A program made the translations under genes and the position numbers. This document shows positions 1 through 64,000 of a stretch of 64,000 nt of DNA, piece after piece. This DNA is from an uncultured Paracoccaceae bacterium (GTDB lineage Bacteria; Pseudomonadota; Alphaproteobacteria; Rhodobacterales; Rhodobacteraceae): positions 1-64,000 of the forward strand of contig CANLDA010000014.1 of the NCBI GenBank assembly GCA_947489325.1, in the 5' to 3' direction. The notes beneath the pieces were generated by a model that had not been told where the DNA came from, searched no databases, and worked only from the letters and a program-made list of their open reading frames with translations. Position 1 is the first letter of the stretch, and each line of letters starts with the position of its first letter.

Positions 1-36
1 CTTCCCAATCTGATCAGTACGAAAAAGGATAAAATC

Positions 37-978
37 ATGGATAAACCAAACGTAGATACCGCAATCACACGGGATAGCGCCAAGGGTCAAATCGGTGAGG
101 TCAGCTACTCTGGCGTGCTGAGCTTTGCGCGCTGCAAATACACCAAAGATCTGACAGACGTTGATGTGGCGATTACCGGCATCCCATTTGATGTCAGCGT
201 GACACACCGCAACGGGTCCCGTTTTGGCCCGCGTCAGGTGCGTGAACTGTCCACCATGCTGGCATGGGATGCGCCTTATGGCTGGCCGGTAAACCCGTTG
301 GAAAAATTCAACATCATCGACTATGGTGATTGCGCGTTTGATCACGGCAAACTGCACGAAGCACCCGCCGCGATCGAAGAGCACATTTCAACCATTCTGA
401 ATGCAGGCGCGGCGGCGATCTCTATTGGTGGCGATCACTATACCACCTTGCCAAACCTGCGCGCACACGCGGCCAAGCACGGCCCGGTGTCGATTATTCA
501 GTTTGACGCCCATTCCGACACTTGGGTTGATGATGATCCAGAGCGTATGGACCATGGCACATTCATGTATCGCGCCATCCAAGAGGGCCTGATTGTACCG
601 GAGAAATCCGTGCAGGTCGGCATTCGCACCACCAATGAGGACACCCAAGGGTTCCACACATTGGATGCGCGTTCGGTTCATGAACATGGTCCCGTTGAAA
701 CCGCTAAGCGGATCAAGGAAATCGTGGGTGACAACAAGGTCTATCTGACCTTTGACATCGATGGGTTGGATCCAGCCTTTGCGCCGGGCACAGGCACACC
801 TGTGTTTGGTGGTCTGACATCGGGGCAGGTGGCAATCATCTTGCGCGACATTGCGGGGATTAACATCGTCGGCGGTGACGTGGTCGAGGTATCCCCGGCA
901 TACGACACAACCGGAGCCACAGCGATAGCGGGCTCTCAAATCGTTCTCGAACTTCTCTGCCTACTGGCGAATAAGTAA
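37..978 (+). CDS. speB: Agmatinase-like ureohydrolase (arginase family)
   Basis: A 313-residue cytosolic ureohydrolase that should hydrolyse a guanidino compound to urea and an amine with a two-manganese centre. The metal-binding motifs are in order: GGDHYTTL (about residues 131-138, H134), FDAHSDTW (156-163, D157/H159/D161) and FDIDGLDPAFAPGTG (239-253, D240/D242). Length matches bacterial agmatinases. The start is preceded by AAAGGA. An MFS transporter and an aldehyde dehydrogenase follow on the same strand, which suggests use of agmatine or another guanidino compound with oxidation of the aldehyde made from the released amine. Family members also act on guanidinobutyrate, guanidinopropionate or proclavaminate, and sequence alone does not settle the substrate. 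Family assignment is firm, substrate is not. Confidence 0.88.
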   Translation: MDKPNVDTAITRDSAKGQIGEVSYSGVLSFARCKYTKDLTDVDVAITGIPFDVSVTHRNGSRFGPRQVRELSTMLAWDAPYGWPVNPLEKFNIIDYGDCAFDHGKLHEAPAAIEEHISTILNAGAAAISIGGDHYTTLPNLRAHAAKHGPVSIIQFDAHSDTWVDDDPERMDHGTFMYRAIQEGLIVPEKSVQVGIRTTNEDTQGFHTLDARSVHEHGPVETAKRIKEIVGDNKVYLTFDIDGLDPAFAPGTGTPVFGGLTSGQVAIILRDIAGINIVGGDVVEVSPAYDTTGATAIAGSQIVLELLCLLANK

Positions 979-982
979 TCAC

Positions 983-1015
983 AAAAGCTCTGGATCATAA
1001 ATCCAGAGCTTTTTT
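983..1015 (+). terminator. Rho-independent terminator after the ureohydrolase gene
   Basis: A perfect 13-bp stem (983-995 with 1001-1013) around a CATAA loop, whose 3' arm runs into a T tract. It stands only 18 bases before the MFS start, so the downstream genes either depend on readthrough or have their own promoter. Confidence 0.85.
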
Positions 1016-1032
1016 CTTCCAAAGGTATCCTG

Positions 1033-2229
1033 ATGTTTTCCAAACTTCGTACAATGAATCCCGAAAGCACGCTGACCATCTGTTTGGCCAGCTTCGTTGG
1101 TGTTATGGCGCTAACCCCCTTGATGATTTTGCCTATTTTGGTTTTCGCCTATGATGAATTCTTGGGCTTTGGCCCGGATGTCGCGGGTCGTGTTTCGTCG
1201 GCAGGTCTGGCAGGCATCGCTCTCACCACGATCATTGTGGCATTGAAGGCCAAACACTGGTCTCTGGGCAAAGCCAGCACGCTGGGCATGGTCACAGTCG
1301 TGGTTTTCACCGCAATTGGCCTTTTCGTGCATAGCGTATGGCCTTTTACATTGCTTGTGTTCTTGGCTGGCCTTGGTGGTGGTGCCGCACAGGCGGCCGT
1401 TGCGGCGGCTTTGGCACGAAGCAACCAGCCCGAACGTTCGTTTGGAATTTACATTGGTTGGCAATTTGCTCTGCCCGCAGTTGGTTTCTGGTGGTTCCCG
1501 CGTTTGGTCGAAGGCCCCGGTTACAGCGAATTCCTATCGGGCTTTAACGCGATGCTGTTTGTTATCCTGATCCTCAGCGCGCTTGCATTGCTCGTCTCGC
1601 CAGTTCTATCGGCCTTCAAGCTGCGTTCTGAAGACGAAGGTGGCGAAATGGAATGGGGTTTGATCCTTAAACCTGCCGCGCTTTTGTCAGTGGTTGGCCT
1701 TGCGATCTATGGCGCTGCAAACGCATCCGTCTGGGCCTATTCCGAAGGCATGGGCGAAGATGCTGGACTGGATATTTATCAAACCGGCGACATCATTGCC
1801 TATGTTACCGGATTGTCGGTGCTTGGCCCCATTCTGGTGGTCTGGCTAAAGGATAAGATCGGTCACTATATTCCACTGATCGGTGGTATTTTGGCGCAGA
1901 TCATTGCAATGTATGTGTTGCTGACAATCCAGACGCCCACTGGCTATACTGTCGGTATCGGCATCTTTTCTGTGGCTTGGGCCTTCACATGGCCTTATTT
2001 CCTGAGCATTCAGGCAACATTTGACCACAGTGGTACGGTGACTTCGTTTGGCCAGTTTACCAACCTTGCGGGCAATGCCGTTGGGCCGTTGGTTGCAGCT
2101 TCCTTTGTTGGGGCAGATGGCAACTATGTCGGTGCGATCTGGGTTGCAGTCATCCTGTTTGTTGTGACGCTTGTCCCGATGCTGATGATCAAGACTGTGC
2201 GTCGCAAAGAGCTAATGGAAACTTCCTGA
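1033..2229 (+). CDS. MFS transporter
   Basis: A 398-residue integral inner-membrane protein with about 12 hydrophobic segments, the usual size and layout of a major facilitator superfamily carrier. A Gly/Ala-rich segment (GLGGGAAQAAVAAALA, about residues 114-129) lies in the first half and a charged loop near residues 198-206 separates the two six-helix halves. An AAAGG ribosome-binding site precedes the start. It lies between the ureohydrolase and an aldehyde dehydrogenase, so a likely role is import of their substrate, but nothing visible in the sequence fixes substrate or direction. Confidence 0.75.
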   Translation: MFSKLRTMNPESTLTICLASFVGVMALTPLMILPILVFAYDEFLGFGPDVAGRVSSAGLAGIALTTIIVALKAKHWSLGKASTLGMVTVVVFTAIGLFVHSVWPFTLLVFLAGLGGGAAQAAVAAALARSNQPERSFGIYIGWQFALPAVGFWWFPRLVEGPGYSEFLSGFNAMLFVILILSALALLVSPVLSAFKLRSEDEGGEMEWGLILKPAALLSVVGLAIYGAANASVWAYSEGMGEDAGLDIYQTGDIIAYVTGLSVLGPILVVWLKDKIGHYIPLIGGILAQIIAMYVLLTIQTPTGYTVGIGIFSVAWAFTWPYFLSIQATFDHSGTVTSFGQFTNLAGNAVGPLVAASFVGADGNYVGAIWVAVILFVVTLVPMLMIKTVRRKELMETS

Positions 2230-2233
2230 GCCT

Positions 2234-2275
2234 GATACTGCCCGGCCGTACAACTTGCGGCCGGGTATCAATTTT
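2234..2275 (+). terminator. Terminator-like hairpin after the MFS gene
   Basis: GATAC and CCCGGCCG (2234-2248) pair with CGGCCGGG and TATC (2258-2269), with a two-base bulge, followed by AATTTT. It lies 15 bases before the next gene's GGAG and should dampen transcription into the dehydrogenase gene. Confidence 0.7.
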
Positions 2276-2290
2276 CCCGGAGCAGATGAA

Positions 2291-3748
2291 ATGACACAAA
2301 ATCCACTATTATCTCGGACGAAGACTGTATTTATCAACGGTGATTGGCGTGATGGCAGTGGGGCCGCACCTTTGAAGGTGATGAACCCGTCCACAGGCGA
2401 AGTTGTAACAGAAATCCCTACTGGTGGTGCGTCAGATGTCGAGGCCGCTGCCAAGGCAGCCGCCGCGGCATTTGGTCCATGGAAAGCCTTGCCCTCAGCC
2501 AAACGCGCAGAATATCTGCGCGCGATTGCCAAGGGGTTGGGGGATCGTCACGATCAACTGGTCAATGTGCAAATGACCGTCAGCGGCAAGCCACGGATCG
2601 AATCCGAAATCGACGTGGGTGACGCCATTGCCTGTTTCGAATATTACGCCAGCTTGGCGGATGGGCTTGATGCACGTCAGGACGCATCCGTGGCCCACGC
2701 GGGGGGCGATCATGTGGGCCGTGTGCGTCACGAACCGGTTGGCCCTGTGGGCATGATCGTGCCGTGGAACTTTCCGTTAGTTACCAGCGCATGGAAATTG
2801 GCACCGGCTTTGGCTGCCGGCTGTACGGCGGTGGTGAAAACATCAGAAATGACCCCGCTGATCGAGCTGGCCTACGGCGATATCGCAGCCGAAATCGGAT
2901 TGCCCGCTGGAGTGATCAATTTTGTGACCGGGGCGGCAGACGTGGGCATCGCCATCAGCGCAGCACCTGAATTCCGCAAAGTCTCCTTCACTGGATCGAA
3001 CATGGTGGGTGCATTGGTGATGCAGGCCGTATCAAAACGGTGCTTACCTGTGGCGTTGGAACTGGGCGGTAAATCCCCGATAATCGTGACCGAGGATGCC
3101 GATCTGGACACAGCACTTGATTGTGTGCTGGGTGGCGTCTTTTACAACGCCGGTCAGATGTGTTCAGCCACTTCGCGCTTGATGGTCCATCAAAACCTTG
3201 AGGCCAAGTTGATCGAGGGTCTTGTGGAACGTTCAAAGGCGATGCAGGTTTCCTCGCCCTTCGATGAAAGTTGCGAGATGGGCCCGATCACCACCCGTCA
3301 GCAATTTACCAAGATCCGCGAATATTTGGACGGTGCCAAAGCGGATGATTTGGATTGTGTTGTGGGTGGCGATGCGCTGGCTGAAGGGCCTGGCAACTTT
3401 ATCGCGCCAACGATCTATCGTAATGTGCCATCTGACAATCGTATCTGGCGCGAAGAAGTGTTTGGCCCGGTTCTGGCCACCACAACCTTTGCCTCCGACG
3501 AAGAAGCCCTGCAAATCGCCAATGATACCCATTACGGGCTGGTCGGATCGGTTGTGTGTGGTGACCCTGCACGCGGCAAAACCCTGTGTGACGGCATTGA
3601 AGCCGGGCAAATCTGGTACAACACCCCCCAAATCGTCTATCCCGACAGTGCATGGGGCGGCTTTAAGGCCAGCGGCATTGGTCGCGAACTCGGACCATGG
3701 GGTCTGTCAGGCTTTCAAGGTGTCAAACACGTAACCGCGCCCTGCTAA
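2291..3748 (+). CDS. NAD(P)-dependent aldehyde dehydrogenase (ALDH superfamily)
   Basis: A 485-residue cytosolic aldehyde dehydrogenase. The catalytic Glu sits in LELGGKSP and the nucleophilic Cys in GQMCSATSR. GPVGMIVPWNFP and the nucleotide-binding FTGS are also present. The ATG at 2291 is preferred because GGAG stands eight bases upstream; an earlier in-frame start at 2255 would add 12 unlikely residues overlapping the hairpin. The middle of the protein (SEIDVGDAIACFEYYA) resembles betaine-aldehyde/aminoaldehyde dehydrogenases. Its neighbours (ureohydrolase, transporter) favour an aminoaldehyde or guanidinoaldehyde substrate. It is about 10 kb from betI-betC, so calling it betB is not justified by position. 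Confidence 0.85.
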   Translation: MTQNPLLSRTKTVFINGDWRDGSGAAPLKVMNPSTGEVVTEIPTGGASDVEAAAKAAAAAFGPWKALPSAKRAEYLRAIAKGLGDRHDQLVNVQMTVSGKPRIESEIDVGDAIACFEYYASLADGLDARQDASVAHAGGDHVGRVRHEPVGPVGMIVPWNFPLVTSAWKLAPALAAGCTAVVKTSEMTPLIELAYGDIAAEIGLPAGVINFVTGAADVGIAISAAPEFRKVSFTGSNMVGALVMQAVSKRCLPVALELGGKSPIIVTEDADLDTALDCVLGGVFYNAGQMCSATSRLMVHQNLEAKLIEGLVERSKAMQVSSPFDESCEMGPITTRQQFTKIREYLDGAKADDLDCVVGGDALAEGPGNFIAPTIYRNVPSDNRIWREEVFGPVLATTTFASDEEALQIANDTHYGLVGSVVCGDPARGKTLCDGIEAGQIWYNTPQIVYPDSAWGGFKASGIGRELGPWGLSGFQGVKHVTAPC

Positions 3749-3793
3749 TGTGATATGCAGGTGGCCTTGGCCAATTTATTGATGAGAGATGAC

Positions 3794-3829
3794 AAGGGGC
3801 CGGTTCGCGAGATGCGAAACCGGCCCCTT
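3794..3829 (+). terminator. Strong hairpin after the aldehyde dehydrogenase gene
   Basis: A 15-16-bp stem (3794-3808 with 3814-3829) with one bulged base and a short loop, GC-rich in the centre, followed by TAAATT rather than a full T run. It is the only clear structure in the 264-base gap 3749-4012, which otherwise shows no gene. Confidence 0.6.
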
Positions 3830-4012
3830 AAATTCGTGGGGGCGGGGGGAATTGTGCCTGATTGTGCGGCACGCGTATCTGTCTGTGGTGTTTGTCTTTG
3901 AGACGTAAGAAGCCGCCTTTGACCCAATCCCGCCTTTCATTGTTCTAAAAATATCCATTCCTCTCTTTGTGCCTCTTGCCCGGCATCTTTTTAACCGCTA
4001 GGCCATTTCCTC

Positions 4013-4831
4013 ATGAAAATCCTGTTTCTCGGAGATGTCATGGGGCGCGCGGGGCGTGCTGCTGTGAAAGACCACCTGCCGCGGTTGCGCACCGATTGGC
4101 GGTTGGATTTTGTTGTGGTGAATGGTGAAAATGCCAGCAATGGCATGGGGCTGTCCGGCGATCATGCCAAGGGCCTGTTTGAGGCCGGCGCTGATTGTGT
4201 GACCCTTGGTGATCATGCCTTTGATCAAAAGGACATGATGCAATACATCCAACAAGACAACCGTATCATTCGCCCAATCAACTATGCTCATGGCGACGTG
4301 CCGGGACGCGGATTTCGCGTGTTTGAAGCGCGCGGCGGGCGTAAGGTGCTGGTGATGCAGGTCTTGGGGCAGGTCTTTATGAAGCGTCCGTTTGATGATC
4401 CGTTTTCCGCCGTGGAAAAGGTTCTGAAATCACACCCGCGTGGCGGCATGGTGCAGGCCAGCATCATCGATGTGCACTGCGAGGCCACCTCGGAAAAGAT
4501 GGGCATGGGTCATTTCTGTGATGGTAAGGCGTCTTTGGTTGTGGGTACGCACACCCATGTACCTACCGCGGATACGCAAATTCTACCCGGTGGCACCGCC
4601 TTTCAATCGGACGCAGGCATGTGTGGTGACTATAACTCTGTCATCGGCATGGAAAAGGCGGAGCCCATGCGCCGTTTTGTAACGGGTATGCCTAAGGCAC
4701 GCTTTACTCCAGCATTGGGCGAGGCGACGCTGTCTGGCGTTTATGTTGAAACCGATGATCGCACCGGCGCGGCAACGCGCATTGAAATGGTGCGTCAAGG
4801 TGGGCGCCTCAGCCAATCAGGCCCCACGTGA
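4013..4831 (+). CDS. YmdB-family metallophosphoesterase
   Basis: A 272-residue cytosolic calcineurin-like phosphoesterase of the YmdB/TIGR00282 type. In order: GDVMGRAG near the N-terminus, VVNGENASNG, TLGDHAFD, DVHCEATSEKMG and VGTHTHVPTAD, which supply the Asp, Asn, Glu and His metal ligands of the family. Characterised members hydrolyse 2',3'-cyclic nucleotides and affect RNA turnover or biofilm behaviour in Bacillus. The role in alphaproteobacteria is not established here. The stop codon overlaps the GTG start of the following transporter by four bases (GTGA), implying coupled translation. Confidence 0.85.
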   Translation: MKILFLGDVMGRAGRAAVKDHLPRLRTDWRLDFVVVNGENASNGMGLSGDHAKGLFEAGADCVTLGDHAFDQKDMMQYIQQDNRIIRPINYAHGDVPGRGFRVFEARGGRKVLVMQVLGQVFMKRPFDDPFSAVEKVLKSHPRGGMVQASIIDVHCEATSEKMGMGHFCDGKASLVVGTHTHVPTADTQILPGGTAFQSDAGMCGDYNSVIGMEKAEPMRRFVTGMPKARFTPALGEATLSGVYVETDDRTGAATRIEMVRQGGRLSQSGPT

Positions 4832-5721
4832 CCAAAACACATCCCATGTTCGCCCTATTGTTGTTTGGGGCGGGTTGGGGGCTGTCGCTCCCTTTGGCAA
4901 AAATTGTTGTTAACGCCGGATACAAACCCTTTGGCTTGGTTTTTTGGCAATTGGTGATTGGCGCAGTCACCATGGCCGCACTACGGCTTGTCACGAATAA
5001 AACCTTGCGCATGCCTCCTCGATTGCTGTGGTTCTTTACGTTGATTGCAGTGTCCGGGACATTATTGCCCAACACGTTTTCCTATCGCGCAGCCTATCAT
5101 CTGCCTGCGGGGGTGATGTCGATGGTTTTGTCAGTTGTGCCTTTGTTGTCGTTTCCGATTGCCATGGGCATGGGGATTGATCGTTTCAACGTACTTCGCC
5201 TTATTGGGTTGTGCATCGGCCTTTCTGGTGTGGTCATTTTGGCCGGGCCGCAAAGTTTGCCGAACCCTGCCATGATCCTTTGGGTGCCTGTCGCCCTGAT
5301 TGCCCCGCTGTGTTATGCCACCGAAGGCAATATCGTTGCTAAGTGGGGAACACATGGCTTAGGGCCCGGGCAAGTTCTCTATGGTGCAAGCGTTATCGGC
5401 AGTGTGCTGGCCTTGCCTCTTGCGTGGGGAACTGGGCAATTCATCAACCCGCTGGCCATCACCTGGGGTGTTCCAGAAGCCTCATTCATCGCATTATCCG
5501 TTATACACGTTGTGGTCTATTCAGGATATGTCTGGCTGGTCAATCGTGCAGGATCGGTGTTTGCCTCACAGGTTGCATATTGTGTCACGGGGTTTGGGGT
5601 GATCTGGTCCATGATTTTGCTTGGTGAAACCTATTCTCTATGGGTTTGGGCGGCTCTGGGCCTGATCGTGTTTGGTATGTTGCTTGTGCAACCACGCGAC
5701 AAGGCGACGCTTGCACAATAG
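4828..5721 (+). CDS. DMT superfamily (EamA) transporter
   Basis: A 297-residue membrane protein with about ten hydrophobic segments arranged as two EamA repeats, typical of drug/metabolite transporter carriers. The GTG start overlaps the preceding stop. An internal ATG at 4846 (MFALLLFGAG) is an alternative start that would drop six residues before the first helix. Substrate is not predictable: family members move amino acids, nucleotides, sugars or drugs. The tight overlap suggests co-expression with the phosphoesterase rather than shared chemistry. Confidence 0.78.
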   Translation: MTKTHPMFALLLFGAGWGLSLPLAKIVVNAGYKPFGLVFWQLVIGAVTMAALRLVTNKTLRMPPRLLWFFTLIAVSGTLLPNTFSYRAAYHLPAGVMSMVLSVVPLLSFPIAMGMGIDRFNVLRLIGLCIGLSGVVILAGPQSLPNPAMILWVPVALIAPLCYATEGNIVAKWGTHGLGPGQVLYGASVIGSVLALPLAWGTGQFINPLAITWGVPEASFIALSVIHVVVYSGYVWLVNRAGSVFASQVAYCVTGFGVIWSMILLGETYSLWVWAALGLIVFGMLLVQPRDKATLAQ

Positions 5722-5766
5722 GTCGGCTTGGGGGAAACTAGACCCCAAGCTAACGCCGGGTATCTT

Positions 5767-7545
5767 ATGGAATTTTTCCAATTTTCTGAAACGACACAGG
5801 CGGTTTTGACGCTGCTGACTGTTGGGGTCATGTTTGTGCTGTTCTTGCGCGAAACCTATCCCACCGAAGTGGTTGCCATGGCAGGGGTTGCCGGGCTTTT
5901 GGCGCTGGGGGTGTTGCCCTATGATGCGGCGCTGTCGGTTCTCTCTAATCCTGCGCCTTGGACCATTGCGGCGATGTTCATCGTGATGGGCGCGCTTGTG
6001 CGCACCGGTGCTCTTAGCACTTTTACCCATATGGCCGACAAACAAGCCCGAACAAACCCCAAGTTGGCCATTGCAATGTTGATGGCCTTTGTCGTGGCGG
6101 CTTCGGCCGTGGTTAGCAACACACCGGTGGTGGTGGTGATGATCCCGGTTTTCACGCAACTTGCGCGCACATTGGGCGTATCCGTGTCAAAAATGCTGAT
6201 CCCCCTCAGCTATGCGGCCATCCTTGGGGGAACCCTTACTCTGATCGGAACATCCACAAACCTGTTGGTAGATGGGGTTGCGCGCGCGCAAGGCTTGGAA
6301 AAGTTTACGATATTTGAGGTTACACCGTTGGGTGTGATCCTTGTGATCTGGGGCATGATCTATCTGCGGTTTATCGCGCCGCGCCTGCTGCCGGATCGCG
6401 ACAGTATGGCCAACCTTTTGGGCAACCGCACTGCCATGAAATTTTTCACCGAGGCCGTGGTGCCGCCTGACTCCAACCTGATTGGGCGTGAGGTAACAGG
6501 CGTGCAACTCTTTAAACGCGAAGGCGTGCGTCTGATTGATGTGGTGCGCGGGGATATCTCTCTGCGGCGCAATCTTAAGGACGTGTCCTTACAAGTGGGC
6601 GACCGCGTGGTCTTGCGCACAAAAATGACCGAGCTCCTCAGCCTGCAACGCGACAAAAGCCTTAAACGTGTGGATCAGGTATCTGCCGTAGAGACCACCA
6701 CGGTCGAGGTGCTAATCACGCCGGGATGCCGCATGGTGGGCCGCCGACTTGGTTCTATGCGCCTGCGTCGCCGGTATGGGGTCTATACGCTCGCCGTACA
6801 TCGGCGAAACCAGAATATTGGCATGCAGTTGGACGATCTTGTTGTGCGCGTGGGTGACACGCTGCTGCTGGAAGGTGCGCCCGAAGACGTCCACCGTCTG
6901 GCAAGTGATATGGATATGGTTGACGTCAGCCAACCTTCTGAACGCGAGTACCGTCGCAGCCATGCGCCGATTGCTCTTCTCGCTTTATTGGGGCTGGTCG
7001 TGCTCGCAGGGTTTGGTGTTGCGCCGATTTTCTTGCTGTCCATTCTCGCGGTTGCGGTGGTTCTCATCACCCGTTGCATTGATGCGGATGAGGCGTTTGA
7101 GGGTGTTGATGGCCGTCTTCTCGCGTTGATTTTCGCCATGCTTGCCATCGGTCAAGCACTTGAGGCCTCCGGTGCCGTGCGCTTGATAGTCGAGGCCGTG
7201 GCCCCTTGGCTGGGTATGCTGCCACCCTTCCTTGTGGTGTGGGCGATTTACCTGCTCACCTCTGTGTTAACCGAGATGGTCAGCAATAACGCCGTTGCTG
7301 TGGTTGTTACCCCCATCGCTGTGGGCCTCGCAGGGGCTATGGGCATTGATCCGCGTCCCTTAGTGGTGGCTGTCATGGTGGCTGCGTCGGCCTCTTTCGC
7401 AACACCTATCGGCTACCAAACCAATATGTTGGTCTATGGTCCCGGCGGCTATAAGTTCTCTGATTTCCTGCGCGTGGGCATCCCGCTCAACCTTAGCGTC
7501 GGCATCCTTGCAAGTTTGATCATTCCGTTTCTCTGGCCGCTATAA
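5767..7545 (+). CDS. SLC13-family permease with two TrkA-C domains
   Basis: About 592 residues. Hydrophobic segments fill the first roughly 210 residues, then come two soluble TrkA-C (RCK_C-like) domains at about residues 215-305 and 310-395, then a second membrane half. This is the layout of SLC13-type anion:sodium symporters of the SAC1/YfbS kind. Both halves carry repeated helical-hairpin motifs (VVVVMIPVFTQLA and TSVLTEMVSNNAVAVVV), and GTSTNL follows the first. The ATG at 5767 (MEFFQF) is preferred over a TTG at 5728. Substrate may be sulfate or a dicarboxylate. A paralogue of the same architecture faces it at 7628. Confidence 0.8.
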   Translation: MEFFQFSETTQAVLTLLTVGVMFVLFLRETYPTEVVAMAGVAGLLALGVLPYDAALSVLSNPAPWTIAAMFIVMGALVRTGALSTFTHMADKQARTNPKLAIAMLMAFVVAASAVVSNTPVVVVMIPVFTQLARTLGVSVSKMLIPLSYAAILGGTLTLIGTSTNLLVDGVARAQGLEKFTIFEVTPLGVILVIWGMIYLRFIAPRLLPDRDSMANLLGNRTAMKFFTEAVVPPDSNLIGREVTGVQLFKREGVRLIDVVRGDISLRRNLKDVSLQVGDRVVLRTKMTELLSLQRDKSLKRVDQVSAVETTTVEVLITPGCRMVGRRLGSMRLRRRYGVYTLAVHRRNQNIGMQLDDLVVRVGDTLLLEGAPEDVHRLASDMDMVDVSQPSEREYRRSHAPIALLALLGLVVLAGFGVAPIFLLSILAVAVVLITRCIDADEAFEGVDGRLLALIFAMLAIGQALEASGAVRLIVEAVAPWLGMLPPFLVVWAIYLLTSVLTEMVSNNAVAVVVTPIAVGLAGAMGIDPRPLVVAVMVAASASFATPIGYQTNMLVYGPGGYKFSDFLRVGIPLNLSVGILASLIIPFLWPL

Positions 7546-7558
7546 AAACGGCTTTGGG

Positions 7559-7618
7559 CTTCTTCTTGGTAAAAATATCCTGGGGTGAATGCGGCGTGCC
7601 GCAGAGGGGCAAAGCCCC
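7559..7618. repeat. Intergenic G/C-hairpin repeat, copy 1
   Basis: The core CTTCTTCTTGG...AAATATCC (7559-7580) is followed by small hairpins GCGGC/GCCGC (7591-7602) and GGGGC/GCCCC (7606-7618). The same core recurs at 22467, 26432 and 59911. It fills the space between two convergent transporter genes and may serve as their shared 3' structure. Confidence 0.6.
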
Positions 7619-7627
7619 TTTTTACCG

Positions 7628-9400
7628 CTATAAAGGCCAGAACACCAAAATGGCCGGAATGGATACTGCCACTACAAGAATTTCCAAAGGCAGTCCCAAC
7701 CGCCAATAATCACCAAACTTATACCCACCGGGACCAAGGATCAGAGTATTATTCTTGTGTCCAATAGGCGTAAGGAACGCTGAACTTGCGGCCACGGCGA
7801 CAGCCATCAAGAAGGGGTCCGCTGATACGTTCAAACTCTGTGCCATCTGAATGCCAACAGGTGCGGCAACGATGGTGGTGGCAGTGTTATTTAGAACATC
7901 CGACAGGGTCATCGTGACCAACATCAATACAGTCAGAATGGCCCAGGAGGGCATGCCTTGGGTCAGATCAACCAGCGTGCTGGCAATCAATTCTGTCCCT
8001 CCAGCCCCTTCAAGTGCGGCACCAAGTGGGATCATCGAGCCCAACAGCACCACCACGGGCCATTCAATATGATCATAAAGCTCAGACAGGGGAATGATTT
8101 TGGTCAGCACATAGGCCACAACCACCAAGCCAAGTGCAATGGGTAGATAGATGATGCCTAAAGAGGCCGCAATAACGGCACCAACGAACAGGCCAATCGC
8201 CAACCATGTCTTGCTGTCATTGGTCACGGTCAATCCGCGATCCGCCAGCGGCAAACATCCCAGCCAATCGGTCACGTCCGGCCCGCGCCCGGTGGGGACC
8301 AACAACAACAGAATATCGCCGGGTTTCACCTCGGTTTTGCGCAAATGCTCGCGAATACGCGTGCCTTGGCGGGAAATCCCCATCAGTATGGCGCTCTGAC
8401 GCCATGACAGCCCCAAGCGTTCGACCGTTTTGCCAGCAATTCGCGCGGTTTCAGGAACCACCACTTCGATCACATCCAGCCCTTCTCCTGCCGCCTTTAG
8501 GCGTTCCTCGCGCTGGGTGTCGGCAAAATTCAACGACAAAGCAGCGCGAAATTCATCCAGCGCGTCCGGTGAGGCCTCAAGGATCAAGGTGTCATCGGCC
8601 TGTAAGATCGTGTTGCGCGCCGCGCCATAGCGGCGCTTGCCGTTGCGGATCAGGCCCAGAATGGCAACATCCGTTTTGGCCGCATCTTCGTCCAGCTCGG
8701 CAAGACGTTTGCCTATCTGTTTGCTGTCTTCGGGCACGGTCAACTCGGCAATATATTCCGCCACATCGGCCAATCTGCTGCCGGCGTCATCGCGGCTTGG
8801 AATAAAGCGCCAACCAATCAACGCCACAAAGGCCAGACCAACAAGTGCGGTTATCCCTCCAACGGGTGCGAAATCAAACATGCGGAAAGGTTCGCCCAAA
8901 GCGTCTTCGCGGATAGAGGCGATGATGATATTGGGCGGTGTGCCGATCAATGTCGCCATACCGCCAAGAATGGTGGCAAACGACAAGGGCATTAATGACA
9001 GGCCGGGGCTGCGCCCAGCTTTGCGCGCGGTCTGGATGTCCACCGGCATCAACAATGCCAGCGCCGCGACGTTGTTCATAAAGGCTGACAATACCGCGCC
9101 AATGCCTCCCATCAATGCGATATGCCCGCCCAAACGTCGTGAGCTGTCCACCAATGTACGAGTGATCAGAAACACGGCGCCCGACCGCACCAATCCGGCC
9201 GAGACCACCAATACCAAAGCCACCACAAGGGTTGCCGGATGTCCAAAGCCAGAAAACGCGTCTTTGGCAGGAACAACCCCCAGCACGACGCCGACCAAGA
9301 GGGCAGAAAATGCCACCAGATCATAACGGAACTTTCCCCACAAAAGCAGTGCAAACACTGCGCCAAAAAGGGAAAATAGGATGATCTGGTCTTGGGTCAT
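7628..9400 (-). CDS. SLC13-family permease with two TrkA-C domains (paralogue)
   Basis: About 590 residues in the same order as the gene at 5767: membrane half, two TrkA-C domains (about residues 200-375), membrane half. Recognisable motifs are ATLIGTPPNIII in the first half and LSDVLNNTATTIV in the second, both SLC13/ArsB-NhaD helical-hairpin signatures. The ATG at 9400 has AGGAAGGA directly upstream; a longer frame to 9445 lacks this. The two genes are convergent and diverged in sequence, so they probably handle different anions. Substrate is unknown. Confidence 0.8.
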   Translation of the reverse strand: MTQDQIILFSLFGAVFALLLWGKFRYDLVAFSALLVGVVLGVVPAKDAFSGFGHPATLVVALVLVVSAGLVRSGAVFLITRTLVDSSRRLGGHIALMGGIGAVLSAFMNNVAALALLMPVDIQTARKAGRSPGLSLMPLSFATILGGMATLIGTPPNIIIASIREDALGEPFRMFDFAPVGGITALVGLAFVALIGWRFIPSRDDAGSRLADVAEYIAELTVPEDSKQIGKRLAELDEDAAKTDVAILGLIRNGKRRYGAARNTILQADDTLILEASPDALDEFRAALSLNFADTQREERLKAAGEGLDVIEVVVPETARIAGKTVERLGLSWRQSAILMGISRQGTRIREHLRKTEVKPGDILLLLVPTGRGPDVTDWLGCLPLADRGLTVTNDSKTWLAIGLFVGAVIAASLGIIYLPIALGLVVVAYVLTKIIPLSELYDHIEWPVVVLLGSMIPLGAALEGAGGTELIASTLVDLTQGMPSWAILTVLMLVTMTLSDVLNNTATTIVAAPVGIQMAQSLNVSADPFLMAVAVAASSAFLTPIGHKNNTLILGPGGYKFGDYWRLGLPLEILVVAVSIPAILVFWPL

Positions 9401-9574
9401 TATGTGTCCTTCCTGTTGCGTTCCAGCGAAAGCCAACCAAGACAAATTAGCAAGGGGAAAGAGCGACTTGCCTTCCCGGCGTCTCCTGTTGTGTCACAGA
9501 TACCGTAGCCTGCTTGCAGGCAGGGGGCAGTCTGCGCTATAGGGGGCGAAACTCGTAATTACAGGGCAAAACGC

Positions 9575-10315
9575 ATGGCTGGCCACTCCAAATGGGCAAA
9601 TATTCAGCACCGCAAGGGTCGTCAGGACGCCGCGCGGTCCAAGCTTTTTTCAAAGCTTTCCAAAGAAATCACTGTCGCCGCAAAGATGGGCGACCCTGAT
9701 CCAGAAAAGAATCCGCGTCTGCGCATGGCTGTGAAAGAAGCCAAATCGCAATCGGTTCCAAAGGATGTGATCGACCGCGCGATCAAGAAGTCGCAAGCGG
9801 GCGAAGGGGATGACTACGAAGAAATCCGCTATGAGGGCTATGGCCCCAATGGCGTGGCTGTGATCGTCGAGGCAATGACCGACAACCGCAACCGCACGGC
9901 ATCGACTGTACGTTCTACGTTCAGCAAATGCGGTGGCAACCTTGGTGAAACTGGCTCTGTCGGGTTTATGTTTGATCGCACCGGAGAGGTTTCTTATCCG
10001 GCAAGCGTTGGTGATGCGGATGCCGTGTTCGAAGCCGCGATTGAGGCCGGTGCCGATGATGTCGAAAGCTCTGAGGATGGGCATATCATCTGGTGTGCGG
10101 ATACCGATCTGAACGATGTCTCTAACGCGCTTGAGGCGACGCTTGGCGAATCTGAAAGCACCAAACTCGTGTGGAAACCCACCACCACTACAGAGATGGA
10201 TCTTGAGGGCATGCAAAAGCTGATGCGCCTGATTGATGCTTTGGAAGACGACGATGACGTGCAACGTGTCACCGCGAACTTTGAGGCTTCCGACGAGGTG
10301 ATGGAGCAACTCTGA
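9575..10315 (+). CDS. yebC: YebC/PmpR-family protein
   Basis: A 246-residue cytosolic protein opening with the family signature [18 protein letters not shown] and continuing [19 protein letters not shown] and [19 protein letters not shown]. Length is typical (about 240-250). The family was first described as DNA-binding transcriptional regulators and has also been implicated in translation through ribosomes stalled on prolines, so the exact job is open. A clear terminator follows. The 174 bases before it carry no gene. Confidence 0.93.
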
Positions 10316-10339
10316 TTGCATCCAATTGCGTGAATTTAG

Positions 10340-10370
10340 CCGCCTCCTATTTCAGGGGGCGGTTTTCTTT
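10340..10370 (+). terminator. Terminator after yebC
   Basis: CCGCCTCC (10340-10347) pairs with GGGGGCGG (10355-10362) across a seven-base loop and is followed by TTTTCTTTT. The hairpin overlaps the 3' end of the convergent argP-like gene. Confidence 0.85.
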
Positions 10371-11248
10371 TGTGGGGGTGCCAAAACATCACGCGCGGCT
10401 TTTCGGACAGCTTGGGTTATAGGGGCCAGTGCCGTTCCTAACAGGCGCGGGGTTTGCCAAAAAAGAGGTGTTTCATAGGGTGCGTTTGGCAGCAAAGGCA
10501 CAAGGGTGCCTGCGCGAAGATGATCCTTGACCAAAGCCGTTGGATTCATCCCCCAGCCAAGGCCATGCAGGCTCGCCTCTACAAAGGCGGTGGAGCTGGG
10601 CAATCCATGATGTGGCGGCGTGAAAACCTTTCCCAAATATCGCTTCATCCAGTGTTTTTGCAGGTGATCCTTTTGGTCAAACAGCAGCATTGGGGCACGT
10701 GCCATCGCCTCAGGCGTGATGCGATCGGGAAAGTGGCGCGCCATATAGCTGGGGCTGGAAGTGGCCGTGTATTCCAGTGTTCCCAACGGGCGGCAATCAC
10801 ATCCGGGGGCAGGGGATTCAAGCGCGGTAACTGCAGCCATCACTTCGCCGCGACGCAACCAGTCGGCGGAAAAGTCCTGATCATCCACCACAAGATCGAA
10901 CAGATGATCGGGCAGCATAGCCATGGCGTTAACAAACCATGTTGCTAGGCTGTCGGCGTTGACAGCCACACGTATCCGGGTTTGTGGACGCGGTGACAAA
11001 GCGCGCAAATCATCATCCAAGGCATGTTCCAACAAGGCCACATTGTCAGCATGTACCGCCAAGCGCCTACCAGCGTCGGTGCCCGAGCAAGGCTGGGCAC
11101 GATGCACCAACTGCGCACCGATGCGCTCTTCTAATGCTTTTAGACGTTGGGACACAGCGCTTTGCGTGAGGCCCAATTCCGCCGCGGCCCCTTCAAAAGA
11201 CCCGCTGCGCAAAATGGCTGCAAGCGTGGCAAGCTGTGTATAATCCAT
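10352..11248 (-). CDS. argP: LysR-family regulator, ArgP type
   Basis: 298 residues. An N-terminal winged helix-turn-helix (about residues 1-65, with GLTQSAVSQRLKALEERIG) is followed by a substrate-binding domain. The ArgP-like subfamily is suggested by its sequence and by its divergent position next to a LysE/ArgO exporter. ArgP regulators sense lysine/arginine and activate export of basic amino acids. The 90 bases between the two starts should hold both promoters and the operator; they are A/T-rich but no clean palindrome was seen. Confidence 0.85.
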   Translation of the reverse strand: MDYTQLATLAAILRSGSFEGAAAELGLTQSAVSQRLKALEERIGAQLVHRAQPCSGTDAGRRLAVHADNVALLEHALDDDLRALSPRPQTRIRVAVNADSLATWFVNAMAMLPDHLFDLVVDDQDFSADWLRRGEVMAAVTALESPAPGCDCRPLGTLEYTATSSPSYMARHFPDRITPEAMARAPMLLFDQKDHLQKHWMKRYLGKVFTPPHHGLPSSTAFVEASLHGLGWGMNPTALVKDHLRAGTLVPLLPNAPYETPLFWQTPRLLGTALAPITQAVRKAARDVLAPPQKKTAP

Positions 11249-11338
11249 GGATAAGTTTTCCTAATGTTGGTGTAGTATGTTTAATTTTAATTATGTCATC
11301 CGTCCAGTTATGTGTGATGCAACAAAAGGATGTTTGGC

Positions 11339-11938
11339 ATGTTGCACTCAGTATTGGCCGGTTTTGCGCTTGGGTTTTCTTTGATCATGGCAATTGGGGC
11401 GCAAAACGCCTTTGTGCTCAAACATGGGCTGAAAGGGGAACATGTGCTCCCCCTTGTTCTGACGTGTGCGGTTTCGGATGCCATATTGATTGCGGCAGGG
11501 GTGGCCGGGTTTGGCGCCTTGGTTCTGGCCGCACCTTGGCTGGTGACTGTTGCCAAATGGGGTGGGGCGGCGTTCTTGTTTGTTTATGGGGCTATGAATT
11601 TTCAAGCAGCGTTTAAGGGGGGCGAAGCGTTGGATGTGAATGGAATGCGCATTGCGCCGTTGTGGAGCGCGCTGAGCACCTGCCTGTTGCTGACCTGGGC
11701 CAATCCTCATGTGTATCTGGATACGGTTGTCCTGCTGGGAGGCATTTCGGCGCAATATGAACAGGCCTGGGCCTTTGGAGCAGGGGCTATCCTATCCAGT
11801 TTTGTGTTCTTTTTTTCACTAGGGTTTGGTGCACGCCTGCTGCGGCCGGTATTCACAAGCACCAGAGCGTGGCGTGTGCTGGATGTCTTAGTGGGGCTGA
11901 CCATGTGGGCCATCGCACTAAAACTTTTTCTGATGTGA
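11339..11938 (+). CDS. argO: LysE/ArgO-family amino acid exporter
   Basis: A 199-residue inner-membrane exporter with about six hydrophobic segments. The N-terminus MLHSVLAGFALGFSLIMAIG followed by AQNAFVLKHGL is the LysE/ArgO hallmark, and LTWANPHVYLDTVVLLG is the second conserved block. The ATG at 11339 is preferred because AAAAGGA ends eight bases upstream; an in-frame ATG at 11330 overlaps that site. Paired with the divergent ArgP-type regulator it most likely exports arginine or lysine when these accumulate. Confidence 0.88.
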   Translation: MLHSVLAGFALGFSLIMAIGAQNAFVLKHGLKGEHVLPLVLTCAVSDAILIAAGVAGFGALVLAAPWLVTVAKWGGAAFLFVYGAMNFQAAFKGGEALDVNGMRIAPLWSALSTCLLLTWANPHVYLDTVVLLGGISAQYEQAWAFGAGAILSSFVFFFSLGFGARLLRPVFTSTRAWRVLDVLVGLTMWAIALKLFLM

Positions 11939-12007
11939 CCCCGCGTTTATAAGTCATGAATACGTTTTGGTAGTCGACATTCACTTGCCCACACTCAATA
12001 TGACGCT

Positions 12008-12913
12008 ATGCAAGACGATACACATAACAGCCCTGTGATGGGTGTGATCTGGATGGTGATTACGGGGATCAATTTCGTGATCGTGACCGCCTTGGTAAAA
12101 TCACTAGGGCAACGCATCCCGGCAGCTGAGATGGCGTTTTTGCGGTATGCATTAGGGGCTGTGTTTCTGATCCCTATGATCCGCCCGATTATTAGCGCCC
12201 ATCTGACACGCCGCCAGTTGGCGTTGTTTGGCACACGTGGGGCAGTGCATACGCTGGGCGTTGTTATGTGGTTTTATGCGATGACGCGTATTCCCATCGC
12301 CGAAGTCACCGCGATGAATTATTTGTCGCCCGTCTATGTCACCATTGGGGCAGCGTTTTTGTTGGGCGAAAAGCTTGCCACGCGACGCATTCTGGCGGTT
12401 GTCGTGGCGCTTATTGGCGCCCTGATTATCCTGCGCCCCGGTTTTCGTGAGGTGAATAGTGGGCATCTCGCGATGTTGTTCACCGCAGTGATGTTTGCTG
12501 CTGGGTATCTGATTGCTAAGATTATGTCGGGCGAAGTGTCTCCCACAGTTGTGGTTGGCATGCTGTCTATCACCGTGACCATCGGTCTTGCGCCGCTTGC
12601 TGTTATGGTTTGGGTGACACCCACATTTATGGAACTTGTGGTGTTGTTTGGTGTTGCCTGTTTTGCCACACTTGGACATTACACGATGACAATGGCCTTT
12701 GCCGCCGCGCCTGTGACCGTGACCCAACCGGTCAGCTTTCTTCAACTCGTGTGGGCGGTGCTGCTGGGGTGGGTGATGTTTGATGAGGGGCTGGACGTTT
12801 GGGTTGTGACTGGCGGCCTGATCATTATCTGCGCCATCAGTTTCATCACTTGGCGTGAGGCGGTTTTGAAACGTCGCCAGATCACCCCACTTGTAAACGC
12901 CACCAAAGGGTAA
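12008..12913 (+). CDS. DMT superfamily (EamA) transporter
   Basis: A 301-residue protein with about ten membrane segments forming two EamA repeats. Recognisable parts include FLRYALGAVFLIPMI, ITEVTAMNYLSP-like sequence around residues 98-110, and FLQLVWAVLLGWVMFDE near the end. The C-terminus is basic and cytoplasmic. It is unrelated in detail to the DMT gene at 4828. It lies upstream of betI on the same strand but about 100 bases and an operator separate them, so it is probably a separate unit. Substrate unknown. Confidence 0.78.
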   Translation: MQDDTHNSPVMGVIWMVITGINFVIVTALVKSLGQRIPAAEMAFLRYALGAVFLIPMIRPIISAHLTRRQLALFGTRGAVHTLGVVMWFYAMTRIPIAEVTAMNYLSPVYVTIGAAFLLGEKLATRRILAVVVALIGALIILRPGFREVNSGHLAMLFTAVMFAAGYLIAKIMSGEVSPTVVVGMLSITVTIGLAPLAVMVWVTPTFMELVVLFGVACFATLGHYTMTMAFAAAPVTVTQPVSFLQLVWAVLLGWVMFDEGLDVWVVTGGLIIICAISFITWREAVLKRRQITPLVNATKG

Positions 12914-12965
12914 AATCACAGATGAAACGCGCCTGATGTGGGGTGCTTTTTGTTTGATTATTTTA

Positions 12966-12985
12966 TTGATTGACGAGTCAATCAA
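12966..12985 (+). promoter_or_regulatory. Palindromic operator upstream of betI (probable BetI site)
   Basis: A perfect inverted repeat: TTGATTGAC, spacer GA, GTCAATCAA. It lies 36 bases before the betI start and fits TetR-family operators; known BetI operators contain similar ATTGA/TCAAT half-sites. Autorepression of betI-betC, relieved by choline, is the natural reading. Confidence 0.75.
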
Positions 12986-13020
12986 AATAAATCTACCGTG
13001 CGCCAACTCAAGGAGATCAC

Positions 13021-13596
13021 ATGCCCAAGATCGGGATGGAACCAAAACGCAGATCGGCGCTTGTGAATGCCGCGATTGATGAAATCGGCGAGGCTGGATC
13101 GTTGGACGTGACGGTGGCACAAATTGCGCGCCGTGCGGGAATGAGTGCGGGGCTGGCGCATCATTACTTTGGTGGCAAGGAGCAGATGTTGTTGGCTGCC
13201 ATGCGCCATATTCTGGCGGTGTTTTCCGGCAAGGTGCGTGATGGTCTGCATGAGGCAAAAGGACCGCATGGGCGACTGGAGGCTGTGATCTGCGCAAACT
13301 TTGAGGATCACGTATTTGATCGGCGCAAAACCAGTGCATGGCTGAGCTTTTATGCGATGGCGCAAAGCAACACCAAGGCCGCGCATCTGATGCAGATATA
13401 TCAGCGGCGTCTGCGGTCCAATTTGGTTCACGACCTTCGCGCCCTGACCACACGGCCCGAAGAGGTGGCCCTAATCATTGGTGCCTTGATTGACGGGGTG
13501 TACCTGCGCGCCGCTCTGAGCGGAGAAGGCCCGCATTCAATGGCCACAGAAACAGTTTTAAATACACTTGATGCTTTGTTGGGAGACATGGAATGA
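13021..13596 (+). CDS. betI: BetI, TetR-family choline-responsive repressor
   Basis: 191 residues, close to the usual BetI length. The N-terminal helix-turn-helix is clear (VTVAQIARRAGMSAGLAHHY, about residues 35-54, then FGGKEQML), followed by the helical ligand-binding domain. In characterised systems BetI represses glycine-betaine synthesis genes until choline is present. An AAGGAGA ribosome-binding site precedes the start and a perfect palindrome lies just upstream. The gene overlaps betC by four bases (ATGA), so repressor and sulfatase are co-translated. No betA or betB is adjacent. Confidence 0.9.
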   Translation: MPKIGMEPKRRSALVNAAIDEIGEAGSLDVTVAQIARRAGMSAGLAHHYFGGKEQMLLAAMRHILAVFSGKVRDGLHEAKGPHGRLEAVICANFEDHVFDRRKTSAWLSFYAMAQSNTKAAHLMQIYQRRLRSNLVHDLRALTTRPEEVALIIGALIDGVYLRAALSGEGPHSMATETVLNTLDALLGDME

Positions 13597-15101
13597 GCAA
13601 ACCGAATATTCTGATTTTCATGGTGGACCAATTGAATGGAACATTGTTTCCTGATGGTCCTGCTGATTGGTTATATGCGCCAAACCTGAAAAAACTGGCA
13701 GCACGATCGACGCGGTTTAAGAATGCATATACCGCCAGCCCTTTGTGCGCACCGGGGCGCGCATCGTTCATGTCAGGGCAGTTGCCAAGTGCAACACGTG
13801 TCTATGATAATGCGGCGGAATTTGCATCCTCTATCCCAACCTATGCCCATCATCTGCGTCGCGCGGGGTATCAAACTTGCCTGTCGGGCAAGATGCATTT
13901 TGTTGGGCCGGATCAGTTGCATGGCTTTGAGGAACGTCTGACCACCGACGTATATCCCCCGGATTTCGGCTGGACCCCAGATTATCGTAAACCCGGGGAG
14001 CGGATCGACTGGTGGTATCACAACATGGGGTCTGTCACTGGCGCAGGCGTGGCAGAAATCACCAATCAGATGGAATATGACGACGAGGTCGCCTATCACG
14101 CAACGCGCAAGGTTTATGATCTGGGTCGTGGCAATGATGATCGTCCATGGTGTTTGACCGTCAGCTTTACTCACCCGCATGACCCCTATGTGGCGCGTAA
14201 GAAGTATTGGGATTTGTATGAGGAGTGCGAGCATCTGCTGCCAGAGGTTGGTGATCTCGGTTATGATGCGCAGGACAACCATTCCAAACGTATCTTTGAC
14301 GCCAATGACTGGCGCTCATTCAATATCACCGAAGAAGATGTACGTCGCTCTCGTCGTGCATATTTTGCCAATATTTCCTATTTGGATGACAAAGTTGGCG
14401 AGGTTCTGGAAGCGCTTGAGGGCACACGCCAAGAGGCGATCATTCTGTTTGTCAGCGACCACGGGGATATGCTGGGCGAACGTGGCCTTTGGTTCAAGAT
14501 GTCCTTCTTTGAAGGGTCCGCGCGCGTGCCTTTTATGGTGTCTGCACCAACGATGGAACCGGGCCTGATCGAAACCCCTGTCAGCAACATTGATGTGTGT
14601 CCGACGCTATGTGATTTGGCCGGTGTCAGCATGGACGAAGTGATGCCTTGGACCAGCGGCGAGAGCCTTGTGCATCTGGGACAAGGTGGAGAGCGCAGCA
14701 GTCCGGTTGCCATGGAGTATGCTGCCGAGGCCTCTTATGCGCCGATGGTCAGTCTGCGTTATGGCAAGTGGAAATTTAACATGTGTTCGCTGGATCCGGA
14801 TCAATTGTTCGATCTTGAGGCCGATCCGCATGAGTTGACCAATTTGGCCGACGATCCTGCCCATCAGGGCACATTGCAAACGCTGAAAGCCAAAGCAGAT
14901 GCGCGTTGGGATCTGGATCGTTTTGATGCAGAGGTGCGCGAAAGTCAGGCGCGCCGCTGGGTGGTCTATGAGGCCCTGCGTCAGGGCGGGTATTTCCCAT
15001 GGGATTACCAGCCTCTGCAAAAAGCATCGGAACGTTACATGCGCAACCATATGGATTTAAACATTCTGGAAGAAAGCCAGCGCTTTCCACGAGGGGAATA
15101 A
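13593..15101 (+). CDS. betC: Choline-O-sulfatase BetC
   Basis: A 502-residue type I sulfatase that would release choline and sulfate from choline-O-sulfate. The sulfatase signature SPLCAPGRASF puts the cysteine to be converted to formylglycine at residue 52. The N-terminal metal site NILIFMVDQLNG and the second metal site FVSDHGDMLGERGLWFK are intact. The C-terminal part (LRQGGYFPWDYQPLQKA) is characteristic of BetC rather than other arylsulfatases. No signal peptide is evident, consistent with cytoplasmic action. It forms a two-gene operon with betI and would feed choline to betaine synthesis for osmoprotection. Confidence 0.92.
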   Translation: MSKPNILIFMVDQLNGTLFPDGPADWLYAPNLKKLAARSTRFKNAYTASPLCAPGRASFMSGQLPSATRVYDNAAEFASSIPTYAHHLRRAGYQTCLSGKMHFVGPDQLHGFEERLTTDVYPPDFGWTPDYRKPGERIDWWYHNMGSVTGAGVAEITNQMEYDDEVAYHATRKVYDLGRGNDDRPWCLTVSFTHPHDPYVARKKYWDLYEECEHLLPEVGDLGYDAQDNHSKRIFDANDWRSFNITEEDVRRSRRAYFANISYLDDKVGEVLEALEGTRQEAIILFVSDHGDMLGERGLWFKMSFFEGSARVPFMVSAPTMEPGLIETPVSNIDVCPTLCDLAGVSMDEVMPWTSGESLVHLGQGGERSSPVAMEYAAEASYAPMVSLRYGKWKFNMCSLDPDQLFDLEADPHELTNLADDPAHQGTLQTLKAKADARWDLDRFDAEVRESQARRWVVYEALRQGGYFPWDYQPLQKASERYMRNHMDLNILEESQRFPRGE

Positions 15102-15117
15102 TGCTGCGTTCCTGACC

Positions 15118-16044
15118 CTATGATTTATGTATGCCTTCAATTGCATCGTGCACCCAATCCTTCCAAGAAGATACAAAACTTTGGGCGAGCAGGGACAGAG
15201 GGCGTTGGTGTGGGGTCAGGATGGCGTACCCAAACGGCACGTCGGGCACCAATGGGCGAAATACCACTCTAGGGTTTTCCGGGGTGCTGTGGCGATAGCT
15301 GACTGCGCTGAGGACATCGACCACAGCGCAGATTTGGTGGGCTTCGACAAAGTGAAACAGAGGCAGGAAATATTGTGCATCCACACGCACGTTAAATTGC
15401 GCGCCTGCGGCCTCAAACGCCTTTAATGTATCACGATGGGTGGAATGGTCACGCTGGAGCGCCCCCATGGGAAGACCGTCCAAATCTTTAACATAAATGG
15501 TTTCCTTGTTGGCCAGCGGGTGTGACGCGGGGATGGCGCAAAGACAATTGCAATCAATGGTTTCGCCAAGAAACAGATCGCTGTCGTGCATTCCTGATCC
15601 GATGTCACAAAATCCCACGTCATAGGTTTGGGCCGCTATGAGACTGCGAATTTGGGGGGAACTGCGGGTGGCTAAGCTGATCTGCACATCGGGTTTGTCA
15701 TCAATAAAACGGCTAATGAATTGCGGGATCAACACTGATGAGGGGCCGGGCATGGCCACGATGCGTAATGACCCCTTAACTTGATCGCGCATATTAGTGA
15801 GGTTCTGTTCCACCGTGTTCAGGCGATCCAACACAGCAGAAGCCTCGGACAACAGGTAATGCGCTTCGGGAACTGGGACCAAACGCCGCCCCTCGCGATT
15901 GAACAGTGCCATGCCCAAATCCGCCTCTAATGTCTTCAAAGAGGCGCTTACGGCAGGTTGGGTTCGCCGCAAATTCAAGGCAGCCTGACTGACTGACCCG
16001 GTTTTCATGACTTCGCGAAAGACCGCAAGTTGCTGAAGGTTCAT
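15118..16044 (-). CDS. LysR-family transcriptional regulator (TRAP locus)
   Basis: 308 residues with an N-terminal HTH (MNLQQLAVFREVMKTGSVSQ, then AALNLRRTQPAVSASLKTLE) and a periplasmic-binding-protein-like effector domain. It is divergent from the TAXI TRAP solute-binding gene, with a 153-base shared upstream region that contains a perfect palindrome at 16077-16099. The likely role is control of the TRAP transporter and the oxidoreductase/racemase genes beyond it, with their substrate as inducer. The 3' end is convergent with betC and only 16 bases away. Confidence 0.82.
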   Translation of the reverse strand: MNLQQLAVFREVMKTGSVSQAALNLRRTQPAVSASLKTLEADLGMALFNREGRRLVPVPEAHYLLSEASAVLDRLNTVEQNLTNMRDQVKGSLRIVAMPGPSSVLIPQFISRFIDDKPDVQISLATRSSPQIRSLIAAQTYDVGFCDIGSGMHDSDLFLGETIDCNCLCAIPASHPLANKETIYVKDLDGLPMGALQRDHSTHRDTLKAFEAAGAQFNVRVDAQYFLPLFHFVEAHQICAVVDVLSAVSYRHSTPENPRVVFRPLVPDVPFGYAILTPHQRPLSLLAQSFVSSWKDWVHDAIEGIHKS

Positions 16045-16076
16045 AACTTTTCCATCGACAAATCTATATATAAGAG

Positions 16077-16099
16077 AATTTTATGAAAACCATAAAATT
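16077..16099. promoter_or_regulatory. Palindromic LysR-type operator
   Basis: AATTTTATG and CATAAAATT are perfect inverted repeats around an AAAAC spacer and contain a T-N11-A core. It lies between the divergent LysR gene (start 33 bases away) and the TAXI binding-protein gene, where a LysR regulator would bind. Confidence 0.7.
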
Positions 16100-16197
16100 T
16101 CGAGTTTGTATTTATTAACTTTCATTCACAACATGGGCAAGTTCGTACATAGAAACGAGTCTGATGATTCAGGCAAAAACCTAACGGGGAGATGACC

Positions 16198-17208
16198 ATG
16201 GGATTTTTCAAGAAACTTACAGGTGCAGCGCTGGCATGCACCATGCTGACCGGAGCAGCTGTCGCTCAGGAAATGACATTCTTCCGTATCGGAACGGGCG
16301 GGGCCGGGGGCACATATTTCCCGATCGGCGGGATCATTGCCAACGCAATTTCAAACCCACCGGGTTCACGTGCCTGCGAAGAGGGCGGCAACTGTGGTGT
16401 GCCGGGGTTGGTGGCGATTGCACAATCGACCAACGCATCCGCACATAACGTTAACGCCATTCAGGCCGGTCAGATGGAAGCGGGGCTTTCGGGCGCTGCG
16501 ACCTTGCATTTTGCTTATAATGGCATTGGCAAATACGAAGGCAACGCCAAGCCTGATCTGCGGGTGATTGCAAACCTGTTCCCAGAAGATTTGCATCTGG
16601 TACTGCCAAAAGGCGGTTCACTGGACGGCATTGGCGATCTGAAAGGCAAACGTGTCGGTATCGCACAGGCCGGGTCTGGCACACAGATCGCGGTTGAGTT
16701 GATCATTGGGGATCACGGGGTGAACCGCGACAATATCGACGAAGCGGAACTCAGCAACTCGCAGTCCTCTGAGCGGATCGCGGACGGGCAGTTGGACGCC
16801 TATTTCTATGCTGCAGGTACACCTGTTGCGGCGATGATCCAGCTCGACAACACCAAGGGTATGGAGCTGTACAACTGGACCGAAGAAGAGATCGCACAAG
16901 CCAATAAAACCGTGCCTTATTACATTCCGTCCACCATTCCTGCGGGCACCTATCCCGGTGTGCAATATGACGTGAACACCGTTGCCGTTTCCGGCATTCT
17001 GGTGACCAACGCCAATATTGACGAAGAGCTGGTGTATCAGATCACAAAATCCATGTGGTCCAAAACAGCGCGTAAACTGTTGGACAACGGTCACCCCAAA
17101 GGTAAGGCCATCACTTTGGAAACAGCACTTGATGGCGTTGCGGGCATCGGTGTGCCGTTGCACCCAGGTGCGGAACGTTTCTATCGCGAAGCGGGCGTTC
17201 TGCAGTAA
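16198..17208 (+). CDS. TAXI-family TRAP transporter solute-binding protein
   Basis: About 336 residues. A signal peptide of about 23 residues (MGFFKKLTGAALACTMLTGA, cleavage probably after AVA) exports it to the periplasm. The mature N-terminus carries the TAXI signature FFRIGTGGAGGTYFPIGGII; further on, GIAQAGSGTQIAVELII is typical. The ATG at 16198 is favoured because GGGGAG lies six bases upstream; an ATG at 16192 is too close. TAXI proteins capture ligands such as glutamate or other acids for a fused TRAP permease, which follows. A strong terminator sits in between, a common way to make more binding protein than permease. Confidence 0.92.
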   Translation: MGFFKKLTGAALACTMLTGAAVAQEMTFFRIGTGGAGGTYFPIGGIIANAISNPPGSRACEEGGNCGVPGLVAIAQSTNASAHNVNAIQAGQMEAGLSGAATLHFAYNGIGKYEGNAKPDLRVIANLFPEDLHLVLPKGGSLDGIGDLKGKRVGIAQAGSGTQIAVELIIGDHGVNRDNIDEAELSNSQSSERIADGQLDAYFYAAGTPVAAMIQLDNTKGMELYNWTEEEIAQANKTVPYYIPSTIPAGTYPGVQYDVNTVAVSGILVTNANIDEELVYQITKSMWSKTARKLLDNGHPKGKAITLETALDGVAGIGVPLHPGAERFYREAGVLQ

Positions 17209-17225
17209 GAACTCTTCCCCAACTG

Positions 17226-17257
17226 CGGCAGCAGACCTGTGTCTGCTGCCGTTTTTT
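17226..17257 (+). terminator. Terminator between TRAP binding protein and permease genes
   Basis: A perfect 11-bp stem (17226-17236 with 17241-17251), loop CTGT, then six T. Partial readthrough would give high binding protein and low permease. Confidence 0.88.
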
Positions 17258-17337
17258 ACACTCGTTTTGTTGTGATTTTACCTGAACTTGCGATGCCAAG
17301 TATCTGATGTCGCGACAAACAACCGGAGGGCGGGTCG

Positions 17338-19557
17338 ATGCCTTTGCAATCTCATCTTGATAACAAAGCGCTTGAGGAGCTGGAAAAACAGTATGACTCG
17401 GCACTCAATACCCGTGACAACGGGCCTGTTGTCACCAAGGTAATTTATTGGGCGACAATTTGCTTTGCTCTGTATCACCTTTGGACCGCAGGCTTTGGAA
17501 CGCCTGTGGATCATGTGCATATGGGCATCCACCTGTCTGGTCTATTTCTGTTCATTTTTGTGGGCTTTCCACTGATCAAAACGGCACAGAGCCTGACTTG
17601 GAATGGCCCGCGCGCGCTCTCGCCAGGCAATGTGCCGCTGTATGATTGGGCGATGGCAGGGCTGGCGATTGGGGCCTCTGTCTTTTTGTGGTTCAGCTGG
17701 CGTGGCTTTACGGGGTTTGGCTTTGATATTCCCGAACAAGCGCTACGTCAGGGCAACCCGACCGGGCTTGATGTGTTTTTCGGCACTGTGTTGGTTTTGA
17801 CTGTTCTAGAAATTGCGCGCCGCACCATCGGCTTTGTGTTGCCTCTGATCATTCTTGTGTTCATGAGCTATGCGCTGTTTGGCCCCTATATGCCCGCGCA
17901 AATTTTGAAACATCCCGGCGTCGACTGGCGGCAATTTGTCAACAATATGTATTTCCCATCCGAGGGCATTTTTGGTGTCACGCTGTGGGTCGTGTCGACC
18001 GTGGTGTTCCACTTTGTTTTGTTTGGGGTCGTGGCGCAACGCATGGGCCTTGGGCAGTTTTTTGTCGATAACGCGATGATCCTTGCGGGGCGTTATACGG
18101 GTGGGCCTGCGAAGGTGTCGGTTGTGTCCTCGGCCTTTTTTGGCACGATCTCGGGTTCGTCCATTGCCAACACAGTGTCCACGGGGTCATTGACCATCCC
18201 GAACATGAAAAAGATGGGATACCCCGCGCATTTTGCAGGCGGAGTAGAGGCCGCGGCGTCGGCCGGGGGGCAAATCACTCCACCAATCATGGGGGCGGCG
18301 TCCTTCCTGATGGCGGAATATCTTGAGGTGCCATACACCACCATCGTGATTGCCGCGATTGTGCCTGCGATGATGCATTATATCGGTGTCATCTCGATCG
18401 TGCACTTCACCGCCAAACGTCTTGGCCTGAACGCATATCCCAAAGAGCAATTGCCAAATTTCCTGAAAGTATGGCGCGAAGGCTGGTTCACCATCATTCC
18501 GCTGATTGCGTTGTTGGTGGTGCTGTTCTCTGGCTATTCACCAAATATGGCGGCGTTCATGGGGCTTAATCTGTGCGTGGTTGTGGGGTTCTGTGCCTTT
18601 AACAAACCTGCGTCTTTGATTGTGCCCTTTGCCTTACTTGGCTTCATATTCTGGAAGGCCTCTCCCTATAGCGGTGAAGGGTTTTCCCCCACGATTGCCG
18701 GGACATTGGCGGCGCTGACCATTATGGGCACGTTGCATCGCAACGAACGCCAAAGCTTTCGTGATCTGTTCGATAGCTTCCACGTGGGGGTTCAATACGC
18801 GCTGGCTGTAGGTGCAGCCTCGGCGGCGGTGGGTATCGTTGTTGGCGTGATCAACACAACGGGCGTTGGGTTCCGTCTGGGGTTCATGGTGACAGGTGGC
18901 GCGGCAGACATGGCGCAAAACTTGGCACCTTTCTTTGACTGGACCGGCCTAGAGGCATTTTCCCAAAGCGCGATCCAGCAGTTCCTGTCGCTGGTTCTGA
19001 TTGCGATGGCCTGTATCCTGATGGGGGCGGGTCTACCAACCACGGCGCTCTATATCATGCTGGTGGCCGTGGCGACGCCTGCGCTCAGCCAACTGGGTGT
19101 ACCGCCGCTCGCTACGCATATGTTCGTGCTTTACTATGGTGTGATTTCGGAAATTACCCCGCCGGTCTGCGCTTCTGCTTATGCGGCGGCAGGGATCGCA
19201 GGGGCCAATCCGTTCCGCACAGGGGTCAGTGCCTTTACGCTGGGTCTGGGTAAGCTGATGGTGCCCATGGTGTTCGTTTATGCCCCCACGATGTTGATCG
19301 TGTTGCCAGAGTATTTCACATGGTTCAGCTTCCTTCAGGTGTCCTTGACCTGTGCGCTTGGTGTCTTTGCGATTGCCACCGCGGTCTCGGGGTATTTCCT
19401 GTCGCAACTGAACGGTGTGTGGCGTCTGGTGATGGCGATTGGCGGGCTGTTGTTGGTTGCCCCAAGCGGGGGCTCTGATCTGGCATCGCTGGTGATCTTT
19501 GTGCCTGTCCTGTTGCAGCAGGTCGCCATGCGCAAGCGCGAAGGGGCCGCCGCATGA
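17338..19557 (+). CDS. TRAP transporter, fused small/large permease subunits (TAXI type)
   Basis: A 739-residue inner-membrane protein in which the 4-helix DctQ-like part and the 12-helix DctM-like part are fused, as is usual for TAXI systems. After an N-terminal cytosolic stretch of about 40 residues come roughly 16-18 hydrophobic segments. The DctM core contains FFGTISGSSIANTVSTG and ASAGGQITPPIMGAASFL (about residues 265-325), and ILMGAGLPTTALYIM in the second repeat. It should work with the preceding binding protein as a sodium-coupled high-affinity importer. Its last four bases overlap the oxidoreductase start, linking uptake to catabolism. Confidence 0.92.
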   Translation: MPLQSHLDNKALEELEKQYDSALNTRDNGPVVTKVIYWATICFALYHLWTAGFGTPVDHVHMGIHLSGLFLFIFVGFPLIKTAQSLTWNGPRALSPGNVPLYDWAMAGLAIGASVFLWFSWRGFTGFGFDIPEQALRQGNPTGLDVFFGTVLVLTVLEIARRTIGFVLPLIILVFMSYALFGPYMPAQILKHPGVDWRQFVNNMYFPSEGIFGVTLWVVSTVVFHFVLFGVVAQRMGLGQFFVDNAMILAGRYTGGPAKVSVVSSAFFGTISGSSIANTVSTGSLTIPNMKKMGYPAHFAGGVEAAASAGGQITPPIMGAASFLMAEYLEVPYTTIVIAAIVPAMMHYIGVISIVHFTAKRLGLNAYPKEQLPNFLKVWREGWFTIIPLIALLVVLFSGYSPNMAAFMGLNLCVVVGFCAFNKPASLIVPFALLGFIFWKASPYSGEGFSPTIAGTLAALTIMGTLHRNERQSFRDLFDSFHVGVQYALAVGAASAAVGIVVGVINTTGVGFRLGFMVTGGAADMAQNLAPFFDWTGLEAFSQSAIQQFLSLVLIAMACILMGAGLPTTALYIMLVAVATPALSQLGVPPLATHMFVLYYGVISEITPPVCASAYAAAGIAGANPFRTGVSAFTLGLGKLMVPMVFVYAPTMLIVLPEYFTWFSFLQVSLTCALGVFAIATAVSGYFLSQLNGVWRLVMAIGGLLLVAPSGGSDLASLVIFVPVLLQQVAMRKREGAAA

Positions 19558-20813
19558 ACACATCCCAAACGGCCCAAGGACCAGATGTCACGGTCCTTGG
19601 TGCCGGGATTGTCGGCATTTGCAGCGCCTTGTCGCTGGCAGAAAAAGGATTTCGGGTGCGTCTGGTTGATCGTGATGCCCCCGGTCAGGCCACAAGCGCC
19701 GGCAATGCAGGCATTATTTCGCCGTGGTCGGTGGTGCCGCAATCCATGCCGGGGCTGTGGAAACACGTGCCGGGGTGGTTGATGGACCCGCTTGGCCCGG
19801 TCACGATAAAACCCACCTATTTGCCACGTGTGGCGCTTTGGGGCTTGCGGTTTTTATACGAAGGCCGCGCATCGCGGGTGTCGGAAATTGCGAATGCGAT
19901 GGATCTGCTCAACCGGGATTGTGTGTCGCTGTTTCGCCAGCATCTGCAAGGCACCGGGCATGAAAATCTTGTGACCGACAGTTACTATGTACATGCGTTT
20001 CGCGATCCCAAAGGCGGCAATCTGGACGCGTTGGATTATGTGATCCGTCGCGAAAAGGGGGCCGACATTGAACGCATCGGTGCGGATGAGTTGCGCCGCG
20101 AAGAACCCGCATTGAGTCCGGACTTCAAATCCGCGATCCTGATCAAAGGGCAGGCACGGGCCACATCTCCGGGGCGTATTGGCGCTGTGCTGGCAGAGAA
20201 ATTTCAGGCCATGGGCGGAGAGATTATCCGTCAGGAGGTCAAGGCCATCTTGCCCCAAGAGGGCGGGGGGTGGCAGTACACAACTGATGTTGGTAGTGAA
20301 TTCACCCCCAAACTCGTGCTTGCCATGGGGGTGTGGTCGGCAGAATTGTTGAAACCCCTTGGCATTCGCATTCCGATGCAGGCCGAGAGGGGCTATCATG
20401 TGTCGTTTTGTGCGCCGGGCGTCAGTCTGAACCATTCGGTTATGGATATGGATATGAAATTCGTCGCCTCCTCGATGGAGGAAGGCCTGCGTGTGGCTGG
20501 CACCGCCGAGTTTGCCGGATTGGATGCACCGGTGAATGAAAAACGCCTCAAGGGGTTGACCAAACTTGCCGGACGCATGTTGCCCGATCTGAATGCAGCA
20601 GAATTTACCACTTGGTCCGGACAACGCCCAAGCCTACCCGACAGCTTGCCATGCATTGGCGAGATCGATGGCTTTCCTGACTTGATCGGGGCATTCGGGC
20701 ACAGCCACTATGGCCTGATGATGGCGCCCAAGACCGGCCGCATCGTCGCTGATCTGATTGATAATACTATCTCTAACACAGACCTGTCGCCCTATCGCGT
20801 GCGGCGCTTTTAA
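19554..20813 (+). CDS. FAD-dependent oxidoreductase, D-amino acid dehydrogenase-like (DAO family)
   Basis: 419 residues. An N-terminal dinucleotide-binding motif VTVLGAGIVGICSALSLAEKG (about residues 12-32) binds FAD, followed by SAGNAGIISPWSVVP as in DadA. The C-terminal part HSHYGLMMAPKTGRIVADLI is the conserved FAD-contacting end of the DAO fold. The family oxidises amine carbons of D-amino acids, sarcosine or related compounds. It overlaps the TRAP permease gene by four bases (ATGA) and is followed by a racemase-superfamily gene, so it probably deaminates the imported compound or its D-isomer. The exact substrate is not visible. Confidence 0.82.
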   Translation: MNTSQTAQGPDVTVLGAGIVGICSALSLAEKGFRVRLVDRDAPGQATSAGNAGIISPWSVVPQSMPGLWKHVPGWLMDPLGPVTIKPTYLPRVALWGLRFLYEGRASRVSEIANAMDLLNRDCVSLFRQHLQGTGHENLVTDSYYVHAFRDPKGGNLDALDYVIRREKGADIERIGADELRREEPALSPDFKSAILIKGQARATSPGRIGAVLAEKFQAMGGEIIRQEVKAILPQEGGGWQYTTDVGSEFTPKLVLAMGVWSAELLKPLGIRIPMQAERGYHVSFCAPGVSLNHSVMDMDMKFVASSMEEGLRVAGTAEFAGLDAPVNEKRLKGLTKLAGRMLPDLNAAEFTTWSGQRPSLPDSLPCIGEIDGFPDLIGAFGHSHYGLMMAPKTGRIVADLIDNTISNTDLSPYRVRRF

Positions 20814-20825
20814 AGGACATAAACA

Positions 20826-21554
20826 ATGACCATTCATCCTGGCGGGCAAAATATCTGCGGTGTGTCTATTGGCGTTCTGGCGCTGGAAAGTTATTTCCCA
20901 AAGCCTCCGGGCCATATCAAAAACCCATCCAGCCTGAATTTCACCGTGTATTATGAAATGCTGGACGGGATCACGGTCCCAACCCTGTTGGCCAATCCCA
21001 CCGGGGAAATGAAAGACCGCCTAATTGCGGCCGCCAAACGGCTTGAGGCCAAGGGTGTGCATGCGATTACTGGCTCTTGTGGCTTTCTGGCGATCTTTCA
21101 AAAAGAGATCGCGGCAGCGGTGTCCATTCCGGTGTTTGTGTCTTCGCTTATTCAGGTGCCGCTGGTCTATCAGATGACGCAGGGTCCGGTGGGGGTGGTG
21201 ACGGCATCAGCCACCTCATTGACAGATAAGCACTGGGACGGGGTGGGGGCATCTCATGTACCGGTAGTTGTGCAGGGCCTTGATCATACGGATGAATTCG
21301 CCACTGTGATCCTGCGCAACGAACGCACTGCGATGGATTTGGCTAAGGTCGAAGCGGAGGTTCTGGAGGCCGTGCAGTCCATGGTTGATCAAAACCCAGA
21401 CATCCGTGCGATCGTGCTGGAATGCACCGACCTGCCGCCTTATGCACATTCCCTGCAACGCGCCGTGAAACGCCCGATTTTCGATCTCACAACCCTGTCA
21501 GGCATGGTGCATGAGGCCGCAACACGGCAAGCCTATGCTGGGTTTATTACCTAA
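20826..21554 (+). CDS. Asp/Glu/hydantoin racemase-superfamily protein
   Basis: 242 residues. Two candidate catalytic cysteines stand in the expected places: ITGSCGFLA (C85) and AIVLECTDLPPYA (C200), as in cofactor-independent aspartate, glutamate and hydantoin racemases. The start follows an AAAGGACATAAACA spacer closely behind the oxidoreductase gene (12 bases), so it is the last gene of the TRAP operon. A racemase here would convert the imported isomer into the form the oxidoreductase uses. It could instead be an isomerase or decarboxylase of the same fold. Confidence 0.75.
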   Translation: MTIHPGGQNICGVSIGVLALESYFPKPPGHIKNPSSLNFTVYYEMLDGITVPTLLANPTGEMKDRLIAAAKRLEAKGVHAITGSCGFLAIFQKEIAAAVSIPVFVSSLIQVPLVYQMTQGPVGVVTASATSLTDKHWDGVGASHVPVVVQGLDHTDEFATVILRNERTAMDLAKVEAEVLEAVQSMVDQNPDIRAIVLECTDLPPYAHSLQRAVKRPIFDLTTLSGMVHEAATRQAYAGFIT

Positions 21555-21573
21555 ACCTATTTAATTTGGGACA

Positions 21574-21597
21574 GCTGGCGGGATTTACCCTGCCAGC
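21574..21597. terminator. Hairpin between convergent genes
   Basis: GCTGGCGGG (21574-21582) pairs with CCCTGCCAGC (21588-21597) with a small bulge. It lies after the racemase gene and overlaps the last codons of the convergent isomerase gene. No strong T run follows, so termination is plausible rather than certain. Confidence 0.45.
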
Positions 21598-22328
21598 AAT
21601 CTGCCCATATCACTCAGTTGTGGGCGTATCCCGGCAAGATGCATCATATGCCAGGCCAGCGCGATGTTTGAAGAAATCACTGGCTTGCCAATACGCTTTT
21701 CAGCCTCGGCCACAATGCCGACAACCCGCAGATTCGTACAAGAGGCAAACACCAAATCGCACTCTGCCTGCGAAGCAACGGTTTCAATGGCCGCCAGCGT
21801 GGCCTGTTCGGAAATCTTGGCGACAACGCGGTCATCCGGTTCTTCAAACGACCCAAACCCGGCAATTTCCAGTCCAGCCTCTTCAAAACGACTGCGCATG
21901 CGCGCGCTGACATCCGGGGCATAGGGGGTCAAAAACCCAATGCGCTTTGCACCAAGATGGCGACAGGCGGCAATGGTTGCAGCTAATGGATCCGTGACCT
22001 GAACACCGGGCTTTGCCTCTCGCACCAGATCATGTACCCGCTCTGATCCGATCACTGAACTGGCCGAGGTACAGCCATAGGCGATCACGTCAAAATCCAA
22101 CGCTTCAGGCAACATTGCCGCCGCTGCGGGCATGTCATCGGCCATCTGACCCAATGTTTCGGATGTGATCGCAGGCACCATCGGAATACGTGTATGATAA
22201 AGCGCCACTGCCGGATCATTAAATATCCGCGCGAATTCAGGCTCCAGCGTTTCGTCGGTTTGTAAGACAATTGCGCCAAATGTCGCCTTGGTGCCGATGC
22301 CCGCATCAGTCGCATAAGCCAGAGCCAT
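21585..22328 (-). CDS. Maleate isomerase / arylmalonate decarboxylase-family enzyme
   Basis: 247 residues of the Asp/Glu racemase fold. The two active-site cysteines are C86 in AYGCTSASSVIG and C197 in VFASCTNLRV, matching the pair in maleate cis-trans isomerases and arylmalonate decarboxylases; the EutA-type proteins of ectoine degradation belong to the same family. It converges on the TRAP operon and probably belongs to the same catabolic locus, but has its own promoter. Whether it isomerises, decarboxylates or racemises cannot be decided from sequence alone. Confidence 0.75.
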   Translation of the reverse strand: MALAYATDAGIGTKATFGAIVLQTDETLEPEFARIFNDPAVALYHTRIPMVPAITSETLGQMADDMPAAAAMLPEALDFDVIAYGCTSASSVIGSERVHDLVREAKPGVQVTDPLAATIAACRHLGAKRIGFLTPYAPDVSARMRSRFEEAGLEIAGFGSFEEPDDRVVAKISEQATLAAIETVASQAECDLVFASCTNLRVVGIVAEAEKRIGKPVISSNIALAWHMMHLAGIRPQLSDMGRLLAG

Positions 22329-22466
22329 GAGATGTCCTCAAATCAAAAACCAGATGCGATACGCCTAAGGCATGTCTGAGCGACCTGTCTTGTCCTAAAA
22401 CGTCGTCGATGGCCCCAAACAAGCTGTTTCCGACCCTTCCTGCCTTTCAGGAAGACCCGAAATCAT

Positions 22467-22513
22467 CTTCTTCTTGGGGGAAATATCTCGGGGGTCCGGG
22501 GGCTGGCCCCCGG
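22467..22513. repeat. Intergenic G/C-hairpin repeat, copy 2
   Basis: CTTCTTCTTGG then AAATATC, then a hairpin made of CCGGGGGC and GCCCCCGG (about 22497-22513). It lies between the 5' end of the isomerase gene and the 3' end of cobF, in the same orientation as copy 1 at 7559. Confidence 0.65.
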
Positions 22514-22532
22514 CACGGCGTTTGCAAAAATG

Positions 22533-23288
22533 TCAATCGGTTCTGCGCAAAAGATAGATGTCCATGATCCAGCCATTTTTGGCGCGCTCTGCCGCGCGCG
22601 TCTGAATGATTTGGTCGCTGACCTCATGCAATGGCCCCTGCACCAGTACCTGCAAGGGCATGCCGACATAGCCTCCCCACCAGATGTGCAGTCCCTCTTG
22701 CGCAATATGTTGAAACGAACATTCCCCGTCCAGCATCACCGCCACCACACTTACGCCTGCAGGCCAGCCTTCTTCGCGCAAACGGCGCCCTGTGGTAATC
22801 TGTACGGCAGCGCCCAGATCGTTCAACGGGATGGCATGTGCGGCGGTCAGCATTTGCAGCGACGTGATGCCGGGCACCACATTGATGTGCAGCTCGCGTC
22901 CCTGCGCCAACAGACGATCGGCAATACGCAGCGTGGAATCATAAAGCGACGGATCCCCCCAGACCATCAAAGCAACATGCGCATCCTTGTCGGTGTGGGT
23001 ATCAATCAATCCGGCCCAGATCGTTGCCAGCGCATCATGCCATGTGTTCACCCCATCCAGATACTTGGGCGTATTGGCGTCACGTACGGGGTAATCAAAC
23101 TCCACGATCTTGGGAGGTGTTGTTAGTATATCTGCGGCAATCATGCGGCGCAGATCGGCCAACTCGGTTTTCTCATCGCCTTTGCGGGGCAACAGGATGA
23201 CATCGGCACTTTCCAGCGTGCGAATGGCCTGAAGCGTCAGGTGCTCTGGATTGCCAGATCCGATGCCAACGAGTGAAAGTGTGATCAT
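22533..23288 (-). CDS. cobF: Precorrin-6A synthase (deacetylating) CobF
   Basis: A 251-residue SAM-dependent tetrapyrrole methylase of the aerobic cobalamin route. It methylates precorrin-5 at C-1 with loss of the acetyl group, giving precorrin-6A. The N-terminal SAM motif LVGIGSGNPEHLTLQAIRTL and internal ALMVWGDPSLYDSTLRI and VVPGITSLQMLTAAHAIPL are characteristic. It is transcribed after the CbiM-like gene (72 bases between them) and therefore probably comes under the riboswitch at 24105-24212, apart from the other cob operons. Confidence 0.93.
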   Translation of the reverse strand: MITLSLVGIGSGNPEHLTLQAIRTLESADVILLPRKGDEKTELADLRRMIAADILTTPPKIVEFDYPVRDANTPKYLDGVNTWHDALATIWAGLIDTHTDKDAHVALMVWGDPSLYDSTLRIADRLLAQGRELHINVVPGITSLQMLTAAHAIPLNDLGAAVQITTGRRLREEGWPAGVSVVAVMLDGECSFQHIAQEGLHIWWGGYVGMPLQVLVQGPLHEVSDQIIQTRAAERAKNGWIMDIYLLRRTD

Positions 23289-23315
23289 GCCGAGTGCCTC
23301 TCATTACAGGTACGA

Positions 23316-23334
23316 CCCCCGCAAAGCACGGGGG
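23316..23334 (-). terminator. Small hairpin between the CbiM-like gene and cobF
   Basis: CCCCCG and CGGGGG pair across a seven-base loop in the 72-base gap. No T run follows on the transcribed strand, so it may protect mRNA or attenuate rather than terminate. Confidence 0.35.
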
Positions 23335-23360
23335 CCACACATTTTCAAGCGTTGTCAGGC

Positions 23361-24036
23361 TTAGACGCCCTTATAAACGCGTTCTGACAGCAAACCGCTG
23401 CCTTCCAGACGATACAGAGTTTTCGCACCAGCCAAAACAGCAAGATCGGCAATCGGCTCAATCAGGATCACCAGCATGTAGGCCCCACCAAAGGTCACGA
23501 TATTCGCCATGTTTTCAGCGCTAAAACCCTGACCATGAATTGCCCAAAAGGCCATCCATGCAACAGCGCCGACTTGATAAGCCGTCGAAAGGGCCAAAGC
23601 CTGAGAGTATTTCAGATCAACATAGGCCGTGTTAGGCGCAATCAGACGTGTTGCCAGTGCGGACACCACAAACAGCGGCACCAGCAAGGTGGTGGTGTTC
23701 ATGAAATATTGCGGTATGTCCGCAGGCGCAAAGAATAGCTCCTGCGCCAACAAACCGAAAGCCAGACCAATTGCGGTCGGACCTACTCCGAAAATCAAAA
23801 GGAGGGTGGAGCCGAGGATGAAATGCACCTCAGAGATACCAACCGGGAATTTTGGGGACGCTTCAAAAAAGACAAAAACTGCAAGGGTTGCCAACAGCGC
23901 GCGTGCCAAAGCTGAGCACAGTTCACAGGCTGGTGGTTTTGATGATCTCATTTACGGTATAGGTGGCTGCACCTGCAGCCGTAACATACGACAGCGTGAT
24001 TTTTGCGCCGGTGACAACACCGGGTTCGATATGCAT
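23361..24036 (-). pseudogene. CbiM-type cobalt transport membrane protein, split by a +1 frameshift
   Basis: Read from ATG 24036, which has AAGGAG eight bases upstream, the frame gives 37 residues beginning MHIEPGVVTGAKITLSYVTA, the expected CbiM-like N-terminus, then stops at TGA 23925-23923. The rest of the protein continues in the frame one base further on, to 23361: FPVGISEVHFILGS, LAQELFFAPADIPQYFMN and NTAYVDLKYSQALAL are conserved CbiM-family blocks. Skipping the T before GAA at the stop joins the halves at the expected spacing, so one extra base explains the break. The remainder is intact over about 190 codons. It could be a sequencing error, a recent mutation or a recoding site. The role would be inner-membrane cobalt uptake under B12 control. 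Confidence 0.8.
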
Positions 24037-24104
24037 TTTGAATGCTCCTTTTCAGCCGTGTAAACCCCGCACGACAAGGATGGTAAGGAATGGGCAAGCC
24101 CACG

Positions 24105-24212
24105 GCTCATACATCTGGCCGGTCTCCGGGCGTGTGAGTTGAGCCTAGGCCCTGTGGTCTCCGCCTTCCCGTTTCATTCCCTTGAATGTGGTTCTGAGGA
24201 ACACCAAAGATA
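24105..24212 (-). ncRNA. Cobalamin riboswitch upstream of the CbiM-like gene
   Basis: On the minus strand the order of conserved boxes is: GGTGTTCC...GGAACC-like arm at about 24190-24205, GGGAATGAAACGGGAA, GCGGAGACCACAGGGCC, then CCCGGAGACCGGCCAGATG at about 24112-24135. This is the core of B12-binding leaders in alphaproteobacteria. A short hairpin (GTGGGC/GCCCA) and the ribosome-binding site of the transporter gene follow within 75 bases, so control is probably at translation initiation. It should switch off cobalt uptake and cobF when adenosylcobalamin is plentiful. Confidence 0.85.
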
Positions 24213-24280
24213 GGGACTTGTAGAAAGCATCCGCATGTCGGAGCAAGGCGCAAACCGGCGTCCTGTGTGCAAATAACGCA

Positions 24281-24325
24281 ACCAACTGCCGCTCCTTAGC
24301 GGATGCAATTGGGGCAGCAGTTGGT
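24281..24325 (-). terminator. Structured terminator-like region after cobA
   Basis: ACCAACTGC (24281-24289) pairs with GCAGTTGGT (24317-24325), and an inner hairpin CCGCT/AGCGG (24289-24302) nests inside. It lies between the cobA stop and the riboswitch and probably ends the cobL-cobA transcript. No long T run is seen on the 3' side. Confidence 0.5.
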
Positions 24326-24354
24326 GTGTGGGTCTTTTTCGAACACTGAAAGGA

Positions 24355-25077
24355 TTAATCTTGCTCGGCGAGCTCGCCAAACAGGATCAAACCCGGCGCC
24401 ATGCCAACGTCTTCTTTCAGTTGTGTGGCCAAATCCTGCATGGTGGTGCGCTGTAAGGTTTGTTCCGGATGGCTGACGTTTTCGGCCAAAAGGGCGGGGC
24501 AGTCGCGGCGCAAGCCGGTGGCAAAGAGTTTTTCGGCGAGTTCCGGAAAGGTGCGCTTGGGCATGAACAAAACTGTGGTTGCACCCGGGTCAGCCAAGGC
24601 CTGCAGGTTCAGATCACCCGGCAAGGCACCCGCAACGTCATGGCCGGTTACAAATTGCACACGCCGCGCTACAAGACGACGAGTGAGGGGGATGCCAGCC
24701 GCAGCAGCCGCAGCACAGGCCGAGGTCACACCGGGAATGATTTCATAGTCGATACCATGGGCACGCAACTCGGTGATTTCTTCTTCGAGGCGGCCAAAAA
24801 TGCCGCTGTCGCCGGATTTCAGGCGTACCACGCGTGCACCAGTTTTGGCGTAATCCACCAAGAGGCGGCTGACATGATCCTGTTTTGGTGAGGGTCGACC
24901 TGCGCGTTTGCCAACGCCGACGAGATCCGCGTCAGGTCCGGCGTGTTCAAGGATTGGACCTGCTGACAGATCGTCGAACAGGATCGCCTCGGCGTTTTTG
25001 AGACGATTTACGGCCTTGACGGTCAACAACTCGGGATCACCCGGGCCGGAGGAAACGAAACTGACAAATCCGCTCAT
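24355..25077 (-). CDS. cobA: Uroporphyrinogen-III C-methyltransferase CobA (SUMT)
   Basis: 240 residues. This enzyme adds two SAM-derived methyls to uroporphyrinogen III to make precorrin-2, the entry to the corrin branch. SSGPGDPELLTVKAVNRL near the N-terminus, VVRLKSGDSGIFGRLEEE and PGVTSACAAAAAAGIPLTRR are standard SUMT blocks. It has no CysG-like dehydrogenase/chelatase fusion, so it is a dedicated CobA. The ATG overlaps the cobB stop by four bases, and cobA is the last gene of the cobL-cobE-cobM-cobB-cobA operon. Confidence 0.93.
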   Translation of the reverse strand: MSGFVSFVSSGPGDPELLTVKAVNRLKNAEAILFDDLSAGPILEHAGPDADLVGVGKRAGRPSPKQDHVSRLLVDYAKTGARVVRLKSGDSGIFGRLEEEITELRAHGIDYEIIPGVTSACAAAAAAGIPLTRRLVARRVQFVTGHDVAGALPGDLNLQALADPGATTVLFMPKRTFPELAEKLFATGLRRDCPALLAENVSHPEQTLQRTTMQDLATQLKEDVGMAPGLILFGELAEQD

Positions 25078-26390
25078 GTGGTGCTGGCCTCTGCAATCAA
25101 GTGGAAGAACGTGCCAGTGACGCGACCTTTGATCGACCCGGTTTCAGGGACCGGATTGCCATCGGCGTCGCCAACGGTGGCCAAGGGGGCGTCGGGTTCT
25201 TCCAAAATGGTGGAATAGTGGAATTCGTGGCCACGCAGACGTGCGCCTGTGTCAAAGCCCAACATCGGGGCGTGCAGGCTGGCTTGACGATAGCCAAGGT
25301 GGAATTTGCGCTTCTCATAAGATGTGACAAGCCCAAGCAGACCCGCCATCTGGTGACGGGTGCCTTCTTTGTCGATCAACACGTCGCCCAAGGCCATATA
25401 GCCCCCGCATTCGCCGTGTACGGGTTTGGTTTTGGCATGTGTGCGCAGCCCTGCAAGGTAGGTGGAGGCGGCTGCCAACGTGCCCGCGTGCAATTCAGGA
25501 TAGCCGCCCGGCAACCACACGAGGTCTGCATCTTTGGCCGGGGCTTCGTCTGCGAGGGGGGAAAACGGCAAGATTTCCGCACCTGCGTCGCGCCACCCCT
25601 TGAGAAGGTGCGGATAGGTAAAGCTGAAGGCCGCGTCTTGGGCCAATGCGATGCGTTGGGCGGGGGGCTTGGGCAATGTGCCGGTTTCAGAAGGGCCTGA
25701 TTGGGCCGCTGCCTTGATCGCCTTTAGGTCCACGTTTTCACGCAGGAAGGTGGCATAACCGGCAATCGCAGCCTCTAGGTCAGGATGTTCCACGGCTTGA
25801 ATGAGGCCAAGGTGGCGTTCTGGTAGCGCAAGATCGCCGCGACGAGGCAGCACGCCCAGTACATTGATGCCTGCTTGATCCATGCCAAGACGGGCCAGAC
25901 GTTCGTGGCGTGGGCTGGCGCAGCGGTTAAGGATCACACCTGCAAAGGGTAAATCTGGATTATAGGTTCTGAACCCAAGTGCCGTGGCGGCGGCAGATTG
26001 GGCCTGCCCGCCTACGTCGATCACCAGAACAACAGGCCAGCCCATGCGCAGGGCGGTTTCCGCCGAAGAGCCAAAGCCGCTTTCGCCTTTGGTGGCAACA
26101 CCATCAAAAAGACCCATGGAGCCTTCGGCGATAATGATGTCCGCGCCCTTGGATTGTTCGGATATGCCGCCCACGAGGCCTGCGTGCATGGCCCATGTGT
26201 CAATATTGAACGATGGGCGGCGCGCGGCGGCGCGATGAAAGGCAGGATCAATATAGTCAGGCCCGGATTTGAAGGGCTGTACGTTCAGCCCATCCTCGGC
26301 CAATGCCCGCAAAAGGCCCAGCATGACGGTTGTCTTGCCTGTACCTGATGATGGCGCCGAAATCAGAAGGCCGGGAGCTGATAGGGTCAT
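25074..26390 (-). CDS. cobB: Hydrogenobyrinic acid a,c-diamide synthase CobB
   Basis: About 438 residues. The N-terminal P-loop LLISAPSSGTGKTTVMLGLL binds ATP, and a C-terminal class I glutamine amidotransferase-like domain carries the Cys in KPVHGECGGYMALGDVL. The enzyme amidates the a and c side chains of hydrogenobyrinic acid before cobalt insertion. The ATG at 26390 (MTLSAPG) has AAAGGA upstream; a longer start at 26429 would run into the repeat at 26432-26479. The gap of about 100 bases to cobM, holding that repeat, is unusual in an operon otherwise joined by overlaps. Confidence 0.93.
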   Translation of the reverse strand: MTLSAPGLLISAPSSGTGKTTVMLGLLRALAEDGLNVQPFKSGPDYIDPAFHRAAARRPSFNIDTWAMHAGLVGGISEQSKGADIIIAEGSMGLFDGVATKGESGFGSSAETALRMGWPVVLVIDVGGQAQSAAATALGFRTYNPDLPFAGVILNRCASPRHERLARLGMDQAGINVLGVLPRRGDLALPERHLGLIQAVEHPDLEAAIAGYATFLRENVDLKAIKAAAQSGPSETGTLPKPPAQRIALAQDAAFSFTYPHLLKGWRDAGAEILPFSPLADEAPAKDADLVWLPGGYPELHAGTLAAASTYLAGLRTHAKTKPVHGECGGYMALGDVLIDKEGTRHQMAGLLGLVTSYEKRKFHLGYRQASLHAPMLGFDTGARLRGHEFHYSTILEEPDAPLATVGDADGNPVPETGSIKGRVTGTFFHLIAEASTT

Positions 26391-26431
26391 TGGGCCTGTC
26401 CTTTGGGGTATGTGGATGTTGTGTGGCAAGC

Positions 26432-26479
26432 GCTGGGGGCGCTGCCCCCAGACCCCCGGGATATTTTTTCCAAGAAGAA
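26432..26479. repeat. Intergenic G/C-hairpin repeat, copy 3 (inside the cob operon)
   Basis: The hairpin GCTGGGGGC/GCCCCCAG is followed by ACCCCCGGGATAT and a CCAAGAAGAA end, the reverse orientation of copies 1 and 2. It separates cobM from cobB within one transcription unit and could act as a processing, stabilising or partial-termination element. Confidence 0.65.
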
Positions 26480-26492
26480 ATGCAGCGTGGGA

Positions 26493-27287
26493 TCAATCAT
26501 CACCGTGGCTCCAGCTGGACCAAGGGCTTTCGGCGGTTTGTGGGCGATAGCGGCGGTCGTATTCGGTGGCGTAAAGGCAGCTTTCCTCGAACCCTTCGCC
26601 AGCCAGGGCTGGGCCGACAAGAATAAGCGCTGTGCGCGTGATGTTTTCGGTGACATCTTGTTTTAGGTTGCCCAGCGTGGTGCGGATGATCTGTTGATCA
26701 GGCCAGCTTGCGCGGTAGACCACTGCGACGGGGCAGGTGGGGCCATATGCCGGTGTCAGGTCAGCGATCACGTTGTCCAGATTGCCGATCGACAGGTGAA
26801 TGGCCAGCGTGGCTCCGGTGGCGGCAAAATTGGTGAGGGTTTCGCCCTCAGGCATGGAAGAGGCGCGGCCCGGCGTGCGGGTAAGGATCACGGATTGCGC
26901 AAGGCCGGGCAAGGTCAGTTCGGTTTGCAGCGCAGCGGCGGCGGCGGCAAAACTGGGCACGCCGGGGGTGACCGATACGGGGATATCTTCGGCGCGCAAG
27001 CGGCGGAGTTGTTCGCCCATGGCTGACCAGACTGACAGATCACCAGAATGCAGACGTGCCACGTCTTGGCCAGCCGCGTGGGCCGCTTTGCATTCTGTCA
27101 CGATGGCATCCAGATCAAGTGGCGCGGTGTTGATCACGCGGGCCTCTTTGGGGCAATGGCCAAGGATTTCTTCGGGCACCAGCGATCCTGCATAGAGGCA
27201 CACCGGGCAGGCGGCGATCAGGTCGCGTCCACGCAAGGTGATCAGGTCAGGTGCGCCGGGGCCAGCGCCGATAAAATGAACGGTCAA
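26493..27287 (-). CDS. cobM: Precorrin-4 C(11)-methyltransferase CobM
   Basis: 264 residues. [18 protein letters not shown] at the N-terminus, [18 protein letters not shown] and [20 protein letters not shown] are the conserved methylase blocks. The enzyme methylates C-11 to make precorrin-5. It overlaps cobE by four bases (ATGA). The C-terminus ends beside the intergenic repeat that precedes cobB. Confidence 0.94.
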
Positions 27288-27676
27288 AGGGGCTCTTCCT
27301 TATCAGAGATGGCAAGATCAGAGGTGGCGAGGGCGCAGGTTGCCATGCGATCAGGCGAAATGCACCGTGTGGTGATGAGTTGGCTTTGTGCGCCAGCAGC
27401 GGCCAGAGCGCAAGCCTCAGCGACGCTGCCTGTGCCGCGTTTTTCGATGACGCGCGGGGCCTGTGTCGGGGTTGCGACGGATTGGAGGGCATCTGCGTCA
27501 ATAGGGTGAACGGGCAGGTTCAGCTCTGCCGCCAGTTCGGTCAGGCAGCGGGCCTGTGTCTTGTCCATCGGGGCGCTGAGGGCATCTACGCGATATGTAC
27601 CCGAGGCCAAGCGCAGGGCGTCGCGCAAAGATGCCGCCGTGGCCGCGTTGCGATATCCAAACCCAGCCACGATCAT
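27284..27676 (-). CDS. cobE: Cobalamin biosynthesis protein CobE (CbiG C-terminal-like)
   Basis: About 130 residues matching the C-terminal domain of Cbi[21 protein letters not shown] opens the protein, and [13 protein letters not shown] with a short C-terminal tail closes it. The ATG at 27676 overlaps the cobL stop (ATGA) and has GGAG upstream; a start at 27691 lies inside cobL. CobE is a conserved member of aerobic cob operons whose exact function is not settled, though a role in handling corrin intermediates is proposed. Confidence 0.85.
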
Positions 27677-28884
27677 TTGGTCACGCTCCATTGCACGATA
27701 GGATAGGAGGATTTCCAGCCGCGTTTGTTGCCAAGGGGTTTGCTTTGGGCGATCTCTATGCGCATGAGATCACCGCCTTTGTCCGCGTGCCAATTGGCAA
27801 GTAATACCTCGGTCTCAAGCGTGACGGCGTTGGCGACAAGGCGCGCTCCGTCGGGTAGACGTACCCAAACATTTTCCAGCATCTCTTGGCTAATCCCGCC
27901 ACCAATAAACACAGCATCTGGGGTATCTAGGTCCGCAAAAGCATCCGGGGCGGCACCGGTCACGACGTTCAGGTGGTCCACGCCCAGTCGTGCGGCATTG
28001 GCACGGATACGGTCTGCGCGTTCGGGGTTTATTTCAACGGAACTGGCGCGCATGCTTGGGTGCGCCCATAGCCATTCAATCCCGATAGAGCCAGAGCCAC
28101 CGCCAATGTCCCAGAGGTGTTCGCCGGGGCGTGGGGCAAGGGCCGAAAGCGTAAGAGCGCGCACAGGGCGTTTGGTGATCTGACCGTCGTTGTCAAACAC
28201 GTTGTCGGGACGGCCGGATGTGAGGGGCAGGGAAGCGCCATTTCCAGCTACTTTTATGCCGATGGCGACCGGATGGGTAAACCCACCTTTCATCGCTTCA
28301 GCGATATTGACTTGGGTTACAGATTCCCGGGAACCGCCAAGGGCCTCTAGCACGTGCAGAGTGGAGCCGCCAAAACCTTTATCAGCCAACCAGCGGGCCA
28401 ACAAAGCGACAGCATCGCCATCGCGCAGGGTGGCCAGAATCTTGGTGTCGCTGTGCAGATGTGGCAAAAGCCGTGCAAAGGGTGCCGCATGTAGGCCAAG
28501 GCAGGGCGTGGATTGCAGCGGCCATCCAAGGCGTGCGGCGGCAAGGCTGAAAGTCGATGGAACCGGATGTGCAACCCATTCGCCGGATGTAAGATGTTTG
28601 GTGATGCTTGCTCCTGCGCCAAACCAGAACGGATCGCCCGAAGCCAAGGCCACAACGCGTTTGCCGCTCAGTGCCAAAAGCTGTGGAATACCATCGGCAA
28701 ATGGCACGGGCCATGTGATCGTTTGCACCGTCAGATCGGGCAGCAATTCCAGATGCCGTGCTGCCCCCATAACGATTTCTGCGCTTTCGAGGGCTTGACG
28801 GCTTGCAGCGGACAGGCCATCCGGGCCATCTTCGCCCAGACCGACAATGGTCAACCACGGTTTTTGCAACGGAGTGTCAGACAT
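27673..28884 (-). CDS. cobL: Precorrin-6Y C(5,15)-methyltransferase (decarboxylating) CobL
   Basis: About 403 residues in two domains. Residues roughly 8-195 are a CbiE-like tetrapyrrole methylase (LTIVGLGEDGPDGLSAASRQ, VALASGDPFWFGAGASI), and about 200-403 are a CbiT-like methyltransferase with SAM motif LWDIGGGSGSIGIEWL. It methylates C-5 and C-15 and removes the C-12 acetate carboxyl. The ATG at 28884 has AAGGAG ten bases upstream. That start codon overlaps the start of the opposite-strand cobK in the sequence CATG. Confidence 0.93.
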   Translation of the reverse strand: MSDTPLQKPWLTIVGLGEDGPDGLSAASRQALESAEIVMGAARHLELLPDLTVQTITWPVPFADGIPQLLALSGKRVVALASGDPFWFGAGASITKHLTSGEWVAHPVPSTFSLAAARLGWPLQSTPCLGLHAAPFARLLPHLHSDTKILATLRDGDAVALLARWLADKGFGGSTLHVLEALGGSRESVTQVNIAEAMKGGFTHPVAIGIKVAGNGASLPLTSGRPDNVFDNDGQITKRPVRALTLSALAPRPGEHLWDIGGGSGSIGIEWLWAHPSMRASSVEINPERADRIRANAARLGVDHLNVVTGAAPDAFADLDTPDAVFIGGGISQEMLENVWVRLPDGARLVANAVTLETEVLLANWHADKGGDLMRIEIAQSKPLGNKRGWKSSYPIVQWSVTK

Positions 28885-29620
28885 GGCTGCAAATCTCCTT
28901 ATTCTTGGCGGCACTACAGAGGCCAGTGCATTGGCGCGGCTGGTGGCTGCGCGGGGCGTGAGGGCGGTGTTTTCTTATGCAGGTCGTGTGGAAAAACCCC
29001 GTGCCCAACCCGTGCCCCATCGTGTGGGCGGGTTTGGCGGGGCGCAGGGATTGGCGACCTATTTGCGGGATCATAACATCAGCCATGTGATTGACGCCAC
29101 ACACCCCTTTGCTGCGCAGATGAGCTGGAACGCGTATCACGCTTGCCAGGAAACAGGCGTTCCACTGGTGGCGCTGACGCGCCCGGCGTGGCGTGCGCAA
29201 GACGGTGATGTCTGGCAGCATGTGCCGGATATGGGGGGTGCGGTTACGGCGCTGAAAGGGCAGGCACGGCGTGTCATGCTGGCACTTGGGCGCATGCATG
29301 TCGAGGAATTTGCGGTGCAACCCCAACATCATTATGTGCTGCGGCTGGTGGATCAGCCGGATGTTGTGCCAAGCCTGCCACATCATACAGTGATTGTGGC
29401 GCGCGGGCCCTTTGATGTGGCCGGAGATACGGCGTTGTTTCGTGAACACGCAATCGACGTTGTGGTCTGCAAGAACGCCGGCGGCAGTGGAGCCGAAGCC
29501 AAGTTGCATGCAGCCCGCACGCTGGGCTTGCCGGTGATCTTGATTGATCGGCCCGATTTGCCGTTGCGCGATGAGGTTGCAACACCCGCGACTGTTCTGA
29601 ACTGGGTTGACGTGCATTAA
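28883..29620 (+). CDS. cobK: Precorrin-6A reductase CobK
   Basis: 245 residues. MAANLLILGGTTEASALARL is the N-terminal nucleotide-binding motif, and HVIDATHPFAAQMSWNAYHA plus VVCKNAGGSGAEAKLHAARTL are typical CobK blocks. It reduces precorrin-6A to precorrin-6B with NADPH. It is the only plus-strand gene within the minus-strand cob run; its ATG has GGAG eight bases upstream, inside the beginning of cobL. The promoter must therefore lie within the cobL coding region. Confidence 0.93.
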   Translation: MAANLLILGGTTEASALARLVAARGVRAVFSYAGRVEKPRAQPVPHRVGGFGGAQGLATYLRDHNISHVIDATHPFAAQMSWNAYHACQETGVPLVALTRPAWRAQDGDVWQHVPDMGGAVTALKGQARRVMLALGRMHVEEFAVQPQHHYVLRLVDQPDVVPSLPHHTVIVARGPFDVAGDTALFREHAIDVVVCKNAGGSGAEAKLHAARTLGLPVILIDRPDLPLRDEVATPATVLNWVDVH

Positions 29621-29697
29621 GGTAGGGACGCACCGCGCCCGTGAGGGGGGCAACTGCACCCGCCTGACTGTGGACGAGGTGCAACCCTGCCGTTTCA

Positions 29698-30450
29698 TTA
29701 TTCTTCCACCGAACGCGGGGTATAAACCAGCGGCGCGCCATCGCGTTCAATGATCCGCGTGCGACTTGATCCCAACAGAACAACTGTGCGCATGTCGGCC
29801 ATATCAGGTGTTGCCTGATCCAGCGGTACGATATTGATGGATTGATCCGGGCGGCTGACGTTGCGAGCAAAGATGATAGGGCGGCTGTCTCCTGCCGCGT
29901 TCTGCAACAATTTCAACGCCTTCACGAACCCTTCTGGACGTGATTTTGAGCGTGGATTATAAAACGCCATAGCAAAATCGGCCTCAACCGCCAGTTTCAA
30001 ACGCTTTTCAATCAGCGCCCATGGTTTCATATTGTCACTGAGGTTGATGGCACAGAAATCATGACCCAAAGGCGCCCCACAGGCGGCGGATGCCGCCAGC
30101 ATCGCGGTGATGCCGGGCAAGATACGAATGTCCAGATTGCGCCACGCGGGCTCGCCGTGTTCGACGGCCTCAAGCACCGCTGCCGCCATAGCAAACACCC
30201 CCGGATCACCTGAGGAGACCACGACCACGCGTTTGCCTTCGCTCGCCATTTCCAGCGCATGGCGAGAGCGGTCAATTTCCACACGATTGTCAGATGGGTG
30301 CAGTGTCAGCCCCTCGCGCGGTTCAACCCGCTCGACATAGGGGATATAGCCCACAATGTCGGTGGCCTGATCCAGCGCCTCTTGGGCCTCTGGTGTGACG
30401 AGCGCTTCGTTTCCGGGACCCAAACCAGCAATGACGATCCAGCCACTCAT
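29698..30450 (-). CDS. cobJ: Precorrin-3B C(17)-methyltransferase CobJ
   Basis: About 250 residues. WIVIAGLGPGNEALVTPEAQ and VVVVSSGDPGVFAMAAAVLE, then ILPGITAMLAASAACGAPLG, are the methylase motifs. The enzyme contracts the ring and methylates C-17 to give precorrin-4. The ATG at 30450 overlaps the cobI stop by four bases; the frame extends further upstream only within cobI. It is the last gene of the DUF1636-cobW-cobN-cobG-cobH-cobI-cobJ run and converges on cobK with a 77-base gap. Confidence 0.93.
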   Translation of the reverse strand: MSGWIVIAGLGPGNEALVTPEAQEALDQATDIVGYIPYVERVEPREGLTLHPSDNRVEIDRSRHALEMASEGKRVVVVSSGDPGVFAMAAAVLEAVEHGEPAWRNLDIRILPGITAMLAASAACGAPLGHDFCAINLSDNMKPWALIEKRLKLAVEADFAMAFYNPRSKSRPEGFVKALKLLQNAAGDSRPIIFARNVSRPDQSINIVPLDQATPDMADMRTVVLLGSSRTRIIERDGAPLVYTPRSVEE

Positions 30451-31190
30451 GGTCTGCGTCCTTGTCCATGCACCACAATGATCGAGAAATATGGTGTGAC
30501 CTTGTCGGTCATCTCGGACAGTTTGGTGACGGTCTGATTGGGCATGGTGGCAAACTGCACAATCCATGCATCGTCATAACGACTTGCCGTTTTCAGAGCG
30601 CGAATGACCTTATCAAAATTGGTGCCGATTTTCATGACGACCAAAGCGTCGGTAGCGGCCATGTGATCTGACAGTTTATCTTCGCCTAAGGTGCCCATCA
30701 GCACGGTCAACACATCGTCGCCCCATGTGATTGGTGCGCCCGTGGCCGTCCATGCGCCGGACATGCCGGTGATGGCTGGCACAACCTCGACCGGAACCAC
30801 GTTTTTCACACGGGTATAGATATGCATGAATGAGCCGTAAAAGAATGGATCGCCCTCACACAGCACCACCACATCCTCGCCGGATTGGGCCAATGCGATC
30901 AGGTAGTCCGTGGCCTCTTTGTAAAAGCCGGACAGCACTTCGTTATAGCGTGGGTCGCTCAGCGGTATTTCAGTGGTGACCGGGTATTCCATCGGAAATT
31001 CGATGACGCTATCGGGCAACATGCCGTTGACGATCTGACGCGCCTGACCTTTGCGGCCAGCCTTGCGGAAAAAGGCAACATGACGGGCATTGCGCAGCAA
31101 ACGATCGGATTTGACGCTCATCAATTCCTGATCGCCGGGGCCAAGGCCCACGCCGTAGATGGTGCCGGTTTTGGGGGATGCGGCGCTCAT
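30447..31190 (-). CDS. cobI: Precorrin-2 C(20)-methyltransferase CobI
   Basis: About 247 residues. IYGVGLGPGDQELMSVKSDR, VVVLCEGDPFFYGSFMHIYT and VVPAITGMSGAWTATGAPIT are diagnostic. It methylates C-20 of precorrin-2 to form precorrin-3A, the substrate of CobG. The ATG at 31190 overlaps the cobH stop by four bases, in keeping with the rest of the operon. Confidence 0.94.
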   Translation of the reverse strand: MSAASPKTGTIYGVGLGPGDQELMSVKSDRLLRNARHVAFFRKAGRKGQARQIVNGMLPDSVIEFPMEYPVTTEIPLSDPRYNEVLSGFYKEATDYLIALAQSGEDVVVLCEGDPFFYGSFMHIYTRVKNVVPVEVVPAITGMSGAWTATGAPITWGDDVLTVLMGTLGEDKLSDHMAATDALVVMKIGTNFDKVIRALKTASRYDDAWIVQFATMPNQTVTKLSEMTDKVTPYFSIIVVHGQGRRP

Positions 31191-31816
31191 TCCTTGCGGC
31201 TCGCGATGGCATTGATGGCAGCGACGGTCATGGCAGAACCGCCAAGGCGGCCTTTGACGATCATGCAGGGTACGGGTTGATCGGCCCAAAGGGCATCCTT
31301 GGATTCTGCCGCGCCAATAAAGCCCACAGGGCAGCCAATGATGGCCGCAGGGCGTGGGCAAGTCGGATCTTCCATCATATTCAGCAAGTGAAACAACGCA
31401 GTGGGCGCGTTGCCGATGGCAACGATAGCCCCGCCCAGACGATCACGCCAATGTTCAAGGGCGGCAGCAGAGCGCGTGTTGCCGATCTCTTTCGCCAGCT
31501 CATAGATGCCTTCGGCGTGCAGGGTGCAGATTACTTCGTTATCCACAGGCAGGCGAGGGCGGGTGACGCCTTCGGACACCATGCGCGCATCACAAAAGAT
31601 CGGCGCGCCGTTTTCCATCGCTGTTCGTGCAGCCGCCACCATGCCGGGGCTGAAATGCACATGGTCCTCAAGGCCGATCATACCGGCCGCGTGAATCATG
31701 CGCACGGCAACTTGTTCTTCGTCTTTGTCAAACCGCGCAAGGTCAGCTTCGCGTCGGATGGTGGCAAAACTCTCGTCATAGATCGCTTGGCCGTTTTTTT
31801 CGTATTCATAGGGCAT
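31187..31816 (-). CDS. cobH: Precorrin-8X methylmutase CobH
   Basis: About 209 residues. The catalytic histidine lies in AVRMIHAAGMIGLEDHVHFS (about H42). IIGCPVGFIGAAESKDALW and the C-terminal GRLGGSAMTVAAINAIA are standard. The enzyme moves the C-11 methyl to C-12 to make hydrogenobyrinic acid. The ATG at 31816 overlaps the cobG stop by one base (TGATG). Confidence 0.94.
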   Translation of the reverse strand: MPYEYEKNGQAIYDESFATIRREADLARFDKDEEQVAVRMIHAAGMIGLEDHVHFSPGMVAAARTAMENGAPIFCDARMVSEGVTRPRLPVDNEVICTLHAEGIYELAKEIGNTRSAAALEHWRDRLGGAIVAIGNAPTALFHLLNMMEDPTCPRPAAIIGCPVGFIGAAESKDALWADQPVPCMIVKGRLGGSAMTVAAINAIASRKE

Positions 31817-32949
31817 CAAAACTCTCCGATGCGGTGTTCAATATCATCTGGGGTAAGGCCCGTTTGCGTGGGCTGATCCCACGGCAGGCCGTTTTTCACA
31901 AGGTTGAAAGTGCCGTTGTCGCCGACAAGTGTCAGGTCAGTTGCACGTGGCCGCGCACAGCCCTTGGCACAGCCGCTGATGTGCAGGGCATAGGGCGTTT
32001 TGCCTGCGATGCGCCGGGCAAGGCTGCGGACGTCTACGCTGGATGAATGACACAGCGGTGCACCGGGGCAAGCATCTATGCGCAACAGGGGGTCATCGGC
32101 AGAGGTTATGAAATCCTGCGTTTCAGTAGGGTTTGCGCCCTCTAACAGAAATAACCGCCAAGGGGTGACGCGCAGGGCCGTGGCCCCGGATGCATCCATT
32201 AGGTGACGTAGGGCGTCGGCCTCAATCTGTCCAAAGGCCGCGCCATATATCTGGCCAAGATTATGCATGCCGGGAATGGCTGAGTTACCTGCAGGGGCGG
32301 TGGCCTCTTTCTGCATCTGCACAGGCAGGTCGATTTTGGCGACATGGGCGGCCATGCGGCGATTGGCAGGGCCATCGGTGGCGACAAACCACTGCGCAAG
32401 TTCAATCAGCGCATCCACGGCAGTATCGCGCGTGACAGATTGCCCCATCGCGGCCCCATCCGCCCGCAGGATCAAGCCACCGCTGACACCGCGCTCAATG
32501 CGGAAATCGGCAGAGCTTTGGGACAGAACCGGATTTGAGCCTGCATCTATTGCGCAGCCCATCTTGGCGGGTAGGGCAGGCAACTCGCCCAATCGGGCAA
32601 TCAACTGGTTTGCGATAAAATGGCTGTCGTCGCCAACTTCATAATCGAAGGGCAGTAAGATATTGCGTCGATCCTCAAGGGCGGGATCATCGGGCAACAG
32701 GTCCAGCTCAGACAGTCGCTGCAAAAGCGGTTCGTGATTTGCCTCAGTCACGCCGCGAATTTGCAGGTTCGCGCGACTGGTCAAATCAATCAGGCCGCTG
32801 CCAAACTCCAGTGCGGCGTCGCATAGCCCGATTGCTTGTTCGCATGTCAGGCGCGCCAGCATGGGGCGGACACGGACGACCAATCCATCGCCGCTCATCA
32901 TGGGTTTATAGGCACCGGGGCACCAGCCTTTGGCTTGTGGTCTTGTCAT
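31816..32949 (-). CDS. cobG: Precorrin-3B synthase CobG
   Basis: About 377 residues of the nitrite/sulfite reductase-like family. Cysteines for a 4Fe-4S cluster lie in CPGAPLCHSS and HISGCAKGCARPRATDLTLV near the C-terminus, and an N-terminal ferredoxin-like half-domain (LIDLTSRANLQIRGVTEANH) is present. CobG uses molecular oxygen to hydroxylate precorrin-3A, which marks the aerobic pathway. The ATG at 32949 overlaps the cobN stop by four bases; an upstream frame to 32997 lies within cobN. Confidence 0.92.
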   Translation of the reverse strand: MTRPQAKGWCPGAYKPMMSGDGLVVRVRPMLARLTCEQAIGLCDAALEFGSGLIDLTSRANLQIRGVTEANHEPLLQRLSELDLLPDDPALEDRRNILLPFDYEVGDDSHFIANQLIARLGELPALPAKMGCAIDAGSNPVLSQSSADFRIERGVSGGLILRADGAAMGQSVTRDTAVDALIELAQWFVATDGPANRRMAAHVAKIDLPVQMQKEATAPAGNSAIPGMHNLGQIYGAAFGQIEADALRHLMDASGATALRVTPWRLFLLEGANPTETQDFITSADDPLLRIDACPGAPLCHSSSVDVRSLARRIAGKTPYALHISGCAKGCARPRATDLTLVGDNGTFNLVKNGLPWDQPTQTGLTPDDIEHRIGEF

Positions 32950-35900
32950 GTTCGTTGCTCCAAATCCGCCAGAATGGAATTGCGGCGAGTCTGCCAAAGA
33001 CCTGCCGCATGGAGCGCCGCGAAACGGTCGCGCATCGCTGCGAGCGCGTGAGGGTTATGTTCTGCAAGAAAGGCAACGATGTCTTCGTTACCCAAAGTCG
33101 CATCGTGATAAGCATCAAAAAGCTGTGGATGCACCGCATCCGCCAAATGGGAAAAGGCCGCCATATGTTCCAATGTCGCGGCCATTTCGGCCCCGCCACG
33201 GAACCCGTGCCGCATCATCCCTGCCAGCCACGCTGGATTGGTGGCGCGGGCGTGCACCACGCGGGCCACTTCTTCGTCCAAGGTACGGGCGCGAGGGGTG
33301 TCTGGGTTGGTATTGTCCACGTGATACAGCGCAGCCTTGCCACCCGTGATCTTTTGTGCGGCGGCAAAGCCTGCCTCATGGGTGGCATAATCATTGGCCA
33401 GCAGGATGTCGGTTTCCGGCATATCTTGAAGATGCACAAAACTGTCGGCATCGGCCACACGATCGCGAATGCCCTGATGGTCCTGCGTTGGTGTGTCACT
33501 GTCCAATGCCCATGATGAGGCGCTCAGCCATGCTTCGCCTGCCTGCTTGCGGCCTTCGTCAGTGTAATCCTCGACGCTGTGGCCCATGCCAAGCCCATAA
33601 CTGCCCGGTGCAGGGCCATAGACGCGTGGGGCGGTGGTGCGGCCTGCGAATGGGTTCCAGTCTGCGGCTTCGTCGCGCTCTGATAGGGCGCGCACGGCCT
33701 GAGAAAATAACGCCGACAGAGATGGAAAGACGTCTCGAAACAAGCCGGACACGCGCAATGTCACATCGATACGGGGGCGTTCCAGCATGGCGATGGGTAG
33801 GATTTCGACGCCGGACACGCGTTCGCTGCCTTCATCCCAGATCGGTTTTGCCCCCAGCAGATGCAGCGCCATGGCGAATTCTTCGCCCGCGGTGCGCATG
33901 GTGGCCGATCCCCATAGATCGACGATCAGATTTTTGGGATAATCACCTTCTTCTTGCAAATGGCGGCGCACCAATTCCTCGGCCAGCTTTACCCCTTGGG
34001 CATAGGCCGAACGGGTGGGAACGGATCGCGGATCAGTGGTGAACAAATTGCGCCCGGTTGGCAGCACATCGGTACGCCCGCGATAGGGCGATCCAGATGG
34101 TCCGGCTTCGATCCGTTTGCCATCCAATGCACGCAACAGAGCGGCGCATTCGGAGTGTGCCGAAGGGGTGGCATCAAAGCTGCCCGTGGCCTTGGGCGCG
34201 CGGCCAAAGATATGCAAGCCATCGCCAAATTGGCTTTCTTTGATGTCACAGACGAAGGTGTCGATACGGGTGATCGCCTCTGCCAAGGATGTGGCATTGT
34301 CCATGCCAAGCTGTTCTTCCAGCCCGAGGGCCTGCGCCTCTGCGCGGATACCATCTTGCAGGCGATCCCGACGTCTTGGGTCAAGCCCGTCGGCATTGGA
34401 AAATTCGTCCAGCAGGCTTTCTAAATGGGAAAACCTTTGCGGTGCTGCGCTTTCTTTGAGAGGCGGCGGCACATGGCCCAGCGTTAGCGCGCCAATGCGG
34501 CGTTTGGCCTGAGCGGCCTCACCGGGGTCATTGACGATAAAGGGGTAAATCACGGGTGTCGCGCCGATCAGGGCCTCGGGCCAGCATTCGGACGACAGGG
34601 CTACGGATTTACCGGGCAACCATTCCAGCGTGCCATGCGCCCCCATATGGATCAGCGCGTGAATGTCGCGCGCCTGACGCAGCCATAGATAAAACGCAAC
34701 ATAGCTGTGACGCGGGGTGCGTGACAGGTCGTGATATTCGTCATCGCGGGCCTCGGGCGTGCCGCGTTCGGGTTGCAGGGCGATAAGGACATTGCCACGT
34801 TCCACGGCCTTGAAATGAAACGCGCCTTTGGAAAATTCGGGGTCTTGGTCGGGTGAACCCCATGTTTGGGTCAGATCATCGCGCAGGGATTGGGGTAGAG
34901 TTGTAACCGCTGCTTGGTATTCTGCCAAAGACCAGCGCAGAGAGGTATTCAGCAGATCATCTGTCACGGGTCGTGCGTCGGCGACGTATCCGGCGTCGGT
35001 CATGTCATTCAACATTGCTTCGACTGAAGCCAAAGGATCAAGGCCCACCGCGTGCGCCATGTTCCAATCACGCCCCGGATAGGTGGACAACACACAGGCC
35101 ACGCGTTTTTCTGCTGCGGGTGTTTTGTTCAGACGTACCCAACCCTCGACTTTATCAGCAAGTGCACGGATACGATCCAAATGGGCACGATGACCAAAAC
35201 GAGAATATTCAAGGGCGGCGTCTTTTTTGCCTGGCTCCTTGAAGGATGTGACGCCTGCAAACAGGCGACCGTCCACCTCTGGCAGCACCACATGCATGGC
35301 AAGATCAGCAGGAGACAGGCCGCGCTCTGCCTCGGCCCACGCTTTTTGACGGCTGGTGGCAAGGGCCACCTGAAACACTGGCGCATCAGTGGCGTCCAGT
35401 GGAGACGTCCCATCCGCCCCTTTGCCAGAAAACGCAGTGGCGTTGATCACGGCAGCCGGGGCCAATGCGCGCAATTGATCAGCAATCCAGACTGCCGCGT
35501 CGGGTTGTTTCAGTGTCGGAGCAAACAGGCCGATGACGTCAAAGCCACGTGCGCGAAACTCGGCGAACATGGCCTCGATCGGGTCGGTGTCTGCCGACGA
35601 CAGGTACGCGCGATAAAAGGTCAGCGCGATTAAGGGTTTCGTAGTGTCACGTTGTGCCGCTGGATCACATACGCCGGTTTCGGGTGTCCACCCACCCACG
35701 TAGGGCAGGGCCTTGCTGCCAATAACTGGGCGTGCATACAGCCCCGCCGCCAACGCAAGTTGTGCCAAAGCTGCCTGCGCTGCAATCGCGCCACCTGTGT
35801 CACACAGATGTGCCAGACGGTTGAGCGTCGATTTCGGCAGCGTGGAGACCTCGTCCAATCGCGTGTCTGGACGTCCATCAGCGGGCAGAACGGCCAGCGC

Positions 35901-36227
35901 AATACCCTTGCGTTGGCACAGTTCCTGCACCTGTTGAATGCCATAAGGCCAATAGGAAATGCCGCCAATCAGGCGGATCAGGATCGCCTTGGCGCTTTCC
36001 AGTGTCTGCTCGATATAGGTATCGACAGACAACGGATGTTTCAGTGCACTGAGATTGGCCAGACGCAATGTGGGTAGATCGCCGTCTGCGCGATGCCAGC
36101 CCGCCGCGAAAGCCCCAAGATCACTGTCGGAAAACGACAGCACCACAAGATCGGCCGGGGACTGGCCCAGGTCAATCGGGGTTTCGGTCTCTTCCAGACC
36201 ATGGCTTTCGCGAAAGACGACATGCAT
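32946..36227 (-). CDS. cobN: Aerobic cobaltochelatase subunit CobN
   Basis: 1093 residues, the ATPase-dependent large chelatase subunit that inserts cobalt into hydrogenobyrinic acid a,c-diamide together with CobS and CobT, which are not in this window. Conserved CobN blocks include LIHMGAHGTLEWLPGKSVAL, IVDLWGSATMRTAGEEFAMA and VTLRVSGLFRDVFPSLSALF. It is shorter than the roughly 1250-residue pseudomonad enzyme but keeps the whole catalytic core. It starts six bases after the cobW stop and overlaps cobG by four bases. Confidence 0.94.
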   Translation of the reverse strand: MHVVFRESHGLEETETPIDLGQSPADLVVLSFSDSDLGAFAAGWHRADGDLPTLRLANLSALKHPLSVDTYIEQTLESAKAILIRLIGGISYWPYGIQQVQELCQRKGIALAVLPADGRPDTRLDEVSTLPKSTLNRLAHLCDTGGAIAAQAALAQLALAAGLYARPVIGSKALPYVGGWTPETGVCDPAAQRDTTKPLIALTFYRAYLSSADTDPIEAMFAEFRARGFDVIGLFAPTLKQPDAAVWIADQLRALAPAAVINATAFSGKGADGTSPLDATDAPVFQVALATSRQKAWAEAERGLSPADLAMHVVLPEVDGRLFAGVTSFKEPGKKDAALEYSRFGHRAHLDRIRALADKVEGWVRLNKTPAAEKRVACVLSTYPGRDWNMAHAVGLDPLASVEAMLNDMTDAGYVADARPVTDDLLNTSLRWSLAEYQAAVTTLPQSLRDDLTQTWGSPDQDPEFSKGAFHFKAVERGNVLIALQPERGTPEARDDEYHDLSRTPRHSYVAFYLWLRQARDIHALIHMGAHGTLEWLPGKSVALSSECWPEALIGATPVIYPFIVNDPGEAAQAKRRIGALTLGHVPPPLKESAAPQRFSHLESLLDEFSNADGLDPRRRDRLQDGIRAEAQALGLEEQLGMDNATSLAEAITRIDTFVCDIKESQFGDGLHIFGRAPKATGSFDATPSAHSECAALLRALDGKRIEAGPSGSPYRGRTDVLPTGRNLFTTDPRSVPTRSAYAQGVKLAEELVRRHLQEEGDYPKNLIVDLWGSATMRTAGEEFAMALHLLGAKPIWDEGSERVSGVEILPIAMLERPRIDVTLRVSGLFRDVFPSLSALFSQAVRALSERDEAADWNPFAGRTTAPRVYGPAPGSYGLGMGHSVEDYTDEGRKQAGEAWLSASSWALDSDTPTQDHQGIRDRVADADSFVHLQDMPETDILLANDYATHEAGFAAAQKITGGKAALYHVDNTNPDTPRARTLDEEVARVVHARATNPAWLAGMMRHGFRGGAEMAATLEHMAAFSHLADAVHPQLFDAYHDATLGNEDIVAFLAEHNPHALAAMRDRFAALHAAGLWQTRRNSILADLEQRT

Positions 36228-36233
36228 GAGGTG

Positions 36234-37271
36234 TTAGTCCACCAAGGCCGCGCGGATGGCTTCTACGTTTACGTCATCATGTTCAGCAATCACGACCATG
36301 CGGCCCTGACGGCCTTCTTCGGGCTTCCATGGGCGATCAAATTGATGGCGTACACGCGCACCGACTGCCTGTACCAACAGACGCATGGGTTTACCTTCAA
36401 CAGCGGCATAACCTTTAACACGCAGGATGTTCTGATCCTTGGCCAGTTTTTCGATTTTCGCAGCCAGTGTAGCGGCGTCCGCTTGTTCGGGCAGATCAAT
36501 CACGACGCTTTCAAAATCGTCATGCTCATGGTCGTCGTGGCCATCGTGATGGCTTGGGCGGTTGTCCATGTCATCCTCTGCGGCGGCGTCCAGACCAAGG
36601 ATCACGCGCGGGTCAACCTTGCCTTCGGCAACCTCGACCACGGGTAAGGGGCGGGGGGCCTCGGCGGCGATGATTGCCTTGGCTTTGGCGACACCTTCAG
36701 GGCCAGCCAAATCAGGTTTGGTCAACAAGATCACATCCGCGCAGGAAATTTGATCCTCAAATACCTCAGACAGGGGCGTTTCGTGGTCAATGCTGTCGTC
36801 GGCTTCGCGCTGGGCATCCACGGCGGCCACGTTGGTCGCAAACCGGCCATCGGCCACGGCCTCGGCGTCAGCCAGCGCAATCACGCCGTCAACGGTGATT
36901 TTGGACCGGATCTCCGGCCAGTCAAACGCCTTGAGCAGGGGCTTTGGCAAAGCAAGGCCAGAGGTTTCAATGACGATATGATCAGGACGTTCCGGCAGGT
37001 TCATCAAGGCCTCGATCGTTGGAATGAAATCATCTGCGACGGTGCAGCAGATACAACCGTTGGCCAGCTCCAGAATATTTTCGGCAGGGCATTCGGGAAT
37101 TGCGCAAGATTTCAGAATCTCACCATCCACACCCACATCGCCAAATTCATTGACCACAATCGCCAAACGCTTGCCTTGTGGGTTGGTCATCAGATTGCGG
37201 ATAAGGGTGGTTTTGCCGGATCCAAGAAAGCCGGTGATGATCGTAACGGGAAGTTTTTCAAGGTTGCTCAT
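36234..37271 (-). CDS. cobW: CobW, G3E-family GTPase (cobalt chaperone)
   Basis: 345 residues. The P-loop TGFLGSGKTT lies at about 13-22, VNEFGDVGVDG follows, and the metal-binding CICC at about 73-76. A His/Asp-rich stretch (HHDGHDDHEHDD, near residues 240-255) separates the GTPase from the C-terminal CobW domain and probably chelates cobalt or zinc. CobW proteins are thought to deliver cobalt to the CobN chelatase, whose gene is next. It lies ten bases after the DUF1636 gene in the riboswitch-led operon. Confidence 0.93.
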   Translation of the reverse strand: MSNLEKLPVTIITGFLGSGKTTLIRNLMTNPQGKRLAIVVNEFGDVGVDGEILKSCAIPECPAENILELANGCICCTVADDFIPTIEALMNLPERPDHIVIETSGLALPKPLLKAFDWPEIRSKITVDGVIALADAEAVADGRFATNVAAVDAQREADDSIDHETPLSEVFEDQISCADVILLTKPDLAGPEGVAKAKAIIAAEAPRPLPVVEVAEGKVDPRVILGLDAAAEDDMDNRPSHHDGHDDHEHDDFESVVIDLPEQADAATLAAKIEKLAKDQNILRVKGYAAVEGKPMRLLVQAVGARVRHQFDRPWKPEEGRQGRMVVIAEHDDVNVEAIRAALVD

Positions 37272-37280
37272 GATGGGGAC

Positions 37281-37667
37281 TCACTCTGGAAGGACAAGCG
37301 GCGGGATGCGCGCGATACAGTTTTTGCGAAAATGGATGGAGCGTTCGCGCCAAGGCACAAGACCATCATGGGTGGCAGCATATTTCACGATGCCATCATG
37401 CACCAAGTCGGCGTCTTCGGCGCCGGTGAAATTGCCATAGACATATGTCCAGCGATCGCCGCCGCCACGCACCACGATGGAACAGCCTGAGTCGCAATTT
37501 GACAGGCATTCCACGCCACGCACGGTCACGTTCGCAGGCCAGTCTTTTGACATAAGGGCATCTTCCAGCAAAGCGCCAGGGCGCGCGCCTTCGACATCGG
37601 TGGGTTGGCCCGCACGGCAGGTCGTGCATACCAACAGCTCTACGGGCTTTGGATCGGTCAGTGCCAA
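37281..37667 (-). CDS. DUF1636-family putative metal-binding protein
   Basis: About 128 residues. Four cysteines sit in a thioredoxin-like ferredoxin pattern: LLVCTTCRAG near the N-terminus and ECLSNCDSGCSIVV in the middle. DUF1636 proteins are found beside cob genes in alphaproteobacteria, and a 2Fe-2S or cobalt-binding role is often suggested but not proved. A TTG start at 37667 with GGGAG seven bases upstream is preferred; a longer TTG start at 37694 lacks a ribosome-binding site. It is the first gene after the B12 riboswitch. Confidence 0.75.
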   Translation of the reverse strand: MALTDPKPVELLVCTTCRAGQPTDVEGARPGALLEDALMSKDWPANVTVRGVECLSNCDSGCSIVVRGGGDRWTYVYGNFTGAEDADLVHDGIVKYAATHDGLVPWRERSIHFRKNCIARIPPLVLPE

Positions 37668-37767
37668 TTTGTCTCTCCCAACTATGGGGGACAAGGGTTA
37701 TGGCGGGGGTGCGCTGCACCTTTTCCCGACACCGAAAACACCCCGTCCGGTTACATGTCTGTTCCTG

Positions 37768-37957
37768 TTGGCAGGTCTCCCGGCTTGCGGATGTCAGGGC
37801 ACGCTTGGGGCGTTTTCCTGTCGGCCCTCCTGCCTTCCCGGATTTTTCCAGTGGCATCAGGGGACCTCTCCGGTCACGGTCGCGGGGGCGGCTGCGTTTA
37901 GGATTATGTCGTAACCCGTATCGCATTCCCTTTTCACCTGCACTAAGTACAGGAACC
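37768..37957 (-). ncRNA. Cobalamin riboswitch upstream of the DUF1636-cobW-cobN operon
   Basis: On the minus strand: GGTTCCTGTACTTAGTGCAG (P1/P2 arm), GGTGAAAAGGGAATGCGAT, ACGCAGCCGCCCCCGCGACC, GAGAGGTCCCCTGATGCCAC, and the closing box AGCCGGGAGACCTGCC (about 37770-37785). This is the full set of conserved B12 leader boxes, longer than the copy at 24105. The DUF1636 start lies about 100 bases downstream. It should repress seven cob genes when adenosylcobalamin is abundant. Confidence 0.92.
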
Positions 37958-38010
37958 AACCCGGTCGAAATGCGCAAGTCGCGCATCAATGTCAAGCATG
38001 GAGACGCCAC

Positions 38011-38619
38011 ATGGTCATCGATAATGAACGTCACGCCGAGAAGATGAAGAAAATCAAAGCCGCGCGGGATCGCATGATGGCCACCAAAACTGAGGAAAAA
38101 GGGTTGATCATGGTGCATACAGGACCGGGCAAGGGCAAAAGTTCGTCCGGATTTGGCATGATCATGCGCTCTATTTCGCACGGGATGCCTTGCGCGGTGG
38201 TGCAATTCATCAAAGGCGCGATGGCCACGGGCGAACGCGCCTTTCTGGAAACGCATTTCCCCAAGGAATGTAAATTCTTTGTGTCTGGCGAAGGCTTCAC
38301 ATGGGAAACGCAAGATCGTGAGCGCGACATTGCCAAGGCCGAGGCAGGCTGGGAGATGGCCAAAGAGCTGATCCGCGATGAAACCAACCGTTTTGTTTTG
38401 CTGGACGAAATCAACATCGCCTTGCGCAATGATTACCTGAACATCGACGACGTGGTGGATTTTCTGCTGACAGAAAAACCTATGATGACCCACGTCGTCC
38501 TGACTGGCCGCAACGCCAAACCTGAACTGATCGAGGCGGCGGACCTGGTGACAGAAATGACGTTGATCAAGCACCCCTTCCGCGACGGCATCAAGGCGCA
38601 AAAGGGTGTGGAGTTTTAG
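38011..38619 (+). CDS. cobO: Cob(I)yrinic acid a,c-diamide adenosyltransferase CobO
   Basis: 202 residues. The unusual P-loop VHTGPGKGKSSSGFGM (about 36-51) binds ATP, with FVLLDEINIALRNDYL as the Walker B region and VVLTGRNAKPELIEAADLVT after it. The enzyme attaches the 5'-deoxyadenosyl group to cobalt. GGAG stands eight bases before the ATG. It is divergent from the riboswitch-led operon, so it is probably expressed from its own promoter in the 53 bases between. About 470 bases without a gene follow. Confidence 0.94.
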   Translation: MVIDNERHAEKMKKIKAARDRMMATKTEEKGLIMVHTGPGKGKSSSGFGMIMRSISHGMPCAVVQFIKGAMATGERAFLETHFPKECKFFVSGEGFTWETQDRERDIAKAEAGWEMAKELIRDETNRFVLLDEINIALRNDYLNIDDVVDFLLTEKPMMTHVVLTGRNAKPELIEAADLVTEMTLIKHPFRDGIKAQKGVEF

Positions 38620-38992
38620 AGGCCGCATTCTCTTTCAAGCAAGGAACAAGTCAGCACGCAGGGGCTTAGCTTCCTCCAATCAGTTTGGCTCAACGGTAGT
38701 TTAACGCATGATGTGGATGGTTCCGGCATCATGCGGCCTTACATTGCGCCATTGTGCAGGCTCGATTGTCGCCCCTAAAGATTGGGACGAAGTGAGTAGG
38801 GGAATTTGGGGTTTTGGCCAAGTTGTTGGTCGTATTTCGTGCACATTAAACGCGCCAATGGATATGTGTAGGTTAGTTGCTTATGACCATTCAAACCAAT
38901 AGGATGTGAAATTGAGTTTTCCGCCTAGGGCGCTACCTTGGGATGCCGGAAAAGGCGCCTTATCCAGTGCCTATGACGAAAATCCGCCTGCG

Positions 38993-39038
38993 GTGATTCT
39001 GTAACCTTCCCTAATTGATTCTCAGGTGATAGAATCAC
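38993..39038. promoter_or_regulatory. GANTC cluster and inverted repeat upstream of ftsW
   Basis: Three GANTC sites (38995, 39017, 39032) fall in 42 bases, and GTGATTCT (38993-39000) is the inverse of AGAATCAC (39031-39038). GANTC is methylated by the cell-cycle enzyme CcrM in alphaproteobacteria. The cluster lies 52-97 bases before ftsW. The rest of 38620-39089 holds one 8-bp hairpin (38706-38734) and no believable gene. Confidence 0.5.
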
Positions 39039-39089
39039 TCTTGAGACCCGAACAATCGGGCGAGTTGAGGCAATTTTCGGCAGGTCCTG

Positions 39090-40256
39090 ATGACAGAGAT
39101 GGTATATGGCACAGTCCCTTTGCGGGACGCAGAGCCGATTCTTCCCAAGTGGTGGCGCACCTTGGACAAATGGTCCATGTCCTGCGTTCTGATCCTGTTC
39201 GGGATTGGAATTTTGCTGGGGCTTGCGGCCTCGGTGCCTTTGGCAGAGCGCAACGGGTTTGAACCCTTTCACTATGTAAAGCGTCAGGTGTTTTTTGGCA
39301 CCTTGGCCATGGGTGGCATGTTGCTAACTTCGATGATGGGGCCAATTTTGGTGCGCCGTCTGGCGGTTCTGGGCTTTTTGATCACCTTCATTGCCTTGTT
39401 GGGCTTGCCATTCTTTGGCACCGACTTCGGCAAAGGGGCTGTACGCTGGTATTCGCTGGGCTTTGGGTCGATGCAGCCGTCAGAGTTTCTGAAACCCGGT
39501 TTTGTTGTTGTGGCTGCGTGGCTTATGGCGGCCAGTCAGGAAATTAACGGACCTCCGGGGCGGCTGTGGTCGTTTATGTTGGCCATTACCATTGCCATGG
39601 TGTTGGTGATGCAGCCAGATTTCGGTCAGGCCTGTTTGGTGTTGTTTGGTTGGGGAGTGATGTACTTCATCGCAGGTGCGCCGATGATCTTACTGGTCAG
39701 TATGGCCGGTTTGGTGATCGTGGGTGGTATGGTTGCGTATCACAATTCAGAACACTTTGCGCGCCGGATTGATGGTTTCCTCAGCACGGATGTCGATCCC
39801 ACAACGCAGTTGGGGTATGCCACCAATGCCATTCGCGAGGGTGGATTTTTTGGGGTGGGTGTTGGCGAAGGGCAAGTGAAGTGGAGCCTGCCGGATGCGC
39901 ATACTGATTTCATTATTGCGGTGGCGGCCGAAGAATATGGTCTGATCCTTGTGATGGTGATTATCGCGCTGTATGCGCTGGTGGTGGTGCGCTCTTTCCT
40001 GCGTTTGATGCGAGAACGTGATCCGTTTATTCGCCTTGCAGGCACCGGCCTTGCGGCGATGTTTGGCGTGCAGGCGATGATCAATATGGGCGTGGCTGTA
40101 CGTCTTTTGCCAGCCAAGGGCATGACTTTGCCGTTTGTCAGCTATGGCGGATCATCGGTGATTGCGTCGGGCCTTGCGCTGGGCATGTTGCTGGCCTTTA
40201 CCCGCAATCGTCCACAGGGCGAAATTCGTGACATTCTACGAGGACGGGTTCGATGA
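39090..40256 (+). CDS. ftsW: Peptidoglycan polymerase/division protein FtsW
   Basis: A 388-residue SEDS-family membrane protein with about ten transmembrane segments, which polymerises septal glycan strands with its partner Fts[21 protein letters not shown] is the SEDS signature; [38 protein letters not shown] and [18 protein letters not shown] follow. The first gene of the dcw block in this window, it overlaps murG by four bases. FtsI and the murE-murF-mraY-murD genes normally nearby are not in view. Confidence 0.94.
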
Positions 40257-41347
40257 GCAGACAGCCATTGCTGGTCATTGCCGCTGGTGGCACTGGCGGG
40301 CATATGTTTCCAGCGCAAGCGCTGGCCGAAGTCATGCTGCGCAAGGGGTGGCGGGTGAAATTGTCCACCGATGCACGCGGCGCGCGGTATACGGGCGGCT
40401 TTCCCCATTCGGTTGAAATCGAAGAAATTGCCAGCGCCACCTTTGCGCGCGGTGGTCTTTTGGCCAAGGCTATGGTGCCGTTTCGTATTCTCAAAGGTGT
40501 GGCCTCAGCGGCGATGCAGATGCGCAGTGACCGCCCAGAGGCAGTTGTAGGGTTCGGGGGGTATCCTTCGATCCCGGCAATGTCGGCGGCATGGTTGTTG
40601 AAGCTGCCGCGCATGATCCATGAACAAAACGGTGTGCTGGGACGGGTGAACCGTCGCTTTGCCCCAAAGGTGCATGGTGTGGCCTGTGGCACATGGCCAA
40701 CCGCATTGCCGGATGGTGTCGAAGGCATTCATGTAGGCAACCCCGTACGGGGTGCCGTGTTGGATCGGGCCGGAGCCGCTTATATCTCGCCGGGTGATTA
40801 TCCGATGTCGATCCTTGTGATGGGCGGCAGTCAGGGGGCGCGGGCGCTGTCCGATATTGTGCCCGGTGCGATTGCCAACCTGCCAGCGGAGATGCTGCGC
40901 AATATTCGTGTCAGTCATCAGGCCCGTGCGGAAGATCACGACCGGGTGGCCGAGTTTTACGCCTCCCATGGGATCACTGCTGACGTACAGCCGTTTTTCC
41001 ATGATGTTCCCGCGCGTATGTCCGAGGCGCAGCTGGTCATCAGCCGGGCAGGGGCATCCAGTGTGGCAGACATCAGCGTGATTGGACGCCCGTCAATCCT
41101 GATCCCTTTGCCAACTGCGATGGATGATCATCAAAATGCCAACGCCCGTGGCTTGGTTGAGGCAGGCGGCGCGATCCTTATGCCCGAAAGCCTGCTTGAT
41201 ATCACAACGCTTTCAGAGCATATCGCCCAAGTCCTGAGTAATCCGGCAGGGGCCTTGCAAATGTCGCAGGCTGCACTGTCAGTGGGAGTACCGGACGCGA
41301 CAGAAAACCTTGTCTCGCTGGTCGAGATGATGACCAACAGGGAATAA
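40253..41347 (+). CDS. murG: UDP-N-acetylglucosamine:lipid I transferase MurG
   Basis: 364 residues, a GT-B glycosyltransferase at the inner face of the membrane that converts lipid I to lipid [22 protein letters not shown] binds the donor phosphate, and [31 protein letters not shown] and [20 protein letters not shown] are conserved. It overlaps the ftsW stop by four bases and ends five bases before murC. Confidence 0.95.
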
Positions 41348-41351
41348 AGCC

Positions 41352-42752
41352 ATGAACGCAACAACCAAACTTCCGGGTGATGTCGGGCCGATTCATTTCG
41401 TGGGTATTGGTGGCATCGGCATGTCTGGGATTGCCGAAGTGTTGTTGAACCATGGCTATGTGGTGCAGGGATCTGATCTGAAATCCAGTAAGATCACGCA
41501 ACGTCTCGAAGGGATGGGCGCCACCGTTTTTGAAGGCCAACGTGCCGAAAACCTGGCGGATGCCGAAGTCGTGGTGATTTCATCCGCGATCAAACCTGGC
41601 AACCCGGAACTGGATGAGGCCCGTGCGCGTGGATTGCCCGTGGTACGCCGCGCCGAGATGCTGGCCGAACTGATGCGTCTGAAATCCAACGTTGCTGTGG
41701 CAGGAACACACGGGAAAACCACGACAACCACCATGGTTGCTGCGCTGTTGGATCATGGAAAATTTGACCCCACTGTAATCAATGGTGGCATCATCCACGC
41801 CTATGACTCAAACGCACGTGTGGGCGATGGTGAATGGATGGTCGTTGAGGCCGACGAAAGCGATGGGACCTTTAATCGCTTGCCTGCAACCATTGCCATC
41901 ATCACCAATATTGACCCTGAACACATGGAACATTGGGGCAGCATTGAAAACCTGCGTCAGGGCTTTGATGATTTCGTATCCGGAGTGCCGTTTTACGGGC
42001 TTGCGGTCTGTTGTACTGATCATCCCGAGGTGCAGGCGCTGGTTGGGCGTATCACCGATCGTCGTATCATGACCTATGGCTTTAATGCGCAGGCTGATGT
42101 GCGTGCCGTCAATCTGACCTATAAAGGCGGAATTGCCCATTTTGATGTGGCGTTTCAGGTCGATGGCGCGGTGATCGAAGGCTGCAGCCTGCCGATGCCG
42201 GGTGATCATAACGTTTCCAATGCATTGTCTGCCGTGGCTGTGGCGCATCATCTGGGCATGGATCACGATGAAATCCGCGAGGCGTTGGCGGCCTTTGGCG
42301 GGGTGAATCGTCGATTTACCAAGGTGGGTGAGATCAACGGCGTGACCATCATTGATGATTATGGCCACCACCCGGTTGAAATCGCAGCTGTGCTTAAGGC
42401 CGCGCGTCAGGCCAGCGAAGGCCGCGTGATTGCTGTGCATCAACCACATCGTTATTCACGACTTGCGAGCCTGTTCGAGGATTTCTGCGGCTGTTTTAAC
42501 GAGGCTGATGTCGTGGCCATCGCCGAGGTATTTGCCGCTGGCGAAGACCCGATTGAAGGCGTAAGCCGCGATGATCTGGTGGCAGGCCTTATCGCCCACG
42601 GCCACCGCCACGCCCGTGCGATTGTCGACGAGGGCGATCTGGAACGTCTTGTGCGCGAACAGGCCAAACCCGGCGATATGGTTGTTTGCCTTGGGGCAGG
42701 GACCATCAGCACATGGGCCAATGGCCTGCCGGAGCGTTTGAAAAACAGCTGA
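41352..42752 (+). CDS. murC: UDP-N-acetylmuramate-L-alanine ligase MurC
   Basis: 466 residues. [20 protein letters not shown] is the N-terminal UDP-MurNAc domain, [20 protein letters not shown] the ATP P-loop, and [16 protein letters not shown] the C-terminal domain. It adds L-alanine to UDP-MurNAc. It starts five bases after murG. In Rhodobacteraceae murC is usually followed closely by small DUF2484 genes and murB; here about 3.2 kb of other DNA intervenes before them. Confidence 0.95.
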
Positions 42753-43104
42753 TGTTGCGTCACGTCACACGCGATTAAGCATCAGATATTTTAGGGATGG
42801 GTTCATATCCACCTCGACCTAGAATAAGGTTAAACGCGCAAGACAGAGTTAGTTTTCGCTCTTAGAGCATCATGACAGCAGCCAGCCCTTTCCAGACATT
42901 CACACAGGATGCCCAACCAGAAATGTCACCCGTCCGACATCTACTGACCATCGTTTTGGGTCATACTGAAGGATTAAGCTTAGGGTTGCTGGTGGACTTT
43001 TTCTGCAAGACGACACTACACAGAGGGAAAGGTAGATTTGGCTTGAGCGCTTTTTTCTGGAGGCGCTTTGTGATCAGTTGCCAGCGAAAAAGGTATTTCG
43101 ATTC

Positions 43105-43758
43105 ATGCACGATGCAACAAAACAGTACTTACTCGCTTTCTGGACGCTAATCTTGTTCCTTCAACCTTCGCAAGGCTTTTCGGAACCGGCTACGTATGGT
43201 TTTCAAAGTCGAATAGTCAAACATAGCAATTTAGATCTGAGCAAAGAGCAAGAACGAAGATTCAGAGAATGGAGATCTCAGGTAAATTATTTTGGGGCGT
43301 TTGTGATAGCACTAGATGGCACCTTTGTTTCAGGCAGCACCCAAGCTGGAGGCATGAAGATAGCGCAGGATATGGCAATGATTAAGTGCAGCAATAGGGA
43401 GGGTAAACCTCGTCGTCGTTGCGCTCTATATGCTTCTTCCATACCACGAAAACTGCCTAGCAATACGGTTAATGCCACCGGTTTAAGTGAAGCGTGCCTG
43501 CGATGGTATAGTATGAAGTACAAGAGGATGCCCGTTAGGAAGGGAACCTTTAGCGCATTCGCGTGGGCCGGATTTGGAAAGTGTTCTCTGACCCGCAATG
43601 CTGAAACGGAAGACGAAGCTAAGGTGGCCGCTATCAAATCGTGTCGCAAATTTGTTTCTCGGAGTCTTCTGCGTTTCCCCCAAACCGTCCAGACAGAAAT
43701 AAGAAGAAGGGAACTTGATAAATGCGAAATTATTCATGTTCGAAGTAACGAATTTTAG
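43105..43758 (+). CDS. Unrecognised secreted cysteine-containing protein
   Basis: About 217 residues from ATG 43105 (MHDATKQYLLAFWTLILFLQ), with a hydrophobic N-terminus and a likely signal-peptide cleavage after about 25 residues (QGFSEPA). The mature part is basic and contains about five cysteines, e.g. IKCSNREGKPRRRCALY, LSEACLRWY and WAGFGKCSL, which could form disulfides in the periplasm. FGAFVIALDGTFVSG recalls short domains of DUF4189-like exported proteins, but I cannot assign a family. Codons are more A/T-rich than in the flanking mur genes, suggesting later acquisition. The 352 bases before it (42753-43104) hold no convincing gene; a 92-codon frame at 42872-43150 is doubtful. Confidence 0.5.
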   Translation: MHDATKQYLLAFWTLILFLQPSQGFSEPATYGFQSRIVKHSNLDLSKEQERRFREWRSQVNYFGAFVIALDGTFVSGSTQAGGMKIAQDMAMIKCSNREGKPRRRCALYASSIPRKLPSNTVNATGLSEACLRWYSMKYKRMPVRKGTFSAFAWAGFGKCSLTRNAETEDEAKVAAIKSCRKFVSRSLLRFPQTVQTEIRRRELDKCEIIHVRSNEF

Positions 43759-43794
43759 TCTAGCAGATGTTTCAAATTTCGAGATTTAGTCTAG

Positions 43795-43891
43795 ACTTTG
43801 CAAAGTTCACTATCTGCGCAATACGGCCCTTAATCTAGGTCGCAGCAAGGATTCTCAGTCCTTCTGCACGTTGAATGTCTGCTTTGAGCCC
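43795..43891. repeat. Roseobacter-like intergenic repeat, copy 1
   Basis: ACTTTGCAAAG..C.CTATCTGCGCA at 43795-43820 and GTCTGCTTTGAGCCC ending at 43891. Both parts reappear in altered form at 44505-44602, on the other side of the small gene at 43970. Noncoding. Confidence 0.5.
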
Positions 43892-43969
43892 TTCTTGTCG
43901 TTGAAGCATTGTCTAAAAACTCGGGAACGTTCATGGTTTCAAAGAAGAAAATACTGAGGCACATGTTCA

Positions 43970-44347
43970 ATGTCAGAAAACAAACCTAGAGAAATAAGGG
44001 TCAAATATGCCGAGGTGATCAAGCCACTTGATGCAAAAGATTTAGCAATCGTCAAAAGGGCAATTGGTGAAAAGGGAGGCTTTGATGGGCGAGTTATTAG
44101 CGAAATTCTTGCGCGGTTCGGAGTGCAAGATAGTGCGTTGGTTCAATTGCAAAACCTTGTTCGTTCTGAAGAACCGATTGCTCCCTTCAAAGAAGATGAC
44201 GCACTGAAGGCCTTCTTGGTTTGCTGTTTGGCAAGCGCTGCACTTGGTGAAGAGGAACTCCAGACAATAAGTGGGTATGACCGCGACGAATTTTATACGA
44301 CGATACGGCGTCTTTACCAAGCTGCCCGTAAGTCAATACGTACCTAA
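43970..44347 (+). CDS. Unrecognised small protein
   Basis: 125 residues, charged and soluble, with no signal peptide or membrane segment. The first half is basic/acidic (IRVKYAEVIKPLDAKDLAIV), the second contains a hydrophobic helix with CC (LKAFLVCCLASAALGEEEL) and ends in basic residues. I do not recognise a family. It lies in an A/T-richer stretch with repeat-like DNA on both sides (43795-43891 and 44505-44602), which suggests an insertion into the dcw cluster. Translation is plausible but no strong ribosome-binding site was seen. Confidence 0.45.
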   Translation: MSENKPREIRVKYAEVIKPLDAKDLAIVKRAIGEKGGFDGRVISEILARFGVQDSALVQLQNLVRSEEPIAPFKEDDALKAFLVCCLASAALGEEELQTISGYDRDEFYTTIRRLYQAARKSIRT

Positions 44348-44504
44348 AATGGAAGTCGCGAGGCCATTTTAGTTGTGTCGGTTGATCAAACGAATGTCTG
44401 AAAAAGTCCGCATTGCCGACCTTGGCGCCCTAAAATTGCCGCGCACCTTAGCCAAGGTTCGCTTTGGGGAAGTTGCGATGCCGCAACAAGCATCATTACA
44501 ACGG

Positions 44505-44602
44505 CTGCTTTGGGTCGCCCGCTTAACTTTGCAAAGGTCGCTATCTGCGCATTGCTGTCATCCAACGACAGTGTGGCCTTCGACACTCTGGGTTCAAAGC
44601 AG
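44505..44602. repeat. Roseobacter-like intergenic repeat, copy 2
   Basis: CTGCTTTG (44505-44512) and CAAAGCAG (44595-44602) are inverted repeats enclosing ACTTTGCAAAGGTCGCTATCTG (broken here as ACTTTGCAAAGG + TCGCTATCTGCGCA, 44526-44551), which matches copy 1 at 43795 in all but three of about 29 positions. The whole gap 44348-44752 carries related noncoding sequence and no believable gene. Confidence 0.5.
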
Positions 44603-44752
44603 ATCACTGGGAAGCTTTGGGTGTGGAGAAGGGGCTTTGTTCACGGCAAATGCCCCAGATTCCTTATCTGACATAGATCAAAACACGCAATCGCTGACTA
44701 TGACATAGTTGTCTGCAGGGTCTTCCGGGGCGCGCAAACAGAAAGGGCCGTT

Positions 44753-45928
44753 ATGGCAGACCACCTGAAACGGCGCGTTGGATTGGGGCTTTTGACGGCC
44801 TATGGTGTTGGTGTCATGGTTGGGGCGGGCATTTATGTGCTCGTCGGGGCTGTCGCATCCGAGGCAGGTTCTTGGACGCCAATGTCTTTCTTATTGGCGG
44901 GTATTATCGCTGCGCCGACAGCGCTTAGCTATGCTGAATTTTCCACCCGCTATCCTGAAGCAGCAGGTGAGGCTGCTTTTGTGGGACATGGTATGGGCTC
45001 GCAAATCATGGCGGTGTTTGTGGGGTTGGCAATTGTGCTCGCCGGAACGATTTCGGCGGCTGCCGTTTTGCGGGGTGGGGTGGGGTACCTGAGCGTCATT
45101 TTAGATGTGCAATCGGGTTGGTCCATCGTCGCGCTGGGTCTTGTGCTGACAGGTGTCGCGGTGTTTGGCGTGATCGAAAGTCTTGCCCTTGCTGCATTGT
45201 TTACTGTGATTGAACTCATTGGTCTCGGCTTGGTGATCTGGGCCGGGTTCAGCGGCATACCGGTAATTGAGGCCCCTTTGTCCGTGCCTCCTATCTGGAC
45301 TGGTATCGGCGCAGGTGCGGTGCTGGCATTCTTTGCCTTTATCGGGTTTGAAGACATCGTGAACATGGCCGAAGAGGTGCGCACCCCCGAACGCACCTTG
45401 CCCCGTGCCATTCTGATATCCTTGATCCTAACCACAATCATCTATGTGCTGGTGGCCTTTGCCGCCGTGCGGGTTGTGCCTGTGGTGGAACTTGGACAAA
45501 GCGAACAACCCCTTGCGCTGGTTTGGCGGCTTGGTGCGGGTGGGGATGGCCGGTTTTTGGCCGCTATTGCTGTGTTTGCTGCCTTGAACGGTGTGCTTGC
45601 GCAGATCGTGATGGCCAGCCGGGTGCTCTATGGGTTGGGCAAACGCACCGGAGCATTGGCAATGTTTCATCAGGTTCACCCGCGCACCCGCACTCCGATG
45701 CGGGCCACAATCCTGATTGGCGCGGTCGTTGTCGTGGGCGCGCTCAGCTTGCCCATTGCTGTGCTGGCAGAAGCGACATCGACCATCCTGCTCAGTGTTT
45801 TCGTGCTGGTGAACCTTGCGCTCATCCTTGAAAAACGCCGCGCACCAGAGGCCGCTTTTTGCGTCTCGCCTCTTGTGCCTGTGGTGGGGTTGGTGTTGGC
45901 TGGGGCAGCACTGATCCTGAACATCTGA
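44753..45928 (+). CDS. APC-family amino acid permease
   Basis: 391 residues with about 11-12 membrane segments. The N-terminal GLGLLTAYGVGVMVGAGIYV contains the GAGIY unwound helix 1 that binds substrate in APC carriers, and AFFAFIGFEDIVNMAEEVRT matches helix 6 and its following loop. It lacks the longer C-terminus of eukaryotic-type CAT members. Its place between murC and murB is not typical of dcw clusters. It is followed seven bases later by the DUF2484 pair, so it may now be co-transcribed with murB and ddl. Substrate unknown. Confidence 0.82.
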   Translation: MADHLKRRVGLGLLTAYGVGVMVGAGIYVLVGAVASEAGSWTPMSFLLAGIIAAPTALSYAEFSTRYPEAAGEAAFVGHGMGSQIMAVFVGLAIVLAGTISAAAVLRGGVGYLSVILDVQSGWSIVALGLVLTGVAVFGVIESLALAALFTVIELIGLGLVIWAGFSGIPVIEAPLSVPPIWTGIGAGAVLAFFAFIGFEDIVNMAEEVRTPERTLPRAILISLILTTIIYVLVAFAAVRVVPVVELGQSEQPLALVWRLGAGGDGRFLAAIAVFAALNGVLAQIVMASRVLYGLGKRTGALAMFHQVHPRTRTPMRATILIGAVVVVGALSLPIAVLAEATSTILLSVFVLVNLALILEKRRAPEAAFCVSPLVPVVGLVLAGAALILNI

Positions 45929-45935
45929 GGTTTGC

Positions 45936-46178
45936 ATGAGCCCCTATCTTATCGCCGCCTGCCTGTGGATTTTGACCTCTGTTGTGGTCGCAATGCTGCC
46001 CATGCGGCACCAGTTTATTCCGGGTTTTGCGCTGTTGCTTGCCGCGCTTGTGCTGATCGGCCTGATCTGGGCCCACCACGGGGCGCTGATCGCGCTTCCT
46101 GCTTTGGCCGGATTTCTGTCAATGTTTCGCCGTCCTTTGATGTATTATGGGCGCAAAGCACTTGGTAAAACGGAATAA
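45936..46178 (+). CDS. DUF2484-family small membrane protein
   Basis: 80 residues with two to three hydrophobic segments (LIAACLWILTSVVVAMLPMR, then LLLAALVLIGLIW) and a basic C-terminus MFRRPLMYYGRKALGK. Small proteins of this kind sit next to murB in Rhodobacteraceae and are named DUF2484. Function is unknown; the position suggests a link to wall synthesis. Another protein of the same shape follows after three bases. Confidence 0.65.
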   Translation: MSPYLIAACLWILTSVVVAMLPMRHQFIPGFALLLAALVLIGLIWAHHGALIALPALAGFLSMFRRPLMYYGRKALGKTE

Positions 46179-46181
46179 CAC

Positions 46182-46442
46182 ATGAGCACCTCTGTTCTTT
46201 TGGCCCTGATCTGGCTGTTGGTTGCAAACCTGCGCGCGATGTTTCCCAGTAAGGATAACCTGTGGGGCTTTGCCTATGGGTTGATCGCGACCGGTGCGCC
46301 GCTTCTGATTTGGATCGTGATAGAGCATGGCGTCCTGATTGCGGGGCTGTTTCTGTTGATGGGCGCATGGGTGTTGCGCTGGCCAGTGTATTACGCCTTT
46401 CTGTGGCTGCGCCAAAGCCTCAAAACTGCAGACATTCCCTAA
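46182..46442 (+). CDS. Second DUF2484-like small membrane protein
   Basis: 86 residues with three hydrophobic segments (LLALIWLLVANLRAMFPSKD, then LLIWIVIEHGVLIAGLFLLM) and a C-terminus LRWPVYYAFLWLRQSL that resembles the end of its neighbour (RRPLMYYGRK). The pair looks like an old duplication. No catalytic residues are apparent. The gene lies 48 bases before the repeat-protein gene. Confidence 0.6.
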   Translation: MSTSVLLALIWLLVANLRAMFPSKDNLWGFAYGLIATGAPLLIWIVIEHGVLIAGLFLLMGAWVLRWPVYYAFLWLRQSLKTADIP

Positions 46443-46490
46443 CCTTATTTGACGCTTTACAGCACCATCACTGCACGGCACTGTCGCGGC

Positions 46491-48065
46491 ATGGTTGAGA
46501 TTGCTGATATTAAGGACCGCGACACGCTGGAGGCGTGGCTGCAAAATCAGCCGCGCGAAGTGGCCGTGGCAATTGCCGCCCGTGCCGCGATGCGCGTGGC
46601 CCCGGTGTTCTGGGAGTGGTCGCTGGGACAAAGCGCGCGTGAAGGTGATATGATAGCCCTGCCTGTATTGCGCAGTTTGCTGATACTCCCGGTTGCCCAC
46701 AAAATGCCAACCGGGAGTATCAAAGCCGCCGCCGCCTACGCCTACGCCGCTGCCGACACCGCCTACACCGCCTACGCCGCCGACACCGGCTACGCCGCCG
46801 CCTACGCCGCCGCCAACGCCGCCTACGCCGCCGCCAATGCCGCCTACGCCGCCGCCAACGCCGCCGCCGCCAACGCCGCCGCCAACGCCGCCGCCAACGC
46901 CGCCAACGCCTACGCCGCCGCTGTCGCCGGCGACTTGGTTTGGGAACATACCCGGTCGGATTGCAGGTCATTGGTTGATGGGCATTCGATATTTTCGCTC
47001 CCTTTATGGGGGGGCGCCAACCCATTGGCGGATCTCTGGGCCGATCTGAAACCGCGTCTTCCGGTGGCCTCTGCCGGATATTCCGAAGAATCCGCCCGTG
47101 GCCCCGCGCCAGAGGATTGGGCGTTTTGGGTGGATTGGTACGAACGCATGCTTGACCCTGTTGCCAAGCCCCCCGATTGGGACCTGATCACCCAAATCGC
47201 CAATATTGATCCCGACATCTGGGACAAAGGCCCCGCCGTGGTCAATCCGATCATTCACGAGATGTGGCGCGACAGCCTTACCAACCACACGCGGTATGGG
47301 GCGGTGGTGTCTTATGATGCGCAACAGGATCGGTACATTGAAACGCCCGTGCCGGCACAGGCCCCATCAAGACTTGAACAAGCCGTGGCAAAGCTGCGCG
47401 AGATTGAGGTGCTTGCCAATCAGATGGGCAATTTGCAGGGCGTCTTGCGATCTGAGCTGTTTCTGATTCAGCGCGCAACGGGGGATCACGCAGACAATGC
47501 TGTGATGGTGCATTTCAACTGCAAGGCCGCGCTGAACATTTTGCAAGGCAATATTGCCAATGGCAGTTGCCCTGATGTGAAAGCAGAACCTGTCGTGGGA
47601 TTGGTTGAAACCACATTGATTGAAGCGCAAACCATGGTTGCGACCGAGGCCGAAGTGCAAGCCGCAATTGAAGCGCGCCCCGATGACAGCGTGATGTTGG
47701 ATGATGCGCATGTCTTGGATGTCATGGCAGAGGCGGCACAAGAATTGGCGGAACACTCTGATGGTGTCATGGCCAAGGAGTTGCCCGAAGACGCGCGTCT
47801 TCTCAAAGACCCACATCAACCACGCAAGCTGCGTATGTTGGCGTTATGCACCACCATAGGCCGGGTTATTCAGGCATGGACCTTGGCGCGGTATGGAGAT
47901 TTTAAGGCCGCGCTGGATGAGGTTGACCATGTTACGGGGAAGGCTGCAAAGGTTGCGAAAAACGTGACCATCGTTGGTGGGTCAACCTACGGCGCGATAC
48001 AGGCCGTCGCGCATTCCGACAAAGTAGCCGCTGCCGTTCAAAAGGCATTAGAGCTGTTTTTCTGA
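46491..48065 (+). CDS. Unrecognised protein with Ala/Tyr/Asn repeat domain
   Basis: About 524 residues from ATG 46491; a TTG at 46449 is an alternative. Residues 1-75 form a soluble N-terminal domain (DIKDRDTLEAWLQNQPREVA then VAIAARAAMRVAPVF). Residues about 80-145 are a low-complexity array of Ala with Tyr, Asn and Asp every three to six positions (units like AAYAAAN), predicted to be a long helix. Residues 150-524 are a soluble acidic domain with LRMLALCTTIGRVIQAWTLA and a Gly/Ala C-terminal segment. Similar Ala/Tyr repeats occur in some putative immunity proteins, but I cannot assign a family. It lies between DUF2484 and murB. The repeat ends in frame and the downstream part has ordinary codon use, so the gene appears intact. 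Confidence 0.6.
   Translation: MVEIADIKDRDTLEAWLQNQPREVAVAIAARAAMRVAPVFWEWSLGQSAREGDMIALPVLRSLLILPVAHKMPTGSIKAAAAYAYAAADTAYTAYAADTGYAAAYAAANAAYAAANAAYAAANAAAANAAANAAANAANAYAAAVAGDLVWEHTRSDCRSLVDGHSIFSLPLWGGANPLADLWADLKPRLPVASAGYSEESARGPAPEDWAFWVDWYERMLDPVAKPPDWDLITQIANIDPDIWDKGPAVVNPIIHEMWRDSLTNHTRYGAVVSYDAQQDRYIETPVPAQAPSRLEQAVAKLREIEVLANQMGNLQGVLRSELFLIQRATGDHADNAVMVHFNCKAALNILQGNIANGSCPDVKAEPVVGLVETTLIEAQTMVATEAEVQAAIEARPDDSVMLDDAHVLDVMAEAAQELAEHSDGVMAKELPEDARLLKDPHQPRKLRMLALCTTIGRVIQAWTLARYGDFKAALDEVDHVTGKAAKVAKNVTIVGGSTYGAIQAVAHSDKVAAAVQKALELFF
46728..46924 (+). repeat. Degenerate GCC-rich tandem repeat within the repeat-protein gene
   Basis: About 200 bases of GCC codons interrupted by TAC, AAC and GAC, with near-repeats such as GCCTACGCCGCCGCCAAC. 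Units are in frame, and their similarity makes slippage and length variation between strains likely. Confidence 0.85.
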
Positions 48066-48130
48066 CAGTTTCCGCCGATCCAGTGGCTTACCCCTTTACC
48101 TGATCCACATTGCCGGGCTAAAGCGGCTTT

Positions 48131-49060
48131 ATGACTGATACTCTTCCAATGGTGCGTGGGCGGCTGACGCCGGACCGTGTTTTGAATGATCTCACGTGGT
48201 TGCGTGTGGGTGGGCCTGCGGACTGGTTGTTTCAACCGGCTGATGTGGCTGATTTACAGGCATTCTTGCGGGATCTTTCGCCGGATATTGCGGTCTTTCC
48301 CATGGGAGTTGGATCCAACCTGATTGTACGGGACGGGGGCTTGCGGGCTGTTGTGATCCGCATGGGGCGCGGGTTCAACGGCATCACGGTTGATGGGCAA
48401 CGTGTGACGGCAGGCGTGGCTGCGCTTGATGCGCATGTGGCGCGCAAGGCGGCAGAGGCAGGCGTAGACCTGACCTTTCTGCGCACCATTCCCGGAGCGA
48501 TCGGCGGGGCCGTGCGAATGAATGCCGGCTGTTACGGATCATACGTGGCGGATGTGTTTGTGTCCGCCAAGGCCGTAACGCGCAGCGGTGAGTTGATCAC
48601 GTTAACCGCAGATGATCTGCAATTTCAGTACCGACAAACGCAATTGCCTGAAGGCTGGGTGATCGTAGAGGCCACGTTTGAAGGCCCAGCGGGTGATCCG
48701 GAGGCATTGGCTGCACGGATGCAGGATCAACTCGCCAAACGTGACGCGACCCAACCGACCAAGGATCGCACAGCAGGCAGCACGTTTCGCAACCCGGCCG
48801 GATTTTCCAGCACCGGCAAAGCCGACGATGTGCATGATCTTAAGGCCTGGAAGGTGATTGACGACGCCGGAATGCGCGGCGCGCGCGTCGGTGGTGCACA
48901 GATGAGCGAGAAACATTCCAACTTTATGATCAACACGGGTGGCGCAACTGCCGCAGATTTGGAAAACCTTGGCGAAGAAGTGCGAAAAAGGGTTTTCGAA
49001 AACAGCGGTATTACGTTAGAGTGGGAAATCATGCGGGTCGGAGAATTTTCTGACGCGTGA
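48131..49060 (+). CDS. murB: UDP-N-acetylenolpyruvoylglucosamine reductase MurB
   Basis: 309 residues, an FAD enzyme that reduces the enolpyruvyl group to give UDP-MurNAc. [20 protein letters not shown] and [20 protein letters not shown] bind FAD and substrate; the catalytic Ser lies in AGSTFRNP and the C-terminal Glu in [14 protein letters not shown]. The protein resembles type II MurB (no type I insertion). The ATG at 48131 follows a 65-base gap from the repeat-protein gene. Confidence 0.94.
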
Positions 49061-49201
49061 GGCGGCTAAAAGGTTCTCGCATTTACAAAGTGTTAACTGA
49101 AGCGGTCGCAAGTTTATAAGGCAAGCCCATCGACCCGGATAACCGGGCGGGCATCAAACGATAACAGGGGCGACAAAGACCCCGGGACATTGAGGCACAA
49201 G

Positions 49202-50122
49202 GTGGTTGGTTCGAGCAGAGCAACCCCGAAAGTGGCGGTACTGATGGGCGGACTCTCGGCTGAGCGCGAGGTGTCACTGTCATCGGGGCGTGAATGCGCA
49301 ACCGCCCTGCGGGAGGCAGGATATCAGGTGGTCGAGGTCGATGCAGACCGCGATCTCGCTGCGCGTCTTATGGAAATTAAACCTGATGTTGTGTTCAACG
49401 CCTTGCATGGGCGTTGGGGCGAAGATGGCTGTGTGCAGGGCATGTTGGAATGGCTTGGTCTGCCGTATACGCATTCTGGCGTCGCGGCGTCAGCGCTTGC
49501 GATGGACAAGGAGCGCACCAAAGAAGCGTTTCGGGCTGCTGGTCTGCCCGTAGTCAAAAGCGTGCTGGCCAACGCCGATGATGTACGTGCGCGTCATGTA
49601 ATGGACCCGCCCTATGTGGTGAAACCATTTAACGAAGGTTCTTCGGTTGGGGTTTATTTGGTGAATGAGGCCGCGAATGGTCCGCCGCAGCTGTCTGATG
49701 ATATGCCCAATGTGGTGATGGTGGAACGCTTTGCTCCGGGGCGTGAATTGACGACCACCGTGATGGGCAATCGTGCATTGACTGTGACCGACATCATCAC
49801 TGATGGCTGGTATGATTATGATGCAAAATACAAACCCGGCGGGTCGCGCCATGAGGTGCCTGCCAATGTGCCGCAGGAAATTTTTGACACCTGCATGGAT
49901 TTTGCGTTGCGCGCCCATAATACGTTGGGATGCCGTGGTGTCAGCCGTACGGATTTTCGCTGGGACGAGGCACGCGGCCTTGATGGGCTTATTCTTCTGG
50001 AAACCAACACACAGCCGGGCATGACGCCGACATCACTGTCGCCTGAACAGGCCGCGCATGTTGGGGTTTCCTTTGCAGAGCTGTGTTTCTGGATGGTGGA
50101 GGATGCTTCATGCGATCGGTGA
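49202..50122 (+). CDS. ddl: D-alanine-D-alanine ligase
   Basis: About 306 residues of the ATP-grasp fold. VAVLMGGLSAEREVSLSSGR is the N-terminal D-Ala site, YVVKPFNEGSSVGVYLV the ATP loop, and LLETNTQPGMTPTSLSPEQA the C-terminal metal-binding Asn region. The start is either GTG 49202 with GAGG six bases upstream or TTG 49190, which would add four residues. It makes the D-Ala-D-Ala end of the stem peptide. It overlaps ftsQ by 13 bases. Confidence 0.92.
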   Translation: MVGSSRATPKVAVLMGGLSAEREVSLSSGRECATALREAGYQVVEVDADRDLAARLMEIKPDVVFNALHGRWGEDGCVQGMLEWLGLPYTHSGVAASALAMDKERTKEAFRAAGLPVVKSVLANADDVRARHVMDPPYVVKPFNEGSSVGVYLVNEAANGPPQLSDDMPNVVMVERFAPGRELTTTVMGNRALTVTDIITDGWYDYDAKYKPGGSRHEVPANVPQEIFDTCMDFALRAHNTLGCRGVSRTDFRWDEARGLDGLILLETNTQPGMTPTSLSPEQAAHVGVSFAELCFWMVEDASCDR

Positions 50123-50997
50123 AAGCTAAGGCCGCTCAACACCACGATCCAGCGCCATCGCGTTGGGCCTATCGCTATCAGCGGATGATGTTGACGCCGT
50201 TTTTCCGTCTGGGTGTGCGGGTGTTGTTGCCGTTTGGCTTGGCGCTTGGGGCCGGGGCGCTGTGGTTGTCCGATCAAGAGCGCATGGATCAGATCATGCT
50301 GTCGATGTCGGACATGCGGCGTCAGATAGAAACGCGCCCAGAGTTCATGGTCAACCTGATGGCGATTGATGGCGCAAGCGAAGCCGTGGCCGAGGATATT
50401 CGTGAAATCACCCCGTTTGATTTTCCGATCAGCTCGTTTGATCTGGATCCGGAAGATATTCGCGAGCAACTTCTGGGGCTCAGCCCAATTGCCGATGCAT
50501 CGGTGCATGTGCGCGCGGGTGTGTTGCAGATTACTGTGACAGAGCGCGTGCCAGTCGCCTTGTGGCGTACCCCCCAAGGGCTGATGACAGTGGATGCGGA
50601 TGGACACGTTGTGGGGCGTGCGGTCTGGCGGACGGACCATCCCGATTTGCCGATCATGGCCGGAGAAGGCGCGGATCAGAATGTGCGTGAAGCGCTCGCA
50701 ATTTTGGCCGCCGTAGAACCGTTGAATGATCGGTTGCGTGGTCTGGTGCGTATGGGCGCGCGGCGCTGGGATGTTGTGTTGGACCGTGATCAACGCATCT
50801 TGTTGCCCGAAGAAGGCGCAGTGGAGGCCTTAGAGCGTGTGATCGCATTGGGACAAACCAATGACATGTTTGCACGCGATTTGATGACAGTGGATATGCG
50901 CCTGTCACACCGACCAACATTACGTGTGGCTGAACGTTCTGTTCAGGACATGTGGAAAATAAGAAAAATATCTATGGGGCTGGGACAAGAACAATGA
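50110..50997 (+). CDS. ftsQ: Cell division protein FtsQ
   Basis: About 295 residues. A cytoplasmic N-terminus (to about residue 35) is followed by one transmembrane segment (VLLPFGLALGAGALWL) and a periplasmic POTRA domain (about 75-145, with FPISSFDLDPEDIREQLLGL) and FtsQ domain (RVPVALWRTPQGLMTVDADG). It recruits late division proteins. ATG 50110 (MRSVKAK) is preferred over a start at 50083; it overlaps ddl by 13 bases and its stop overlaps ftsA by four. Confidence 0.92.
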   Translation: MRSVKAKAAQHHDPAPSRWAYRYQRMMLTPFFRLGVRVLLPFGLALGAGALWLSDQERMDQIMLSMSDMRRQIETRPEFMVNLMAIDGASEAVAEDIREITPFDFPISSFDLDPEDIREQLLGLSPIADASVHVRAGVLQITVTERVPVALWRTPQGLMTVDADGHVVGRAVWRTDHPDLPIMAGEGADQNVREALAILAAVEPLNDRLRGLVRMGARRWDVVLDRDQRILLPEEGAVEALERVIALGQTNDMFARDLMTVDMRLSHRPTLRVAERSVQDMWKIRKISMGLGQEQ

Positions 50998-52328
50998 TTG
51001 AGGTCTATGAAACTCAACGCGCCATGCGCAATCTGCGCAAAGCGGCGATGCAGCGTGGTGTTGTGGCTGTGCTGGATGTGGGCAGTTCCAAGATTGCCTG
51101 TCTGGTGCTGCGTTTTGATGGCACGGATCGGCTTGCCGGAGTAGATGGCATCGGGCCAATGGCCGGGCAAAGCGGGTTTCGCGTGATTGGTGCGGCGACC
51201 ACGCGGTCGCGCGGTGTTCGCTTTGGTGAGATTAACGCCATGCAGGAAACCGAACGCGCCATTCGCACTGCCCTTCAGGCAGCGCAAAAGATGGCAAAAA
51301 TTCGTGTCGATCACGTGATTGCCTGTTTTTCCGGGGCTGAACCGCGTTCTTACGGGCTTGATGGTATGATTGATCTGGAAGGTCACGTTGTGACTGAACA
51401 GGATATCGCGCGTGTTTTGGCGGCCTGTGATGTGCCGGATTATGGCGAAGGGCGTGAAGTGTTGCACGCACAGCCTGTAAATTTTGCACTGGATCACCGG
51501 TCAGGTTTGGGTGATCCGCGTGGGCAGATGGGTCAGCAGCTGACCACCGACATGCACATGCTGACGGTGGATGCTGCCGCTGTGCAGAACCTTGCCCATT
51601 GTGTGAAACGCTGTGATCTGGAACTGGCAGGTGTTGCCAGCAGCGCGTATGTCTCTGGTATGGCCTCCCTCGTTGAAGATGAGCAAGAGCTGGGCGCGGC
51701 CTGTATTGATATGGGCGGCGGCTCCACCGGCATTTCGATCTTTATGAAGAAGCACATGATTTATTCCGATGCGGTGCGCATGGGCGGGGATCACGTGACC
51801 AGCGACATTTCAATGGGGCTTCAGGTGCCCACGGCGACAGCCGAACGTATCAAGACATTTTATGGCGGCGTGCATGCTACGGGCATGGATGATCGCGAGA
51901 TGATCGAACTTGAAGGCGAGACCGGCGATTGGGAACATGATCGCCGCACGGCCAGCCGCGCCGAACTGATTGGCATCATGCGCCCCCGGGTCGAGGAAAT
52001 CCTCGAAGAGGTGCGCGCACGTCTGGATGCTGCGGGCTTTGAACATTTGCCAAGCCAGCAAATCGTTTTGACAGGCGGCAGCAGTCAAATCCCCGGACTT
52101 GACGGGTTGGCCTCAAAAATTCTGGGTCAACAGGTGCGTTTGGGCCGCCCCATGCGGGTGCATGGTCTTCCGCAGGCGGCGACCGGTCCAGCCTTTGCCA
52201 GTGCGGTGGGGATGTGCCTTTATGCGACCCACCCGCAGGACGAATGGTGGGACTTTGACCTTCCGGTCGAACGTTATCCAACGCGATCCTTGCGGCGCGC
52301 CGTGAAATGGTTCCGCGACAATTGGTGA
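50994..52328 (+). CDS. ftsA: Cell division protein FtsA
   Basis: About 444 residues of the actin fold. VAVLDVGSSKIACLVLRF is the phosphate 1 motif, AACIDMGGGSTGISIFMKK phosphate 2, and IVLTGGSSQIPGLDGLASKI the adenosine motif. The C-terminal RYPTRSLRRAVKWFRDNW is an amphipathic membrane-targeting helix. It anchors FtsZ to the membrane. ATG 50994 overlaps ftsQ by four bases. A 375-base gap follows before ftsZ. Confidence 0.95.
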   Translation: MIEVYETQRAMRNLRKAAMQRGVVAVLDVGSSKIACLVLRFDGTDRLAGVDGIGPMAGQSGFRVIGAATTRSRGVRFGEINAMQETERAIRTALQAAQKMAKIRVDHVIACFSGAEPRSYGLDGMIDLEGHVVTEQDIARVLAACDVPDYGEGREVLHAQPVNFALDHRSGLGDPRGQMGQQLTTDMHMLTVDAAAVQNLAHCVKRCDLELAGVASSAYVSGMASLVEDEQELGAACIDMGGGSTGISIFMKKHMIYSDAVRMGGDHVTSDISMGLQVPTATAERIKTFYGGVHATGMDDREMIELEGETGDWEHDRRTASRAELIGIMRPRVEEILEEVRARLDAAGFEHLPSQQIVLTGGSSQIPGLDGLASKILGQQVRLGRPMRVHGLPQAATGPAFASAVGMCLYATHPQDEWWDFDLPVERYPTRSLRRAVKWFRDNW

Positions 52329-52703
52329 AAAGCGACGGTCTCCACGATTTTGTGCAAGGTGATCTCGACAAGGGATGGCATGTGGACTAAACTGTGGATA
52401 ACCGCCCATAAGAGCGGCAATGCACACCATTTTGACGGCCGAGCAGTGGCTTCGTCAGATCAGAGTTGAAATTTTCCCTCGCTGTCGCAGGTGGGGTTTG
52501 AAGGTTTGCTTGTGTCGCATTGTATATTTTCCACCAAATCTGCTGTTTTAGGCGAAATCCCGCATATTGCGGCAGTATTTTGTCAATATTTTGTGTCTTT
52601 AGGTGCTTTTTTGGATGACGATTCAAACGCATATCGCTAATAATTAGGGTGAGTAGGCAAAAATCCCGCGTCAGGCGGAGAACAAAAACAGGCGGACAGC
52701 TCT
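52329..52703 (+). promoter_or_regulatory. Intergenic leader with probable ftsZ promoters
   Basis: 375 bases without a gene, clearly A/T-richer than the flanks, including T-rich runs at 52570-52615 and CGCTAATAATTAGGG just upstream of the leader end. A single GATTC (GANTC) site lies at about 52620. This is the only long break in the ftsQ-ftsA-ftsZ run, so separate ftsZ transcription is likely. No precise -10/-35 pair can be assigned. Confidence 0.5.
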
Positions 52704-54308
52704 ATGACATTGAATCTCATAATGCCCGAACAGGACGATTTGAAACCCCGTATCACCGTTTTTGGTGTGGGTGGTGCCGGCGGCAATGCGGTCAACAATA
52801 TGATCGAAAAAGAGTTGGCTGGTGTTGATTTCGTCGTTGCAAACACCGATGCACAAGCGTTGCAACAATCGACTGCGGCATCGCGCATCCAGTTGGGTGT
52901 AAAAGTGACCGAAGGTCTGGGCGCTGGGGCGCGTCCTGCTGTGGGGTCTGCTGCCGCTGAAGAGAGCATTGAGCAGATCGTTGATCACCTCGCAGGTGCA
53001 CACATGTGCTTTATCACAGCAGGTATGGGAGGCGGCACCGGCACAGGTGCAGCCCCGATCATCGCACAGGCGGCCCGTGAATTGGGTGTTCTGACTGTTG
53101 GTGTTGTGACCAAGCCTTTCCAGTTTGAGGGCGCCAAGCGGATGAAGCAGGCCGAAGAGGGTGTCGACTCTCTGCAAAAGGTCGTGGATACGCTGATCAT
53201 TATCCCAAACCAGAACCTGTTCCGTCTGGCCAATGAAAAAACCACCTTTACCGAAGCCTTCAGCATGGCAGATGACGTGCTGTATCAAGGCGTCAAAGGT
53301 GTCACAGACTTGATGGTCTGCCCTGGCCTGATCAACCTTGATTTCGCTGACGTTCGCGCCGTGATGGACGAAATGGGCAAGGCGATGATGGGCACCGGCG
53401 AAGCAACTGGTGAAGATCGCGCCATTCAGGCCGCAGAGAAAGCCATCGCGAACCCGCTGTTGGATGAAATCAGCCTTAAGGGTGCCAAAGGTGTTCTTAT
53501 CAACATCACCGGCAGTCATGATCTTACGCTGTTCGAGTTGGACGAAGCAGCCAACCGTATCCGCGAAGAGGTGGACGCCGAGGCGAACATCATCGTTGGT
53601 TCCACGTTGGATGAAACACTGGACGGTGGTATGCGTGTATCGGTGGTTGCAACTGGTATTGATGCCTCTGACATATCCAAGGAAATCCCGGTTCCACGTC
53701 GCAAAATGTCTGAGCCACTGAAACAACATGTCAGTGCCGAAGAATTTCATGCCGAAGCACCGGCACCGGTTGTTGAAGAGCCAGTTGCAGAAGTTGCGCA
53801 GGCAGTTGAAGAACCATCGCTGTTTGGCGAATTGGATGCACAACGCGTTGCTGCCGAAGAGCAAATGGAAGACATCTTCGAAGAGCAAAGCTATGAGGAT
53901 GAAGTTCCTGCGCCGACCTATCAGCCACGCGCGTCAGAGTTTCAGCCGCGCACTGAGAGCTTTGAGGCAGAACCTGCCGCCTTTGTTGCGCCAAAAGCGC
54001 CAGCACCGGGCACACCATCGCCAGAGGCTATGCAGCGCCTGAAGGCGGCTGTGCACAAAGCACCATCAGCAGGAGCGCGTCAAGAAGCGCCTCAGCAAAT
54101 GCGTGAAGAGCCGCGCGGCCAAGAGGAAAAACCACGCTTTGGGATCAACTCTTTGATCAATCGCATGACCGGCAGCGCCCAAGAGGCGGCCCAGCGTCCA
54201 GTACGTCAACAGCCAAGTGTTCAGGCCGCTCCGGCAGTAGAACCAGAGATGGAACAGGAAGAGGATCGGATTGAAATCCCCGCATTCCTGCGCCGTCAAG
54301 CGAACTAA
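52704..54308 (+). CDS. ftsZ: Cell division tubulin FtsZ
   Basis: 534 residues. The GTP-binding tubulin signature [10 protein letters not shown] (about 109-118) and the T7 loop [15 protein letters not shown] are intact. The globular part ends near residue 320. A linker of about 190 residues rich in Glu, Pro, Ala and Gln follows, much longer than in E. coli, and the conserved tail [11 protein letters not shown] (binding FtsA and other partners) closes the protein. Long linkers are common in alphaproteobacteria. A strong terminator follows. Confidence 0.97.
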
Positions 54309-54329
54309 TTGACGAAAAACCTTGTGAAC

Positions 54330-54360
54330 AGGCCGTCCTTTTGGGCGGCCTTTTTCTTTT
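54330..54360 (+). terminator. Terminator after ftsZ
   Basis: AGGCCGTCC (54330-54338) pairs with GGGCGGCCT (54343-54351) around TTTT, followed by TTTTCTTTTT. lpxC therefore probably has its own promoter in the A/T-rich 150 bases beyond. Confidence 0.88.
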
Positions 54361-54523
54361 TGTTATAAGGGTTTATTTGCATCTAAGCAGATTGCTGCCG
54401 AAATGTTTCAGTCGTGTTTCAGTTCGTTGCAAAGATTGAATTGAGGTAAATGCGCGGAAACTATAGGCATTTCTTCACCGAAAAGCTCTGATACCCAGGG
54501 CCGTAAACGGAGTGAGGACTTCC

Positions 54524-55444
54524 TTGCAAAAGACCGTCAAAACCCCAGTAAGATTCCATGGCGTCGGCCTGCATTCAGGCAAATCGGCGCATATGGCCAT
54601 TTGCCCTGCGTCTGCTGATTATGGCATTTGGTTTCGTCGTACCGACATCCTGTTAGGGGATGCGTTGGTTCCGGCGCGCTGGGATCTGGTCGAGCAAGGT
54701 CCTCTGTGTACGCGTGTGGTGAATGCTGCGGGTGTCAGTGTTGCAACGATTGAACACGTCATGGCGGCTTTGGCTGGCTGTGGGGTTCATAACGCATTGA
54801 TTGAAATTGATGGCCCAGAAGTGCCAGTTCTAGATGGCAGCGCAGCGGAATTTGTGCGTGCGATCCTTGAAAAAGGCCTGGTGGCGCAGGATCGTCCATT
54901 ACGTGCCGTCGAGGTGCTGCAAGAGATTTCTGTGACACGTGGTGCCGCAACAGCCACATTGACGCCGTCGGATACGTTGCAGATAGATTTCAAAATCGAA
55001 TTTGATGACGACGCCATTGGCGTTCAACACAAAGTATTGAACATGTCTAATGGCAGCTTCGTGCGCGAGTTGTGTGACAGCCGTACGTTTTGCCGCAAAT
55101 CCGACATCGACACGATGCGCGAACAAGGCCTTGCCTTGGGTGGCTCGCTTGATAATGCGGTTGTGGTTGATGGCGATCAAATCCTGAGCCCCGGTGGCCT
55201 GCGCCACAAGGACGAGGCAGTGCGCCATAAAATGCTGGATGCATTGGGTGATCTCGCGCTTGCGGGTGCACCAATTTTGGGGTGCTACTCTGGGTTTCGG
55301 GCGGGTCATTCCCTGACAAACGAGCTTTTGCGTACGTTGTTTTCGACACCCGGCGCGTTTCGTGTTGTTGAGTGTGATTCTGAAACCGTTGCACGTTTGC
55401 CCGGAATTGGCGTCCATCTGAGCGAAATTCCTGCGGTCGCCTAG
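54524..55444 (+). CDS. lpxC: UDP-3-O-acyl-N-acetylglucosamine deacetylase LpxC
   Basis: About 306 residues. The enzyme commits UDP-acyl-GlcNAc to lipid A. Zinc ligands and catalytic residues fall in IEHVMAALAGCGVHNALIEI, KMLDALGDLALAGAPILG and FRAGHSLTNELLR. VRFHGVGLHSG is the usual N-terminus. I favour the TTG at 54524 (QKTVKTPV), with GAGG upstream, over GTG 54512, because family proteins begin close to this point; the choice is uncertain by four residues. Confidence 0.93.
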   Translation: MQKTVKTPVRFHGVGLHSGKSAHMAICPASADYGIWFRRTDILLGDALVPARWDLVEQGPLCTRVVNAAGVSVATIEHVMAALAGCGVHNALIEIDGPEVPVLDGSAAEFVRAILEKGLVAQDRPLRAVEVLQEISVTRGAATATLTPSDTLQIDFKIEFDDDAIGVQHKVLNMSNGSFVRELCDSRTFCRKSDIDTMREQGLALGGSLDNAVVVDGDQILSPGGLRHKDEAVRHKMLDALGDLALAGAPILGCYSGFRAGHSLTNELLRTLFSTPGAFRVVECDSETVARLPGIGVHLSEIPAVA

Positions 55445-55555
55445 GCAAGACGTCGCGAAAACTTACCAAAGACGTTTTGCACCGGAATTTTATGTGCTAA
55501 CAGCTTGGAGAAAGAGGGGCACAGGTCCCTGAGTCCACACCAGAGGTTGAGCAAC

Positions 55556-56410
55556 ATGGCAGGCGGCAATTTTCGGACAAATCTGATTGGTGCGCTCCTT
55601 GTCGGAGCAGTGCTTTCGGGATGCGGTGGCAGTGCCGCCGAAAAAGTTCGTAAGGGACAAATTTCGCTTGAGACATTTACGGCCGAGCAAATTTTTCAGC
55701 GTGGCGAATATGAACTTGAAAAAGGCGATGAAGAGCAGGCGGCTTTCTACTTTTCAGAAGTTGAGCGGCTATATCCCTATGCCGAACTCAGTAAACGCGC
55801 TCTGATCATGCAGGCCTTTGCTTATCATCAAGGTGGGGATTATGAAAACAGCCGTGCAACAGCGCAGCGTTTCATTGATTTTTATCCATCCGACGATGAC
55901 GCCGCTTATGCGCAATACCTGCTGGCGCTCAGCTACTATGATCAGATCGATGAAATTGGCCGCGATCAAAAGCTGACCTTTGAAGCACTGCAAGAGCTGC
56001 GCAAAACGATCGAAACCTACCCAGAGAGCGAATATGCGCGCTCGGCACGTCTGAAATTTGATTTGGCATTTGACCATCTGGCGGCCAAAGAAATGGAAGT
56101 TGGGCGGTATTATTTGAAGCGTGATCACTTTACGGCTGGGATCAACCGCTTCCGTGTTGTGATCGAAGATTTCCAAACCTCGACACATACGCCCGAAGCT
56201 TTGCACCGGCTGGTGGAATCCTATCTGTCACTTGGTTTGACCGACGAAGCTCAAACTGCTGCGGCGATTCTGGGGCATAACTTCCAATCTACGGACTGGT
56301 ATGAAGACAGCTACAAGCTGCTGACCAAACGTGGGCTGAAACCCAAAGCGTTGGGGAACAACTGGCTGACGAAAATATATCGTCAGACCGTCAAGGGCGA
56401 ATGGCTCTAA
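55556..56410 (+). CDS. bamD: Outer membrane assembly lipoprotein BamD
   Basis: About 284 residues. The signal peptide ends in the lipobox LSGC (Cys 23), so the protein is a lipoprotein. TPR repeats follow: ERGEYELEKGDEEQAAFYFS-like helices from about residue 45, and YPYAELSKRALIMQAFAYHQ. BamD is an essential part of the BAM complex that folds outer membrane proteins. ATG 55556 is preferred over 55505, which would put 17 residues in front of the signal peptide. Its stop overlaps a possible recN start. Confidence 0.92.
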   Translation: MAGGNFRTNLIGALLVGAVLSGCGGSAAEKVRKGQISLETFTAEQIFQRGEYELEKGDEEQAAFYFSEVERLYPYAELSKRALIMQAFAYHQGGDYENSRATAQRFIDFYPSDDDAAYAQYLLALSYYDQIDEIGRDQKLTFEALQELRKTIETYPESEYARSARLKFDLAFDHLAAKEMEVGRYYLKRDHFTAGINRFRVVIEDFQTSTHTPEALHRLVESYLSLGLTDEAQTAAAILGHNFQSTDWYEDSYKLLTKRGLKPKALGNNWLTKIYRQTVKGEWL

Positions 56411-56421
56411 GCGAGCACAGC

Positions 56422-58074
56422 ATGCTTCGCTCGCTTGACATAAGAGACATGTTAATCATTGACCGGCTGGAGCTAGCGTTCCAGCCGGGTTTGAACGTTC
56501 TGACGGGTGAAACCGGGGCAGGTAAATCCATCTTACTGGATTCACTTGGGTTTGTTCTGGGGTGGCGTGGCCGGGCCGAATTGGTGCGTGCAGGCGCCGA
56601 TCAAGGCGAAGTTATCGCGGAATTTGACCTAAATGCGGATCACCCGGCACATAAGGTCCTGCAAGAGGCAGGTCTGCCAGATGATGACACACTGATCTTG
56701 CGACGGGTAAATGCCCGAGACGGGCGCAAAACCGCATGGGTGAATGATCGGCGTTGTTCTGGGGACGTGTTACGGCAATTGTCCGAAACATTGATCGAAT
56801 TGCACGGCCAACACGATGATCGCGGCTTGTTGGACCCTAAGGGCCATCGGGATTTGTTAGATGAATTTGGCCAGTTAGACGTGCCCAAAGCAGATGTGCG
56901 CAAAGCTTGGCAAAGCTGGGCAAAGGCGCGCGGTGAATTATCCAAAGCAGAGGACGCGTTACGTGCACTTCAGGCCGAAGAGGAGTTTTTGCGTCACGCG
57001 GTCGCTGAGTTGGATGACCTTGACCCACAACCCGGTGAAGAGGCAGAGCTGGATCAAGCGCGCCGCATGATGCAAGGCGCGGAGCGTGTGCGCGAAGATG
57101 TGGCGCGGGCGCACTCTGCATTGGGCGGAAGCGGAGCCGAAGGCGCAATGAGCGATGCCTTGCGATGGCTTGAAGGGGCAAGTGAAGGGGCCGCAGAGGC
57201 GCTTGATGCTCCGATTGCCGCGCTTGCACGGGCGCTTGCTGAATTGGACGAGGCCACAGATGGAATTGTTCGGTGTCTTGAAGTATTGGATTTCAATCCA
57301 CTAGAGCTGGAACAAACCGAAGAACGCCTATTTGCGATCCGTGCATTGGCACGCAAGCATGAGGTTTTACCTGATGATCTTGGTGGGTTTGCCGATAATC
57401 TGCGGGCCAAACTTGCGGCGTTGGATGCTGGTACAGGGGATATTACAGGGTTGCGCGCCGCTGTCAGCACGGCAGAACAAGCCTATACAGATAAGGCGCA
57501 AACCCTAAGCCAAAAACGCAAAAAGGCCGCGACACGGCTTGACAAGATGGTCACGCGGGAACTTGCTCCGTTGAAGATGGAACGCGCGGTTTTCACAACC
57601 CAAATAGAGACAATCAACGCCGGAGCCTTGGGCGTGGATGATGTGACTTTTAGCGTCGCGACCAATCCAGGCGCGCCTGCGGGACCTTTGGGAAAAATTG
57701 CATCTGGAGGTGAGTTGAGCCGGTTCTTGTTGGCGCTCAAGGTTTGTTTGAGTCATGAACAGCAAGGTATTACGATGATCTTTGACGAGATTGATCGCGG
57801 TGTAGGAGGCGCAACAGCTGATGCCGTTGGACGTCGGTTGGCGGCTTTGGCGACAGAGGGTGGGCAAGTGCTCGTGGTAACGCATTCGCCGCAGGTCGCG
57901 GCCCTTGGCGCGCATCATTGGCAGGTGGCCAAGCGGGTGGAACGTGGTCAGACGCTATCTGAAGTCGCGCCATTGGATGACCAAGCGCGTGTCGATGAAA
58001 TCGCGCGAATGCTGGCAGGGGACATCATCACTGAAGAAGCCCGTGCTGCCGCGCGTGCCCTTTTGGCCGGATAA
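56422..58074 (+). CDS. recN: DNA repair ATPase RecN
   Basis: About 550 residues of the SMC-like family. The Walker A is LTGETGAGKSILLDSLGF (about 28-45). Two coiled-coil stretches flank the middle (around residues 150-210 and 320-370). The ABC signature SGGELSRFLLALKV and Walker B MIFDEIDRGVGGATADAVG are close to the C-terminus. It helps repair double-strand breaks. ATG 56422 gives the family-typical MLRSLDIRDM; ATG 56401 would overlap bamD and add seven residues. Confidence 0.94.
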   Translation: MLRSLDIRDMLIIDRLELAFQPGLNVLTGETGAGKSILLDSLGFVLGWRGRAELVRAGADQGEVIAEFDLNADHPAHKVLQEAGLPDDDTLILRRVNARDGRKTAWVNDRRCSGDVLRQLSETLIELHGQHDDRGLLDPKGHRDLLDEFGQLDVPKADVRKAWQSWAKARGELSKAEDALRALQAEEEFLRHAVAELDDLDPQPGEEAELDQARRMMQGAERVREDVARAHSALGGSGAEGAMSDALRWLEGASEGAAEALDAPIAALARALAELDEATDGIVRCLEVLDFNPLELEQTEERLFAIRALARKHEVLPDDLGGFADNLRAKLAALDAGTGDITGLRAAVSTAEQAYTDKAQTLSQKRKKAATRLDKMVTRELAPLKMERAVFTTQIETINAGALGVDDVTFSVATNPGAPAGPLGKIASGGELSRFLLALKVCLSHEQQGITMIFDEIDRGVGGATADAVGRRLAALATEGGQVLVVTHSPQVAALGAHHWQVAKRVERGQTLSEVAPLDDQARVDEIARMLAGDIITEEARAAARALLAG

Positions 58075-58159
58075 GGCCTTCTATTTCGTGAATTTTCCTT
58101 AAGAGGGTTGGCCTTACCCGTCAAAATACCTAATGCTTGGAAAAGACTTGGGATAGCAT

Positions 58160-59848
58160 ATGTGGGCCGCAATCTTCAGCTTTATTCAAGATAGCCTTCG
58201 ACAGGCAGCTTCAACCTGTCGTGGCGGCTGGCGTGTGCTGGTGACACGCGGGCCAAGTCAGTTCCAGTTTTGGTTGATTGCGCTGGCGATTGGTGTGGCG
58301 GCTGGCTTTGCCGCGCTTGGGTTTCGCAAGGGCATCGTGTGGCTACAGTCCACGTTGTATGGCACCGATAATGTGAACCGTCTCCACAGCTTTGCCGAGT
58401 CCCTACCATGGTATTGGGTGTTGCTGATCCCAACCTTTGGAGGGCTGATTGTCGGCCTTATCCTGCATCATTTTACACGTGATGCACGGGTGCGGGCGGT
58501 GGCCGATGTGATTGAAGGCGCAGCCGTCAATGACGGGCGTGTGGAAATCCGCGAAGGGCTGGCGTCGGCCTGTGCCTCTTTGATCACGCTAAGTTCGGGT
58601 GGCTCGTCCGGGCGCGAGGGGCCGGTGGTTCATTTGGCCGGGGTGATTTCCAGTTGGGTGAGCAACCGCATCAAGGCTGATGGCATCACTGGCCGCGATT
58701 TGTTGGGCTGTGCGGTGGCGGCGGCGGTTTCCGCGAGCTTTAACGCACCCATTGCCGGGGCCTTGTTTGCACTTGAGGTCGTCCTTCGTCATTTCGCCGT
58801 GCATGCCTTTGCCCCGATTGTGATTGCGTCTGTTGCGGGCACGGTCATTAGCCGTCTGGAATTTGGCGATGTCACCGAATTTGTGTTGCCCGCAGAAGGC
58901 GCGTTGGAATTTTATCAGGAACTACCTGCATTTTTGATGTTGGGTGGGGTGTGTGGCTTTGTGGCAGTCGCCCTGATGTGGACGATTTTTTGGGCCGAGG
59001 ATATGGCCAACCACATTCAGGATCATTCCGGTATGCCGCGATGGCTGCGGCCTGCAATTTCGGGCGCGTTGTTGGGGGGCGTGGCGATCTTCTTTCCACA
59101 TATCATCGGGGTTGGCTATGAAACTACATCAGCGGCTCTGACAGGAGAGTTGATCCTGCATGAGGCGATTATCTTTGCCATCCTTAAGGTGGTGGCCGTG
59201 TCCATCACCATGGCCGGGCGTATGGGGGGCGGGGTGTTTTCTCCGGCACTGATGGTTGGGGCGCTGACCGGGTTGGCTTTTGGTTTGATTGCCACGTCAG
59301 TATTCCCAGAGGTGTCGGGATCAGAAACACTGTATGCTTTGGCAGGAATGGGGGCTGTGGCGGCTGCGGTTTTGGGGGCGCCAATTTCCACCACCTTGAT
59401 TGTGTTTGAGTTGACAGGGGATTGGCAGACCGGATTGGCGGTTATGGTGGCGGTGTCGATCTCAACCGCTTTAAGTTCGCGTCTTGTGGATGGATCGTTT
59501 TTCCTGTCGCAGTTGGAGCGGCGCAATGTGCATGTGGCGGCAGGGCCGCAGGCGTATTTGCTGTCTATGTTTCGGGTGGCGAATGTGATGCGATCGGTTA
59601 AGGACGAGAGCGGCATTGATGAAGACGCGTGTTGGGATATGATCCGCGATGGCGTCTATGTTGATGGCAACGCCACGCTTGAGGCGGCGATGCCGATCTT
59701 TGACAAATCAGGGGTGCCGTTTATTCCGGTGGTTACGCTGGGAGGCGAAGACGAACCCCCGGAGTTGTGGGGGGCTGTGTATCACATGGATGCGCTGAAG
59801 GCGTACAACCGGGCATTGGCTGCAACGGCGGCGGAAGAGCATTCTTAG
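58160..59848 (+). CDS. ClC-family chloride channel/transporter with CBS domains
   Basis: 562 residues. The membrane part (to about 430) has the selectivity motif GGSSGREGPVVHLAG with the gating glutamate (E153) and the second motif MGGGVFSPALMVGAL. A cytosolic C-terminal part of about 120 residues resembles CBS domains, typically regulatory through nucleotide binding. The gating Glu indicates possible Cl-/H+ exchange. An A/T-rich 85-base gap separates it from recN. Physiological role here is unknown. Confidence 0.9.
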   Translation: MWAAIFSFIQDSLRQAASTCRGGWRVLVTRGPSQFQFWLIALAIGVAAGFAALGFRKGIVWLQSTLYGTDNVNRLHSFAESLPWYWVLLIPTFGGLIVGLILHHFTRDARVRAVADVIEGAAVNDGRVEIREGLASACASLITLSSGGSSGREGPVVHLAGVISSWVSNRIKADGITGRDLLGCAVAAAVSASFNAPIAGALFALEVVLRHFAVHAFAPIVIASVAGTVISRLEFGDVTEFVLPAEGALEFYQELPAFLMLGGVCGFVAVALMWTIFWAEDMANHIQDHSGMPRWLRPAISGALLGGVAIFFPHIIGVGYETTSAALTGELILHEAIIFAILKVVAVSITMAGRMGGGVFSPALMVGALTGLAFGLIATSVFPEVSGSETLYALAGMGAVAAAVLGAPISTTLIVFELTGDWQTGLAVMVAVSISTALSSRLVDGSFFLSQLERRNVHVAAGPQAYLLSMFRVANVMRSVKDESGIDEDACWDMIRDGVYVDGNATLEAAMPIFDKSGVPFIPVVTLGGEDEPPELWGAVYHMDALKAYNRALAATAAEEHS

Positions 59849-59880
59849 ATGGCAGAGCTGGGCCCTCAAACGGACCTTTG

Positions 59881-59958
59881 ATTGGGGACCAGCCCCCAAA
59901 CACATCCCGAATTGGGGGCCAGCCCCCAAACCCCCGGGATATTTCCGCCAAGAAGAAG
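59881..59958. repeat. Intergenic G/C-hairpin repeat, copy 4, with 30-bp tandem unit
   Basis: Two adjacent 30-base units start at 59881 and 59911 (ATTGGGG.CCAGCCCCCAAAC in each), then CCCCCGGGATAT and a CCAAGAAGAAG end. The hairpins are TTGGGGG/CCCCCAA-like. The order and core match copy 3 at 26432. It lies between convergent genes. Confidence 0.7.
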
Positions 59959-59986
59959 CTGGATGCGGTGAAATACTAGGCAGTTA

Positions 59987-60871
59987 TTAGGGTTTCAGAC
60001 AGGTGACAAAAAGTGCTTCAACAGCGGATAGGCTGTGGTCGCGGCGCACGGCCAGTTGGATTTGTGTGGTTTGGTCATAAGCGCCATGGGCGACAGGGCG
60101 CATTTTTCCGTCGCGAACCCAGACGTTGGCAAATGCACGTGGAAGATAACCGATGTATTGACCGGTCAGAATCAGCATGGCGATGCCTTCGATTTGATGG
60201 GCGCTGGCGTTAGAGGGAAGCCTTGCTGTCGTGGGGGCGATACGAGCCTCGTTCAGATAGGCGCGTTGGGCAAACTGGGCTTGAGACAGATCGTCTTGGT
60301 TGGGTTGATCAAACAAAGGATGGCCTTTGGCGCAGTACAGACCGACGGTATCTTGGCCAATGTTTTCGTAAGACAGGCCCGGTTTGGGGGCATGGAATAC
60401 ACCGACTCCAAGGGCTATGCGTCCATCGAGCAAGCCATATTCAATGTCATCCGGCGCCATGGAGTGAAGCTCTATCGTGGCGTCTGGTGCTATTTGGCCA
60501 AAATGTGTCAGCGCATCGATGATCGGCGCAGTTTGGTCTGAAATCCAACTGTCAATGACGGCGAGTTGTAAAGGGTCGGTCAAGTGATTGGCTGATCCGC
60601 GTATGGTTTCATTGAACCCGGCGATGGATTGAAACAACTGGCGTGTGGCGTGATAGACAGTTTCGCCATCTTGGGTAAGGCGAAACCCGCTGCGCCCTCG
60701 TTGGCAAAGATGCATGCCAAGGCGCGTTTCTAGGTCTGTGATTTGGCGACTGATGGTGGAAGCCGAAACATTGAGAGCGATCTGTGCTGAAGCAAACCCT
60801 TTTGTCTGCACCACAGTGACAAAGACATAAAGCGCGCGCAAATCGGTTTGTGACAGAGATGGAGGGAGCAT
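59987..60871 (-). CDS. LysR-family transcriptional regulator (divergent from amidinotransferase gene)
   Basis: About 294 residues. HTH motif SQTDLRALYVFVTVVQTKGF near the N-terminus, with ALNVSASTISRQITDLETRL, then an effector-binding domain. The ATG at 60871 has AAAGGA upstream; a start at 60901 would overlap the palindromes at 60883-60917, which are likelier to be operator DNA. It is divergent from the hydrolase gene at 60974 and probably controls it. Confidence 0.82.
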   Translation of the reverse strand: MLPPSLSQTDLRALYVFVTVVQTKGFASAQIALNVSASTISRQITDLETRLGMHLCQRGRSGFRLTQDGETVYHATRQLFQSIAGFNETIRGSANHLTDPLQLAVIDSWISDQTAPIIDALTHFGQIAPDATIELHSMAPDDIEYGLLDGRIALGVGVFHAPKPGLSYENIGQDTVGLYCAKGHPLFDQPNQDDLSQAQFAQRAYLNEARIAPTTARLPSNASAHQIEGIAMLILTGQYIGYLPRAFANVWVRDGKMRPVAHGAYDQTTQIQLAVRRDHSLSAVEALFVTCLKP

Positions 60872-60882
60872 GGGGTCCTTTG

Positions 60883-60917
60883 TTGCAATATTTGCAATCA
60901 AATTCTCTATATTTGAT
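60883..60917. promoter_or_regulatory. Two overlapping LysR-type palindromes
   Basis: TTGCAA-TAT-TTGCAA (60883-60897) and ATCAAAT-N7-ATTTGAT (60897-60917), both with T-N11-A geometry. They lie between the LysR start (60871) and the hydrolase gene start (60974), in a short A/T-rich region. Confidence 0.65.
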
Positions 60918-60973
60918 ATTTTTCACAAGTAATAATTGCTCGATAGTCCCAAAAACACAGATGGGAGAGTGAC

Positions 60974-61849
60974 ATGACCACACCTTGGGGCATCAACAAT
61001 GATTATGCGAAACTCAGCGATGTGTTGCTGGGCAAGCCGGAATTCTATCGCTGGGTCGAAGCGGGGCCACTGATTGGGCGCACTTTGGCCAATGCCGACA
61101 AGACCGGGCATAAATTTGATCTGCAATTGGCGATGAAACAACATGCAGAAATGGTGGCGATCTATGAGGAAAACGGCGTTACCTGTCATTATCTGGAACC
61201 GGATGAGGCGCTGCATCGCAATTTCTTTGCCCGTGACAGTTCTGCGATGACACCATGGGGCGCCTTGATCTGCCATATGCAGCTAAAGGTGCGTCGTGCG
61301 GATTATGTGTCTGCAATCCAATTCTACCAGGAAAACGATATTCCGATCTGGAAATTTGCCACTGCGGGGCATTTCGAAGGCGGAGATTTCAACATCATCG
61401 AACCTGGGCGCGTGTTGATTGGTTATTGCGGGGAACGGTCCGAAAAGGAAGGCAGCGAACAGGTGGCTGATTTCGTGCGCGCCGAAGGCTGGGAGGCGGT
61501 CGTGGCCCCCATCAGCCGGGACTTTGTGCATATGGACGGATTGGTCGTCCCCTTGGCGGAAAAGCTGGTGGTGGCTTGCGTGGATGCGATGGAGCCGTGG
61601 CTCGTGGATATTGTGCGCGGCTGGGGCGTCGAGATCGTCGAGGTTGAATACCGCGAGGCCAAGAATCTTGGGGTGAACCTTGTGGCTCTTGGCGACAATA
61701 AGGTGTTGTCGATGGTGGGTGCCACCGACCTGAACGCCAAAATGCGTGCTTTAGGGTTTGAAGTATATGACCCGGATATGTCGATGTTTACCCTTGGTGG
61801 GGGCGGTGTGCATTGTTTGTGTCAGGCGCTCTGTCGCGAGGACGCCTGA
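60974..61849 (+). CDS. Amidinotransferase-fold hydrolase (dimethylarginine dimethylaminohydrolase/arginine deiminase-like)
   Basis: 291 residues of the guanidino-group modifying enzyme family. Candidate catalytic residues stand in the family order: NFFARDSS (D88), HFEGGDF (E135), FVHMDGL (H186) and the C-terminal GGGGVHCLCQ (Cys 281). Such enzymes hydrolyse methylarginines, arginine or citrulline-like compounds, or transfer amidino groups. The GAGAGTG ribosome-binding region directly precedes the ATG. The divergent LysR regulator suggests an inducible catabolic role, with the ureohydrolase at 37-978 as a possible distant partner in guanidino metabolism. Confidence 0.82.
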   Translation: MTTPWGINNDYAKLSDVLLGKPEFYRWVEAGPLIGRTLANADKTGHKFDLQLAMKQHAEMVAIYEENGVTCHYLEPDEALHRNFFARDSSAMTPWGALICHMQLKVRRADYVSAIQFYQENDIPIWKFATAGHFEGGDFNIIEPGRVLIGYCGERSEKEGSEQVADFVRAEGWEAVVAPISRDFVHMDGLVVPLAEKLVVACVDAMEPWLVDIVRGWGVEIVEVEYREAKNLGVNLVALGDNKVLSMVGATDLNAKMRALGFEVYDPDMSMFTLGGGGVHCLCQALCREDA

Positions 61850-61862
61850 GCGACAAGGCATA

Positions 61863-62204
61863 TTAGATCTGTTCGACCGTTACGCGATCGCTTGGATAAA
61901 ACGCCAGGTGATCTTTGATCGCGGCTAGGTCATTGTGTGGGGCTTCATAGCTCCACGCGGCATTGTCCAACGTATGACTTTTGGTAACGATGGAATAATA
62001 TGACGCATCACCCTTATGTGGGCAGTGGGTGCTGTGATCGCTATCATCCAGAAACGCCGTGGCAATGTCACCACGTGGAAAATAGATCACCGCAGGAAGA
62101 TCGCCTTCGCTGAGCTCCAGTGCATTACTGCTTTCGCCGAGCACTGCTCCACCTGCGCGTACGCTCCATGTGCCATCTGCTTTGCGAATGGTGATCTTTG
62201 TCAT
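61863..62204 (-). CDS. DUF427-family protein
   Basis: About 113 residues. FPRGDIATAFLDDSDHSTHC and PHKGDASYYSIV are the DUF427 hallmarks (Trp/His/Asp-rich, beta-sheet fold), and the C-terminus KDHLAFYPSDRVTV matches as well. ATG 62204 (MTKITIRKADGTW) is the standard N-terminus; the frame extends upstream but without a family-like sequence. Function is unknown. It is convergent with the hydrolase gene (14 bases between stops). Confidence 0.82.
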   Translation of the reverse strand: MTKITIRKADGTWSVRAGGAVLGESSNALELSEGDLPAVIYFPRGDIATAFLDDSDHSTHCPHKGDASYYSIVTKSHTLDNAAWSYEAPHNDLAAIKDHLAFYPSDRVTVEQI

Positions 62205-62274
62205 CTGTGGTCTCCGGCTGTCCGTTTTGTCCCTATTAGCGGATATTCCATGACAATGATATGTCTCTTCGGAG

Positions 62275-64000
62275 CTAAATTTCCGCTGTGGCCTGTGACA
62301 ACCAATCCTGCGCCTCTGGTGACAGGCGATGTGCCAAAACTGCACGGCATGTGGCATGATAGGTGTTCAGCCACTCCCGTTCAGGATTGCTAAGCATATC
62401 TGAAACGATCAATGAGGTGTCAATTGGCACCCATGTGATGGTTTCAAACGCCACCATATCGCTTGGGTCGGCGCCTTTCAGGGCTTGGGCTTTTTGCACC
62501 ACGACTAGGTTTTCAATGCGGATGCCAAAGGCGCCTTCGCGATAATACCCTGGCTCGTTGGAAATGATCATGCCCGGTTCAAACGGCACATGGCTTGCAC
62601 GGGACAAGCGTTGTGGCCCTTCATGCACGCACAATGCAACGCCAACACCGTGGCCAGTGCCGTGGTTGTAATCCTGCCCCGCCAGCCACAAAGGATAGCG
62701 CGCGATGGCATCCAGATCGCGCCCTGCAAGCCCTTTGGGAAAGCGCACACGTGACATGGCAATCATGCCTTGTAGAACGCGGGTATAAGCTGCGCGTTCC
62801 TCATCGCCGGGGCTGCCGACGGGCAAGGTGCGGGTGATATCTGTGGTGCCGTTCTGATATTGCCCGCCACTGTCCAGTACCAACAAATCACCCTCTTGCA
62901 GGGTGCGGTTTGAGGCTTCGGTTACGCGATAATGGGGCAGGGCACCGTTTGGGCCTGACCCGGCAATGGTGTCAAAGCTGATGTCGAGCAAGGCACCAGT
63001 CGCGGCGCGGCAAGATTCCAGTTTGGTAATGACGTCTATTTCAGTAATGCTGCCGGGCGTTTGCTGCGCAAACCATGTCAGAAATTCACACATCGCGGCC
63101 CCATCGCGTAAATGTGCTTCTCGCGTGGCGGCAATTTCAGCGGAGGTCTTGCAGGCTTTGGGTAAGACACAGGGATCTTGTCCCCATTCAAAAGGCGTAT
63201 TGGCTTCTTGCAAGAGATCAGACACCTTAATCGGCGCGCTTGTCTTGTCGACGCGGATCAGGCCTGACAGCGCGCTGACAGCTTCGCCAAAGGCCTCATA
63301 TGGGCGCAAAGTCACCTCTTTGCCCAAATGGGACAGCACTTCATCCGACAGCTTGCGCGCATCTATGAACAAGGCCACCGTGGCATCGTCGTGCAAAATG
63401 GCAAAGGCGTGGGCAACCGGGTTGCGTGGAATATCGGTGCCACGAATGTTCAACAGCCATGCCACAGAATCCGGCAAGGTGATGATGGCAGCACTTTGGC
63501 CTGCGTCGCGCAGATCCTGTGCAAGGTGCGCACGCTTGCTGGCGTGGCTCTCGCCTGCCAGATCATCGGGATAAATACGTACAACCCCAACAGGGGTGGC
63601 AGGCTGATCCTTCCAAATGGCATCAATTGCATCTGTGCGGGCCACCAACGTCACACGATGATCGGCAAGGTCCCGCGTCAGTTTTTCAATCTCTTCTGCA
63701 GTATGTAGCCAACCATTGTAGCCAACTGTGCCCCCATCCGGCAGATGTGCGCGCAGCCAGGACGCCAGCTTCATCTCTGGCCAGTCAACCGGAGTGAAAT
63801 GTTGCAGATCAACCTGTTCGCGTGCCTGCGTGCGATACCGCCCATCAACGAACACGCCGGCCACGTTGTGCAAAGCCGCGCAAAACCCGGCCGATCCGGT
63901 AAACCCGGTCAGCCACGCCAGACGGTCATCGCAAGCGGCGACATATTCACCCTGATGCACATCCGCGCGAGGAATCAAATAGCCATCCAATCCATCCGTG
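62275..64000 (-). CDS. pepP: Aminopeptidase P / Xaa-Pro aminopeptidase (partial at right edge)
   Basis: At least 571 residues, with the N-terminus beyond the window: no good start is seen before 64000. The N-terminal creatinase-like domain opens with the family DGYLIPRADVHQGEYVAACD. The M24 dinuclear metal site shows LVLDSGGQYQNGTTDITRTL, HGTGHGVGVALCVHEGP, IISNEPGYY and GIRIENLVVV, giving the Asp, Asp, His, Glu, Glu ligands. It should release N-terminal residues before proline in the cytosol. The 70-base gap to DUF427 on the same strand allows co-transcription. Confidence 0.93.
   Translation of the reverse strand, partial: TDGLDGYLIPRADVHQGEYVAACDDRLAWLTGFTGSAGFCAALHNVAGVFVDGRYRTQAREQVDLQHFTPVDWPEMKLASWLRAHLPDGGTVGYNGWLHTAEEIEKLTRDLADHRVTLVARTDAIDAIWKDQPATPVGVVRIYPDDLAGESHASKRAHLAQDLRDAGQSAAIITLPDSVAWLLNIRGTDIPRNPVAHAFAILHDDATVALFIDARKLSDEVLSHLGKEVTLRPYEAFGEAVSALSGLIRVDKTSAPIKVSDLLQEANTPFEWGQDPCVLPKACKTSAEIAATREAHLRDGAAMCEFLTWFAQQTPGSITEIDVITKLESCRAATGALLDISFDTIAGSGPNGALPHYRVTEASNRTLQEGDLLVLDSGGQYQNGTTDITRTLPVGSPGDEERAAYTRVLQGMIAMSRVRFPKGLAGRDLDAIARYPLWLAGQDYNHGTGHGVGVALCVHEGPQRLSRASHVPFEPGMIISNEPGYYREGAFGIRIENLVVVQKAQALKGADPSDMVAFETITWVPIDTSLIVSDMLSNPEREWLNTYHATCRAVLAHRLSPEAQDWLSQATAEI

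Follow-up and report, generated by a model that had tools for sequence, protein, structure and literature searches.

The locus considered here raises the question of whether a cbiM-type cobalt transporter gene that reads in two frames, below a cobalamin riboswitch, is recoded, wrongly sequenced or no longer functional. In the window, which represents the whole stretch of 64,000 nucleotides analysed and comes from a marine-type bacterium, the gene is flanked by cobA and cobF, and the cob cluster also contains cobB, cobM, cobN and cobW. The gene order cobM-cobB-cobA-cbiM-cobF is common to the window and Shimia thalassica (L031), in which the copy at the same cob-cluster position is intact, with 226 residues. 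With a probability of about 0.93, we consider the gene to be a recent multi-lesion pseudogene that descends from a CbiM-type cobalt importer under the control of a riboswitch, which has also decayed. The features concerned are as follows.

22533-23288, minus strand: cobF-type methylase, intact downstream neighbour (TP_methylase, 110 bits; syntenic in S. thalassica)
23361-24036, minus strand: probable cbiM-type cobalt transporter pseudogene (Pfam CbiM, 44.4 bits for the +1-frame part; synteny with S. thalassica)
23361-23951, minus strand: open +1 frame encoding the remainder of CbiM (196 codons, counted from an ATG that is out of phase)
23898-23904, minus strand: site of a 2-nt loss within the run ACGCGCG/CTG, giving a net +1 frame (collinearity of the 0-frame extends to codon 46; EVH 2 nt early)
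23923-23925, minus strand: in-frame TGA, codon 38 (the collinear codon of Shimia encodes Arg)
24100-24223, minus strand: cobalamin riboswitch remnant (26.1 bits versus the gathering score of 31.5; core deleted, junction at about 24170-24165)
24355-25077, minus strand: cobA (uroporphyrinogen-III methyltransferase type), intact neighbour (TP_methylase, 151 bits)

Reading frames and coding lesions

The gene starts with the ATG at 24036, just 5' of which is AAGGAG, and its N-terminal part reads MHIEPGVVTGAKITLSY..., with MHIEPG as the opening. From this ATG, the peptide MHIEPGVVTGAKITLSYVTAAGAATYTVNEIIKTTSL is encoded until the TGA at 23925-23923 is reached, and the +1 frame is open as far as 23361, its residues 18-174 matching the Pfam CbiM family (PF01891) with 44.4 bits, compared with a cut-off of 23.1. 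The coordinates of the ATG, the TGA and the +1 frame in the first-pass annotation were hence correct, and its claims of a CbiM gene family and a CbiM N-terminus were supported by the MHIEPG opening and the Pfam match. The single open frame that would lead from MHIxxG into the membrane core of a CbiM protein was, however, interrupted by the TGA at codon 38 and by a 2-nt loss.

Alignment with relatives placed the frame junction away from the TGA. The start frame was collinear with more than 100 relatives through codon 46, that is, past the TGA, and the 0-frame residues beyond the TGA in the window (TVLSFGTR) aligned with DVAAFAVR of Shimia, both ending at Arg-46, after which the cbiM continuation (LLATLAVFVFF) was found in the +1 frame. 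Furthermore, in 98 of the 107 relatives SEVH starts at residue index 68, resulting in an EVH motif at nt 207, compared with nt 205 in the window; therefore, the gene in the window is 2 nt short. The collinearity beyond the TGA up to codon 46 shows that codon 38 was changed by a separate nonsense substitution, and the 2-nt loss is a distinct event about 20 nt downstream, in the CG run near codon 46/47. As to the break at the TGA that had been annotated, the early stop and the open +1 remainder were borne out, whereas the true junction lies about 20 nt past the TGA. The single-base +1 event proposed at CTG-TGA-A did not hold, as no base has been inserted and the gene, far from carrying 1 nt too many, lacks 2 nt.

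Remnant of the cobalamin riboswitch

At the Rfam gathering score, no cobalamin riboswitch was detected above the cbiM-type gene, and relaxed thresholds yielded only the remnant at 24223-24100, which scored below the cut-off for RF00174 and had no GCCACTG, so that the B12 box was not intact. The riboswitch annotated directly above the gene was, thus, correctly positioned, but what is present is a remnant with its core deleted. In all 14 relatives tested, which were loci with an intact gene, a cobalamin riboswitch of 93-130 bits was located directly upstream of the gene. In the alignment with Shimia, GAAACGGGAAG directly abuts GCGGAGAC in the window, the two GGGAAG copies of Shimia lie at a distance of 97 nt, and the CTGCCCCCGCAA and GCCACTG motifs, which lie in the lost aptamer stretch, are both gone from the window. 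This is explained by a deletion between the short direct GGGAAG repeats, which took away about 97 bp and, with it, the core of the aptamer and its B12 box. It could be supposed that, with this deletion, B12 no longer represses the downstream cobF and the leader transcript, in which case regulation would have been changed and the lesion would not be merely neutral decay, but we regard this as improbable.

Two other riboswitches were seen in the genome, with 96.9 and 107.7 bits. The former, at 37753-37975 on the minus strand, is intact and lies above a 137-aa ORF (37694-37281), cobW and cobN. Between cobA and the riboswitch remnant, an imperfect inverted repeat, ACCAACTGC...GCAGTTGGT, was observed at 24278-24330, in a stretch that is about 50 nt longer than its Shimia counterpart and occurs as a single copy in the genome. 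A mobile element between cobA and the leader was considered and rejected, as 24215-24356 was found to be single copy when queried against the genome itself, and a HEARO match at 24325-24134 was set aside (20.6 bits versus a cut-off of 83). Promoter and terminator scans gave scores no better than those of shuffles.

Relatives, selection and alternative explanations

GTDB contigs and 394 genomes of the family served as the source of the relatives. Nearly all of those fetched carry cbiM in a single open frame, so that the disabling lesions of the window are missing from its orthologues; only L058, in which the copy is cut by a contig end, and L062, in which it is independently broken, depart from this, and the frame break of the window was shared by no relative fetched. 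In the copy at L062:3870-4537 (AH-224-B08, a single-cell genome of Paracoccaceae), the frame breaks around codon 26 and a stop lies within the gene, below a riboswitch that still scores 80 bits; CbtA was not found in this partial genome. The breakage could be an independent loss, or an amplification or sequence error. Another family genome, G341, has a second CbiM copy broken into two pieces (C15:231731-232232) with TGA and TAG inside, and also an intact copy elsewhere.

To assess selection on the remainder of the gene, changes were assigned to the window or the Shimia lineage using the sites with agreement between the outgroups Cognatishimia (L032) and L002; for cobB, L032 was the sole outgroup. 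Of the amino-acid changes in the second half of cbiM, 17 fell on the window lineage and 5 on that of Shimia (binomial p 0.017), and the nucleotide changes on the window lineage were distributed 10/12/9 over codon positions 1/2/3, which indicates relaxed selection, although the numbers are small. The neighbours were balanced, with 4 versus 5 amino-acid changes in cobA, 13 versus 15 in cobB, 1 versus 2 in cobM and 9 versus 8 in cobF. The codon-position shift was significant when tested against the four neighbouring genes of the window lineage (Fisher p 3e-5), but not against the Shimia cbiM branch alone (p 0.35). Statistically, amino-acid changes have accumulated in the second half, since its divergence from Shimia, at a higher rate than in the neighbouring genes. 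In addition, of the 49 columns with at least 99% conservation among the relatives, the window deviates at 2, a count equal to the highest among 102 relatives, for which the mean is 0.08. As a counterpoint, the changes in cobF on the window lineage were distributed 10/8/8 over codon positions 1/2/3, also with a raised share at the first two positions, although its amino-acid counts were balanced. The second half, which had been described as intact, is thus open and intact-looking, but not undamaged in view of the excess of amino-acid changes.

These results bear on the explanations that would keep the gene functional. That the gene is intact and was sequenced or assembled wrongly, one option of the first-pass annotation, is conceivable in that the pseudogene analysis rests on one strain's draft assembly of 109 contigs and the 2-nt loss sits in a short CG run. 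However, three separate errors within 350 bp would be needed, for the nonsense substitution, the 2-nt loss and the riboswitch deletion, and the excess of amino-acid changes would be left unexplained. Because three independent lesions, two of them coding, and the substitution excess agree, a read error is very unlikely. Even less probable is that translation from the ATG at 23951 turns the second frame into a truncated protein that still functions. The 196 codons of this frame are open, but the product would have neither the conserved MHIEPG opening nor the first transmembrane segment, a Shine-Dalgarno-driven start was not seen at 23951, and the changes in the frame are nearly even over codon positions. 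Finally, a programmed +1 frameshift yielding full CbiM at CTG-TGA-A, the suggested functional recoding site, can practically be dismissed. Both frames could be connected by one +1 step made at the TGA or earlier, but the real junction lies beyond it, and slippage at the TGA would produce a protein that is missing one residue and differs from all relatives at about nine others. Neither a prfB-like CTT-TGA-C nor a Shine-Dalgarno sequence upstream can be recognized at the TGA, the leader is damaged too, and the relatives need no frameshift, all but one of the others being in one frame apart from the contig-cut copy, with neither a slippery site nor the break conserved.

Cobalt uptake elsewhere and comparison with known systems

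A pseudogene would fit the "recent mutation" option of the first-pass annotation. A point against it is that the second half is still mostly conserved, from which the loss is considered recent on the scale of genera. The 37-residue peptide would not transport metal, and neither would a product of a restart at the out-of-phase ATG, which would be without the N-terminal Met-His metal site that has a role in CbiM/NikM. No second CbiM copy was found when sought in the same genome, so that the broken gene is its only CbiM homologue. Another contig (C16) carries an intact CbtA (151.5 bits), a CbtB-like ORF and the 107.7-bit cobalamin riboswitch. CbtAB is a predicted cobalt transporter (PMC2667541). 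Shimia holds both the CbiM and CbtA systems, and Cognatishimia (L032) holds CbiM only. In the family, CbiM and CbtA are each present in about 28% of the 394 genomes, and they occur together in 16, compared with about 32 expected (Fisher p 6.5e-5, with kinship ignored). On the loss of riboswitch-linked cobalt transporters, the literature yielded general background on CbiM/CbtAB distribution only.

The intact riboswitch-cbtB-cbtA operon would have made the loss of cbiM tolerable: cbiM would have become dispensable because CbtAB can supply, and may now be supplying, cobalt to the still intact cob pathway. In cbiM itself, codon 38 has turned nonsense, 2 nt have been lost separately in the CG run at codons 46/47, and the sequence between the short direct repeats above it has been deleted together with the cobalamin aptamer core. 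The locus represents a small, clear case of redundancy followed by gene loss, in which a cobalt importer and its B12 switch decay together and another candidate importer remains intact; it is otherwise ordinary.

It also calls for caution, in that a stop beside a frame change is not necessarily a site of recoding, and aligning relatives moved the junction elsewhere. The programmed +1 frameshift of prfB resembles this locus in having a stop codon near a +1 frame change, but the window has neither the slippery CTT-TGA-C nor a conserved site, and its lesion is downstream of the stop. Compared with the cobalamin riboswitch RF00174, the remnant keeps the outer helices and the GGAGACC 3' strand, but not the core between the GGGAAG copies. 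A further close comparison is the CbiM permease (PF01891) of Rhodobacterales, exemplified by that of Shimia thalassica, which shares the position between cobA and cobF, the riboswitch above, the MHIEPG opening and 76% identity; the gene and riboswitch are intact there, whereas both are broken in the window.
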